Below are positions 1 to 38,808 of a stretch of 38,808 nucleotides of DNA, in pieces. The stretch spans positions 1-38,808 of IMG/VR virus record IMGVR_UViG_3300009488_000033; one strand, 5' to 3'. The notes below the pieces were generated by a model. It had not been told where the DNA came from. It saw only the letters and a list, made by a program, of their open reading frames with translations, and did not search any database. A program made the position numbers and the translations under genes. This DNA is from a virus. Every line of letters begins with the position of its first letter. Position 1 is the first letter of the stretch.

Positions 1-11
1 AGAGGAGCAAG
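1..11. repeat. Terminal direct repeat, left copy (circular closure)
   Basis: The 11 bases AGAGGAGCAAG open the window and also close it at 38798-38808. Joining the ends through this overlap keeps the reading frame of the RecT-like gene open across the junction. This is the expected signature of a circular or circularly permuted genome linearised at an arbitrary point. A short cos-type end is possible but unlikely, because the junction falls inside a gene. Confidence 0.75.
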
Positions 12-61
12 GAGCGCTAGCCCGAAGCCTGGATGAGCAGTCGGCCCAGGAGGGAATGTAA
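1..61 (+). CDS. C-terminal end of the Bet/RecT-like annealing protein (continues from the right end)
   Basis: Reading from base 2 in the frame that continues the gene at 37644-38808 gives E-E-Q followed by GALARSLDEQSAQEGM and a TAA stop at 59-61. The overlap with the window end fixes the frame. The assembled protein is about 404 residues. The tail is acidic, Gln-rich and probably disordered, like the C-termini of many single-strand annealing proteins. If the ends were joined without removing the overlap, the frame would stop at 18-20 instead. The exact 11-base match makes the longer version more likely. Confidence 0.7.
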   Translation, partial: EEQGALARSLDEQSAQEGM

Positions 62-64
62 TAT

Positions 65-203
65 GCCCGCTAGCCCTGCGGGTGGCGGAAGAGGTAGACG
101 CCTGAACGGGGTTGCTCTATGAGTTGCTGTAAAACACAATCCCTTATGGGTTAGCTTCCATTCGAGAGCATCATCTAGGGTGCAAATCCCTAGCCCGTAG
201 GGC
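65..203 (+). ncRNA. tRNA-Leu-like structured element
   Basis: The stretch TGGCGGAAGAGGTAGACGC (83-101) matches the D-arm signature of bacterial tRNA-Leu: a three-pair GCG/CGC stem with A14 and GG at the expected places. GCCCTGCGGGT (73-83) pairs over all 11 positions, with two wobbles, with GCCCGTAGGGC (193-203), like an extended acceptor stem. A T-arm-like hairpin lies at 175-193 (CTAGGG, loop TGCAAAT, CCCTAG). CCCTTATGGG (141-150) resembles a Leu variable arm. About 40 extra bases and no clean anticodon arm mean it is not a normal tRNA. Alternative pairings exist: GCCCGC at 65-70 with GCGGGT at 78-83, and GGGGTTG at 108-114 with CAATCCC at 137-143. It sits between the recT stop and a small gene whose ribosome binding site lies just 3' of the stem. 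It could be a degenerate tRNA, a tRNA mimic or a leader RNA. Confidence 0.45.
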
Positions 204-221
204 AGGAGCTCCAGGAAGGAG
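189..221 (+). repeat. 33-bp imperfect direct repeat, copy 1
   Basis: This copy matches 409-441 at 28 of 33 positions by eye. The shared core reads CTAGCYCGYAGGGCAGG and runs into the AAGGAG ribosome binding site of the next gene. Copy 1 overlaps the 3' strand of the tRNA-like acceptor stem. Confidence 0.7.
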
Positions 222-229
222 AGAGTCTA

Positions 230-391
230 GTGTATAAGTGGAGAAAAGAACAAAAGCTGGAGCTGAAGAAAATAGCCGATGAGTGTAAGGGGTTAGGGGC
301 AACAATAGAATCTCTTGCTCCGCTCTATGCGGCTATCTATATCAGCACAGACCCATTAACACAAGAGGATATGGAAGCCGCAAAACAGTAG
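230..391 (+). CDS. Small hypothetical protein, 53 aa, GTG start
   Basis: A GTG start at 230 follows AAGGAGA with good spacing and the frame ends in TAG at 389-391. The protein begins with a basic, Lys/Glu-rich stretch of about 20 residues, then an apolar segment (ESLAPLYAAIYISTDPLT), then an acidic helix-like end. No family is recognised. It sits between the two copies of a 33-bp repeat and may be co-expressed with the zinc-finger gene at 449. Function unknown; the clear ribosome binding site supports it being translated. Confidence 0.6.
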   Translation: MYKWRKEQKLELKKIADECKGLGATIESLAPLYAAIYISTDPLTQEDMEAAKQ

Positions 392-408
392 AGGTGGGTG
401 GATACCAG

Positions 409-441
409 CCTAGCTCGCAGGGCAGGGGCTTCAGAAAGGAG
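409..441 (+). repeat. 33-bp imperfect direct repeat, copy 2
   Basis: Second copy of the element at 189-221. It ends in the AAAGGAGG ribosome binding site of the gene at 449. Its 5' flank (GGTGGATACC) differs from the T-arm-like flank of copy 1, so only the 3' part of the structured element is repeated. Confidence 0.7.
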
Positions 442-448
442 GTGAAAA

Positions 449-685
449 ATGAAAGCATTCAAGTGTGATGCTTGCGGGGAATTTAAGGAAGGTACTCCCG
501 CAAATGAGGGGCTTTTTGGATACCTACCCATTGAAAAGGGACAAGAGAGTTGGGAGTTACCCTTCCTCCATATTTCAGCGAAAGTTACCTTATGGGATAA
601 ATACGATGCCGAGCTTTGCCGGGATTGTTTCCTGGAAAAACTGGAGCTATTTCTAAAAGAGGCACAAAAAAGCAAGAAGGGATAG
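449..685 (+). CDS. Small zinc-binding-type protein, 78 aa
   Basis: ATG at 449 follows AAAGGAGG at ideal spacing. The protein has one CDAC pair at residues 6-9 and a CRDC pair near residue 57, a four-cysteine arrangement typical of a small treble-clef or ribbon zinc site. The C-terminal helix is Lys/Glu-rich. It lies directly upstream of the replication initiator with a 3-bp gap, so it is probably in the same transcript. Function unknown; a nucleic-acid or protein-binding accessory role is a guess. Confidence 0.8.
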   Translation: MKAFKCDACGEFKEGTPANEGLFGYLPIEKGQESWELPFLHISAKVTLWDKYDAELCRDCFLEKLELFLKEAQKSKKG

Positions 686-688
686 TAG

Positions 689-1516
689 ATGGCGAATCCT
701 CAACCCACGGATGCCCACCTCAGGGTAGCCCATAAGATAAACGAGCAGCTTATGGTGAGCCACTTCACGGAACGGCAACGGAGAATACTTGACCTGATCC
801 TCCGGCTATCCTGGGGCTGCGGTAAGAAAACGGCTCTTATCCCTTACCAGCGTGCCTTTGAGGTCGTTGGGGTTGGCGAAGGGCATGTCAAAACGCAACT
901 GGACTGGCTAACTGAGGCAAAGGTAATCTTCCGGGACGATAATGTGTATTCGTTCAACAAGGACTTCGACCAATGGCGGGTCTCCCGGGCCACAGGGTAT
1001 ACTCACCAGAGGCTTACCGAATTGGTAAGTCTCAACCTTAATTCAAACAAACAAAACTTACCGAAAGGGGAAACAAAAGAGGGAATAAAAGTTTACCGAA
1101 AAGGTAAACTCCAGTTTACCGAAAAGGTAAACACTGTAGATACAAAATCAGATACGCCTAAAGAATGGGGGGTGGGGAGGGGCGGGGTACCTCCCCACCC
1201 CCCATTAAAGAAAACTACTACTTCTTTATCAAGAAGTAGTAGGGACCAGACCTTTGAGAATTACAAAGAGGAACTACAGTTGAGATTCCCTCATATAGAC
1301 TTCAAAGTCGAACTTGAAAAGTTTTGGCTCTATTGGGAGAAGCGCAAGCTAAAAAACCCAAAGTTGGCACTACTTAATTGGATAACAAGAGCAGATGGAT
1401 TTAGGCGTGAAAACACTAGGCCCCCGCCACGGGGAGCGCTGGCTGGGAGGCGGTTACCATCGACCGAAGAGCTTGAGAATTCTTTAAGGGGGGCCGAAGA
1501 TGGTGTGGAAAACTGA
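689..1516 (+). CDS. Replication initiator, lambda O-like
   Basis: Residues 11-100 form a winged-helix-like domain like the N-terminal DNA-binding domain of phage replication protein O (LTERQRRILDLILRLSWG-type pattern, followed by a recognition region around GVGEGHVKTQLDWL). Residues 105-190 are a basic linker whose DNA carries four iterons, a G-quadruplex-like tract and two hairpins. Residues 191-275 resemble the helical C-terminal segment of phage replisome organisers (PKLALLNWITRADGF). The product would bind the iterons inside its own gene and recruit the DnaC-like loader encoded immediately downstream, which overlaps by 17 bases. This is the lambda O/P layout with a DnaC-type loader in place of P. 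The family is inferred from sequence pattern and context. Confidence 0.8.
   Translation: MANPQPTDAHLRVAHKINEQLMVSHFTERQRRILDLILRLSWGCGKKTALIPYQRAFEVVGVGEGHVKTQLDWLTEAKVIFRDDNVYSFNKDFDQWRVSRATGYTHQRLTELVSLNLNSNKQNLPKGETKEGIKVYRKGKLQFTEKVNTVDTKSDTPKEWGVGRGGVPPHPPLKKTTTSLSRSSRDQTFENYKEELQLRFPHIDFKVELEKFWLYWEKRKLKNPKLALLNWITRADGFRRENTRPPPRGALAGRRLPSTEELENSLRGAEDGVEN
1013..1132. repeat. Four iterons inside the O-like gene (candidate replication origin)
   Basis: Four related units occur at 1013-1029 (CTTACCGAATTGGTAAG), 1057-1074 (CTTACCGAAAGGGGAAAC), 1091-1109 and 1114-1132 (both GTTTACCGAAAAGGTAAAC). Units 1, 3 and 4 are inverted repeats of TTACC around a short A/T-rich centre; unit 2 has a degraded right half. 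The starts are 44, 34 and 23 bases apart. Lambda also has four inverted-repeat iterons in the middle of its O gene, so this is the likely initiator-binding array. Confidence 0.8.
1164..1206. other. 17-bp hairpin overlapping a G-quadruplex motif next to the iterons
   Basis: Bases 1164-1180 and 1190-1206 are perfect 17-bp inverted repeats separated by nine bases. The left side reads G6-T-G4-A-G4-C-G4 (1167-1187), a four-tract G-quadruplex motif with single-base loops. The DNA still codes in frame (Gly, Val, Arg and Pro residues of the initiator linker). The hairpin and the quadruplex are mutually exclusive folds. Its place 30 bases after the iterons suggests a role in origin opening or primosome loading. 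Confidence 0.75.
1215..1242. other. 12-bp perfect hairpin beside the origin
   Basis: CTACTACTTCTT (1215-1226) and AAGAAGTAGTAG (1231-1242) form a perfect stem with a TATC loop. It lies in the coding sequence of the initiator and shortly follows the G-rich hairpin. It is not followed by a T-run, so it is not a terminator. A single-strand initiation or primosome assembly structure is the best guess. Confidence 0.65.
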
Positions 1517-2171
1517 ACTACCTGGTGTCTATCGAGGGATACCCGACTCTCCGGTAGACCAGGAGACATTAGACATTCGAAGCAAAATATCGGGGTTGCC
1601 CCTGCGAACCCGGGAGACGCATCGCTTTTTTACCTGGAAGCCTATATCTGCCTTGTCAAAGGTGCTCGACTATATGAAGGTGTTTGCTTCTGGCAAGACT
1701 GAACATCATTTTCTATCCCTTTTGGGTGTACCTGGAACAGGGAAGACGCACCTGACACTAGCGGCAGCCTGGGATTGGCTTGAGACAGGGCGAGGCACTG
1801 TAGCCTATCGCCAGGTGGAGGCGTTTCTTGATGAGCTTCGTTGGGGCTATGCTGCCCACAATGCCTATACGCAGAAGCAGGCATCCGGGCTCGAGAGTGT
1901 CCAGGTTGAGGACCCGAATGTGCTGATTAACTTCGTGAAGATTTGTAGCTTATTGGTTCTTGACGACCTCGGTGCGGAGAAGACGACAGAGTGGGCCGGG
2001 GCTAAACTAGACGAGATAATTGATCACAGGTATGTCAACGGGCTGCCCACGATAATTACGAGTAACCTGGCGATGGACCAGCTTTTACCGAGGATTGCCG
2101 ACAGGCTTATGGAGGGCAAGGTTTTTGTGCTTAAAGCATCAAGCTACCGAAGAAAAGGAGGAGCAAGATGA
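1500..2171 (+). CDS. DnaC-like helicase loader (AAA+ ATPase)
   Basis: This 223-residue AAA+ protein has Walker A GVPGTGKT at 76-83, Walker B LLVLDDLG at 151-158, a sensor-1 TSN at 187-189 and an arginine-finger-like IADRL at 199-203. That order and size fit the DnaC/IstB-type replicative helicase loaders. It would load host DnaB at the origin marked by the O-like protein. The start overlaps the end of the initiator gene, so the two are translationally coupled. IstB-type transposition ATPases share the fold, but no transposase is nearby, so the replication role is favoured. Confidence 0.88.
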   Translation: MVWKTELPGVYRGIPDSPVDQETLDIRSKISGLPLRTRETHRFFTWKPISALSKVLDYMKVFASGKTEHHFLSLLGVPGTGKTHLTLAAAWDWLETGRGTVAYRQVEAFLDELRWGYAAHNAYTQKQASGLESVQVEDPNVLINFVKICSLLVLDDLGAEKTTEWAGAKLDEIIDHRYVNGLPTIITSNLAMDQLLPRIADRLMEGKVFVLKASSYRRKGGAR

Positions 2172-2389
2172 AACTTAAAGATGTGATAGAAAGGCACACT
2201 ACTGTTCAAGGTCTATCTGGGAAGATTGGATGTCTGCCCCGATGTCCAGCTTGTGCCCAAAGGAAGCTGGTAGAGTGGCTGAAGAGCCATGATGTGGTTG
2301 AGGATTCTATAATGGTTGACTCAAAGTGTTTACTTATTGGCAGTGAAGATTGGCAAGCTCTCAAGAAAGCACTAGGAATGGAGGGGTGA
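2168..2389 (+). CDS. Small cysteine-containing hypothetical protein, 73 aa
   Basis: ATG overlaps the preceding stop (ATGA) and follows AAGGAGGAGC. Near residues 22-29 lies CLPRCPAC, a compact cluster of three cysteines, with a fourth cysteine at about residue 54. The C-terminal part (SEDWQALKKALGMEG) is helical. No family is recognised. It is part of the replication operon, between the helicase loader and a DUF2283-like protein. Confidence 0.7.
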   Translation: MKLKDVIERHTTVQGLSGKIGCLPRCPACAQRKLVEWLKSHDVVEDSIMVDSKCLLIGSEDWQALKKALGMEG

Positions 2390-2390
2390 T

Positions 2391-2624
2391 ATGCTACGTA
2401 TAGCGACTGACCCAATAACCGATGCTATCTATATTCAATTGCTTGATGAGCCGATAGGTTACACAGAGGAACTTGACGATAACCGTCTTATTGACCGCGA
2501 TCTATACGGTAGAGCTGTAGGTATTGACCTAAGTTCAGTGAGTCAAGGTGTCAAATTAGAGGGTTTGCCAGAGGCAGAAGCCATCAGGAAGCTCTTGGCA
2601 GGTCTTGGAATCGAGGTATATTAG
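2391..2624 (+). CDS. DUF2283-family small protein
   Basis: The pattern D-x-I-T-D-A-I-Y-I-Q-L, then an acidic strand (EELDDNRLIDRD), then GRAVGIDLSS matches the DUF2283 family, whose members begin with a Y-D-x-x-x-D-A-x-Y-I-x-L strand and contain a G-x-V-V/A-G-I-E/D core. The family has no settled function. The start follows GGAGGGG. The length of 77 residues is a little above the usual single domain because of a C-terminal helix (EAEAIRKLLAGLGIEVY). Confidence 0.75.
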   Translation: MLRIATDPITDAIYIQLLDEPIGYTEELDDNRLIDRDLYGRAVGIDLSSVSQGVKLEGLPEAEAIRKLLAGLGIEVY

Positions 2625-2626
2625 CG

Positions 2627-3022
2627 ATGAATAGAGAACAAGCCCTAGCACTATGGGATAGTATGACCACAGAGGAGAAGACTATTGCCATAGCCGAGAA
2701 GGTGATGGGGTGGCAACGCAAAGAAGCTATTGGCTATTATGATGGGGATAAGTTGATGGCTTATGGCTTTTTCTGGTCTCCCACCACCGACATCGTTGCC
2801 TTCTGGCAGGTGGTGGAGAAGATGAGGAGTTATGGGCGGCAATATCAGTGGGCATTGATAGTTGAGCCTTGGGTTGATGCCTACTTCTCGTTTGTTGGCT
2901 TTCACTACCATTTCTCAGCTAAGGTTCATCGCTGTAGAGCAGAATGGTCAGATGGGATGCAAGGATTTTGTGAGGCAGGTTGCAAGGCAGCTTGGCTTGC
3001 GGTGATGGAGGAGAAGGAATGA
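2627..3022 (+). CDS. Phage ABA-sandwich-like protein, 131 aa
   Basis: N-terminal AEKVMGW, then a WSPTTDIVAFWQVVEKM stretch, followed by strands and a C-terminal helix, follow the pattern of small phage proteins with the ABA sandwich domain (AEKVMGW...W.PS.D...A..VVEKM). Their function is unknown. A cysteine-containing insertion (HRCRAEWSDG and FCEAGCKAAW) sits near the end. A related fold occurs in the protein at 8756. Confidence 0.65.
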   Translation: MNREQALALWDSMTTEEKTIAIAEKVMGWQRKEAIGYYDGDKLMAYGFFWSPTTDIVAFWQVVEKMRSYGRQYQWALIVEPWVDAYFSFVGFHYHFSAKVHRCRAEWSDGMQGFCEAGCKAAWLAVMEEKE

Positions 3023-3216
3023 AACCTGGAGATTATAAACCAAGTATGGGCAAAATAAAGAGGGTTAGGTGTGAACTTAAAACAGAGGGTAGCCACATCT
3101 GTCAAGTTGATGATGAAGGATGTGGTTCTTGTGGAGATGCAATTTATGATAATGGATACCCTTGTATGTGGATAGAGGAGATACTCGAATTTTATCAAGA
3201 GAAGGAGAAGGGATGA
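3019..3216 (+). CDS. Small cysteine-rich hypothetical protein, 65 aa
   Basis: I place the start at 3019 because it overlaps the previous stop (ATGA) and follows GGAGGAGAAGG; an in-frame ATG at 2980 would overlap the upstream gene by 43 bases. Cysteines occur as RCEL, HICQVDDEGCGSC and PCMW, a spacing that could hold one zinc ion. The C-terminus is an acidic helix. No family is recognised. Confidence 0.65.
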   Translation: MKPGDYKPSMGKIKRVRCELKTEGSHICQVDDEGCGSCGDAIYDNGYPCMWIEEILEFYQEKEKG

Positions 3217-3941
3217 ACCCGACAAAGATTGACTACCTTGATTTAACTTGGAACCCCTATACCGGTTGCAACAACTGGCGACTGGGCATATGCGGGGGAG
3301 GGGGCAAAGACTTTAGGTGCTGGGCAATGACCCAAACGATACGCTTTAAGAAGAATTACCCCAATGGCTTTGAGCCTACATTTTACCCTGAGCGTTTTCT
3401 GGAGCCAATGAAGCATAAGAAGCCAGCTATAATAGGGGTTTCCTTTATGGGGGACCTCTTTGGGGGTTGGCCTTGGGCTTCATTCCCTGAATCTGCAAAT
3501 CTAGTTGAAACGATGGATAGAGTTAGACTTTTGATATTGAATCAAGCAAGGGCTTGCCCCCGGCACACCTTTGTGTTCTTGACGAAGTGCCCCTGGAACC
3601 TGCCGAAGTGGAACCCGTGGCCTGATAACGCTTGGGTCGGAGTAAGCATAACGAGTGTGGAACAGTTGATAGATACTATTACTCCTATGGCTCAAGTAGA
3701 GGCATCAGTAAAGTTTGCTTCCTATGAGCCACTTCTGGAAAGAGTCCCAGTCAAACATATTATTGGCTTTCTTAACTGGCTCATCATCGGGGGACAGACC
3801 GGGCCCGGGGCAAAGCCCCCAAAACCTAAATGGGTGCAGGAGATAATCGATGATGCTGATAGAGCAGGCGTTCCGGTGTTCCTCAAGGACAATCTTCACT
3901 GGCCCGAGTCGTGGCAGGAGTGGCCGAAGGAGAAGGGATGA
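3213..3941 (+). CDS. Phage Gp37/Gp68 (DUF5131)-like protein
   Basis: The 242-residue protein opens with DLTWNPYTGCNNW and continues with KHKKPAIIGVSFMGDLFG, FVFLTKCPWNLPKW, AWVGVSITSVEQ, FASYEPLLE and LIIGGQTGP. This is the ordered motif set of phage Gp37/Gp68 proteins (usual forms: TWNP.TGC, VF..S..DL, LTKRP, W.GVS, S.EPLL, W.I.GGE). The family is widespread in phages and sometimes sits beside nucleotide or DNA modification genes, as here. The usual CxxCYA element is altered to ICGGGGKDFRCWA. The start at 3213 is set by an ATGA overlap and AAGGAGAAGG. The biochemical role is not established. Confidence 0.8.
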   Translation: MNPTKIDYLDLTWNPYTGCNNWRLGICGGGGKDFRCWAMTQTIRFKKNYPNGFEPTFYPERFLEPMKHKKPAIIGVSFMGDLFGGWPWASFPESANLVETMDRVRLLILNQARACPRHTFVFLTKCPWNLPKWNPWPDNAWVGVSITSVEQLIDTITPMAQVEASVKFASYEPLLERVPVKHIIGFLNWLIIGGQTGPGAKPPKPKWVQEIIDDADRAGVPVFLKDNLHWPESWQEWPKEKG

Positions 3942-4915
3942 TACGCTTCGTTGATTGGTTTGCTGGCATAGGAGGATTCAGGTATGGACTCGAAAAGGCG
4001 AATATTAAATCCCAAACAACGCAAGAGGGACAAGGAAGTGGAAACGCCAAAGGATATATGTCCGACTCTGGGGGAGAATATGTGGAAAGAGCCGCCTTTA
4101 GTTGTGTCGGAGCCTGCGAAATCGACAAATGGTGCCGAGCAGTCTACGCCAGAAACTTCGGACATAAGCCAGAATGGGGAGACTCAAGAGCAGTTGACCC
4201 TGCCGAACTTCCAGACTTCGACCTCTTCTGTGCGGGATTCCCTTGCCAAAGTTTCTCGGTGGCTGGAAAGAGGCGAGGCTTCCGCGACCCAAGAGGAACT
4301 CTCTTCTTTGAAATACTTAGAATCTGCGAGCAAAAACGACCTGGCTATCTTCTGCTTGAGAATGTCAAAGGACTCCTCTCGGTCGACAATGGGTTTACCT
4401 TCGAGGCAATCCTCAACTCGCTTTCGGAGATTGGGTATGACCTGCAATGGGAAGTGCTTAACAGCAAACACTTCGAAGTCCCGCAGAATAGGGAGCGGGT
4501 GTTCATTATCGGACATCTTAGAGGAATCCCCAGACCCCAAGTATTTCCTCTCGGAACACCAGATGAAGCGAATGGCAAGGTGGATGAAGGAAACCAATCG
4601 GTATCCCCCAGTTTACAGGAAAGGCAATGGCGAGGACAAGGAAAGCAATTAGATATGCTAATGATTGATGAGGGTGGGTGTCAACCAGATGGGGCGAATA
4701 TCGGCTCAGTATTGGGAAGTGAGCACGAGCCCATGCCCAAAATCCGCCAACTTACGCCCTTGGAATGTGAGCGACTTCAGGGCTTCCCTGATGGGTGGAC
4801 GGAAGGGGTAAGTGATACGCAAAGATACAAAGCACTTGGCAATGCGGTAACGACCAATGTGGTTGAGGCGATAAGGAGAAGGCTTCTTGATGAGATACGA
4901 GAGGCGAAGCAATGA
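3938..4915 (+). CDS. dcm: DNA (cytosine-5-)-methyltransferase
   Basis: Motif I is FVDWFAGIGGF at residues 4-14; motif IV has PCQ at 102-104 with the catalytic cysteine 103; ENV of motif VI is at 141-143; motif VIII QNRERVFIIG starts at 183; motif IX-like TPLECERLQGFP and motif X LGNAV close the fold. These are diagnostic for S-adenosylmethionine-dependent C5-cytosine methyltransferases. The target-recognition region between VIII and IX is short (about 75 residues). An unusual insertion of about 30 residues rich in Gly, Ser and Gln follows motif I, before the ACEID acidic motif. The start at 3938 overlaps the upstream stop; an in-frame start 27 bases earlier is less likely. No cognate restriction gene is evident, so an orphan anti-restriction role fits. 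Confidence 0.93.
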   Translation: MIRFVDWFAGIGGFRYGLEKANIKSQTTQEGQGSGNAKGYMSDSGGEYVERAAFSCVGACEIDKWCRAVYARNFGHKPEWGDSRAVDPAELPDFDLFCAGFPCQSFSVAGKRRGFRDPRGTLFFEILRICEQKRPGYLLLENVKGLLSVDNGFTFEAILNSLSEIGYDLQWEVLNSKHFEVPQNRERVFIIGHLRGIPRPQVFPLGTPDEANGKVDEGNQSVSPSLQERQWRGQGKQLDMLMIDEGGCQPDGANIGSVLGSEHEPMPKIRQLTPLECERLQGFPDGWTEGVSDTQRYKALGNAVTTNVVEAIRRRLLDEIREAKQ

Positions 4916-5196
4916 TAACCGAGAAGCAGTTTAGCCAACAGGTTGTCGATTTGGGCCATCTCTACGGGTGGCTCATATACCGGACTTGGCGCAGCATACA
5001 CAGCCCGGCGGGATTCCCCGATTTGGTGATGGTGAGGCCCCCGCGACTTATCTTTGCGGAGCTCAAGAGTGAGAAGGGCAAGCTAACCAGTGTTCAGGAG
5101 GAATGGCTGGCTCGCTTGGGCATGTTGAGCGCGTGTGAGGTCTTTTTGTGGCGACCTGATGACTTTGAAGATATAGTGGAGGTCTTGAAGGCATAA
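4912..5196 (+). CDS. VRR-NUC domain nuclease
   Basis: This 94-residue protein matches single-domain phage VRR-NUC nucleases of the PD-(D/E)XK fold. GFPDLVMV carries Asp37, IFAELKS carries Glu50 and Lys52, and the following TSVQEEWL gives the typical Gln62. Family members are structure-selective nucleases, possibly resolving replication or recombination junctions. It overlaps the dcm gene by ATGA and the next gene by one base, so it is in the modification/replication operon. A restriction role with the methyltransferases is possible but not needed to explain it. Confidence 0.88.
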   Translation: MITEKQFSQQVVDLGHLYGWLIYRTWRSIHSPAGFPDLVMVRPPRLIFAELKSEKGKLTSVQEEWLARLGMLSACEVFLWRPDDFEDIVEVLKA

Positions 5197-5765
5197 TGGA
5201 ATTAAAACTAAGGTCTGATACCAAGCGTAGGAAGTGGCGCTTTACAGCCAAGCACTTTGCTCACCCAGCGAAGATGCACCTCGGCCTATGCGAGTGGCTT
5301 ATAGATACCTATACCAAGCCTGGCGATGTTATCCTCGATCCGATGGCTGGCTCAGGGACACTACTTGTGGCTTGCTCGATGGGTAGGAATGTGGTCTTGG
5401 TCGAGCTTGAAGATAAGTTTATAGATATGATGGCTGGCTATGATTGTGATGGTCAGATAATAGGCTATACAGAGGTTGAACACGAGGAAGTTGAGGCTGG
5501 GTGGGTTATAGATGTTGGGGATGGTTACTGGTATAGCAACCCCTTTCCAACAAAGCAGGAAGCAGAGGAATATATCACAAGCGGTCAACTTAAATCGGTA
5601 TTGGGAGAGGATGAAGACCAAATAGAAATCCGATACCAGGAAGCTGAACCTGCACGGGTTGAAAGAATACCCCAGACCAAATGTGGTAAAACAGAGGAGC
5701 ACGCCCCTCATCGTGTTCAGGGTAACTGGGAGCGGGTGCAAGAGGTCGGGGCACAGCTAGGGTGA
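5196..5765 (+). CDS. N-terminal part of a split DNA amino-methyltransferase (motif I half)
   Basis: Residues 13-70 hold KWRFTAKHFAHPAKMHLGL and ILDPMAGSGTLLVA, the S-adenosylmethionine-binding motif I (DPMAGSGT at 48-55) of a permuted N4-cytosine/N6-adenine methyltransferase. Residues about 84-172 are an extra domain (WVIDVGDGYWYSNPFP, then an acidic strand and CGKTEEHAPH) that I do not expect in this enzyme. Residues 176-189 (NWERVQEVGAQLG) look like the normal helix before the catalytic half. The gene ends at TGA 5763-5765, and the next codons in the same frame are GAG ATG, the start of the following gene. So the enzyme is interrupted by one in-frame stop. The two halves could act as a heteromer, be joined by readthrough, or be inactive. 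Confidence 0.8.
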   Translation: MELKLRSDTKRRKWRFTAKHFAHPAKMHLGLCEWLIDTYTKPGDVILDPMAGSGTLLVACSMGRNVVLVELEDKFIDMMAGYDCDGQIIGYTEVEHEEVEAGWVIDVGDGYWYSNPFPTKQEAEEYITSGQLKSVLGEDEDQIEIRYQEAEPARVERIPQTKCGKTEEHAPHRVQGNWERVQEVGAQLG

Positions 5766-5768
5766 GAG

Positions 5769-6557
5769 ATGGGGCAGGCGGTTATCAAGCAAGGTGATGC
5801 GAGAGAACTTGAGGGCGTCTCGGTTGATTGTGTTATTAGCTCACCGCCTTACTCGGAGATGGTGCATAAGGGTAGTGGGGAATGGTCGCAAAGCCCCGAC
5901 GGGAAAATGGTTGGTGTTCCACAGGGGGCAGATTACACAGCGTCAAAAGATAACATATCCAATCTTCCCTATGGCCAGATAGATGCTGTTATAACAAGCC
6001 CTCCATATGAGGAGGCTATGGGTAAGAAGCACCACAGTCCTAGGGCAGATAAACTAGCTCAAGAGAAATCCAACCCTGTTACTTATACAGAGCGGGTTGA
6101 TGCAGTGATAACTAGCCCGCCGTATGAGAGGAGCTTAACTGCTGAATCAGGTGATAAGGGATGGGACAAACTAGCTGAAGACCCCACCTCAAATAGGTAT
6201 GGTAGAAAAAGTGTTCCTAGCGTTGGTGCTGAATACTCGTCAGATGTAGCCAACATAGGTAACCTCAAAGCAGACTCCTATCTCGAAGCTATGCTCCAAG
6301 TCTATCAGCAATGCCACAAATGCCTCAAGCCTGATGGCGGTTTGATGATTCTAGTCACAAAAAACTTTATCCGAGACAAGCAAATTGTTCCCCTAGACGA
6401 GCACACCATCAAGCTATGCGAGCAGGCAGGCTTCCAGTTTGTCGAAAGGCATTACCGCAAGCTAATGGCTCAATCATTCTGGAGAACAATCTATTATCAG
6501 AAGTTCCCCGATGCACCCCGAATTGACCAAGAGGATGTCCTTGTATTTAGAAGGTAG
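5769..6557 (+). CDS. C-terminal part of the split DNA amino-methyltransferase (SPPY half)
   Basis: This 262-residue protein starts with VIKQGDAREL, then has three catalytic motif IV copies: SPPY at residues 25-28, 77-80 and 116-119, the last two each preceded by DAVIT. It ends with a conserved methyltransferase core (CLKPDGGLMILVTKNFIRD and QSFWRTIYYQKFPDAP). It is in the same frame as the gene at 5196, separated only by TGA GAG. Reinitiation after the upstream stop is plausible, with a weak GGTGAGAG before the ATG. Multiple SPPY units occur in some environmental phage and archaeal enzymes as I remember them; which copy is catalytic cannot be told here. Confidence 0.85.
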   Translation: MGQAVIKQGDARELEGVSVDCVISSPPYSEMVHKGSGEWSQSPDGKMVGVPQGADYTASKDNISNLPYGQIDAVITSPPYEEAMGKKHHSPRADKLAQEKSNPVTYTERVDAVITSPPYERSLTAESGDKGWDKLAEDPTSNRYGRKSVPSVGAEYSSDVANIGNLKADSYLEAMLQVYQQCHKCLKPDGGLMILVTKNFIRDKQIVPLDEHTIKLCEQAGFQFVERHYRKLMAQSFWRTIYYQKFPDAPRIDQEDVLVFRR

Positions 6558-6590
6558 CTCTCCCGATGATGCTATAATCCCCCCAGTTTC

Positions 6591-6607
6591 CTTTACCAAA
6601 TCTTTAC
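6591..6607. promoter_or_regulatory. Motif shared with 34275-34288, abutting the -35 box
   Basis: CTTTACCAAATCTTTAC directly precedes the -35 of the promoter at 6608. Fourteen of these bases occur in reverse complement (AAGATTTGGTAAAG) upstream of the other strong promoter at 34314. The TTTACC part also matches a half of the origin iterons. A shared regulator site or an initiator-binding half-site is possible. Confidence 0.45.
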
Positions 6608-6636
6608 TTGACAGGTTATATCCCTTCCCTTATAAT
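6608..6636 (+). promoter_or_regulatory. Consensus sigma70 promoter
   Basis: TTGACA at 6608-6613, a 17-base spacer and TATAAT at 6631-6636 are perfect matches to the housekeeping promoter consensus. It drives the small-gene cluster starting at 6665. A palindrome overlaps it (6616-6652), so it is probably repressible. Confidence 0.88.
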
Positions 6637-6652
6637 AACTATAGGGATATAA
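6616..6652. promoter_or_regulatory. Operator-like 10-bp inverted repeat over the promoter
   Basis: TTATATCCCT (6616-6625, in the spacer) and AGGGATATAA (6643-6652, around the expected transcription start) are exact reverse complements and flank the -10 box. Binding to both arms would block RNA polymerase. No repressor gene is recognised here; the HTH protein at 34754 is one candidate. Confidence 0.6.
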
Positions 6653-6664
6653 GAAGGTGAGCTA

Positions 6665-6841
6665 ATGATAGAGGCATACAAAGGTGAGATAGAAGACTGG
6701 TATGATGATAGTGAGGATTACGAAAAGGTTATGATGGTAGGTAAAAAGGAAGCTCTAGGAGTATTAGGATACCCCAAAGAGTATCAAAGTCTATCTGCGG
6801 GGGCAAAGGCTAAAATTGCCAAGCTCTTTGCATATGATTAG
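6665..6841 (+). CDS. Small hypothetical protein, 58 aa (first gene of a promoter-driven operon)
   Basis: ATG at 6665 follows AGAAGGTGAG. It is the first gene after the consensus promoter. The protein is acidic at the N-terminus (EIEDWYDDSEDYEKV) and ends in a Lys/Ala helix (AGAKAKIAKLFAYD). No family is recognised. The start region AAGGTGAGCTAATG is identical to that of the gene at 34375. Confidence 0.7.
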   Translation: MIEAYKGEIEDWYDDSEDYEKVMMVGKKEALGVLGYPKEYQSLSAGAKAKIAKLFAYD

Positions 6842-6865
6842 CACTAAAAGAAAGGAGGTAACACG

Positions 6866-7180
6866 ATGAGCAAGACACAATCAAAGTATTGGGAGATTAG
6901 GGAGACTGCGGCCCGGTGGCTAAAGGAAGCACTGGGCCAACCAGACGAAGGGGTAACCCTCTACACGGTGTTGAACCATGTGTCCCAAAGTGGTATGCAT
7001 CGCCACATAAGCCTGTATATCATTAAAGGTAGCGTTCCCATTTGCTTGGCAAGACAGGCCCCTTGTAACGGTTGCGGTATGGATATGGGCTTTGAGCTCG
7101 CCTACAATGTTTTCCTAGAAGCATATGGTCTCAACAAAGACTACCCATACCAGACCAAACTCTACCATCATTGGCTATAA
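6866..7180 (+). CDS. Hypothetical phage protein with SGMHR motif, 104 aa
   Basis: ATG follows AAAGGAGG. The segment VLNHVSQSGMHRHISLYII and the later CNGCGMDMGFELAYNVF resemble a small phage protein type with a V-S-x-S-G-M-x-R signature and a GMDMG motif, of unknown function. The CNGC pair is an addition to the pattern as I remember it. Nothing indicates a membrane segment. Confidence 0.7.
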   Translation: MSKTQSKYWEIRETAARWLKEALGQPDEGVTLYTVLNHVSQSGMHRHISLYIIKGSVPICLARQAPCNGCGMDMGFELAYNVFLEAYGLNKDYPYQTKLYHHWL

Positions 7181-7193
7181 AGGAGGGGAGACC

Positions 7194-7286
7194 ATGACTA
7201 TAGAGCAAACAATCATCGTGTTCCTGGTGATTGTGATCCTCTTGGGGGCTCGCCGGCTCGCAAGGCACCCGGGAAAAGGGGGATAG
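7194..7286 (+). CDS. Very small membrane protein, 30 aa
   Basis: ATG at 7194 follows AAGGAGGGGAG. The protein has one apolar stretch (IIVFLVIVILLGA) after a short polar start and ends in a basic tail (RRLARHPGKGG), so it would insert as a single-pass peptide with the tail in the cytoplasm. The stop abuts the next start. It could modulate lysis or the host membrane; nothing more can be said. Confidence 0.55.
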   Translation: MTIEQTIIVFLVIVILLGARRLARHPGKGG

Positions 7287-7445
7287 ATGATTTACATTCA
7301 TAAATGCCTGCGCTGTGGCTATGAGTGGGCAAGTAGAAAGAAGACTCCTACCGTGTGTGCTGGGTGCCGGTCCCCATACTGGAACAAGCCCCGGGTGCGG
7401 CAAGTGAAGCAAAGCAAGGGAAAGGAGGTGATAGAGCATGGGTAA
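7287..7445 (+). CDS. Small zinc-ribbon protein, 52 aa
   Basis: CLRCGYEW and CAGCRSPYW form a classical four-cysteine zinc ribbon about 15 residues apart, like rubredoxin-like ribbons in many phage proteins. A basic tail follows (RVRQVKQSKGK), which suggests nucleic-acid contact. The start directly follows the previous stop, and its last codons overlap the next gene by eight bases. Confidence 0.72.
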   Translation: MIYIHKCLRCGYEWASRKKTPTVCAGCRSPYWNKPRVRQVKQSKGKEVIEHG

Positions 7446-7644
7446 GGGCGAAGGCATACTTGTGACCTTTAAGCTGGGTCCAGAATATCTGAGCGATAGA
7501 GAGCGTTGGCCGTGCTTTCGGAAAAGGCTAGAGGTTGCCCCCTGGGCTGGGGTCATCTCAGGCACTATCTCCCTTGATCACCAGATCTATGAGATGCTTG
7601 GCTCCCCCCAGGAACTAGAGGTCGCTATACTTGGGAAACCATAG
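7438..7644 (+). CDS. Hypothetical protein, 68 aa
   Basis: ATG at 7438 follows AAAGGAGG. The protein has alternating strands (GEGILVTFKLGPEYL, GVISGTISLDHQIYEML) and no cysteine cluster. It is the last gene before the terminator at 7671, so it closes the small-gene operon. No family is recognised. Confidence 0.65.
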   Translation: MGKGEGILVTFKLGPEYLSDRERWPCFRKRLEVAPWAGVISGTISLDHQIYEMLGSPQELEVAILGKP

Positions 7645-7670
7645 AGCTTGACATAACCCCTTTGCTCGCC

Positions 7671-7712
7671 AGAGGGCTGCCGGAGAATTAACTCGAGCAG
7701 CCCTCTTCTTTT
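7671..7712 (+). terminator. Rho-independent terminator
   Basis: AGAGGGCTGC (7671-7680) and GCAGCCCTCT (7697-7706) form a perfect 10-bp stem, followed by TCTTTT. It separates the accessory operon from the packaging operon. Confidence 0.88.
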
Positions 7713-7744
7713 GGGTATGTTGTCTAGTGCGCAGCGCCGTTTCT

Positions 7745-7774
7745 TTGACGACCTTTGACAATGCAGTGTATAAT
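7745..7774 (+). promoter_or_regulatory. Promoter of the packaging operon
   Basis: TTGACG at 7745-7750, an 18-base spacer and TATAAT at 7769-7774 sit just after the terminator. The start ATG of the small terminase lies only seven bases past the -10 box, where transcription should begin. Confidence 0.75.
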
Positions 7775-7780
7775 AATAGT

Positions 7781-8281
7781 ATGAGTAATACGCCTCTCAT
7801 TAAGAAGCCCCCTTCTCCTACCGGGAGACACCCTGAGCTTACCCCAGAGCTCCAAGAACGCATTATCTCTTATATAAAAGAGGGAAACTATGTTCGTGTC
7901 GCTTGCCAGGCCTGCGGTATCTCTCATGTGGAATACTATCACTGGCTTAAGTTGGCCGAAACTGATGCTACGGAAGGCGTGGAGAGCCTCTACACTCGTT
8001 TCGCAAACGCTGTAAAAAAAGCTGAAGCTGAGTCAGAAGAAAAGATAGTAGCTCTTATTCTCAAGGCTGTGCCGAAGAACTGGATCGCCGGCATGACCTA
8101 CCTGGAACGTCGCTTCCCTGACCGGTGGGCTAGGAGAGACCGGCCCCCAGAGGACAGCGATGTGGTGCGGAAGGGCGTTGAACTTCTACAGATGCTGCGG
8201 CAACTAGGGGCTCAGGCCCCTGTAGCCCTACCACAAGGGGAGATTGTAGAGGGTGAGGTGGTAAGAGATGAAGGCGTATAG
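7781..8281 (+). CDS. terS: Small terminase subunit-like DNA-binding protein
   Basis: The 166-residue protein starts with a Pro-rich basic arm, then LQERIISYIKEGNYVRVACQACGISHVEYYHWL, a helix-turn-helix typical of phage small terminase subunits of the phBC6A51-like type, followed by a helical region (FANAVKKAEAESEEKIV) and WIAGMTYLERRFPDRWARRD. It would recognise the packaging site and load the large terminase. I start at 7781 because an upstream in-frame start would lie within the promoter. That start has no ribosome binding site and falls at the predicted transcription start, so the mRNA would be leaderless. Confidence 0.8.
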   Translation: MSNTPLIKKPPSPTGRHPELTPELQERIISYIKEGNYVRVACQACGISHVEYYHWLKLAETDATEGVESLYTRFANAVKKAEAESEEKIVALILKAVPKNWIAGMTYLERRFPDRWARRDRPPEDSDVVRKGVELLQMLRQLGAQAPVALPQGEIVEGEVVRDEGV

Positions 8282-8483
8282 CTTTGGCTACGAGTATAAT
8301 GGCTCTTATACCCCGTTCCTACACCAGGGGGCACCCCTTACCCACGCACAAGAGGAACGCACACACATACACGCACAGACGCACGCACACGCTCGAGGGG
8401 GCGAACCCAACCGTCGCGAGGGTACTTCTATTTCATACAGGGGTGCCCCCCAGATTTCTTAAGAAACAAAAAGGAGGAAGGTA
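8282..8483. other. Non-coding region with long inverted repeat and CA-rich tract (possible packaging site)
   Basis: About 200 bases between terS and the next gene have no convincing reading frame. GGGGGCACCCCT (8327-8338) and AGGGGTGCCCCC (8439-8450) are exact reverse complements 100 bases apart. Each arm is itself a small palindrome (GGGG/CCCC around GCA or TGC). Between them is a strand-biased CA-rich stretch (ACGCACAC-type repeats, about 8341-8393). Position next to terS suggests a pac or cos recognition site; a regulatory site is the alternative. Confidence 0.5.
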
Positions 8484-8732
8484 ATGGTAGACGAATGGAG
8501 TGAGAGGCCAATTTGTGATGAGTGTGGTGGGCTAGAGTTCGAGATAGTGCGGACAGATCCCAAGAAGGAACCGATAAAGGCAAGTGAGTATTTCAGGAAC
8601 AAGGGAGATAGCTGGAGTTCTGACGCTACCTACAGAATTGGAAGCAGAAACTACAAGGCAATCTGCAGGAATTGCCGAAAGGTGTATCCATTCACAGAGG
8701 GTACAGCAATTAGCTCTCCCAGAGTATTTTGA
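8484..8732 (+). CDS. Zinc-ribbon protein, 82 aa
   Basis: ATG follows AAAAAGGAGGAAGG. CDEC near residue 11 and CRNC near residue 65 frame a beta-rich middle, a typical widely spaced zinc ribbon. It is the first of a series of small genes each with its own AGGAGG site between the two terminase genes. Function unknown. Confidence 0.72.
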   Translation: MVDEWSERPICDECGGLEFEIVRTDPKKEPIKASEYFRNKGDSWSSDATYRIGSRNYKAICRNCRKVYPFTEGTAISSPRVF

Positions 8733-8755
8733 AAAGCATAAAAAGGAGGTAGCGG

Positions 8756-9118
8756 ATGACTGACCAAGAGCTAAACAAGAAGCTAGCAGAATGGGCAGGG
8801 TGGGTTAAGTTAAAGACAGCAGGCTGGAAAGATGTCATGGGTGAATTACACTTTGAACCTAACTTCACCTTATCTCTCGATGCCTGCTTCAAGTGGCTAG
8901 TGCCGAAGTTATACAATCAAGGGAACACAGAGATTAGGTTCAGTTATTCCTCCGCAGAGGATAGCGTAGTATGTGAAATCTGGCAAGGGTGGCCAGAGCT
9001 TAAAGAAAAGGGTTGTGGACATGGATATTATTGGCTAAAAGAAGAGGCTCTAGCTCTCTGCAAAGCCATAGAGCAACTTATAGATAAGGAGGAGCAAGAT
9101 GGCAAAGGAAACGCTTGA
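8756..9118 (+). CDS. Phage ABA-sandwich-like protein, 120 aa
   Basis: ATG follows AAAAAGGAGG. NKKLAEWAGW, then PNFTLSLDACFKWLVPKL, a set of strands and a C-terminal ALALCKAIEQLID helix follow the alternating alpha-beta-alpha pattern of phage ABA sandwich proteins. A related pattern is seen at 2627. The function of the family is unknown. Confidence 0.68.
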   Translation: MTDQELNKKLAEWAGWVKLKTAGWKDVMGELHFEPNFTLSLDACFKWLVPKLYNQGNTEIRFSYSSAEDSVVCEIWQGWPELKEKGCGHGYYWLKEEALALCKAIEQLIDKEEQDGKGNA

Positions 9119-9242
9119 CATAGAGAGAGAAGGGGAAGAGGTAGTTGTTTACTACAATAGTTGCCGGGTAGGTAGCGCTCCTCTTTGTAGCGATGGGGAC
9201 AGAAAGAAAGGACTAAGGAGAATCAGGATAGAAATCGAGTAA
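9099..9242 (+). CDS. Small hypothetical protein, 47 aa
   Basis: ATG at 9099 lies 20 bases inside the end of the previous gene and follows AAGGAGGAGC. The protein is mainly beta (EEVVVYYNSCRVG) with a basic C-terminus (KKGLRRIRIEIE). Two cysteines are present. No family is recognised. Confidence 0.6.
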   Translation: MAKETLDIEREGEEVVVYYNSCRVGSAPLCSDGDRKKGLRRIRIEIE

Positions 9243-9259
9243 AGAAAAAGGAGGTAGAG

Positions 9260-9424
9260 ATGCAAGAGGACATGTATCGCACACTTTCGGTATACCCAGA
9301 AACTGGGAGGATAAAAGAGATAAGGATTCCAGTGCTATACGACTTTAAGGAAGGGAGATATGTTAACCCCGAGGGGATAGCCCAAAACATCGAGCATCTG
9401 CTAGATACAGTAGACCATCTCTAA
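9260..9424 (+). CDS. Small hypothetical protein, 54 aa
   Basis: ATG at 9260 follows AAAAGGAGG. The sequence MYRTLSVYPETGRIKEIRI looks like a beta hairpin and the rest is a short helix (GIAQNIEHLLDTVDHL). No family is recognised. The ribosome binding site and the lack of overlap support a real gene. Confidence 0.6.
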   Translation: MQEDMYRTLSVYPETGRIKEIRIPVLYDFKEGRYVNPEGIAQNIEHLLDTVDHL

Positions 9425-9439
9425 AAAGGAGGAAACCTA

Positions 9440-9625
9440 ATGACAAGTGGTACAGAAGAAAAAAGCTGGCCTCCGAGTTCTGACAAGCTAGAGTTTGGTG
9501 GTTGGCGTTGGTGTCCGAGGTGTCAGATGAGAGTTCCGAATTCTCACGAGCATTGCCCGAAGTGTGGAAAGATATTAGAGGGAGAATGTCTTGAGTGCGG
9601 AAAAAAAGAAGGAGGTAAAGGATGA
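9440..9625 (+). CDS. Zinc-ribbon protein with three cysteine pairs, 61 aa
   Basis: ATG at 9440 follows AAAAGGAGG. CPRCQMRV, CPKCGKIL and CLECGKKE give three CxxC knuckles; the first two form a standard zinc ribbon, and the third could pair with a partner. The N-terminus is polar and probably disordered. It overlaps the next gene by four bases. Confidence 0.72.
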   Translation: MTSGTEEKSWPPSSDKLEFGGWRWCPRCQMRVPNSHEHCPKCGKILEGECLECGKKEGGKG

Positions 9626-9789
9626 GGGGGGAATTTAAAAGAGGAGACATAGTAACATACGGAGAAACCGCTTATGGTAAACCAGCTACTTTTGTTGTTG
9701 TGGCAGTAAGAGAAGGGGAAGTGCAAATTGGGAAGTATTGGATAAAGGACACGATATTCAGGAAATTAAAAGGGGAGGCTACAAAATGA
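9622..9789 (+). CDS. Small SH3-like basic protein, 55 aa
   Basis: ATG at 9622 follows GGAGG. The pattern FKRGDIVTYGETAYGKPATFVVVAV followed by KDTIFRKLKG (shown here in parts) suggests a small beta barrel: KRGDIVTY opens the first strand and GKYWIKDTIFRKL the last. Such folds often bind nucleic acid or protein. The stop overlaps the next start (ATGA). Confidence 0.6.
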   Translation: MRGEFKRGDIVTYGETAYGKPATFVVVAVREGEVQIGKYWIKDTIFRKLKGEATK

Positions 9790-10232
9790 GTGAAGAGAAG
9801 AACCCGACAAAAGCCGAGATACAGGAAGCGTTTATCAAGACAGGGCTGGAGTTTGAAAAGAGGCTGAAGGTAATAGAAGAGATACTGGCGCCGTTGCGGG
9901 AGTTAGACTACGGGATACTGAGGGAGCAGGCGGTGCTGATAAAGGGACAGGGCGTTCAGGGGTATGCTCTGGGGAATGTGATAGAGGCGATAGTGGACTA
10001 TCTGGACAAAAGGGAAGAGAGGTTGATAGATGAGTCTATGGGAGAAAGCCTTCCAGGCAAAGCTATGAAATGGGGGATAGAGGGAGTAGGGGAAGCTGTG
10101 AAGCTAGCAAAGGAGAGACCCTATGAGGAATACCGGCAGTTCAAGTGCTCGAATTGCGGGGTCCAAGTTCGAGGGAAGAAGCCACGGAGGAAGTGTCCTA
10201 AATGCAAGAGGATGGCGTTAGAGGAACTGTGA
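9786..10232 (+). CDS. Hypothetical protein with C-terminal zinc ribbon, 148 aa
   Basis: The start at 9786 overlaps the previous stop and follows AAGGGGAGG. Residues 1-110 are helical and acidic (FEKRLKVIEEILAPLREL, VIEAIVDYLDKREERLID). Residues 119-143 form a zinc ribbon (CSNCG and CPKCKR) with many Lys and Arg. It directly precedes the large terminase with overlapping ends, so an accessory role in packaging is possible but unproven. Confidence 0.65.
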   Translation: MSEEKNPTKAEIQEAFIKTGLEFEKRLKVIEEILAPLRELDYGILREQAVLIKGQGVQGYALGNVIEAIVDYLDKREERLIDESMGESLPGKAMKWGIEGVGEAVKLAKERPYEEYRQFKCSNCGVQVRGKKPRRKCPKCKRMALEEL

Positions 10233-11641
10233 AAGCGTCACTAGAGCAGAGGCAAGGGATTTTTAAACTGCTGGGGTATAAGCCCACCAAGGAGCAGGAG
10301 GAAGCTCATTTCGCCGACCTTTATGATGCGGAGATGAGGGAGAAGTGGATAAGTGGGGGGGAGCAAAGCGGCAAGAGTTTTGCCTCTGCAAAGGAAACGA
10401 TGAGCCGGTGTATGGTTGAGGGGCCCGACACCGAGGGGACCCCTTCGATATGGTGGCTCGCGGGTTCTGATTATAACAATGCGAAGAAAGAGTTTGAGTA
10501 TTGCATGGAGGATGCCATAAAGCTCAGTCTGATATGGAATAAGAGGGAGCATATAGGATATAGCTCCAACGCAGGTTATGGGCAATGTGTTCTGAAGCTC
10601 TGCAACGGGGCGGCTATAATCAAGACCATAAGCCTCAAGGATTTGCATCGTGTTGGGCAAGAGTCCCCGAGTGGCATAGTTATCTGCGAGGCAGCACAGG
10701 TTAACTGGGATGCTGTCCAGAGGTGCAGGACAAGGGTGGCGGCTGCAAGGGGGTGGCTGCTGTACTCAGGCACAATCGAGGGAAGTTTAGGGTGGTATGC
10801 CCAGAAGGTTACTGAATATCAGGCTTCGAACCCGGAAGGGGCGAAGACCTTTTTTATGCCAAGCTGGTCTAACATCCACAGGTATCCTGAGGGTCGGGAA
10901 GACTCGCAGATAAAGCACTACGAGGAGATACTGCCAGAGGATATATTTAATGAGCGCTTTGCGGGTAAGCCATGTTCGCCATCGAATATCATCTTGAGGG
11001 AATTCAAGCCTGAAGCCCATATAGGCGATTTTGCCTTCAAGTCTGATCTGCCAGTGGATTTAGCGGTGGACCCCGGGGGAGCGTTTAAGTCGGGGGCTTA
11101 TGCGATTCTCGTAATTCAGGAGTGGGCCGGTAACATCTATGTTGTGGACGAGATTTATCTGAGAGGATATGTCACCGAGGAGATAATAGACCCCATTGTT
11201 CTTAATAAGCCCTGGTGGAAGAATGTGCGGGGTGGTGTTATTGACATTGCAGCCAAACAACACCATACTGTGGGGTTGAGGGAGATGTCTTCGGACACGG
11301 AGATATGGCAAAAGAAAACTGGCCTCCACCTGAGAACTAATAAAATCGAGGAGGCCGGCGGGATTGACAGGTTAAGGACATTCCTCAAGATTGACCCGGT
11401 AACGAATTTGCCGCATCTCTTTGTGAACAGGACATGTAAGGGGCTTATCTCAGAGGCTGGCGGGGGTAAATCGCCGATTGAGAATGGGGGTCCCTGGCTC
11501 AGGGATAAGAATACTGGTAAGCCGATGGATAAGAACAACCACGCGGCTAAGGCTCTGTATTATTGGCTTGTCGGCAAGTATGGCTATATCAGGGTGAATA
11601 GAGCACCTGTTGGGGTAACACACCAATCCCCATTTATTTAG
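10202..11641 (+). CDS. terL: Terminase large subunit
   Basis: The ATPase domain has a Walker A-like SGGEQSGKS at residues 51-59 and a Walker B-like GIVICEAAQV. The C-terminal nuclease domain shows DLAVDPGGAFKSGAYAILV, GVIDIAAKQ and NNHAAKALYYWLV, giving the acidic residues of the RNase H-like headful or cos nuclease. The motor packages DNA through the portal encoded next. The ATG at 10202 overlaps the upstream gene by 31 bases; a GTG at 10229 with a four-base overlap is an alternative start. 479 residues is normal for the family. Confidence 0.93.
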   Translation: MQEDGVRGTVKASLEQRQGIFKLLGYKPTKEQEEAHFADLYDAEMREKWISGGEQSGKSFASAKETMSRCMVEGPDTEGTPSIWWLAGSDYNNAKKEFEYCMEDAIKLSLIWNKREHIGYSSNAGYGQCVLKLCNGAAIIKTISLKDLHRVGQESPSGIVICEAAQVNWDAVQRCRTRVAAARGWLLYSGTIEGSLGWYAQKVTEYQASNPEGAKTFFMPSWSNIHRYPEGREDSQIKHYEEILPEDIFNERFAGKPCSPSNIILREFKPEAHIGDFAFKSDLPVDLAVDPGGAFKSGAYAILVIQEWAGNIYVVDEIYLRGYVTEEIIDPIVLNKPWWKNVRGGVIDIAAKQHHTVGLREMSSDTEIWQKKTGLHLRTNKIEEAGGIDRLRTFLKIDPVTNLPHLFVNRTCKGLISEAGGGKSPIENGGPWLRDKNTGKPMDKNNHAAKALYYWLVGKYGYIRVNRAPVGVTHQSPFI

Positions 11642-11650
11642 GAGGTTGCT

Positions 11651-13393
11651 ATGAAAACGATTGACGAAGTGTTTGAGATTAAGAACTACCGGGTGAAATT
11701 CTACAGGGAGATGCACCGCCAGATGGAAGAGTCTCTTAGAATGTTTAATGGCGATTTCCATGTACTCCAGCCCGATCTCCGTAACAAGAACAAGCTACAC
11801 GAGGTTTTAACAACAATCTCAAGAACAATGGTGGAGGAGGTGTCCGCTCATATTAGACCGAGCTCAGTCTCCATCCACTTTGAGCCATTAGGCAAGTCGG
11901 ATAAGTCTAAGCAGCAGGCAGACAAACTGGAAGAGTTATCGTATGCCTTGCTTAACCGCTGGGCTTTTACAAAAGCCCTGTCGCCTTTGTCTGAAGCTGG
12001 CAAGAATGTCTGCATCTATGGACTTAGTGGATTGAGAACCCTCTATGATAGGGAGGCTTGGGGCAATCCGCCCGAGAAAGGAGCAGGAGAAAGCAAAGAG
12101 GATTTTGAGTATAGGGAAGCCCTGTGGGAGGCAGAAAGGTCAACAACACTACCACTGGTTATTAGCGCCATTGACCCATTGAATATGCTACCACCGGTAG
12201 GGGAGACCACACCTACGGATATGATAGAGTTCTATAAAGTGCAGCCCTCTGTGCTTATGGCAGAGTTCCCTGATTACAAAAACGCTGACCCCTATAAGGG
12301 CGAGGTGGATTTTACTACCTATTTTGATAAGGACTCGTGGCTGTATATTGCAGGGAATGAGAAGACAAGGACAGAAAATCTGCGAGATCCTACGAACCCT
12401 TACGGGCTTGTGCCGTATACGCTGGTGTGGAGTGGGCTGGGAAAGAATAGTCCTTACGGCAAGCCTGAGCAGAGAGCGGTGGGGCTAATCTATCCTGTTA
12501 TAAATCAGATTAAAGAGAAGTCCAGGGCGCTGACATCGGTGAGCATAATCTTACAGGTGTCAGCTATTGGTCGGTGGCGGTTGCGTAACGCCCCAGCTGG
12601 TGGCCTGAAGGTTGGGCTTGCACCTGGTGATGTAACCGAACTTGAGACTGATACCGAATTGGAGCCGTGGCCGCTTTTGCCTGTTAGCCCAGACCTCTAC
12701 AATATGGTTCTCTATATGGACCAGGAAATCGAGAGAATGTGGGGGGCGAAGTTGCTCTCTGGCGATAGACCCGCAGGGGTTACATCGGCTATCTTCGAGG
12801 AAATCCTGCTTGAGCGTGGCGAGAAGCTGTATCGGACACTGATAAATAGTATGGAGTCAGCGTATGCCGATGTCCTGGCTCAATCCCTGTTTCTCCTGGA
12901 AAATGTGGTAAAGCAAAAGATACCCGGCATACATATTAGACCAGAAGAGATACGAGGCTACTATCGCCCCGAGGTTACATTCAAGTATGAGGATATTGCC
13001 AAGAAACGGCTCAGGTCTATTATAGCCAGTATGCTGAAGGCAAGAGGTCTAATTGACTTTGAAACCGCTCACGGCAAGGATTATCTGGATAGTGCAAACA
13101 TCTCAGCCATTCGCAGAGGGCTTATTAAGGATAGATTGTTTGAAGACCCGGCTCTTATTCAGATGCTTGCCCGTGAGATAGCAAAGGAAATGGGCATTGA
13201 GGAACAGATGGAGCAGGCAGAGGGGAGACAAGAAGGCGAGGTAGAAGGTGGCCCTATGCGTGAGGCAAGCGCGGGAGAAAAGCGGGAGTTCCAAGAACTT
13301 CTTACCCCGGTCCAGATGACCCCTAAGACGCCAGGTCATGCTGGTGGCGGTTTTGGGTATAGTGAGGGCGAGGAGCTTGGTTTCGGAGAGTAA
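11651..13393 (+). CDS. Portal protein
   Basis: The 580-residue protein directly follows the large terminase and a strong AGGAGG. It has the portal pattern: a helical N-terminus, a beta-rich clip/wing with FTKALSPLSEAGKNVCIYG and VISAIDPLNMLPP, a long central region (YPVINQIKEKSRALTSVSI) and a helical stem near MDQEIERMWG. The C-terminal 60 residues are acidic and Gly-rich. Size fits a T7-like connector or a large siphovirus portal. It would form the dodecameric channel through which DNA enters. Confidence 0.85.
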   Translation: MKTIDEVFEIKNYRVKFYREMHRQMEESLRMFNGDFHVLQPDLRNKNKLHEVLTTISRTMVEEVSAHIRPSSVSIHFEPLGKSDKSKQQADKLEELSYALLNRWAFTKALSPLSEAGKNVCIYGLSGLRTLYDREAWGNPPEKGAGESKEDFEYREALWEAERSTTLPLVISAIDPLNMLPPVGETTPTDMIEFYKVQPSVLMAEFPDYKNADPYKGEVDFTTYFDKDSWLYIAGNEKTRTENLRDPTNPYGLVPYTLVWSGLGKNSPYGKPEQRAVGLIYPVINQIKEKSRALTSVSIILQVSAIGRWRLRNAPAGGLKVGLAPGDVTELETDTELEPWPLLPVSPDLYNMVLYMDQEIERMWGAKLLSGDRPAGVTSAIFEEILLERGEKLYRTLINSMESAYADVLAQSLFLLENVVKQKIPGIHIRPEEIRGYYRPEVTFKYEDIAKKRLRSIIASMLKARGLIDFETAHGKDYLDSANISAIRRGLIKDRLFEDPALIQMLAREIAKEMGIEEQMEQAEGRQEGEVEGGPMREASAGEKREFQELLTPVQMTPKTPGHAGGGFGYSEGEELGFGE

Positions 13394-13395
13394 TA

Positions 13396-13563
13396 ATGCC
13401 AAAGCAAAATCTGTTTCAAGAGGCAAGGGAAGAGGTTAAATTTCTTATCACTGAAGTTCGTGAAGAGATTAAGCAAGAGATGGGGAGTGGCGATGAGAAG
13501 AAGAGGCATGAGCGAGTCAGGAGAAGACTGGAGAAACGCATAAAGCGCTGGTGGGAGGAATAA
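13396..13563 (+). CDS. Small basic coiled-coil protein, 55 aa
   Basis: ATG at 13396 follows GGAGAGTAATA closely. The protein is almost entirely charged helix (EAREEVKFLITEVREEIKQE, then KKRHERVRRRLEKRIKRW). It ends one base into the next start (TAATG). It is placed between portal and the giant protein, so a head-assembly or ejection helper is conceivable. Confidence 0.65.
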   Translation: MPKQNLFQEAREEVKFLITEVREEIKQEMGSGDEKKRHERVRRRLEKRIKRWWEE

Positions 13564-16500
13564 TGTTATATCCTGGCGCATCCCCTGAAGCAAAGCCAAA
13601 GCCTGCTAAAAGAAAATGGTGGGAAGTAGAGGAAGTTGAGGAGACTAAGGAGGCCCCTCTGCTAAAACCACTAAGCGAGCTACGGAAACTAGAGAGAGAG
13701 GCAATTAAGGAAGTTCCTATTGAGGAGCCATTGCCTACACTCCCTAAGCCAATAAGAAAACCCGCCTTGCCTTCTGCCCGGGAAGAGCAAGAGGCCGAGA
13801 GTACGAAATGGTATGAGGAAGAGAAGTCCAAAATAGAAACTGGGTTTGCTGAGGCTGTTGCAGGATTGCCCCCTAAAGAGATGATAGAAAGAGGGGATGA
13901 GTGGAGGCAATATAAAGCGGCAGAGGAATGGTATACAGAAAATATAGCAGCACTTGATGCTGCTATGGCGGAACAAAAGCAGAAGGCGGCCGAATTCTTT
14001 GAGGTTCAGGAGGCAATATCAAGTTATGCTGGTAATCTCCAGGAACTCTTAAAGAAAGATGAGGACATCGATGCGGTTTCAGCTTTAATCCCTGAATATC
14101 AGACCGCTCTTGAGAAATATCGATACTTCTGGGAGCAAGAGGAAGAGCCGGAGACCCGAACCGAGGCCCTGGCTATGGCTGAGGAAACGCTTGCAGGGCT
14201 TGCCGATATTTTGCTTTATCCTGAAAAGTATATGCCTCTGTCAGCATGGGCAGAAAAGTCCTCGTGGGAAAAGATAACCGCATCTTTTGAGGCGACTGTT
14301 CTTGGTGCTCCTCTATATATGGCTCCGCTTCTTCCTATTACAGTTCCCCTAGGTATTCTCTCAGGATTCCATCAGGAAAAAGTAGAAGCGGTTTTCGGGA
14401 CTATTAAGAGGGGGGAAGAGTATTTTGCCGCTGCTTTTATGATGGGAGTCGAGACAGGGTGGCTTGCTCCCTTAGCTGCTATAGGTATAGGGACACCGGG
14501 TGGGGAAAGAGCCTTCAGGGAACTACGAGAGATGCCTTTGCCTTTTACCCAAGAGGCACTGGAGCGTTACCGTGAAATGGACTACCCGTGGGGGGTAAAG
14601 GGTGTTGTGGAGATAGCCCCGTGGTTTATGTTCCCTTATGGAGCGGCATTGCAAGGTGTTAGAGGTATCGCTGGGGCGCCGACTGCGATTCGGGGTACAC
14701 TTGGGTGGACTCCTGAGACTATTCGCATGATGCAGTGGACAAAGTTAGCGGTTGAGCATCCTGCCCTTCGAGCACAATTACCTAAGATCGCTAACCTTAT
14801 GAAGCCCGTAACCGCGGTTACAGCGGCGACTATGGAACCCGCGGCGCTAGCAGCGAGGTCTGTTCTCTGGACTGGCGGGGTTGTTAGTAAAGCAGTGGTT
14901 GGTGTTGTAAAGGCGACTCTAAAGCCTATTACAATTCCAGTTCGCTATGGGGTGAGAACTGTAGCCTCTGCCCTGAACTTAAAGGCATTAAACAAAACAG
15001 CCATGCCTAAAGGCTTGCAGGTAAGTGCCACTCGCCCTACAGCCGAAGCTCCTCACGCGGCTTATGTTGTTCGAGGAATTACGCCTGAGACGAAGGGCCT
15101 CGAGGTATTTGCCAGGGATATGTCTGAGGTAAAAAACTATGTGGTGACCGGTAAACTTATCCCCGAGGATATGGCAGGGCTTAATGAGATGATTTATGTC
15201 AAAGAGCTTGATGTTGCAATGCCTAAATCTCTGTTTATTGAAAGAATTTGGCCTAACGCTAGAGTTACCGAGAGTCGTTTGGGCACAGTGTATTCTACCG
15301 CAGAGCATCCCTCACTTACCGTAATCTCACAAACCATGATAAAGGGTCCAAAGCCCTTATGGGTGTCGCAGGAGACATGGGCTAGAGCCAAGAACCTTTT
15401 TGAGGCAAAGGCTGGTGAGATTAACGCCTTTCACGGGGATATGCACACCTTTATGCTTCGTTCTGTAGAAGAGGTGGCGGCTGTTCGTTTCAATCCTGAT
15501 ATGTACCGCCAAGCGGGGCTTTATGCCGCAAAGAATCCACAGGCGAAGTGGGTGATAGAGAGGGTCAATAAATCAGCCACTGCGGATACCGCAGCCCGAC
15601 AAGCAGTAATAGTATGGCTGGACGACACAGTAGTTATGCAAAGCTGGAAGAGCTACTGGGTGTCGGGTGAACTGGCATCTGTGGGGCAAAGCACCAGATT
15701 ATTCGGTATCCAGTTGAAGAAAGTTGTTGTTCGAGGAGAAAGGGCGAAATTCCCTAAAGAAGAGGTGGTGAAGGTTCTCCCGGAGGAGAGCGTGGACGCC
15801 CCGTTTGTTACTAAGGTTAGAGTAAAGCCAGGTCAAGAGGGAGCGAGTATGGCATTGGGGGATATTCTTGAGACGATACCTGCTTCTCCTCTATGTAAAT
15901 ACCTGTTTACGCCTGAGCAGGCAACCTATATTACCAAATTGCATGAGGTTGTTGATGAGGCAGTAGCGTTTGCGTTACGGCATGATGTCAGGATCAACAA
16001 GCGGGAAATGCTGGAAGGTTTGCATTATGTTCCTCGAACTACCCACTTTGGTTTGGCTAAAGGGGAGGTTATTTCTTATACAGGAGCTCGTGTTGGGACA
16101 ACGCCGTTCTTTGCGAGAATTAGGCAACACGAGACTATGATGGAGGGCATTCAGGTTGGGGTCCCCTATGGAGGGAGTGCCGAGGAATATATCGGGGCTT
16201 ACCTCGACGGCATTATTAGGATGGTAGCTGATAAGCGTCTGGCAGATACGATTAGCCCAAAGGGTATAACCCCGACTCAAATTGTTGCACGACAACAGCC
16301 CACGCTAATTCAGGCATTGAGAGATACGGCAAATAAGTCGAAATATCTTGGTGGTGGCAGGATTGAGTTTACTGCAAAGGGTGTTAAACATTTCCATTAT
16401 ACGCCAGGTCTCAAGGCAACTGTTCAAAGGGTGAGGCAATGGTGGAAGATACCTGAAGGAACAATAAAAGCAGCAGAGGTAAGGTTTCCTGCATTAGGGG

Positions 16501-19241
16501 CTAAGCTGAGGCAGATTACAGAGATACCGATGCCTGTACTGGAGAAGACAGTTAAGGCTATCTCGAAGGAGCAATGGCAGTCCACGAAGATTACCCGTGC
16601 AAGATTTCTGGAAGTATTAGCTGAGGTGCGAGGTGAACGAGTTGCTAAAGGTATCATTATTGGAGAGAAGAATGTCCTGCCTGGTGAACTCACGGCGACT
16701 TTAACAAAGCTGAATGTTGAGGCAAGGTTATCTGTTAAGTTGCTTAACCAAATATACAAACAGGCTTATAAAATACCGAGTGCGGAGCGAGAAGCCCTTA
16801 TTAAAGAACTTCTTGTCGACATTGAAGCTCAGATAAAAGTAACTCGCGCTGAACTGAATGTGCTTAAAAGGCAATATAAGACTGCGGTGGAGATAGCTCG
16901 GAGACCTATAGATAAGAACTATATTCAACACCCTGCTTTTGCCGGTAAGCTGTTTGATGAGGAGATAGTTGCTACTATAACCAAAGCGTTCAAGACTGAG
17001 ACAAATGCGTGGCTTAGAGCAAGTGCCACAGTAAGTGGGCTATTGCGAACTGCGGTTGCTGCTCTTGATATGTCGGCTGCATTTATTCACGGGCTACCTG
17101 TTTTCGGGCAAGATGTAGCAAATGCTCTGGCTGGGAAGCCGACCTTTGTTTGGGCAAATTCGGTAACACGGTCTTTCCATACTCTTCTCGATTATACCAT
17201 TCATGCTAAATACTTGGTGAAGAATGAGGCAGCGATTGCTGAGTTTGTAAAGCATGGTGGCTATGTCGGCGGGTCTGAATTTTATGAGGCGATGTCTACC
17301 ATCCAAAATCTGATAAGGACTATTACTACAGCAGGGGGGCGTTTACCAAAAGGGACAGCCACGCCGCCACTTTGGGTCTTGAGACAGACTTATGGGAGAG
17401 CCGAAGCAGCCTTCGGTGCTTTTGGGGATGTTGCCAGAGTTGAACTTTGGCGAAGTTTGAAGCCTTTGGTTGAGCCAAAAGACTACGCTGAGCTCGTGCA
17501 AACCATAAATAAGATGACAGGGGTAACATCGAGTCAGGGTCTAGGGATTGGTGCTAGTCAGGCAGCTATTGAGTCAGGCTGGGTATTCTTTGCCCCCCGA
17601 TATACGAGGGCAGGCTTTGCTCTTATAGCAGACATTTTCCGTGGGGGCATAAGAGGTCAGCTAGCCCGTGAGTCCCTGGGGGGGCTTATGGCTGGAGGGA
17701 TGGCGGTCTATATCGGGACCTGTAACGCATTAGGGCAAACACCCAACCTTGACCCTCGTTACCCCACCTTTATGACTGTTCGTATAGGCAACCAGAATGT
17801 TGGTGTTGGTGGCTTTATGATGTCGTTTGTGCGGTTTCAATCCAACTTGATGGCGAGTGCGGTTACAGACCCGTCAGATTTGTTTGTCTTTAGCCGGAGG
17901 GATAACCCTATCCTAAAGTTTCTCTATAATAAGAGTGCTCAGTTGACGAGGCTGACCGAAAACCCGATAAAGCTACTTGCCGGGGGAACAGCCGTAAACT
18001 ACTTTGGGGATCCATTAGAGGACACAGGAGATGTGGCAAGGTATTTGCTTGGCTTTGTAACCCCGATTGCAATGCAAAGTGTTACGACTCAAAAGGATAA
18101 GGCAAACTTCGTATCGCTTCTCGCCGAAATAATGGGCATGAGAACCTTCCCTAAATCTATCTGGGATTACCTAAAAGAGGAACGGGATAGACTGGCTCCA
18201 TTTGCCCCTGATCTTACAACCGAACAAATAGGTATGCGAAATGCGGGAACTTTGGAGTGGGGGCATTTAAGCAAAGGCCAGAAGGAAGTATTGATAAAGA
18301 CCAATCCTGATTTGGCAGCACTGGAGCTCGAGAGTTCCCTGCAAAGCATTAAGCGAGGCGATGAGGAGAAGAAGAGATATGGGAAATGGCAGGAATCGTC
18401 AAACCAGATTGAGGTATATCGTCAAGGGCAGTGGGATATTGCCATAACTGAATACCAGCACAATATGGAGCTAAAGAAGAGATGGCGTGAGGGTGATACC
18501 ACTTTAACAGAGGAAGAGATTGAGAAGGCAAAGGGTGCAGGGAGAACATTCCGGGGCAAGATTTCTGACATAGGCACGGCTGTTTACAATAGGCGCCAGC
18601 AGTTAAGGGTAGACTTCCCCGATGTTTATGAACTCTTCGACCAATGGGGGGCCGAGGAAGAGGAATCCAGTATACGGAACATCGCAGCGTATGACGAGTA
18701 TGTCTGGCTGATGTATGAGAAGGGGGGGTTGGAGGATGAGAGTGGCAACCCGCTTTGGGATGAGATAGAGAAAAGAGAACAAGAGTTTATTTTAGAATGG
18801 GGGAGACCTACCTATGAGTGGGTTCAAAGAGAGTTGGCAAGATTAAGAGAAGAACCTCCTCTAGTGGTTGAACTAAGGGCGGCTAAGGAACACCTGAGGC
18901 CATACTGGGAAGTAGAGGAGACATTGTTGGCTAGTGGGCGGTACCCAAAGGATAGGGGAGAGCAAGAGGAATGGATTGTTAGAGATATGGCGAAGAGTAA
19001 TAAATATGCTAGCGAACTCTACGCAGCAATGGTTAGAGCCTACGAGGAAGATCGAGCGCTTTATGATAAATACCGGGGCAGCAGCTATATGAGGGGACTC
19101 TTTGCATGGGCAGATCGAATAAGAATTCCTACTGTGGGATCAGTGCTTGGAGACAAGCGAGAGGAAATGAGAAGGGCCGACCCGAAGATGGACGCATACT
19201 TGGTAACATTTTATGACCGGGTTCCCATTATGGAGCAATGA
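13563..19241 (+). CDS. Giant virion-type protein, 1892 aa (candidate internal or ejection protein)
   Basis: The start at 13563 overlaps the previous stop and follows GGGAGG. Residues 1-230 are charged and helical. About 240-375 hold three apolar segments (PLLPITVPLGILSGF, FMMGVETGWLAPLAAIGIG, IAPWFMFPYGAALQGV). About 1165-1190 reads TAVAALDMSAAFIHGLPVFG, and the 1300s hold FFAPRYTRAGFALIADIF, LGGLMAGGMAVYIG, LDPRYPTFMTVRIGNQNVG and NPILKFLYN. This resembles, from memory, a block in giant polyvalent phage proteins. From about 1540 on it is a Glu/Lys/Arg-rich helical tail. It lies between portal and scaffold, where a tape measure would not be expected. It could form or breach membranes during ejection. 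No enzyme motif is clear. Confidence 0.7.
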   Translation: MLYPGASPEAKPKPAKRKWWEVEEVEETKEAPLLKPLSELRKLEREAIKEVPIEEPLPTLPKPIRKPALPSAREEQEAESTKWYEEEKSKIETGFAEAVAGLPPKEMIERGDEWRQYKAAEEWYTENIAALDAAMAEQKQKAAEFFEVQEAISSYAGNLQELLKKDEDIDAVSALIPEYQTALEKYRYFWEQEEEPETRTEALAMAEETLAGLADILLYPEKYMPLSAWAEKSSWEKITASFEATVLGAPLYMAPLLPITVPLGILSGFHQEKVEAVFGTIKRGEEYFAAAFMMGVETGWLAPLAAIGIGTPGGERAFRELREMPLPFTQEALERYREMDYPWGVKGVVEIAPWFMFPYGAALQGVRGIAGAPTAIRGTLGWTPETIRMMQWTKLAVEHPALRAQLPKIANLMKPVTAVTAATMEPAALAARSVLWTGGVVSKAVVGVVKATLKPITIPVRYGVRTVASALNLKALNKTAMPKGLQVSATRPTAEAPHAAYVVRGITPETKGLEVFARDMSEVKNYVVTGKLIPEDMAGLNEMIYVKELDVAMPKSLFIERIWPNARVTESRLGTVYSTAEHPSLTVISQTMIKGPKPLWVSQETWARAKNLFEAKAGEINAFHGDMHTFMLRSVEEVAAVRFNPDMYRQAGLYAAKNPQAKWVIERVNKSATADTAARQAVIVWLDDTVVMQSWKSYWVSGELASVGQSTRLFGIQLKKVVVRGERAKFPKEEVVKVLPEESVDAPFVTKVRVKPGQEGASMALGDILETIPASPLCKYLFTPEQATYITKLHEVVDEAVAFALRHDVRINKREMLEGLHYVPRTTHFGLAKGEVISYTGARVGTTPFFARIRQHETMMEGIQVGVPYGGSAEEYIGAYLDGIIRMVADKRLADTISPKGITPTQIVARQQPTLIQALRDTANKSKYLGGGRIEFTAKGVKHFHYTPGLKATVQRVRQWWKIPEGTIKAAEVRFPALGAKLRQITEIPMPVLEKTVKAISKEQWQSTKITRARFLEVLAEVRGERVAKGIIIGEKNVLPGELTATLTKLNVEARLSVKLLNQIYKQAYKIPSAEREALIKELLVDIEAQIKVTRAELNVLKRQYKTAVEIARRPIDKNYIQHPAFAGKLFDEEIVATITKAFKTETNAWLRASATVSGLLRTAVAALDMSAAFIHGLPVFGQDVANALAGKPTFVWANSVTRSFHTLLDYTIHAKYLVKNEAAIAEFVKHGGYVGGSEFYEAMSTIQNLIRTITTAGGRLPKGTATPPLWVLRQTYGRAEAAFGAFGDVARVELWRSLKPLVEPKDYAELVQTINKMTGVTSSQGLGIGASQAAIESGWVFFAPRYTRAGFALIADIFRGGIRGQLARESLGGLMAGGMAVYIGTCNALGQTPNLDPRYPTFMTVRIGNQNVGVGGFMMSFVRFQSNLMASAVTDPSDLFVFSRRDNPILKFLYNKSAQLTRLTENPIKLLAGGTAVNYFGDPLEDTGDVARYLLGFVTPIAMQSVTTQKDKANFVSLLAEIMGMRTFPKSIWDYLKEERDRLAPFAPDLTTEQIGMRNAGTLEWGHLSKGQKEVLIKTNPDLAALELESSLQSIKRGDEEKKRYGKWQESSNQIEVYRQGQWDIAITEYQHNMELKKRWREGDTTLTEEEIEKAKGAGRTFRGKISDIGTAVYNRRQQLRVDFPDVYELFDQWGAEEEESSIRNIAAYDEYVWLMYEKGGLEDESGNPLWDEIEKREQEFILEWGRPTYEWVQRELARLREEPPLVVELRAAKEHLRPYWEVEETLLASGRYPKDRGEQEEWIVRDMAKSNKYASELYAAMVRAYEEDRALYDKYRGSSYMRGLFAWADRIRIPTVGSVLGDKREEMRRADPKMDAYLVTFYDRVPIMEQ

Positions 19242-19426
19242 TAATGGCAGAAAAGTGTGGGGGCTTGACAGACAAGAATAGTCGTGTTACTATAGAGATT
19301 AGTAGACAGGAGCATCGTCTGCTAGAAGAGTTGAGGAAGATACCCTTTGGGGAAGTTGCAATCTTCATGCGAGACGGAGAACCTGCTCGAATAGAGCTTG
19401 TGAAGGAAAGTATCAGGCTCGATTAA
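19238..19426 (+). CDS. DUF2292-like small protein, 62 aa
   Basis: Residues 20-58 (EHRLLEELRKIPFGEVAIFM, then DGEPARIEL) match the DUF2292 pattern of LLE.LR.I.FG.V.I...DG.P..IE, a small YezD-like domain of unknown role. The ATG at 19238 overlaps the giant protein's stop; a second in-frame ATG at 19244 has better spacing from GGAG. It is followed by a terminator. Confidence 0.75.
   Translation: MIMAEKCGGLTDKNSRVTIEISRQEHRLLEELRKIPFGEVAIFMRDGEPARIELVKESIRLD
19265..19293 (+). promoter_or_regulatory. Possible promoter inside the DUF2292-like gene
   Basis: TTGACA (19265-19270), 17 bases and TACTAT (19288-19293) fit a sigma70 promoter upstream of the scaffold-capsid genes. A terminator lies between, so its transcripts would need readthrough. 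It may be fortuitous coding sequence. Confidence 0.3.
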
Positions 19427-19455
19427 CAACTGAATAATACGCTGACGGAAGAACC

Positions 19456-19500
19456 GAGGCGACTTTGAGCTCGAAAGAGTTTAGGTCGCCTCTTTTGTTT
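19456..19500 (+). terminator. Rho-independent terminator before the scaffold gene
   Basis: GAGGCGAC (19456-19463) pairs exactly with GTCGCCTC (19485-19492), followed by TTTTGTTT. The loop is 21 bases. It would limit packaging-operon transcripts; partial readthrough would set scaffold and capsid levels, since no strong promoter follows it. Confidence 0.8.
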
Positions 19501-19525
19501 ACCAAAATAAGGAGGTTCAAGAATA

Positions 19526-20254
19526 ATGCCAGCAGATCCAGAGAAGACCACCCCAGCCCCTGCGGAGGGAGGAGAAGGGAACGACCCTGAAAAGGCTACA
19601 CCCTTACCGCCTGAAGCAGGTGAGGAGGAAGGCTCTAAAGACCAAGATGGCACAGTTCCTAAAACCCAACACATATCACTGCAAAAGAGACATGAGGTAG
19701 CACTTGGCAGGATAACGCAGCTTGAACAAGCGGGAATGGACACAGCAGGTCTGAAGTCGGTGCTTACTGAAATCAAAACTGGTATTGAGTCGCAAAGAGA
19801 TGAACAGACAGAATTGCGTATACAGACACTTATAGCCAGTGGTGATGAAGAAGCAGCGCGGGCAATAGCCGAAAGGGAAATGAAACGAGGAGTAACCCAA
19901 TTAGGGCTAGACCTTAAAACTGACCCCCGGCTTCAACGCCTCCGAGATGCTGAAGACCCTGTGGAAGCTCACAAAGTTTGGTCGCTGTATTTGAAGCCTG
20001 TGTTGAGTGTAGAGGCTCAGACACCGGACCCAGTAGTTCCAAAGCCTGACCCTGCGAATCCCTCCAAACAGGAAACTCCTGAAGAGATGGAGGCAAGGAT
20101 AAGGGCAGACGAAAGGGCGAAGGGTAAGAAGGAGAGGGAAGAGAAAGGCTTACACAAGATAAGCAGTCAAATCCCCTCCGGTGGCAAAAGCCTCGATGAC
20201 ATGTCGCCCCAAGAGCAGATAAGAGTGGGGCTTGAGCAAAGATCACAAGCCTAA
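19526..20254 (+). CDS. Scaffolding protein-like, 242 aa
   Basis: ATG follows AAGGAGG. The protein is highly charged and low in aromatic residues: an acidic Pro/Gly/Glu-rich N-terminus (residues 1-45), a helical coiled-coil centre (RHEVALGRITQLEQAG, MKRGVTQLGLDLK) and a basic C-terminus with DERAKGKKEREEKGL and a final GKSLDDMSPQEQ helix. This composition, and the position immediately before the capsid gene, are standard for capsid scaffolds, which bind the coat protein through a basic C-terminal helix. No protease is recognised nearby. Confidence 0.78.
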   Translation: MPADPEKTTPAPAEGGEGNDPEKATPLPPEAGEEEGSKDQDGTVPKTQHISLQKRHEVALGRITQLEQAGMDTAGLKSVLTEIKTGIESQRDEQTELRIQTLIASGDEEAARAIAEREMKRGVTQLGLDLKTDPRLQRLRDAEDPVEAHKVWSLYLKPVLSVEAQTPDPVVPKPDPANPSKQETPEEMEARIRADERAKGKKEREEKGLHKISSQIPSGGKSLDDMSPQEQIRVGLEQRSQA

Positions 20255-20272
20255 AATAAGACGAGGTGAAAG

Positions 20273-21265
20273 ATGAACACATTAGTCGAGTATGCGTATC
20301 TGTCAACTGATCCTGTGGAGAAGGGTATTGCCAACACTATCGTCAAAGACTGTCCGCTTTTCGAGAAGCTGCCGTTTGTGACCATCGTTGGTAACTCGTT
20401 GAAATACAATATGGAGGCTACCGAAGGTGGGGCCCAGTTCTATGCTGTCGGCGAAGAGTGGGCAGAGTCTACTCCTACATGGGTGCAGAGATCGGTTTCC
20501 CTTGCCATTCTTGGCGGGGATGCTGATGTAGATAGCTATGTGGCACAGACCCGCTCAAATGTCATGGATATTGAGCAAGAGGTTATCTCACTCAAGGCTA
20601 AGGCGATTCGGGACCGGTTCCTCAAGGAATTGATACTGGGTTACACTACAACTACCTATGATGTGAACGGGTTTAAGGGTTTACTCCGGCTTATAGCCGA
20701 GTGTGAGACCAGTTCGACCACTGACCTTGATGCCCCGAACAACTCTCAGGTGTTTGCTCCTGCTGCCAGTGCCGGAACCACGATGACATTGCAGCACATA
20801 GACACCCTTATCCACAGAGTGAAAGGTGGAAAGCCTGACTTCCTGATGATGAGTTACAGGAGCATTGAGAAGCTGACCGGGCTATGCCGGGCCGGCGGAG
20901 GCAACCTGACTTTCGGGAAGACGGAGTTGGGAACCGAGGTTCAGAGGTATAACGGTGTTACCATTCTACCCAACGACTTCATTCTGGACAACTACGATGA
21001 CCTCGATGCATCTAGTATTCTGGCTTTAGCCAGCTATGCGCAGACGACAAGTAGAGGGTCCAGTGATGACAACTCCCCGATATTTGCCTTCAGGGTAGGC
21101 GGGGATGGACTTGTCGGGTTGTGGAATGGTGGCCTCCAGGTTGAGCCGATAGGCACCCTTGAGACGAAGGATGCCAAAAGGACACGCATCAAGATGTATG
21201 CAGCGCTCAAACTTGGTAACACCCGCGCCGCGGCGGTAGCAATCGGCATAACGGATGGTCTGTAA
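20273..21265 (+). CDS. Major capsid protein (HK97-fold type)
   Basis: The 330-residue protein follows the scaffold and has the order expected for HK97-fold coats: an N-arm (STDPVEKGIANTIVKDCPLF), an E-loop-like stretch (SLKYNMEATEGGAQFYAVGE), a spine helix (DIEQEVISLKAKAIRDRFLKE), a P-domain with GGKPDFLMMSYRSIEKL, and closing strands (VTILPNDFIL, AFRVGGDGLVGLWNGG, RIKMYAALKLGN). It would assemble the icosahedral shell. The assignment rests on pattern and gene order. Confidence 0.82.
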   Translation: MNTLVEYAYLSTDPVEKGIANTIVKDCPLFEKLPFVTIVGNSLKYNMEATEGGAQFYAVGEEWAESTPTWVQRSVSLAILGGDADVDSYVAQTRSNVMDIEQEVISLKAKAIRDRFLKELILGYTTTTYDVNGFKGLLRLIAECETSSTTDLDAPNNSQVFAPAASAGTTMTLQHIDTLIHRVKGGKPDFLMMSYRSIEKLTGLCRAGGGNLTFGKTELGTEVQRYNGVTILPNDFILDNYDDLDASSILALASYAQTTSRGSSDDNSPIFAFRVGGDGLVGLWNGGLQVEPIGTLETKDAKRTRIKMYAALKLGNTRAAAVAIGITDGL

Positions 21266-21337
21266 GATCAAGGGATGGTTTTGCGGGTGTTCAACCCTAG
21301 TAAATGAACCCTCGAATAAACATGGAGGAAGTTTAAA

Positions 21338-22195
21338 ATGGCGGAACCAACAAAAATAATGGATGTGGAAGGTAAGACCAAACTTCAGGCAAAGGCGTCT
21401 ACTGTTATCAAGAGAGGTCAACTGCTTGGATATAGTACTGGCTGGGTAGTGGCTGATGCTGACACTGCTGCTGCTATCTATGCACAGTTCATAGCATTGG
21501 AGGACAACCCAGGTGAAGCAACTGGGCGGTGGATTAAAGTCTGCCGGAGTTGCACGCTTGAGGATGAGGATTCGACTTGGACGGCCAACACACCTCAGTA
21601 TCTCGGTGGCACGACTACGACTGCACCAAACATTACCGAGACTTATCCTGCTACTGATGGCGATATAGTTCAGGTAGTAGGGCGTTCTCTGGATGTCTAT
21701 CGGTGCAGGATAGAGCTTAAAGCGCCTGAGTTGTTTGAGTTGGTCATTAGGGAAGGACCGTATGATGGCACTGGGGAGCCTGGAATTGGTCTTGCTGATA
21801 CCGGCTGGGTTGGAGCAGAACCTGATGGCACAGAAGCGGTCTACTACAAAGGTAGGTTGCCTGCTGGTTTGGTTGGGGATGTGCTTTCAGCAAGAGTGAT
21901 TATGAACTCCATCAACTCAAGTGCTGGCGATGTAGATTTGTCGATTGTCGGTGCGTATGATGGGACGGCTGCTGCCGCTGCTGCCAACAACCAGGATACT
22001 GGTCCAGGTACGGCGGCTGGTGAAGACTGGGTGCAGACTGATGCAGACAATAAGATACTCTGGATAGATGTTAGTGCTCAGTTTGACTCTGGTCTCTGGA
22101 AGCCAGGTAGAAACTTCTGCTTGCTTCTTGACTGGGATGTCCTGACCAATGGAGCTACTAGTATACATCTTGTCCTGCGTGGCTGGAAGGTCTAA
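21338..22195 (+). CDS. Decoration-like / structural protein, 285 aa
   Basis: ATG follows GGAGGAAG. Residues 10-115 resemble small capsid decoration proteins (ASTVIKRGQLLGY, then AQFIALEDNPGEATGRW). Residues 130-285 form a second beta-rich domain (LADTGWVGAEPDG, LSARVIMNSINSSAGDVDLS, FCLLLDWDVLTNGATSIHL), probably a jelly roll that could bind carbohydrate on the head surface. Its position right after the capsid gene supports a head role. Confidence 0.7.
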   Translation: MAEPTKIMDVEGKTKLQAKASTVIKRGQLLGYSTGWVVADADTAAAIYAQFIALEDNPGEATGRWIKVCRSCTLEDEDSTWTANTPQYLGGTTTTAPNITETYPATDGDIVQVVGRSLDVYRCRIELKAPELFELVIREGPYDGTGEPGIGLADTGWVGAEPDGTEAVYYKGRLPAGLVGDVLSARVIMNSINSSAGDVDLSIVGAYDGTAAAAAANNQDTGPGTAAGEDWVQTDADNKILWIDVSAQFDSGLWKPGRNFCLLLDWDVLTNGATSIHLVLRGWKV

Positions 22196-22225
22196 CACTG
22201 CGGCTAGCTACCGCATCATATTGAG

Positions 22226-22265
22226 AGCAAGGAGGGGGTTTTCCTTTCTTTTCCCCCTCCTTGCT
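22226..22265 (+). terminator. Strong 13-bp hairpin ending the head operon
   Basis: AGCAAGGAGGGGG (22226-22238) and CCCCCTCCTTGCT (22253-22265) pair perfectly around a 14-base pyrimidine-rich loop. No T-run follows on the + strand, so it may act as an RNA-stabilising 3' end, a Rho or processing site, or an attenuator, not as a classical terminator. Confidence 0.65.
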
Positions 22266-22290
22266 AACCGGACAGATTGGGGGGATTGAT

Positions 22291-22476
22291 ATGCCCTTAA
22301 AAGAAGGCGGAAGCCAGCAGGTTATTTCCCAGAATATCGCCGAGTGCATAAGGTCTTGGCGCAGGACTGGGAAGATAGGAGATATAAGGCCCAAGAATGC
22401 GGCACACGCTCAAGAGATTTGTGCAGCCGCGGCCTATGCAAAGGCTAGGGAGACGAAACCTAGTATACCAAAATAG
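22291..22476 (+). CDS. Small hypothetical protein, 61 aa
   Basis: ATG at 22291 follows GGGGGGAT. The opening MPLKEGGSQQVISQNIAECI resembles small phage proteins that begin MPLKKGSS..VIS.NI (DUF6496-like), usually about 60-70 residues with a C-terminal helix ending in A.A.AKAR, as here (AAAAYAKARETK). Function unknown. Confidence 0.65.
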   Translation: MPLKEGGSQQVISQNIAECIRSWRRTGKIGDIRPKNAAHAQEICAAAAYAKARETKPSIPK

Positions 22477-22512
22477 AATAATCAGGGAAATATAAATAGG
22501 AGGATATAGACA

Positions 22513-25194
22513 ATGACTCTTCCCTTTACCAAACAAGAGAAAGTCTGGGCTGCTAAAGCAGTAACAGAGACAGTAACCCTCGACACCGAGTTCTCCCTCT
22601 GTATGACCAAGGTTATTGAGATTGCCACTACTGGCTTCACCGGCACTCTTGATATCAAGGGCAAGGAATCCGACCTCGGAACCTTTGACAATGTGGCTTA
22701 CTTCCGTATGGGACAGGACGGGATACAGTCGCTTATCAACAACCAACTAGAATTCGTTGGTGATACCGGGCGCTATTACTACTGTGTTCCTGAACACTGG
22801 CACCGAATGCAGTTAGTGATGACCCGAAGTGCTGGTACTATCTCCGTTGATGTGTCGGGACATGAATCCTCAGCCGTTGCACCCTGGAGTGATAGTGCCA
22901 AAGCTGAGTGGAAGTTTGGCGAGCCTGTCTTAGAGGCCGGCGGTAAGGGCAAGGCAAAGTGGACTGACACGAGCAGACTGGAGATTTATGGGGCTGCTGT
23001 TTCAGGTCAGGGAAGCACGGGTCCGTGGGCTGTTAGACTAGACGCTGGCCCCCAGTCCTCTTGGGATGACTTCGCAAAGGTGGCAATCCCGGTAAATGAA
23101 CTACCCTTCTTAGACCTTGACTCTGTTAGACTCCATGCCTACTACTCAGAGGCTTCGGGTATCGATATGGGTGTCTGTGTTTACCTCCATGACCCCGAGG
23201 ACTTTGACCAGGTCGTAGAGATTTCTCACACCCCAGCGACTACATCGGCTGCGGGATGGCGTGAGCTGAACTACCCTACTGATGTGCCAACGGGACACGC
23301 CTTCTTCTGGTATGGCAATGTAACAGACACTCCTGATACCTGCCCGACTGAGGGTACTGCTTATACGTGGGCTCAGTTCCAGGCCGACTCGGTATTTAGT
23401 GGGTGGACTGTATTCAAGATTACGCTTGACTATGGCTATCATACCGGTGGCGAGTTGATGAATGGTTGCTTCCTTACTCAAGCGCTTATCAACGGCGAGA
23501 CTATACGCCTGGAGCCCTCGGTTAAGGAACAGCTTGACCTAATGCGGGATAATGTTGCTGCTGCTCAAAGGATTATCCCAACATGGAAGTTCGGGCAGCC
23601 TGAAATCCGTTGTGATAACAGAGGTTGGGGTAAGTGGGAGCGAGTAGCCAGAAACGCCAAGTATATTATGGGAGCAGATGCCAACAGGCAGTTCCGTCAT
23701 GGCGAATGGGCTATTCACCTCAACGGTGGTGCTCAAGCAAGTGGAGAGGATTGGGCTTCTATCTGGATACCAGTCAACGATATACCGCTAAAGGACTTTA
23801 CTGAGTTTGCCTTCAATTACTACAGGTTCTTGGATGGCACGGCTGATAGTGGCTATCGTCCGCCTAACTTTGTTATTACTACACGTAACCCTGACGACCA
23901 TGACGAGAGGGCTGATATAACCCAGGACATAGCTTGGGGTGGCACCATGACTGAGGGGTGGCATGAGAACACTCTCGCGCCAACAACCACTGCTAAACTT
24001 TTCTGGTATGGCAACAATGTAACCTCAGATATAACTGAGGGGGTTGCGACCCTATCTACTCTTGCAGCGTATCAGGCTGATAAGGCATTCGCCCACCATG
24101 TGGTCTATATGATAAAGATAGACTTCGGCTATTGGGGTGGCACGCTGTCAACTGGCGATGCCTGGATTGGTGGGATAAGGATAAACGGGAAGCTCATTCC
24201 ATTAGTGCCTGATGAGACTCAAAAGGCTGAGGTAGTCGAGTTCGAAAAGAGTATATTCGGTGCGCCTGAGTTGCGATATAACAAGAACTCTAGGGCTTAT
24301 TGGTCCCGGGGAAGTGCTGACCCCAGATACCATGCGAGCGGTACTGGCTGGCAGGCTTGCTTACACGGTAGAGCTCAGACAGGGGATGATTGGGCAGCCT
24401 GCTACATTCCCATAAATGAATTACCAGTCCCACTCTTCAATACGGCTAGGTGGTCATATGTTATGCAAAGCGCTCAGTCTATGGGTGTGAACATGGTTAT
24501 CTGGGTGCATGATCCTTATGACCATATTAAGAGGGCTGAGATAACCCAACTAGGTAGCCTAGTAGATAGAGCATCGGGACGGAACGCTCACGAGCTTAAT
24601 CAGACTACAGACCAGTTCTTCTACTATGGGGAAGGCGTAGCAAACACAAGCGTCATAACCGGGGCTGGCCCAGGCACACTCTTTGGTTGGGATGACTTCC
24701 AAGCTGATGAGTGCTTTAATACCTGGACTATCTACCGAATATCCTTCGAGATGGGATGGGAAGCATCAGGAACATTCGACCATGCTTGGCTGGTTGATTT
24801 GGTGCTTAACAATCAGCAGATACCTCTGAAGCCGAGGACAGATGCGGACTTAGCTCCTATCCATGACTACTCAGAAACTACGGCAGCTACTTTTACTTTT
24901 ACTGTAGCGCCAAAGACTCCTTTCCAACTGCTGAGTCTAGACCTTCATGCTGGTGCAGGCTTAGCAGGGACAGCATTGACAATAACTAAGGATGCTGGTG
25001 CAGACGGAAGTACAAATCAAGCCTGGTTCGATACCATTGTCTACTCGTTTGATATAGTAACAGCGGCCTCTACCTCACATCGTAAAACATTCGAGGGGCC
25101 TGCGAACTTCTCCGAGGATGATGAGCTAGTCGTTGCTCAGAGTAACACTGGTGCGCAGGATATAGGCTGTGATGTTTGCTGGAAGCCGATATAG
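22513..25194 (+). CDS. Appendage/fibre-type structural protein with three repeated domains, 893 aa
   Basis: Residues 1-130 form an N-terminal beta domain. Three tandem domains of about 205 residues follow at roughly 133-336, 358-567 and 581-785. Each opens with FG.PE/V, carries DDFAKVAIPVNELP / DWASIWIPVNDIP / DWAACYIPINELP, then a HDP/NPDDHD..EI/DIT element, an FFWYGN-like strand, and a final F..W.VY.I....GY unit. Residues 786-893 are a separate beta sandwich. Tandem beta domains suggest a surface fibre or whisker binding host glycans. The three copies diverge widely, so the duplication is old. Confidence 0.7.
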   Translation: MTLPFTKQEKVWAAKAVTETVTLDTEFSLCMTKVIEIATTGFTGTLDIKGKESDLGTFDNVAYFRMGQDGIQSLINNQLEFVGDTGRYYYCVPEHWHRMQLVMTRSAGTISVDVSGHESSAVAPWSDSAKAEWKFGEPVLEAGGKGKAKWTDTSRLEIYGAAVSGQGSTGPWAVRLDAGPQSSWDDFAKVAIPVNELPFLDLDSVRLHAYYSEASGIDMGVCVYLHDPEDFDQVVEISHTPATTSAAGWRELNYPTDVPTGHAFFWYGNVTDTPDTCPTEGTAYTWAQFQADSVFSGWTVFKITLDYGYHTGGELMNGCFLTQALINGETIRLEPSVKEQLDLMRDNVAAAQRIIPTWKFGQPEIRCDNRGWGKWERVARNAKYIMGADANRQFRHGEWAIHLNGGAQASGEDWASIWIPVNDIPLKDFTEFAFNYYRFLDGTADSGYRPPNFVITTRNPDDHDERADITQDIAWGGTMTEGWHENTLAPTTTAKLFWYGNNVTSDITEGVATLSTLAAYQADKAFAHHVVYMIKIDFGYWGGTLSTGDAWIGGIRINGKLIPLVPDETQKAEVVEFEKSIFGAPELRYNKNSRAYWSRGSADPRYHASGTGWQACLHGRAQTGDDWAACYIPINELPVPLFNTARWSYVMQSAQSMGVNMVIWVHDPYDHIKRAEITQLGSLVDRASGRNAHELNQTTDQFFYYGEGVANTSVITGAGPGTLFGWDDFQADECFNTWTIYRISFEMGWEASGTFDHAWLVDLVLNNQQIPLKPRTDADLAPIHDYSETTAATFTFTVAPKTPFQLLSLDLHAGAGLAGTALTITKDAGADGSTNQAWFDTIVYSFDIVTAASTSHRKTFEGPANFSEDDELVVAQSNTGAQDIGCDVCWKPI

Positions 25195-25203
25195 GAGGGT
25201 ATG

Positions 25204-25407
25204 ATGGATAAAGCAAAACGCAAAGTGATGCCTGTGCCCGATAGTGCAAGGGTAGCGATTCAAGCTCTAATGTCTGATGCTAGGCAAGCACAGGAAAGGC
25301 TTAATATGTATGTTCAAGGTTGCAAGGAGGGTATGGGACTTGAAGGGGACTATAACCTAAATACCAGCACATGGGAGTTTGAGCCTATGTCGAAGGAGAA
25401 AGGTTAA
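25204..25407 (+). CDS. Small hypothetical protein, 67 aa
   Basis: ATGATG at 25201 follows GGAGGGT; the second ATG (25204) has the more usual spacing. The protein is a basic N-terminus followed by a long helix (ALMSDARQAQERLNMYVQGC). A one-base overlap joins it to the next gene. It may be an adaptor or chaperone between appendage proteins. Confidence 0.65.
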   Translation: MDKAKRKVMPVPDSARVAIQALMSDARQAQERLNMYVQGCKEGMGLEGDYNLNTSTWEFEPMSKEKG

Positions 25408-26291
25408 TGGCTGTATATATAGACGGCGTAGAGGTTCTGACCGCTATAGCAATGCACGGCACTTGGACTGCCGTTGGCACAGTTACATTTCCTGCTCTTA
25501 CTTTCGGTGGCGATGTCTCCATTGGCGGTAATAAACTCAAGACTGCTCTCTGGATGCTCTTCGATAAGTCGGGCTACACAGATGGCCTTTCTGTAAGAAA
25601 CCTTGCGGATAACGCCTGGGGTGATGTGAACCAAAATAACAACCGTGTCTTTGGCGACATCTTTATTTCTACCTCAGCTAAAGTCATAAAGGGAACAACG
25701 ACTGCCGATGCGTATTATGATTTGCAGGCTAGGATGACGGGAGGAACGCCGGCCTTCAAGACGCTGGTTAGGCTGAAGAATCACGCTAGTGTCCCTTATG
25801 CGGCGCTTGGCGGAAGCCAGGAGCATAAGTTCCACGAGGACGGAAGAGCCCTCCTGGGGGGCGAGGTTGAACTGGGGACCGCTCATGGCATAACAGATGC
25901 CTCTCATCCCCACGCTATCGCTAGAGGGACATATGACTTTGCAGTTGATGAAGGGGCACAAGGTGTTATAGGGCTTCATGTAACCATACCTGACAATGCG
26001 GTTATTGTAAGGGCGTGGTATGATGTGAAGACCACTTTACAGAGTGCTGGGGATACTGCAACAGTCTCGCTGGATATTCCCACTGACGATGTTGCTGGTA
26101 TTCTAGCTGCTATTGCAATTAACAATGGCACACCTTGGGATGCTGGATACCATGAATGTATCCAAGATGGGGCTGTCGGTAACTTCGCTGAGATATGCAC
26201 CGATGACAGAGAACTCTCGATGACAGTAGCGGTGCAGGACTTAACAGCAGGGAAGTTTATACTCTATGCCGAATATGTAGTTTCTGATTAA
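25407..26291 (+). CDS. Structural / appendage protein, 294 aa
   Basis: Residues 1-165 are beta-rich (GDVSIGGNKLKTALWML, VFGDIFISTSAKVIKG) like the shaft part of a fibre, and residues 170-294 form a separate C-terminal domain (FAVDEGAQGVIGLHVTIPDN, VIVRAWYDVKTTL, GKFILYAEYVVSD). Such C-terminal domains occur repeatedly in phage tail proteins as I remember them. It probably contributes to host binding; the exact role is not shown. Confidence 0.6.
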   Translation: MAVYIDGVEVLTAIAMHGTWTAVGTVTFPALTFGGDVSIGGNKLKTALWMLFDKSGYTDGLSVRNLADNAWGDVNQNNNRVFGDIFISTSAKVIKGTTTADAYYDLQARMTGGTPAFKTLVRLKNHASVPYAALGGSQEHKFHEDGRALLGGEVELGTAHGITDASHPHAIARGTYDFAVDEGAQGVIGLHVTIPDNAVIVRAWYDVKTTLQSAGDTATVSLDIPTDDVAGILAAIAINNGTPWDAGYHECIQDGAVGNFAEICTDDRELSMTVAVQDLTAGKFILYAEYVVSD

Positions 26292-26302
26292 GGAGGGGTT
26301 AA

Positions 26303-26560
26303 ATGGGAGAAGTAAACTATCCAGCGACACTAGTCAAACTAAATGCTCGGGGCATTGAGACGCTTGACGACATCAATCTCATGAGGCTGTTCTACGAGGA
26401 ACTGGATGCAGCAGTGAAGACAGGTGAGTGTAGCCCCAATGTTCTCACCTTGACCAACGCACAAAAGGTAGAACTAGCAAACCACAAGATGGAGCTTGAG
26501 CAACAGATAATAGACCTTTGTAGTGCCCTGGATGTAGAGCCTGTTGAGGTAGAAGAGTAG
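26303..26560 (+). CDS. Small helical hypothetical protein, 85 aa
   Basis: ATG follows AAGGAGGGG. The protein is helical and acidic (DINLMRLFYEELDAAVKTGE, NHKMELEQQIIDLCSAL). No family is recognised. Position between appendage genes suggests a structural or assembly role. Confidence 0.6.
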   Translation: MGEVNYPATLVKLNARGIETLDDINLMRLFYEELDAAVKTGECSPNVLTLTNAQKVELANHKMELEQQIIDLCSALDVEPVEVEE

Positions 26561-26564
26561 ATAG

Positions 26565-27272
26565 ATGTCACCTAGGTATGAGTTCTATAGAGGCTCGGTA
26601 GTAGGTGATGTTACACTAATTAACAAGACAAGTCCTGATACTTCTGAATGGGGATGCCAGTCCTTCACACCCAGTATAGCCCACTATATAACCTCAGTGT
26701 GGTTGAAGTTGGCTCGGTGGCTCACCACTACAATGTCCGAGACTATCACGGTGGAGGTCTATGCTGCGGATGGCAACCATAAGCCTACAGGTAGTGTCTT
26801 AGCGAGCGGGGACATAGAAGCTGAAGATATTATCGGGGCGAGTTGGGAATGGCATCGTGTTCCATTCTCTCAGGTTAGTTGGCTAACTGCTGAGACTGAG
26901 TATTGTATAGTTGTGTATTGGAATGGCGTAGGTTTTCCTACTGATGATGTTATGTGGGCATATGACCTATTGGATGTTCCTAGTGATGGCTATTCTGATG
27001 GTGTAGCTCTTTATTCATCAGATGACGGGTCAACCTGGGTGTTACTGTCCGATGAGAGCTACAATGCTGATTTTCTCTTTGAGGAGTGGGGACTACTAGG
27101 CACTGAGACAAGACATGAGGCAGCACTCTATGGAAGAACACTTGCAGCTAGCCTGCGAGATGTGGGTGCTACACTCAAGTTGCAGAGCAGAACACTAACA
27201 TTAGGATTGTTGTCCAAGGGTCTAACACTAGGCTTACTTGGTCATAGTTTAACATTAAAGATTTGGAGATGA
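26565..27272 (+). CDS. Beta-sandwich structural protein with short C-terminal repeats, 235 aa
   Basis: Residues 20-175 match the choice-of-anchor-type beta sandwich seen in many phage and surface proteins: WGCQSFTPSIAHYITSVWLK, TITVEVYAADGNHKPTGSVL, FSQVSWLTAETEYCIVVYW. The last 40 residues contain leucine-rich units LQSRTLTLGLL, SKGLTLGLLG and HSLTLKIW, an alternating pattern that could form a stacked beta trimerisation tail. It is probably part of the adsorption apparatus. Confidence 0.65.
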   Translation: MSPRYEFYRGSVVGDVTLINKTSPDTSEWGCQSFTPSIAHYITSVWLKLARWLTTTMSETITVEVYAADGNHKPTGSVLASGDIEAEDIIGASWEWHRVPFSQVSWLTAETEYCIVVYWNGVGFPTDDVMWAYDLLDVPSDGYSDGVALYSSDDGSTWVLLSDESYNADFLFEEWGLLGTETRHEAALYGRTLAASLRDVGATLKLQSRTLTLGLLSKGLTLGLLGHSLTLKIWR

Positions 27273-27275
27273 CTT

Positions 27276-27590
27276 GTGGAAAGGCTACTAATTGCTGAGG
27301 GTGATGTTGGATTCGACATCCTTTTTACCATAACAGATAGTGATGGTGCTGCCTATCTGTTGACAGGCTATACTATCAAATTCAAGGTGTGGGTCCCGGG
27401 CACAACCGGCACATTGATAGTTGATGGCACATGCGACATAGTTGTGGCTGCCAGTGGGACATGTAAATATACCTTGGCTGCTAATGACTTTGACGACCCA
27501 GCAGCCTACTACGCCGAATTGCAACTAACCAAAACTGGTGTGCAGGAAAGCACCGAGGTCTTTGAGGTTGTGGTTATGGAGAGTCCATAA
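27276..27590 (+). CDS. BppU-like N-terminal-domain protein, 104 aa
   Basis: A GTG start at 27276 follows TTGGAGAT. The entire protein matches the Ig-like N-terminal domain of phage baseplate upper proteins: GFDILFTITDSDGAAYLL, IKFKVW, then GTCKYTLAANDFD and YYAELQLTKTG. Such domains anchor receptor-binding proteins on a baseplate or hub. Standing alone, it may be a linker between the hub and the fibres encoded next. Confidence 0.75.
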   Translation: MERLLIAEGDVGFDILFTITDSDGAAYLLTGYTIKFKVWVPGTTGTLIVDGTCDIVVAASGTCKYTLAANDFDDPAAYYAELQLTKTGVQESTEVFEVVVMESP

Positions 27591-28906
27591 TGAATAGAAC
27601 GAGTATGAGAAGCCAAGTCCTTCGCCTATTAGCTGATGATCCTACAGACCCCGCTATCTGGGCACCTACTGACATCAATGACTGCATTGACCTTGCAGTG
27701 GGGGCGTTGAGCGAGGTGTGTCCCAACAAGGATAGAACTATCCTCAGCATTCAGATAGAAGTTCATAAGGTAGAGGATACTACACAGGTTATCGCTGCTG
27801 CTGACGCTTCTACTCAAGCCACAGTAAATACCCTTCTCAACGAGATCAAGACCGACTACGGCACTCACCTAGCCTCTACCACCTATCATCGTGCTGCTGA
27901 TACCACGAATACCGTTGCTGCTGCCGATGCGTCTAGTCTAGCAACCAGTCTTACGCTAGCGATTGAGCTTATAGCAGATATAAACGCACACTTTATTGAG
28001 AGTGGTGTTCATATGGTAGACGATGCGTTAAATCTTATCGCCGTTGGGACTCCTGTTGATTTAGCTACTGTCATAGTGGCAGCTAATAAAATCAAGGAGA
28101 TGTATACGAAGCACTTGTCTCAGGTCACCGATGGTAGGATTCTCTATGTTAACAGTGTTATCGCGGACACTGCCTTTATAAGGCTGGAAGGTATCGAGTA
28201 TCCTGTCGGGTCTTATCCAGCGACACTGCCATCCTTTGACTACCACTCAGGGAACTTTCTTAAAATAAAGACCAACTATACACCCGGGGATACCGGGGAG
28301 TTGGTCTATGTCTACTGGCAAAAGAAACATACCTTTAGTGATAGTGCCTCAACAATTCCTGTAGAATACGAGCCTGTTATCTCTTTAGGTGCAGAAGGAT
28401 ATGCCTTGAGACTAAGGGCGGTGAGCCAGTTCCATCAGGCCATTACAGACTTGGGGACCGCAAAGACCGAGCTTGCCAAGATGATTACCGGTGGCGTTGG
28501 CACCCTGCAACTGGCTGACGATGCTTTGGACAAGGTAACGACCTATATCGAGAGTGCCACGGCCCCGTCTTCCAAGAAATATCTTGGTGATGGCGATGCC
28601 TTCTTAGAAACTGTCAATGTTGGTGAGGCTGTAGCCCCGACATATGGGGATTACGCGAGACACAGCGCCCAGATGGCAGAGACTCTTATCAATGAGGCGG
28701 CACAGAGGCTTGCTATGAACGGACTCTATAACACTGAGGCGGAAGGTTATCGTAATGCAGCACTTTCCTTTATAGAGGCAGGCAATAAGTTCTGGGAGGA
28801 TGCACAGAGAAGGCTTAGTCAATTCTTTGCCAAGCTGAAAGAGGTAGCTAAAGATAGGCAGCAACTTGAAAAGCCACAGAACCTTGCGGCAAACTTATGG
28901 ATTTAA
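27590..28906 (+). CDS. Head-tail adaptor / tail-associated protein with inserted helical repeats, 438 aa
   Basis: The N-terminus (MRSQVLRLLADDPTDPAIW, DINDCIDLAVGALSEV) resembles phage adaptor proteins that bind the portal. Residues about 65-140 carry two to three repeats of a HLAS/TTYHRAADTTNTVAAADASS-like unit followed by a helix, a stalk-like motif that I recall in tail proteins. A beta domain (YVNSVIADTAFIRLEGIEYP) and a helical C-terminus (GNKFWEDAQRRLSQFFAKLK) follow. A tail-tube or adaptor role is inferred. Confidence 0.55.
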   Translation: MNRTSMRSQVLRLLADDPTDPAIWAPTDINDCIDLAVGALSEVCPNKDRTILSIQIEVHKVEDTTQVIAAADASTQATVNTLLNEIKTDYGTHLASTTYHRAADTTNTVAAADASSLATSLTLAIELIADINAHFIESGVHMVDDALNLIAVGTPVDLATVIVAANKIKEMYTKHLSQVTDGRILYVNSVIADTAFIRLEGIEYPVGSYPATLPSFDYHSGNFLKIKTNYTPGDTGELVYVYWQKKHTFSDSASTIPVEYEPVISLGAEGYALRLRAVSQFHQAITDLGTAKTELAKMITGGVGTLQLADDALDKVTTYIESATAPSSKKYLGDGDAFLETVNVGEAVAPTYGDYARHSAQMAETLINEAAQRLAMNGLYNTEAEGYRNAALSFIEAGNKFWEDAQRRLSQFFAKLKEVAKDRQQLEKPQNLAANLWI

Positions 28907-28909
28907 TAG

Positions 28910-31420
28910 ATGAGGACAAATGCTACGCTTCAGACAGAACAACAGAAGACGAGTATTACCCCTTATGTGGAGCTCGGCTACTATAATGGTGGTGGCTGGA
29001 ACGATATAAAGGACACCGTCCGGGAAATACTTTATAAACAAGAGCCGTATGATGCGAGTGCTATCATACGGCTTGATAATTCTAGTGGTGCTCACAATAG
29101 CCTGGACCTCAAGAATAAGGCGACTAGGATAGGGTGGGGTGCGGTATGCTCCGGGGGGAATGAGGTCTCATACCCCCCTTATCTTTGGGGAGATGGACAA
29201 GAGCTAGTGTCGGTGGAAGGCAGGCAAGGGGAGCCAGGCAAGGTGGAGTTTGTGGTATTCGCAATCGGGGCTTGGTGGAAACTCGCCAAGTGGATTGCAG
29301 ATACTGACTATTCCTTTAACCAAGATACCGTAGCCCTCCAGAACAAAAGTGTTAAAGAGATTATTGACTGGGTGTGTGAGATCGCAGGGCTTGATTTGGG
29401 TGAGGATTTACATCAGCGGGACGATTGGGCGGTTGCCACAGCCTATAGCTTAACTAATTTTGTGGTGGCTACCACCTATAATGGGTATCAGTATGAGTGC
29501 ACCACTGCTGGGACTTCCCATGCTAGCACCGAACCGACCTGGCCGACTACAGTGGGGGATACGGTAGTAGATGGCACAGTTACTTGGACTTGCCGATCTG
29601 CTCTTGACCAGAAGGTAGACTCTTGGGAGCCTGTCTTTGACATTATCCAGGGAGAGAATGGGCGTCAAGTAGTAAAGGCTCTGCTTGAATTAACAAAATG
29701 CGTTCTTGTTCCTCGAACCAATAAAATGCACCTCAAGTATATTCAAGCGGGCGATGCGGTTGACTATACCTATATCAGCGATGCAGCCCACTACTTCCGT
29801 TTTGCCTCTGCCCGCTCACAGTTATTCACTCCAATGAAGGTTGCGGTTACTGCCCAAGATCCTACCGGTGGTGAGTTTACTGGCGAGTATGCTCACTCAG
29901 ACTGGGTTAGCAGTATGGGGGTTTCACAGATTGACGCTACAGAGCAAGGTATTACCTCAGACGCCGATTGTGCCTGGCTTGCTCAGGCTTTAGTGGAAAG
30001 AGCGGAGGATGAGGCTAATACGGGTCTTATTCAAGTGCCTATAATGAACTGCCTACAGGAGATTCACGACAAGGTAACGCTTACTGACAACAGAGATGGG
30101 GCAACAAGCACAGATAGAGTAGGAGGGCTGTCTGCTCATTACCTTGCCGGCAAAGGGATATACTCTCTTGAGGTCAGCTTGGGCGGGCTACAGACAACCG
30201 GCGTAAAACTCATATTCAGTACTGATTCGATTCAGCAATACTCTAATGTGATGTTTGACGGCAGTGTGGATACCCCAACTGTAGAAGCGTGGTTGCTGGA
30301 AGCTGGCTTGCCCTTCACGCCTACTGGGAATATCCACTTCTCTCCTATAATTGAGGAGATTCCCGGGGTTGATGTTGTTTATATTATCGATATGGCGACA
30401 GCGTTTTGGAAGTATAACCTGGAGACTAAGTTCTGGAGAAAACTTACATCGCCAACTTATAGTGGGACAGAAAGCGGAGTTTTCCCCAGAAGCCTAGTCC
30501 TTAACCCTTTGGGGACTAAACTTGCTTGCATATCAGAGGCGGTAGCTAATGCAAGGGCTGGCAGGCGTATAGAGATATACGATATAGGTGCTGATATTTG
30601 GTCAGCCTCTTCTCAAGTTCAAAATATGGATGATGACACAGGCACTCCGGTAAGCAGGCAGACAGGTATATCGGGCTTAATCTGGACTGAGAACGATATT
30701 ATCTGGGCGTGGGCTAAACGAGGGGACATTGAAGATACCTATGTTCGCTGCATAAGGTATCGAATCTCTTTTGATAGCTTCACGATTTATGCAGGTATAC
30801 AATCTGGGCTATCTTTTACGCAAGGCTATCAAGGAGCGGCCAATGCTGCGGGCACTATAATCTACGGCTCTTTTATTGGAACAGTTGACGAAAACTACTG
30901 CAAATACACCATAGCTACCGACACCTATGATGCAACTGGAGCTATAACGGTTGATAATGTCTGGCCCGAAGCACAGGATGACGATAAGCTCTGGTATATT
31001 GATGGTTCTGATAAAAGACCAGGCTATTTAGATACGGCAGACGATAGCGAGAATAACGACCAGTTTGCCTTGAATCCAGATCTATCTGCCGGTTATGGCA
31101 GCCCCTTTGGGGTTTCAGATGGCGCAACGGATATTATAGCCCTTGCAAGGAGTTCAGCCCCCGAGCTTATGTCAGTCAGGGATGGTGGCGACTACCTTCT
31201 GTTCACTAACACTAGCGGTAAGCGAGAGACTTTTCTCGTTGAAAAGCCCAGTGACAATTTCCCTATAACTTGTATCAATGCTGGTGATAATCAGTCTATT
31301 ACCATAACGGGTTCAGGCTGGCTCAGTTTGAGCTCAGGAACATGGAAGTTTTATTATCCCGTAGCTGGCGATTATACTCAAGTCAAGATATATAAGGATA
31401 TAAGAACTGCTTTGCGTTGA
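28910..31420 (+). CDS. Tail hub/tip-like protein with carbohydrate-binding insertion, 836 aa
   Basis: Residues 1-160 (SITPYVELGYYN, DASAIIRLDNSSGAHNSL) look like the start of a phage hub protein. Residues about 171-231 hold WAVATAYSLTNFVVATTYNG and TEPTWPTTVGDTVVDGTVTW, the chitin-binding/CBM5-12-like insert common in phage tail tips. Residues about 470-780 contain repeated YNLETKFWRKL, IYDIGADIW and YTIATDTYDA units typical of a beta propeller. It would organise the tip and bind host glycans. The start is weak: no clear AGGAGG precedes ATG 28910. Confidence 0.65.
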   Translation: MRTNATLQTEQQKTSITPYVELGYYNGGGWNDIKDTVREILYKQEPYDASAIIRLDNSSGAHNSLDLKNKATRIGWGAVCSGGNEVSYPPYLWGDGQELVSVEGRQGEPGKVEFVVFAIGAWWKLAKWIADTDYSFNQDTVALQNKSVKEIIDWVCEIAGLDLGEDLHQRDDWAVATAYSLTNFVVATTYNGYQYECTTAGTSHASTEPTWPTTVGDTVVDGTVTWTCRSALDQKVDSWEPVFDIIQGENGRQVVKALLELTKCVLVPRTNKMHLKYIQAGDAVDYTYISDAAHYFRFASARSQLFTPMKVAVTAQDPTGGEFTGEYAHSDWVSSMGVSQIDATEQGITSDADCAWLAQALVERAEDEANTGLIQVPIMNCLQEIHDKVTLTDNRDGATSTDRVGGLSAHYLAGKGIYSLEVSLGGLQTTGVKLIFSTDSIQQYSNVMFDGSVDTPTVEAWLLEAGLPFTPTGNIHFSPIIEEIPGVDVVYIIDMATAFWKYNLETKFWRKLTSPTYSGTESGVFPRSLVLNPLGTKLACISEAVANARAGRRIEIYDIGADIWSASSQVQNMDDDTGTPVSRQTGISGLIWTENDIIWAWAKRGDIEDTYVRCIRYRISFDSFTIYAGIQSGLSFTQGYQGAANAAGTIIYGSFIGTVDENYCKYTIATDTYDATGAITVDNVWPEAQDDDKLWYIDGSDKRPGYLDTADDSENNDQFALNPDLSAGYGSPFGVSDGATDIIALARSSAPELMSVRDGGDYLLFTNTSGKRETFLVEKPSDNFPITCINAGDNQSITITGSGWLSLSSGTWKFYYPVAGDYTQVKIYKDIRTALR

Positions 31421-31425
31421 CTAGA

Positions 31426-31956
31426 ATGAATATAAACAACATCATAGACGGAATTATTACGAGGCTCAATGCCCACGCCTCAAGACATCAGAAATCTGGA
31501 GCCGATGAGATGAGCCTCGCTGGGCTGACTGTGGCCAGCGAGAGCATAGATTTTACATTAGTGGAGGTGACTACTGCTACTACACTCACAGCAGATCACT
31601 TCTTGGTTGTAGTAAATGCTCCGGGTAGTACAAAAATGACTTTACCTGCTGCTACCTCTCATACGAATAGGATATACACAATCAAAAATATACACAGCAC
31701 GGGTACAGTAACAATAGACGCTAATGGTAGCGAGAAGATAGATGGCGAAGAAACCATAGACTTGAACTTGCAATACGCTTATCTTATAATAGTATGTGAT
31801 GGTAGCGAATGGTTTATAATAGGAGGTGAATATGTGAAGATGGAAGAGATACTCAGAGCACAGGAGACATTGATGGAGAGGTTGGCTAAGCAACTGAAGG
31901 CTATCTTAAGGTGCCTCTCCAGTATGTCGGGGCTAAATATAGACGAGGAGGACTAA
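31426..31956 (+). CDS. Tail fibre-like protein, 176 aa
   Basis: The start is uncertain: TTG at 31417 overlaps the previous stop, and ATG at 31426 follows without a strong ribosome binding site. Residues 12-35 (RLNAHASRHQKSGADEMSL) carry the HASRH..GGAD-type motif of phage tail fibres. A beta-rich core follows (TTLTADHFLVVVNAPG, TVTIDANGSEKIDGEETIDL) and then a C-terminal coiled coil (EEILRAQETLMERLAKQLKA). Confidence 0.68.
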   Translation: MNINNIIDGIITRLNAHASRHQKSGADEMSLAGLTVASESIDFTLVEVTTATTLTADHFLVVVNAPGSTKMTLPAATSHTNRIYTIKNIHSTGTVTIDANGSEKIDGEETIDLNLQYAYLIIVCDGSEWFIIGGEYVKMEEILRAQETLMERLAKQLKAILRCLSSMSGLNIDEED

Positions 31957-31957
31957 C

Positions 31958-32512
31958 ATGGCACAGGTGCTAGAAGGAAAAAGTGGATTACCCGTAGAGT
32001 CGGATAGTAGAGGACTTCATACCCATGCTACTATCAGGAGTGAGCACCACCAAGTAGCCCACGAGGGCGATGCTTACTTCTTCCCCATTGATGCTATTGG
32101 TGTCAATGGAGCTGAACATATAGCAGTCATAAAGAATACCAGTCCGAAGGTCTTGCATGTTAGTGCTATCACACTGTTCGTAGCTACTTTCAAGGATAGC
32201 ACTAGAGTCAAGGTATACTTGAATGAGACATTTACCTATGCTGCTAATGGGACTGCTGTTACTCCAGTCAACCTGAAATCTGGCTTAGTTGGTGGGGCTA
32301 CGGGTAACTTCTATACCATAGCTGCTGCGGGCACTGACATCACTACATTCGGAGGCACAGCTGTTATTGCTGGTATCTATATATTTGAAAGGTATCCTCT
32401 CCAGATGCGAGACCCAGGAGGCTGGGTAATTCCACAGAATCAGGTGTTCTCGCTATACAATGTAGGCAATGACAACACCTTCTATGGTGGAATAGACTTC
32501 TACTATGACTAG
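31958..32512 (+). CDS. Structural protein, 184 aa
   Basis: ATG follows GAGGAGGACTAAC. The protein has an N-terminal VESDSRGLHTHATIRSEHHQ segment, a core with HIAVIKNTSPKVLHVSAITL, and aromatic strands near the end (GGWVIPQNQVFSLYNVGN). It looks like the all-beta receptor-binding or fibre domains in this block. No specific family is recognised. Confidence 0.62.
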   Translation: MAQVLEGKSGLPVESDSRGLHTHATIRSEHHQVAHEGDAYFFPIDAIGVNGAEHIAVIKNTSPKVLHVSAITLFVATFKDSTRVKVYLNETFTYAANGTAVTPVNLKSGLVGGATGNFYTIAAAGTDITTFGGTAVIAGIYIFERYPLQMRDPGGWVIPQNQVFSLYNVGNDNTFYGGIDFYYD

Positions 32513-32521
32513 GAGCAGTTG

Positions 32522-32989
32522 ATGTCAACGCCGGTAATACTATACAGTCCTAATGGTAAGCCACTCCTTGCAGGCTCTACACCCTGGGGTGATGTGGGAA
32601 TGGCTATAGAGCCTGTCAGGGTATTTGGCAACTTCAAGGCTGCCACTAATTCTGGAGTTCAGACTCAGACTGTGGTAGCGTGCCCGTCTGGGCAGGCTCT
32701 GTATGTTACAGACATAGTGCTATCTGCTGATAAGACAGCCCTTTCTACTGCAACTGTTAGGTTCTATGATGGGACTAACACTGAGAATATAGTAGTGCTG
32801 GATACAGCTGAGATAGCCCAGTCCTTAGCCATACATCCTGCTGGCAGAACACTAGGTTGGGACGGTGCTTATGTGCAACTGGTTACTGATGCAGCTCAGC
32901 AGGCGGCTACTCTAACAGTCTGGTTTGTTAGGGTGTCTGGTGACTTCGTTCTCCCGTATACGAAGTGGGCTGCTGAGAGAGGAATGTAA
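32522..32989 (+). CDS. Structural protein, 155 aa
   Basis: ATG at 32522 follows AGGAGCAGTTG. An all-beta protein (QTQTVVACPSGQALYVTDI, ATVRFYDGTNTENIVVLD) with the same general layout as the protein at 31958 (a strand of VL.V..I.L followed by a jelly-roll-like core). It probably belongs to the fibre or decoration set. Overlaps the next start by one base. Confidence 0.6.
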   Translation: MSTPVILYSPNGKPLLAGSTPWGDVGMAIEPVRVFGNFKAATNSGVQTQTVVACPSGQALYVTDIVLSADKTALSTATVRFYDGTNTENIVVLDTAEIAQSLAIHPAGRTLGWDGAYVQLVTDAAQQAATLTVWFVRVSGDFVLPYTKWAAERGM

Positions 32990-33180
32990 TGCACAAACAC
33001 AAAATAGAGAAGCCTGAAACAACTGAAGAGAAGGTCGATAGCTTGTGGTGCACAGTGCATAATCACGTGCTCACCCGATTGGACATACTGGGACTCAAGG
33101 TTAATGCCTTGATAGCCCTGATGGTGCTTGCAATAGCTCTAATGGGCATTATAATAGCATTGGTGGCTATGGTAATATAA
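32989..33180 (+). CDS. Single-pass membrane protein (holin-like), 63 aa
   Basis: A polar first half (KIEKPETTEEKVDSLW) is followed by VNALIALMVLAIALMGIIIA and a final VAMVI, one strong membrane segment. The start overlaps the previous stop by one base. Paired with the next gene it may supply holin and antiholin functions, but such roles cannot be proved from sequence. Confidence 0.6.
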   Translation: MHKHKIEKPETTEEKVDSLWCTVHNHVLTRLDILGLKVNALIALMVLAIALMGIIIALVAMVI

Positions 33181-33201
33181 GGTAAGGAAGGAGGTGATAA
33201 A

Positions 33202-33480
33202 ATGAGCGCTTTAGTATTCGTGCTTTTCTTGGCGAGCTTTATCGAGAAGGTAACCGAGAAGTTTTTCGGGAACTTTAAGGCGTTAAAAGGCTGTCCTATG
33301 GAAGTCATATCGGCTCTGATGGGTATCGGACTTTGCTTCGGCTTCCGCATAGACCTTATAGGATTTGTCGGCTTTGAGGGGGCATACCCTGAATGGCTTG
33401 GTATGGTGCTATCGGGAGTGATCGTTGGAGCCGGGGCGAATACCATCCACAAGTTCGTCAAGCCCAGCGAGAAGTGGTGA
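33202..33480 (+). CDS. Two-segment membrane protein (holin-like), 92 aa
   Basis: ATG follows AAGGAGG. Residues 1-12 are apolar (LVFVLFLASF), 35-58 form a second segment (VISALMGIGLCFGF), and 70-80 (MVLSGVIVGAG) a third; the charges lie between them and the tail is basic (HKFVKPSEKW). Size and position after the fibre genes fit a holin. A recognisable endolysin does not follow; the next gene is a SpeD-like enzyme. Confidence 0.65.
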   Translation: MSALVFVLFLASFIEKVTEKFFGNFKALKGCPMEVISALMGIGLCFGFRIDLIGFVGFEGAYPEWLGMVLSGVIVGAGANTIHKFVKPSEKW

Positions 33481-33598
33481 TAGGGTGAACTGGCTGAACC
33501 TTATATCGTCTTTGGGATTTGAGGGGCTTTCTCGCGCCTCTCAGTGCTTGTGTTATTGTCAAGTAACTTAGTTTTAGCTTCAATGGGGGACTTTATGG

Positions 33599-33985
33599 AT
33601 GACCCTGATTTACCGTGCCTTACATTTTACCTTCGAGGCAAGCGGGATGCCGGCGAGTCTCCTGGAGGATATTGCATGGCTCAAGGAGGCTATGGAGGAT
33701 ATTGTGTCCCTTTTCGGCATGACTCCTATTCCTGGCACCGAGACTATTGCCGTGAAGATCGAGGATAACGAAAAGGCGTGGGGATCCGGCGTGTCCATTA
33801 TCATCCCCTTGTCGGACAGCCATCTAGCATTACATACGCTCTCCGAAAAAAGCCACCTGTATTTCGACTTCTTTTCGTGCAAGCCGTTTCCGCATACCGA
33901 GCTCTCTTGGTTACTACAACGAATCTTCAAGCCGGCCTGGACCAGGTCCGGAATGGTAGACAGGACAATAACTAGCGTGGTATAA
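33599..33985 (+). CDS. speD-like: S-adenosylmethionine decarboxylase (SpeD)-like pyruvoyl enzyme
   Basis: This 128-residue protein fits the short bacterial AdoMetDC. The segment SIIIPLSDSHLALHT covers residues 66-80 and FDFFSCKPF covers 89-97. Relative to the Thermotoga enzyme, Ser55, Ser63, His68 and Cys83 correspond to Ser66, Ser74, His79 and Cys94 at exactly the same spacing. Ser74 would become the pyruvoyl group; the residue before it is Asp73 instead of the usual Glu. The product could make decarboxylated AdoMet for spermidine, or, since relatives are known to have changed substrate, decarboxylate arginine or ornithine. It has no obvious neighbour in polyamine synthesis. The ribosome binding site is weak (GGGGGACTTTATGG). 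Confidence 0.78.
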   Translation: MTLIYRALHFTFEASGMPASLLEDIAWLKEAMEDIVSLFGMTPIPGTETIAVKIEDNEKAWGSGVSIIIPLSDSHLALHTLSEKSHLYFDFFSCKPFPHTELSWLLQRIFKPAWTRSGMVDRTITSVV

Positions 33986-33986
33986 T
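33957..33986 (+). promoter_or_regulatory. Candidate promoter at the end of the SpeD-like gene
   Basis: TAGACA (33957-33962), 18 bases and TATAAT (33981-33986). The -10 is perfect and the -35 has one mismatch. It would transcribe the downstream non-coding region. Confidence 0.55.
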
Positions 33987-34059
33987 AATTCTAGCTCGCC
34001 TGCCATGTGTAGAAGGAGTAACGACATCGTCCTACGGGGCGGTGTTTGGTTTAGGGGGC

Positions 34060-34087
34060 TTGACTTTTAGTGGGGGCGTGGTAGAAT
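34060..34087 (+). promoter_or_regulatory. Promoter of the candidate small RNA
   Basis: TTGACT (34060-34065), a 16-base spacer and TAGAAT (34082-34087). The predicted start near 34094 is just before a UUCG hairpin. Confidence 0.6.
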
Positions 34088-34093
34088 AAATGC

Positions 34094-34195
34094 AGATCAC
34101 CCCATCCGCTTCGGTGGGTGGGAGCAAGGCTACCCGAATTGTCACCGTATGGTGTGCGTGTTCCATGTCTGGGACTAGGGTAGCCTTTGCATTTT
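34094..34195 (+). ncRNA. Candidate structured small RNA (UUCG hairpin plus three-way junction)
   Basis: CCCATCCGC (34101-34109) and GTGGGTGGG (34114-34122) form a nine-pair stem closed by a C(UUCG)G tetraloop. GCAAGGCTACCC (34124-34135) pairs with GGGTAGCCTTTGC (34178-34190, one bulged T). Inside it are two hairpins: CACC/GGTG (34143-34154) and TTCCA/TGGGA (34161-34174). ATTTTAA follows, a weak terminator tail. A promoter sits at 34060 and no gene is nearby on either strand. Alternative: an untranslated leader of the next operon, although another promoter intervenes at 34314. Confidence 0.6.
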
Positions 34196-34274
34196 AAGCA
34201 CCTCTTTAGCTTCATACGATCTGCTATCAGCTACAAAAAGCTAGCGCCTTTTAGCACAACTCCGCACAAAGGTT

Positions 34275-34288
34275 AAGATTTGGTAAAG
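34275..34288. promoter_or_regulatory. Inverted copy of the motif at 6591-6607
   Basis: AAGATTTGGTAAAG is the reverse complement of CTTTACCAAATCTT found before the promoter at 6608. Here it lies 25 bases upstream of the -35 box. A common regulator for the two promoters is suggested. Confidence 0.45.
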
Positions 34289-34313
34289 ATGACCAAGCCC
34301 CTTCCCGAACCTC

Positions 34314-34342
34314 TTGACAACCTTATTTCTTTATGGGATAAT
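34314..34342 (+). promoter_or_regulatory. Promoter of the right-hand early-type operon
   Basis: TTGACA (34314-34319), a 17-base spacer and GATAAT (34337-34342). A GGATAA direct repeat surrounds the expected start. The downstream AAGGTGAGCTAATG (34364-34377) is identical to that of the operon at 6665. Confidence 0.8.
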
Positions 34343-34374
34343 TATAGTAGGATAAACCAAAGGAAGGTGAGCTA

Positions 34375-34752
34375 ATGCAGAAGCAGTCTATATCTGACCA
34401 AATATGCAAGACTCTCTCCCTTCCGCGGGTGAAGGTTAGAATTGATAAAAGATTACGGGGTGATAGTGGTCACTATGGTAAGGATGTAGTGCTTTCCTCT
34501 TATGCCAGCATCTCTACGCTACTGCATGAGCTGGCTCATCATCTACACCATTGTCGGTTTCAAAGAAGGGTTAAAGGATACTTCAAAACAGAAAAGTGTC
34601 CCTCAATGAAGCCTTGCCCAGAGCATCCTGGCTTTTATGCGGCAATAGGGCCTCTTGAACTTGTTTATACGGTGAATGATATACATGGTGGAGATTTCAA
34701 GCGTTGCTATATAGACATTCGGGCAGTGTATTCCAAAGCAAAAGGAAGGTGA
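34375..34752 (+). CDS. HExxH metallopeptidase-like protein, 125 aa
   Basis: The segment LLHELAHHLHH holds HELAH at residues 51-55, the zinc-binding and catalytic HExxH motif of metallopeptidases, with additional histidines following. A C-terminal DIHGGDFKRCYIDIRAVY could offer a third ligand. It is the first gene after the promoter at 34314. Phage peptidases of this kind act on host or virion proteins; the target is unknown. A second such gene lies at 35026. Confidence 0.7.
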   Translation: MQKQSISDQICKTLSLPRVKVRIDKRLRGDSGHYGKDVVLSSYASISTLLHELAHHLHHCRFQRRVKGYFKTEKCPSMKPCPEHPGFYAAIGPLELVYTVNDIHGGDFKRCYIDIRAVYSKAKGR

Positions 34753-34753
34753 G

Positions 34754-34954
34754 ATGATGCCGAAATATAAAACTCTTCGGAAACTACCCCGCAACAAGAT
34801 CATCAAAGCGTATTATGATGCCCATAAGGATGATGAGACCCTTGATGAGATAGGCTCTCATTGGGACATCTCCGGTGAGCGTGTTCGCCAGATTGTGAAC
34901 ACGCCCTCTTCTTATGGGGGGACTGAGCCCGTGGAACACCCCAGGGCACGCTGA
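34754..34954 (+). CDS. Sigma-region-4-like HTH protein, 66 aa
   Basis: Residues about 28-48 read ETLDEIGSHWDISGERVRQI, very close to the sigma70 region 4.2 helix-turn-helix (TLEEIG..F.ISRERVRQIE) that binds -35 boxes. The rest is a basic N-terminus (KYKTLRKLPRNKIIKAYY) and a short tail. It has no region 2, so it is not a full sigma factor; it could act as a repressor, an activator, or a decoy binding core polymerase. ATGATG at 34754 follows AAGGAAGGTGAG. Confidence 0.72.
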   Translation: MMPKYKTLRKLPRNKIIKAYYDAHKDDETLDEIGSHWDISGERVRQIVNTPSSYGGTEPVEHPRAR

Positions 34955-35025
34955 GGAGACGCTGAGAGGGCTTGTCGGTAGCACCTTAACTGGTTAGGTG
35001 TTACTAAAGCAAAGGAGGTGAGCTA

Positions 35026-35427
35026 ATGATAAGCATCATCAATAAGGCTAGATTCAAGTTGCCTGAGTATATTGCTGATAGCCTTCGTGAGTTTTGCCGG
35101 AAGGCTCATATCGCACCCACTAAGGTTTGCTTAATAGTCAAACGGCGTAATCGTTGCATCGGCGACTGTTGGGTGAAGAAGGGGGATAGTAACATACCTT
35201 CTGGTGGTTACCACATGGACTACAGGACTATAACCCTTCGGATTGGGAAGCGTAGCAGTCAGGAAGATGTTAGATATGTTCTAGCCCATGAGATTGGACA
35301 CCTAAAAGACCACATAAGGGGGTGCTTACTCATCAAGCCGACAGAAGATTATGCCCGCAGGTTTGCCTTATTAACCTGTAACTGCTACCCCAAAAGCAAC
35401 TATAGAGGAATAAGGAAGGTGAGATGA
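35026..35427 (+). CDS. Second HExxH metallopeptidase-like protein, 133 aa
   Basis: ATG follows AAAGGAGGTGAG. RYVLAHEIGHLKDH places HEIGH at residues 88-92, the HExxH zinc motif, preceded by a beta strand (RTITLRIG) as in SprT/M-type minimal peptidases. Cysteines at RCIGDCW and in CNCYPK may hold another metal. It is a diverged relative of the gene at 34375 by motif only. Its overlap with the next gene shows operon coupling. Confidence 0.7.
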   Translation: MISIINKARFKLPEYIADSLREFCRKAHIAPTKVCLIVKRRNRCIGDCWVKKGDSNIPSGGYHMDYRTITLRIGKRSSQEDVRYVLAHEIGHLKDHIRGCLLIKPTEDYARRFALLTCNCYPKSNYRGIRKVR

Positions 35428-35546
35428 TGGCAAAGACAAAAGAAGCCCGGGAAGAGTTTGTAGAGATGGTGAGGCAGGCATGGGATAGGTGTCTCCGTGT
35501 CGCTGAGCAGGACCGGAAAGAGGTGAATAATGGGAAGAGAGATTAA
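35424..35546 (+). CDS. Small helical protein, 40 aa
   Basis: ATGATG at 35424 overlaps the previous stop and follows AAGGAAGGTGAG. The protein is one charged helix (KEAREEFVEMVRQAWDRCLR). The stop overlaps the next gene by 17 bases. Real expression is supported only by the ribosome binding site and coupling. Confidence 0.55.
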   Translation: MMAKTKEAREEFVEMVRQAWDRCLRVAEQDRKEVNNGKRD

Positions 35547-35901
35547 GTTTAGGTATCGCTTCAAGAATCGTGAAACCAATGAGATGATTACGGCTAATTT
35601 ATCTCTACAAGATGTGGAACTGCAAGGCATTACTCCCAACCCTTTTCAATCTCTTGATTGGGATATATTAAGTCGGGATGAGTTCACTGGCTTGCTCGAC
35701 AAGAACGGCAAGCCCATATACGAGGGCGATATAGTTAATTGCCATAGTGCTGTTTCTCTAGTCGTGGCTTTTGGTTATGGTATGTTTTATCTTACCTCAC
35801 AAGGGGCAGTTTTGCGTCCCCATAGTCATTTTGCCTGGGGAGATACTGAGGTCATCGGCAACATCTATGAGAACCCAGAGCTTTTGAAAGAGGAAGCATG
35901 A
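35530..35901 (+). CDS. YopX-family protein, 123 aa
   Basis: REIKFRYRF at the start, TGLLDKNGKPIYEGDIV in the middle, and VIGNIYENPELL at the end are the diagnostic motifs of YopX (PF09643) proteins in phages of Gram-positive bacteria. Function unknown. Between them the core is beta-rich. The start follows AAAGAGGTGAAT, and the end overlaps the next gene by four bases. Confidence 0.85.
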   Translation: MGREIKFRYRFKNRETNEMITANLSLQDVELQGITPNPFQSLDWDILSRDEFTGLLDKNGKPIYEGDIVNCHSAVSLVVAFGYGMFYLTSQGAVLRPHSHFAWGDTEVIGNIYENPELLKEEA

Positions 35902-36230
35902 GAAGAAGAGAAATTCCACCTAACCGCCAGTGCATGTTCAACTGCCGCCACACAGAGGTATGTCTAGGTGGCGATGTGCGGTGCAAGAAGGGACATCGCC
36001 TAGCAGGAGTGAGAAGTGATTCTGATGGATCAGTCCCCCTTGAATATGTGATAAGAGTAAGCGGCCCCACCACAAGAGGGCGGACCCGATGCTGTATCTG
36101 TGAGGAATTTGGTGCCGTTGATGTTTACAAAGAAATCATCGATATGTTAAGGAAGAGAGGTTTTATTAAAAAGGGGAAACCGAGGAGACCCAAGAAAGGT
36201 TTGAAAGGAGAGGTGGCTGATGGACGCTAG
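35898..36230 (+). CDS. Cysteine-rich hypothetical protein, 110 aa
   Basis: N-terminal CMFNCRHTEVC and VRCKKGH, then TRCCICEEFGA, supply about seven cysteines with one or two His, enough for two zinc sites. The C-terminus is strongly basic (KKGKPRRPKKGLKG), which suggests nucleic-acid binding. ATGA overlap with YopX and an overlap of 11 bases with the next gene mark an operon. No family is recognised. Confidence 0.65.
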   Translation: MRRREIPPNRQCMFNCRHTEVCLGGDVRCKKGHRLAGVRSDSDGSVPLEYVIRVSGPTTRGRTRCCICEEFGAVDVYKEIIDMLRKRGFIKKGKPRRPKKGLKGEVADGR

Positions 36231-36426
36231 AGAACAAGCGATACAGGAGATTGAGGCACTGTTTCCCACCGATAGCCAATATAGGGACATTAAAGAAATA
36301 GGCGAGAGATTATTGGCACAAGCCAGGGCGGAGAACTGGCGCAAAGAATCAACACCAGTTCTAGTTAGATATGCAGAATTGTGCAGAGCAGAAGAAAGTA
36401 GACTTTTAGTAAGGAGAAAAGCATGA
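36220..36426 (+). CDS. Small helical hypothetical protein, 68 aa
   Basis: ATG follows AAAGGAGAGGTGGCTG. The sequence AREQAIQEIEALFPTDSQY, then EIGERLLAQARAENW, and RYAELCRAEES is helical, similar to small phage proteins with a P.DS..RD..EIG..LL..A pattern as I remember them. It overlaps the Gp157-like gene by four bases, which may point to a related job in recombination. Confidence 0.65.
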   Translation: MDAREQAIQEIEALFPTDSQYRDIKEIGERLLAQARAENWRKESTPVLVRYAELCRAEESRLLVRRKA

Positions 36427-36920
36427 AGCTCTATGAGGTAGCAGAGGAATACCGGGTACTCGCAGAGGCCATCGAGAATGAGGATAGTTCCGCTGAGGAC
36501 TTCGCAAAGGCTCTTGGGGAGCTCGAGACAGAGTTTGAGGGCAAGGTGGAGAGCATAGGGAAGTTTGTCCTCTCCTTGAGGGCAACGACAAACGCTATCA
36601 GTTTGGAAGTATTGCGTTTGCTTCAGAGGCAGAAAACCTTAGAACACAAAGAGGAATGGCTGAAAGCATATCTCCACCAAGAGATGACCCATGCAGAAAT
36701 TTCTAAAGTCGAGCGGGGTGTCGTTACGGTTCTCTTGAGGAAATCGCCGCCAAGTTGTGCCATCCTTAATGAGACTCTTATCCCGGAGGCTTACCAGCGC
36801 ATCATCCCTGAGACGAGGCTAGCCGACAAGAAGCTCATCACTGATCACTGGAAGGACACTGGGGAGACCGTGCCCGGCGCGGAGATTGTGAGCGACAAGA
36901 CTTTTATCCAAGTTAAGTGA
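36423..36920 (+). CDS. Gp157-like protein (siphovirus Gp157 family)
   Basis: The 165-residue protein begins MKLYEVAEEYRVLAEAIE and ends with KKLITDHWKDTGETVPGAEI, the typical layout of the Gp157 family: an N-terminal helical domain with the KA.S.GKFVLSLRA element (ESIGKFVLSLRATTNAISLE), then HKEEWLKAYLHQEM and a basic beta C-terminus. Members lie beside phage RecT or ERF genes and are thought to help recombination or resistance; here recT is about 0.7 kb downstream. The start overlaps the previous gene by ATGA. Confidence 0.85.
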   Translation: MKLYEVAEEYRVLAEAIENEDSSAEDFAKALGELETEFEGKVESIGKFVLSLRATTNAISLEVLRLLQRQKTLEHKEEWLKAYLHQEMTHAEISKVERGVVTVLLRKSPPSCAILNETLIPEAYQRIIPETRLADKKLITDHWKDTGETVPGAEIVSDKTFIQVK

Positions 36921-36930
36921 AGGAGGAGTG

Positions 36931-37086
36931 ATGGAAGAACTTAAAGGAACGCTTAGGCATGGAGGTTGGTATCTTGAAGAGTATTGCCCTACCTGTTGTC
37001 ATGTAACAAAGACGACCTATCTCTCTGAGGTGTTTGATAGATTTAAGGACAAGGAAGTGGTAATCACAATAAAGGAGAAGGAATAA
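36931..37086 (+). CDS. Small hypothetical protein, 51 aa
   Basis: ATG at 36931 follows GAAGGAGGAG. The protein has a CPTCCHV cysteine group, an N-terminal GTLRHGGWYLEEY and a basic/acidic tail (RFKDKEVVITIKEKE). The cysteine group could hold half a zinc site. No family is recognised. Confidence 0.65.
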   Translation: MEELKGTLRHGGWYLEEYCPTCCHVTKTTYLSEVFDRFKDKEVVITIKEKE

Positions 37087-37094
37087 CCAAATAC

Positions 37095-37301
37095 GGGTGG
37101 GCCTGGCAGGGTAAAGAGGCTTTGGGGAAGAAGCTGTCGGGCTTGGATGTACCAGGGTCCAATGTGGGAGCACCCTCCCGTGAGCCGGCTCCGAGCGTAA
37201 TCGTGGCAGGACGAAAGTTCCACTATGCAATGGCATTCCGTCGCGGTAGATCCCGCAGCGAGAGCACTGGTCGAGGGCATAGTGAGTGCCAAAGCCCACC
37301 C
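37095..37301 (+). ncRNA. Candidate structured RNA of about 207 nt
   Basis: GGGTGGGC (37095-37102) and GCCCACCC (37294-37301) close the region. Next to the 3' strand, TGGCATT (37231-37237) pairs with AGTGCCA (37285-37291) and encloses GCGG/CCGC (37243-37256) and CACT/AGTG (37265-37284). 5' of these lie TTGGA/TCCAA (37143-37162), GGGAG/CTCCC (37166-37179), the palindrome GAGCCGGCTC (37182-37191), and GCGTA/TATGC (37195-37228) enclosing GTG/CAC and GGAC/GTTC with a GAAA loop. No convincing reading frame covers it. No promoter is visible; it may be processed from the operon. It has no match I recognise. Confidence 0.45.
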
Positions 37302-37324
37302 ACCAGTAAATCTAGGAGGCTACG

Positions 37325-37642
37325 ATGGGCGAGATATGGAACGGGATAAGAAAAGAACTAGTTGAACTCTTAAAGGAATGGCAGGATGATACCGTAAAGC
37401 GGGTAGAAGCAAACCCAACGACCACGCGATTGCTAGTTGAACCTTCTTATGTGGTAGGGCAAATCCTCGCTGATCCTCGAATTGCTGTAGTGGATAGGGA
37501 TGGTGAAAGAGGTAAAGCCATGATAGGCGTAATCCACGCTAGCACCTCGGACTATGTGGTAGGTGGGCTTTGGCTTGTAGTCTGGATATTTTTTATCTTT
37601 CTAGGCTTGCTTCTGTGGCCGATAATAAGGAATAGGAAATAA
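37325..37642 (+). CDS. Membrane-anchored hypothetical protein, 105 aa
   Basis: ATG follows AGGAGG just after the structured region. Residues 1-75 are soluble and charged (ELVELLKEWQDDTVKR, SYVVGQILADPRIAVVD), then a single membrane segment near the end (VVWIFFIFLGLLLWPII) with a basic tail. The domain would face the cytoplasm. Position right before recT is notable, but no role can be assigned. Confidence 0.65.
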   Translation: MGEIWNGIRKELVELLKEWQDDTVKRVEANPTTTRLLVEPSYVVGQILADPRIAVVDRDGERGKAMIGVIHASTSDYVVGGLWLVVWIFFIFLGLLLWPIIRNRK

Positions 37643-37643
37643 C

Positions 37644-38808
37644 ATGGATGAAGCTGAACACCAGGCATGGCTTGAGGAGAGCGAAGAGTTTAAGAGACTG
37701 GAGAGGATAAAGAATACCCATGTTTGCAAAGAATGTGGCTCTCTATTCATTATGCCCTGGAGTCCAGAGGAGGGCAAGGTTATTCTATGCTGTTCCCGGG
37801 ACCGAAGTCATCAAGGCTACACAAAGGAGGCAAGCTATACGAAAAAATGGAAACAGGGGGAGGCAGTCCCTCTCTACATTGCGAACAAGCTAGAAAAAAA
37901 ACATGGAGGTACACCTATGGACAGCACAGCATTGACGAAAATGACCCCCCAGCAAATGATGCAACGAGTAGAAATGGGGAAGTTCCCACAAGACTTAACG
38001 ATAGCGGACAAGAAGCTAATGGCTACTATAGCGCTTACCTATGGATTGGATCCGCTTATGGCCGAATTGACCATTTACCAGGGCAGGCCCTTTGTTGGCA
38101 TTGATGGCCGGCGCCGGAAGGCTCAAGAAACAGGAGAGCTAGATGGCATACCAGCGGCACGGCCCGCTACCAAAGAGGAGCGCCAGGCGTGGGGTATCCC
38201 AGATGGTGATTATTTCTTCTATTGCGAAGTTTGGAAAAAGGATTGTTCAAAGCCATTTGGGGCATTTGGTCGGGTATTGAAGAAGGAAACTCAGGCACCG
38301 GAGAGTGGCAAGGCTGGTTACAGGCCGCTAGAAATAAGACCTCAAGAGATGGCAGCAAAGCGGGCCGAGGCTCAGGCTCTGCGCAAGGCTTTCCATATAC
38401 CCCTGCCTTCAGTCGAGGAAATTTCTATTGGTGAAGTCATTGAAGGTGATGTAAGAGTGATTGATGTGCAGACCGGGGAGATCAGCGAGGAACCTAAGCA
38501 CCCTTGGCTCATCGAATGCCCCGTGCATCGTGTGCCGTGGTTTGAAGCTAGGTATGGACTAGCCCACAAGCAGGGTAATGTCTGGTGCAATCTCAAGGAC
38601 ATCTTGAAGCGAAAATGGGAAGAGATACTCAAGGCTATGGGCTGGGATGCAGGGCAAGCAACTGACTGGCTCAAGGAACGCTATAATGGCGACACTTGGT
38701 CAAAACTAACAGAGGAACAGCAAGTCGAGTCCATCAAAGAAGTGGGTGAGATGGCACAAAAGTTGGCCGGAGAAACCAAGCCCGAGGAACCCCCTAAAGA
38801 GGAGCAAG
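37644..38808 (+). CDS. recT-like: Bet/RecT-like single-strand annealing protein, N-terminal zinc ribbon (runs off the end)
   Basis: Residues 92-265 (ALTKMTPQQMMQRVEMGKFP, ATIALTYGLDPLMAELTIY, then PFVGIDGRRRKAQETGELDG) carry the Bet/RecT annealing-protein signature, and KRAEAQALRKAFHIPLP ends the core. Before it a zinc-ribbon-like part (CKECGSLF and CCSRDRSH, residues 28-63) precedes a basic helix. A second in-frame ATG at 37917, behind GGAGGT six bases away, is where relatives as I remember them start, so a 313-residue short form may be made. The gene continues at 1-61 after closing the circle, giving about 404 residues. It anneals DNA in phage recombination. Confidence 0.85.
   Translation, partial: MDEAEHQAWLEESEEFKRLERIKNTHVCKECGSLFIMPWSPEEGKVILCCSRDRSHQGYTKEASYTKKWKQGEAVPLYIANKLEKKHGGTPMDSTALTKMTPQQMMQRVEMGKFPQDLTIADKKLMATIALTYGLDPLMAELTIYQGRPFVGIDGRRRKAQETGELDGIPAARPATKEERQAWGIPDGDYFFYCEVWKKDCSKPFGAFGRVLKKETQAPESGKAGYRPLEIRPQEMAAKRAEAQALRKAFHIPLPSVEEISIGEVIEGDVRVIDVQTGEISEEPKHPWLIECPVHRVPWFEARYGLAHKQGNVWCNLKDILKRKWEEILKAMGWDAGQATDWLKERYNGDTWSKLTEEQQVESIKEVGEMAQKLAGETKPEEPPKEEQ
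38798..38808. repeat. Terminal direct repeat, right copy (circular closure)
   Basis: AGAGGAGCAAG is identical to bases 1-11. The reading frame of the RecT-like gene passes through it. Confidence 0.75.

Follow-up and report, generated by a model that had tools for sequence, protein, structure and literature searches.

The viral DNA analysed here (38,808 nucleotides; the window) contains a structured stretch at 34060–34195, and the question is which RNA it encodes and what use a phage may have for it. The original prediction proposed a small regulatory or anti-host RNA. The RNA is intergenic: the AdoMet decarboxylase gene is followed by the RNA and then by the gene 34375–34752. The phage-encoded S-adenosylmethionine decarboxylase gene (33599–33985; PF02675, E = 1e-13) ends just before the RNA. 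No plausible gene covers 34060–34195, as had been claimed; the overlapping open reading frames are both on the minus strand and have just 54 and 44 aa.

According to cmscan, 34125–34192 corresponds to the DUF3800-IX RNA (Rfam RF02968), with a score of 55.6 bits (cut-off 36.8) and an E-value of 1.5e-9. The match spans positions 1–67 of the 67-position model and is full-length. The closing stem and the two hairpins with compensatory changes, which characterize RF02968 structurally, are all present. The covariance model built here, R1, gives 58.6 bits for 34124–34189. Nothing else in the window reaches the gathering threshold of an Rfam family, and a tRNA or tmRNA identity was excluded. Rfam types RF02968 as an sRNA gene and defines it on sequence and structure alone; the family reportedly comes from Weinberg et al. 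2017. It is nearly certain that the window RNA (34124–34190, plus strand) is a new member of this described family and not an unknown RNA. It shares with the family the sequence core, the three-way junction, the covarying stems and a score well over the curated cut-off. Unlike the usual members, it lies in a record with no DUF3800 gene, it is preceded by an extra UUCG hairpin, and its promoter is about 25 nt farther upstream. An adjoining convergent DUF3800 gene is typical of RF02968 but not defining, and it is missing at the window RNA. The interest of the window RNA lies in its setting, a phage in which it is an orphan. In the literature examined, to which the 2017 discovery paper does not belong, no function is assigned to DUF3800 or to the DUF3800 RNA families.

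The predicted promoter was found by a consensus scan at 34060–34087 on the plus strand (TTGACT, 16 nt, TAGAAT; 10 of 12 matches). TG precedes the second hexamer, and the predicted transcription start is at about 34094. The consensus match taken alone is modest evidence for an RNA promoter; the scan detected five promoter-like sites in 1.5 kb (1.6 expected). The −10 box ends 36 nt 5′ of the stem, whereas this distance is usually 11–12 nt in those paired relatives whose promoter matches well. The nine-pair C(UUCG)G hairpin lies at 34101–34122 on the plus strand (CCCATCCGC-TTCG-GTGGGTGGG), and two of its nine pairs are G-U. Neither strand of the window has another UUCG hairpin of at least nine pairs, and 60 first-order random sequences contained none. 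In the closing stem, which has 12 pairs, GCAAGGCTACCC (34124–34135) is paired with GGGTAGCC-T-TTGC (34178–34190), and one T is bulged. The stem encloses inner hairpins at 34141–34157 and 34160–34175. The first belongs to the conserved core GAAUUGUCACCGUAUGGUGUGCGU (34136–34159, according to alignment A1), and the second, GUUCCA-UGUC-UGGGAC, is variable and covarying. The stem is followed by ATTTTAA (34191–34197), a weak T-rich 3′ tail. For the promoter, the hairpin, the stem and the tail, a base-by-base check, together with the scan and the fold, agrees with the original prediction. The T fraction 3′ of the stem is 0.42 in the window and 0.47 at the paired loci, with a background of 0.25, and the closing stem with its tail may be a terminator of the RNA.

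The minimum free energy of 34060–34195 is −54.3 kcal/mol (z = −3.4), and none of 200 shuffles was equally low. The 100-nt stretch containing the RNA ranks fourth in fold stability among 3,872 windows of this length, and those ranked above it overlap one G-rich hairpin near 1165–1205. This G/C-rich hairpin (AATGGGGGGTGGGGAGG...CCTCCCCACCCCCCATT) is located within a DnaD/O-like replication gene (689–1516), forms the most stable fold of the window and is a candidate replication origin.

DNA patterns for the RNA core were used to fetch viral and cellular loci. Many of the first matches were due to chance, and they were dropped after covariance scoring; RF02968 scored above the cut-off in 24 IMG/VR records found by the core pattern. 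Model R1 detected 18 orphan copies, including that of the window, in addition to cellular and paired copies. Alignment A1 shows 19 invariant columns in 64 sequences; this invariance partly reflects how the sequences were selected, as the search pattern was taken from part of the core. When only the 18 orphan RNAs are considered, pairing holds for 86% of the cells, compared with 67% after shuffling. Two-sided changes are present at 16 of 22 pairs and amount to 84 cells (29 expected), and the covariation score was reached by none of 500 shuffles. When the stem was slid by 1–3 columns, pairing decreased to 31–48%. The orphan alignment was fitted to the model and is biased towards it; the slid and shuffled controls are nonetheless far off. 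Broken stem pairs in relatives had been named as a finding that would refute this RNA; on the contrary, the 12-pair stem and the inner hairpins covary in related phage RNAs. The strong pairing and covariation across the 18 orphan RNAs indicate that, as a group, they are not decaying.

The 5′ hairpin lies outside RF02968. A hairpin at this place is present in 9 of 17 orphan RNAs and in 24 of 59 gene-paired RNAs (p = 0.41), and thus a class-wide 5′ hairpin of orphan phage RNAs was rejected. The orphans with a hairpin directly before the stem include, besides the window, L005, L060 and L077. The UUCG hairpin and the stem had been predicted as one RNA; only the stem with its inner hairpins belongs to the conserved RNA. 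The UUCG hairpin is probably only a local stabiliser of the 5′ end.

No near relative of the window phage spanning the RNA was found by megablast (1.2 kb) or decarboxylase tblastn against cultured phages, or by a decarboxylase search of IMG/VR. Only L215 (26.5 kb) has an identical capsid protein, and the stretch of it that was examined ends well before the RNA region. Core queries of 30 nt gave mostly chance-level matches against cultured phages and plasmids.

In cells, the RNA is usually one half of a pair. A DUF3800 gene, in one case just a fragment, is found beside the RNA at 62 of 69 distinct cellular loci with a solid model score, and the remaining seven RNAs have no DUF3800 protein. The gene is nearly always located directly downstream in convergent orientation, and its 3′ end is mostly within about 60 nt of the RNA. 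With a promoter that, when well matched, usually ends 11–12 nt before the stem, and with a T-rich tail, the cellular unit looks like a short free RNA. The module is sporadic, with one occurrence among 201 genomes of a single genus, and the neighbourhood comparison showed no common third gene. The neighbours are scattered methyltransferases and single defence candidates, and no link to defence islands was found around the cellular modules. Tandem RNAs beside one DUF3800 gene are present in L203 (4825–5064, three copies) and L149 (2349–2555, two copies), and they recall ToxI arrays. A sister RNA, DUF3800-VII (RF02967), is found at L304 (3771–3856) and L305 (3772–3855) in the matching downstream, convergent position to viral DUF3800 genes. 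This is thus another DUF3800 RNA family with a similar layout.

In viruses, the RNA frequently stands alone. In the window record, neither a DUF3800 gene nor a remnant was detected using the Pfam or subfamily profile (E ≤ 1). By the same profiles and threshold, DUF3800 is missing from 17 of the 24 IMG/VR records of the core-pattern set, an absence that is firm only for the region adjoining the RNA because viral records are incomplete. With one identical DNA pattern, the ratio of paired to orphan RNAs is 62:7 in cellular and 3:11 in viral sequences (p = 5e-7). A protein-led search added at least ten viral RNAs beside DUF3800 that the RNA pattern had missed; of the 22 viral DUF3800 proteins that are closest, 16 are encoded beside the RNA. 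Overall, 18 of 35 viral RNAs are orphans; this is about half, which still differs strongly from the proportion in cells (p = 1e-5). Near the RNA, the genes of the orphan phages match those of the window in weak, scattered hits only, and this scarce sharing suggests several acquisitions. Integrases are encoded by some orphan phages, and the window has neither an integrase nor a resolvase.

The partner protein was analysed using an alignment of 38 DUF3800 proteins and an AlphaFold model (mean pLDDT 92.8). The best structural matches of the model are RNase HII (Foldseek E = 6e-6; VIA Z = 13.2, r.m.s. difference of 2.6 Å for 156 residues). The conserved acidic residues are Asp6, Glu/Asp7, Glu55, Asp126 and Asp168, and Glu55 and Asp168 are invariant. 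Asp6 and Glu/Asp7 end strand 1 and Asp126 ends strand 4 of the predicted structure, and are placed as the acids of RNase H2 (PMC3025331); carboxylates at the ends of strands 1 and 4 are characteristic of the RNase HII fold. The fourth acid, Asp168, is in a helix in DUF3800, whereas that of T. maritima RNase H2 is in the loop before the last helix (PMC3025331). Thus, the active site is not identical to that of RNase H2. The DUF3800 partner is predicted from the model to be an RNase HII-like nuclease. An RNase H fold with a catalytic rearrangement was predicted earlier for DUF3800, and its link to putative ncRNAs was noted (PMC10910872). A PDB sequence search with the DUF3800 profile gave nothing significant. 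The PADLOC model PDC-M04A also recognises the DUF3800 proteins; it labels candidates, and a match to it is not evidence of a defence function. In the literature examined, no toxicity or defence role is reported for this DUF3800 subfamily.

The simplest reading of a phage that carries the RNA alone is that the RNA is used in trans on a host DUF3800 protein. According to this reading, the promoter of the phage RNA would yield a DUF3800-IX RNA of about 100 nt. The bacterial RNA, which is paired with the convergent DUF3800 gene, would be the partner of the encoded protein with its predicted fold and would bind it. The phage RNA would adopt the same three-way junction, present the same conserved core to the putative host DUF3800 protein, and occupy or neutralise it like a mimic or decoy of an RNA antitoxin. 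We give a probability of roughly 0.4 to this reading, in which the phage RNA acts in trans by binding a DUF3800 protein of the host and probably serves to decoy or neutralise it. A wider proposal is tentative and somewhat unlikely: that the DUF3800-IX RNA and the DUF3800 nuclease form an immunity or toxin–antitoxin module, and that diverse phages, including that of the window, independently took the RNA alone as an anti-defence decoy. The seven cellular RNAs without the protein, the merely scattered defence genes at the cellular modules, and the pairing of about half of the viral RNAs all count against the decoy. In the original prediction, the structured small-RNA gene is borne out by the Rfam sRNA match and the covarying stems; the anti-host role fits the orphan pattern but is unproven. 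The orphan-RNA phages give a direct clue: in them the RNA must be of use in trans, with the host RNase HII-like partner as its likely target. If this is true, the module would be a new type of RNA–protein defence or toxin–antitoxin system, and the phage RNA would join pseudo-ToxI and Racr as another family of RNA mimics carried by phages.

Precedents exist for such a decoy. Like the pseudo-ToxI of phage PhiTE (PMC3475682), the window RNA is a copy, carried by a phage, of an RNA that in cells goes together with a nuclease, which for DUF3800 is a prediction; some cellular DUF3800-IX loci also have tandem copies. The RNA and protein families are different, and the mimicry is putative here; the DUF3800 gene is convergent, whereas the toxin gene lies downstream of ToxI in one operon. 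The ToxI-like arrangement, in which tandem repeats precede a toxin gene of the same direction, was not observed: the window copy is single, the cellular gene is convergent, and tandems are found in few loci. The Racr RNA anti-CRISPRs, which are solitary viral CRISPR-repeat RNAs, are also viral RNA units without the protein genes of the cellular system (PMC10651486). In contrast to Racr, the DUF3800-IX RNA is not a CRISPR repeat, and its target system is only putatively immune. The abiF-motif RNA (RCd22, RF03085), cited there to the same 2017 survey as DUF3800-IX, proved to be an RNA antitoxin that binds and neutralises the adjacent protein (PMC12373285). Its adjacent gene is co-directional, unlike DUF3800, and its RNA and protein are unrelated to those of DUF3800-IX.

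Other explanations have to be weighed against the decoy. The window RNA could be a relic or cargo with little or no present function, left after the DUF3800-IX module passed through phages and lost its protein gene. Viral and prophage-like records with paired modules exist, and decay is seen in cells at L140, where the RNA lies beside a 30-aa DUF3800 fragment, and at L279, where DUF3800 is truncated. This origin is nevertheless unlikely: in the window the core is intact, the stem is complete and a promoter precedes the RNA, the record has no DUF3800 remnant, and the orphans as a group retain pairing with many two-sided changes.

The orphan pattern and the partner-protein evidence would equally suit a phage RNA that recruits or activates a host DUF3800 nuclease for the benefit of the phage, by attack on host RNA or DNA or by exclusion of rival phages, with no inhibition. 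A nuclease with an RNA partner could use the RNA as a cofactor or guide. Such activation is improbable; no spacer-like or variable guide segment was seen, and the variable parts are base-paired stems. It is quite improbable that the RNA acts through another phage or host protein independently of DUF3800, as the occurrence of the RNA without DUF3800 in 18 viral records and at seven cellular loci might suggest, since the same gene stays adjacent at most cellular loci across diverse phyla. A cis-acting leader or terminator for neighbouring genes would suit the T-rich tail and the intergenic location, with the AdoMet decarboxylase gene on one side and the 34375 gene on the other, but is very improbable, because the 34375 gene has a separate promoter (TTGACA-17-GATAAT, 34314–34342, plus strand, 11 of 12 in the consensus scan), which counts against the RNA as its leader, the nearest cellular gene is convergent, so that the RNA cannot be its leader, and other phages have different gene neighbours.

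Several minor features were also observed. In L071 (150–310), the orphan RNA is flanked by the inverted repeats GGTCACC...GGTGACC and TTTCCGG...CCGGAAA, which could mark a small mobile unit or, by pairing, place the RNA inside a longer hairpin. In the window, an open reading frame of 1,896 aa (13551–19241), flanked by the terminase-side genes and the gene of the major head protein, has no Pfam match. Similar ribosome-binding leaders, AAAGGAAGGTGAGCTAATG (34354–34382, 34736–34764 and 35005–35033), precede three genes, and two of the three encode proteins with weak, sub-threshold matches to SprT/M78-type metalloprotease families.
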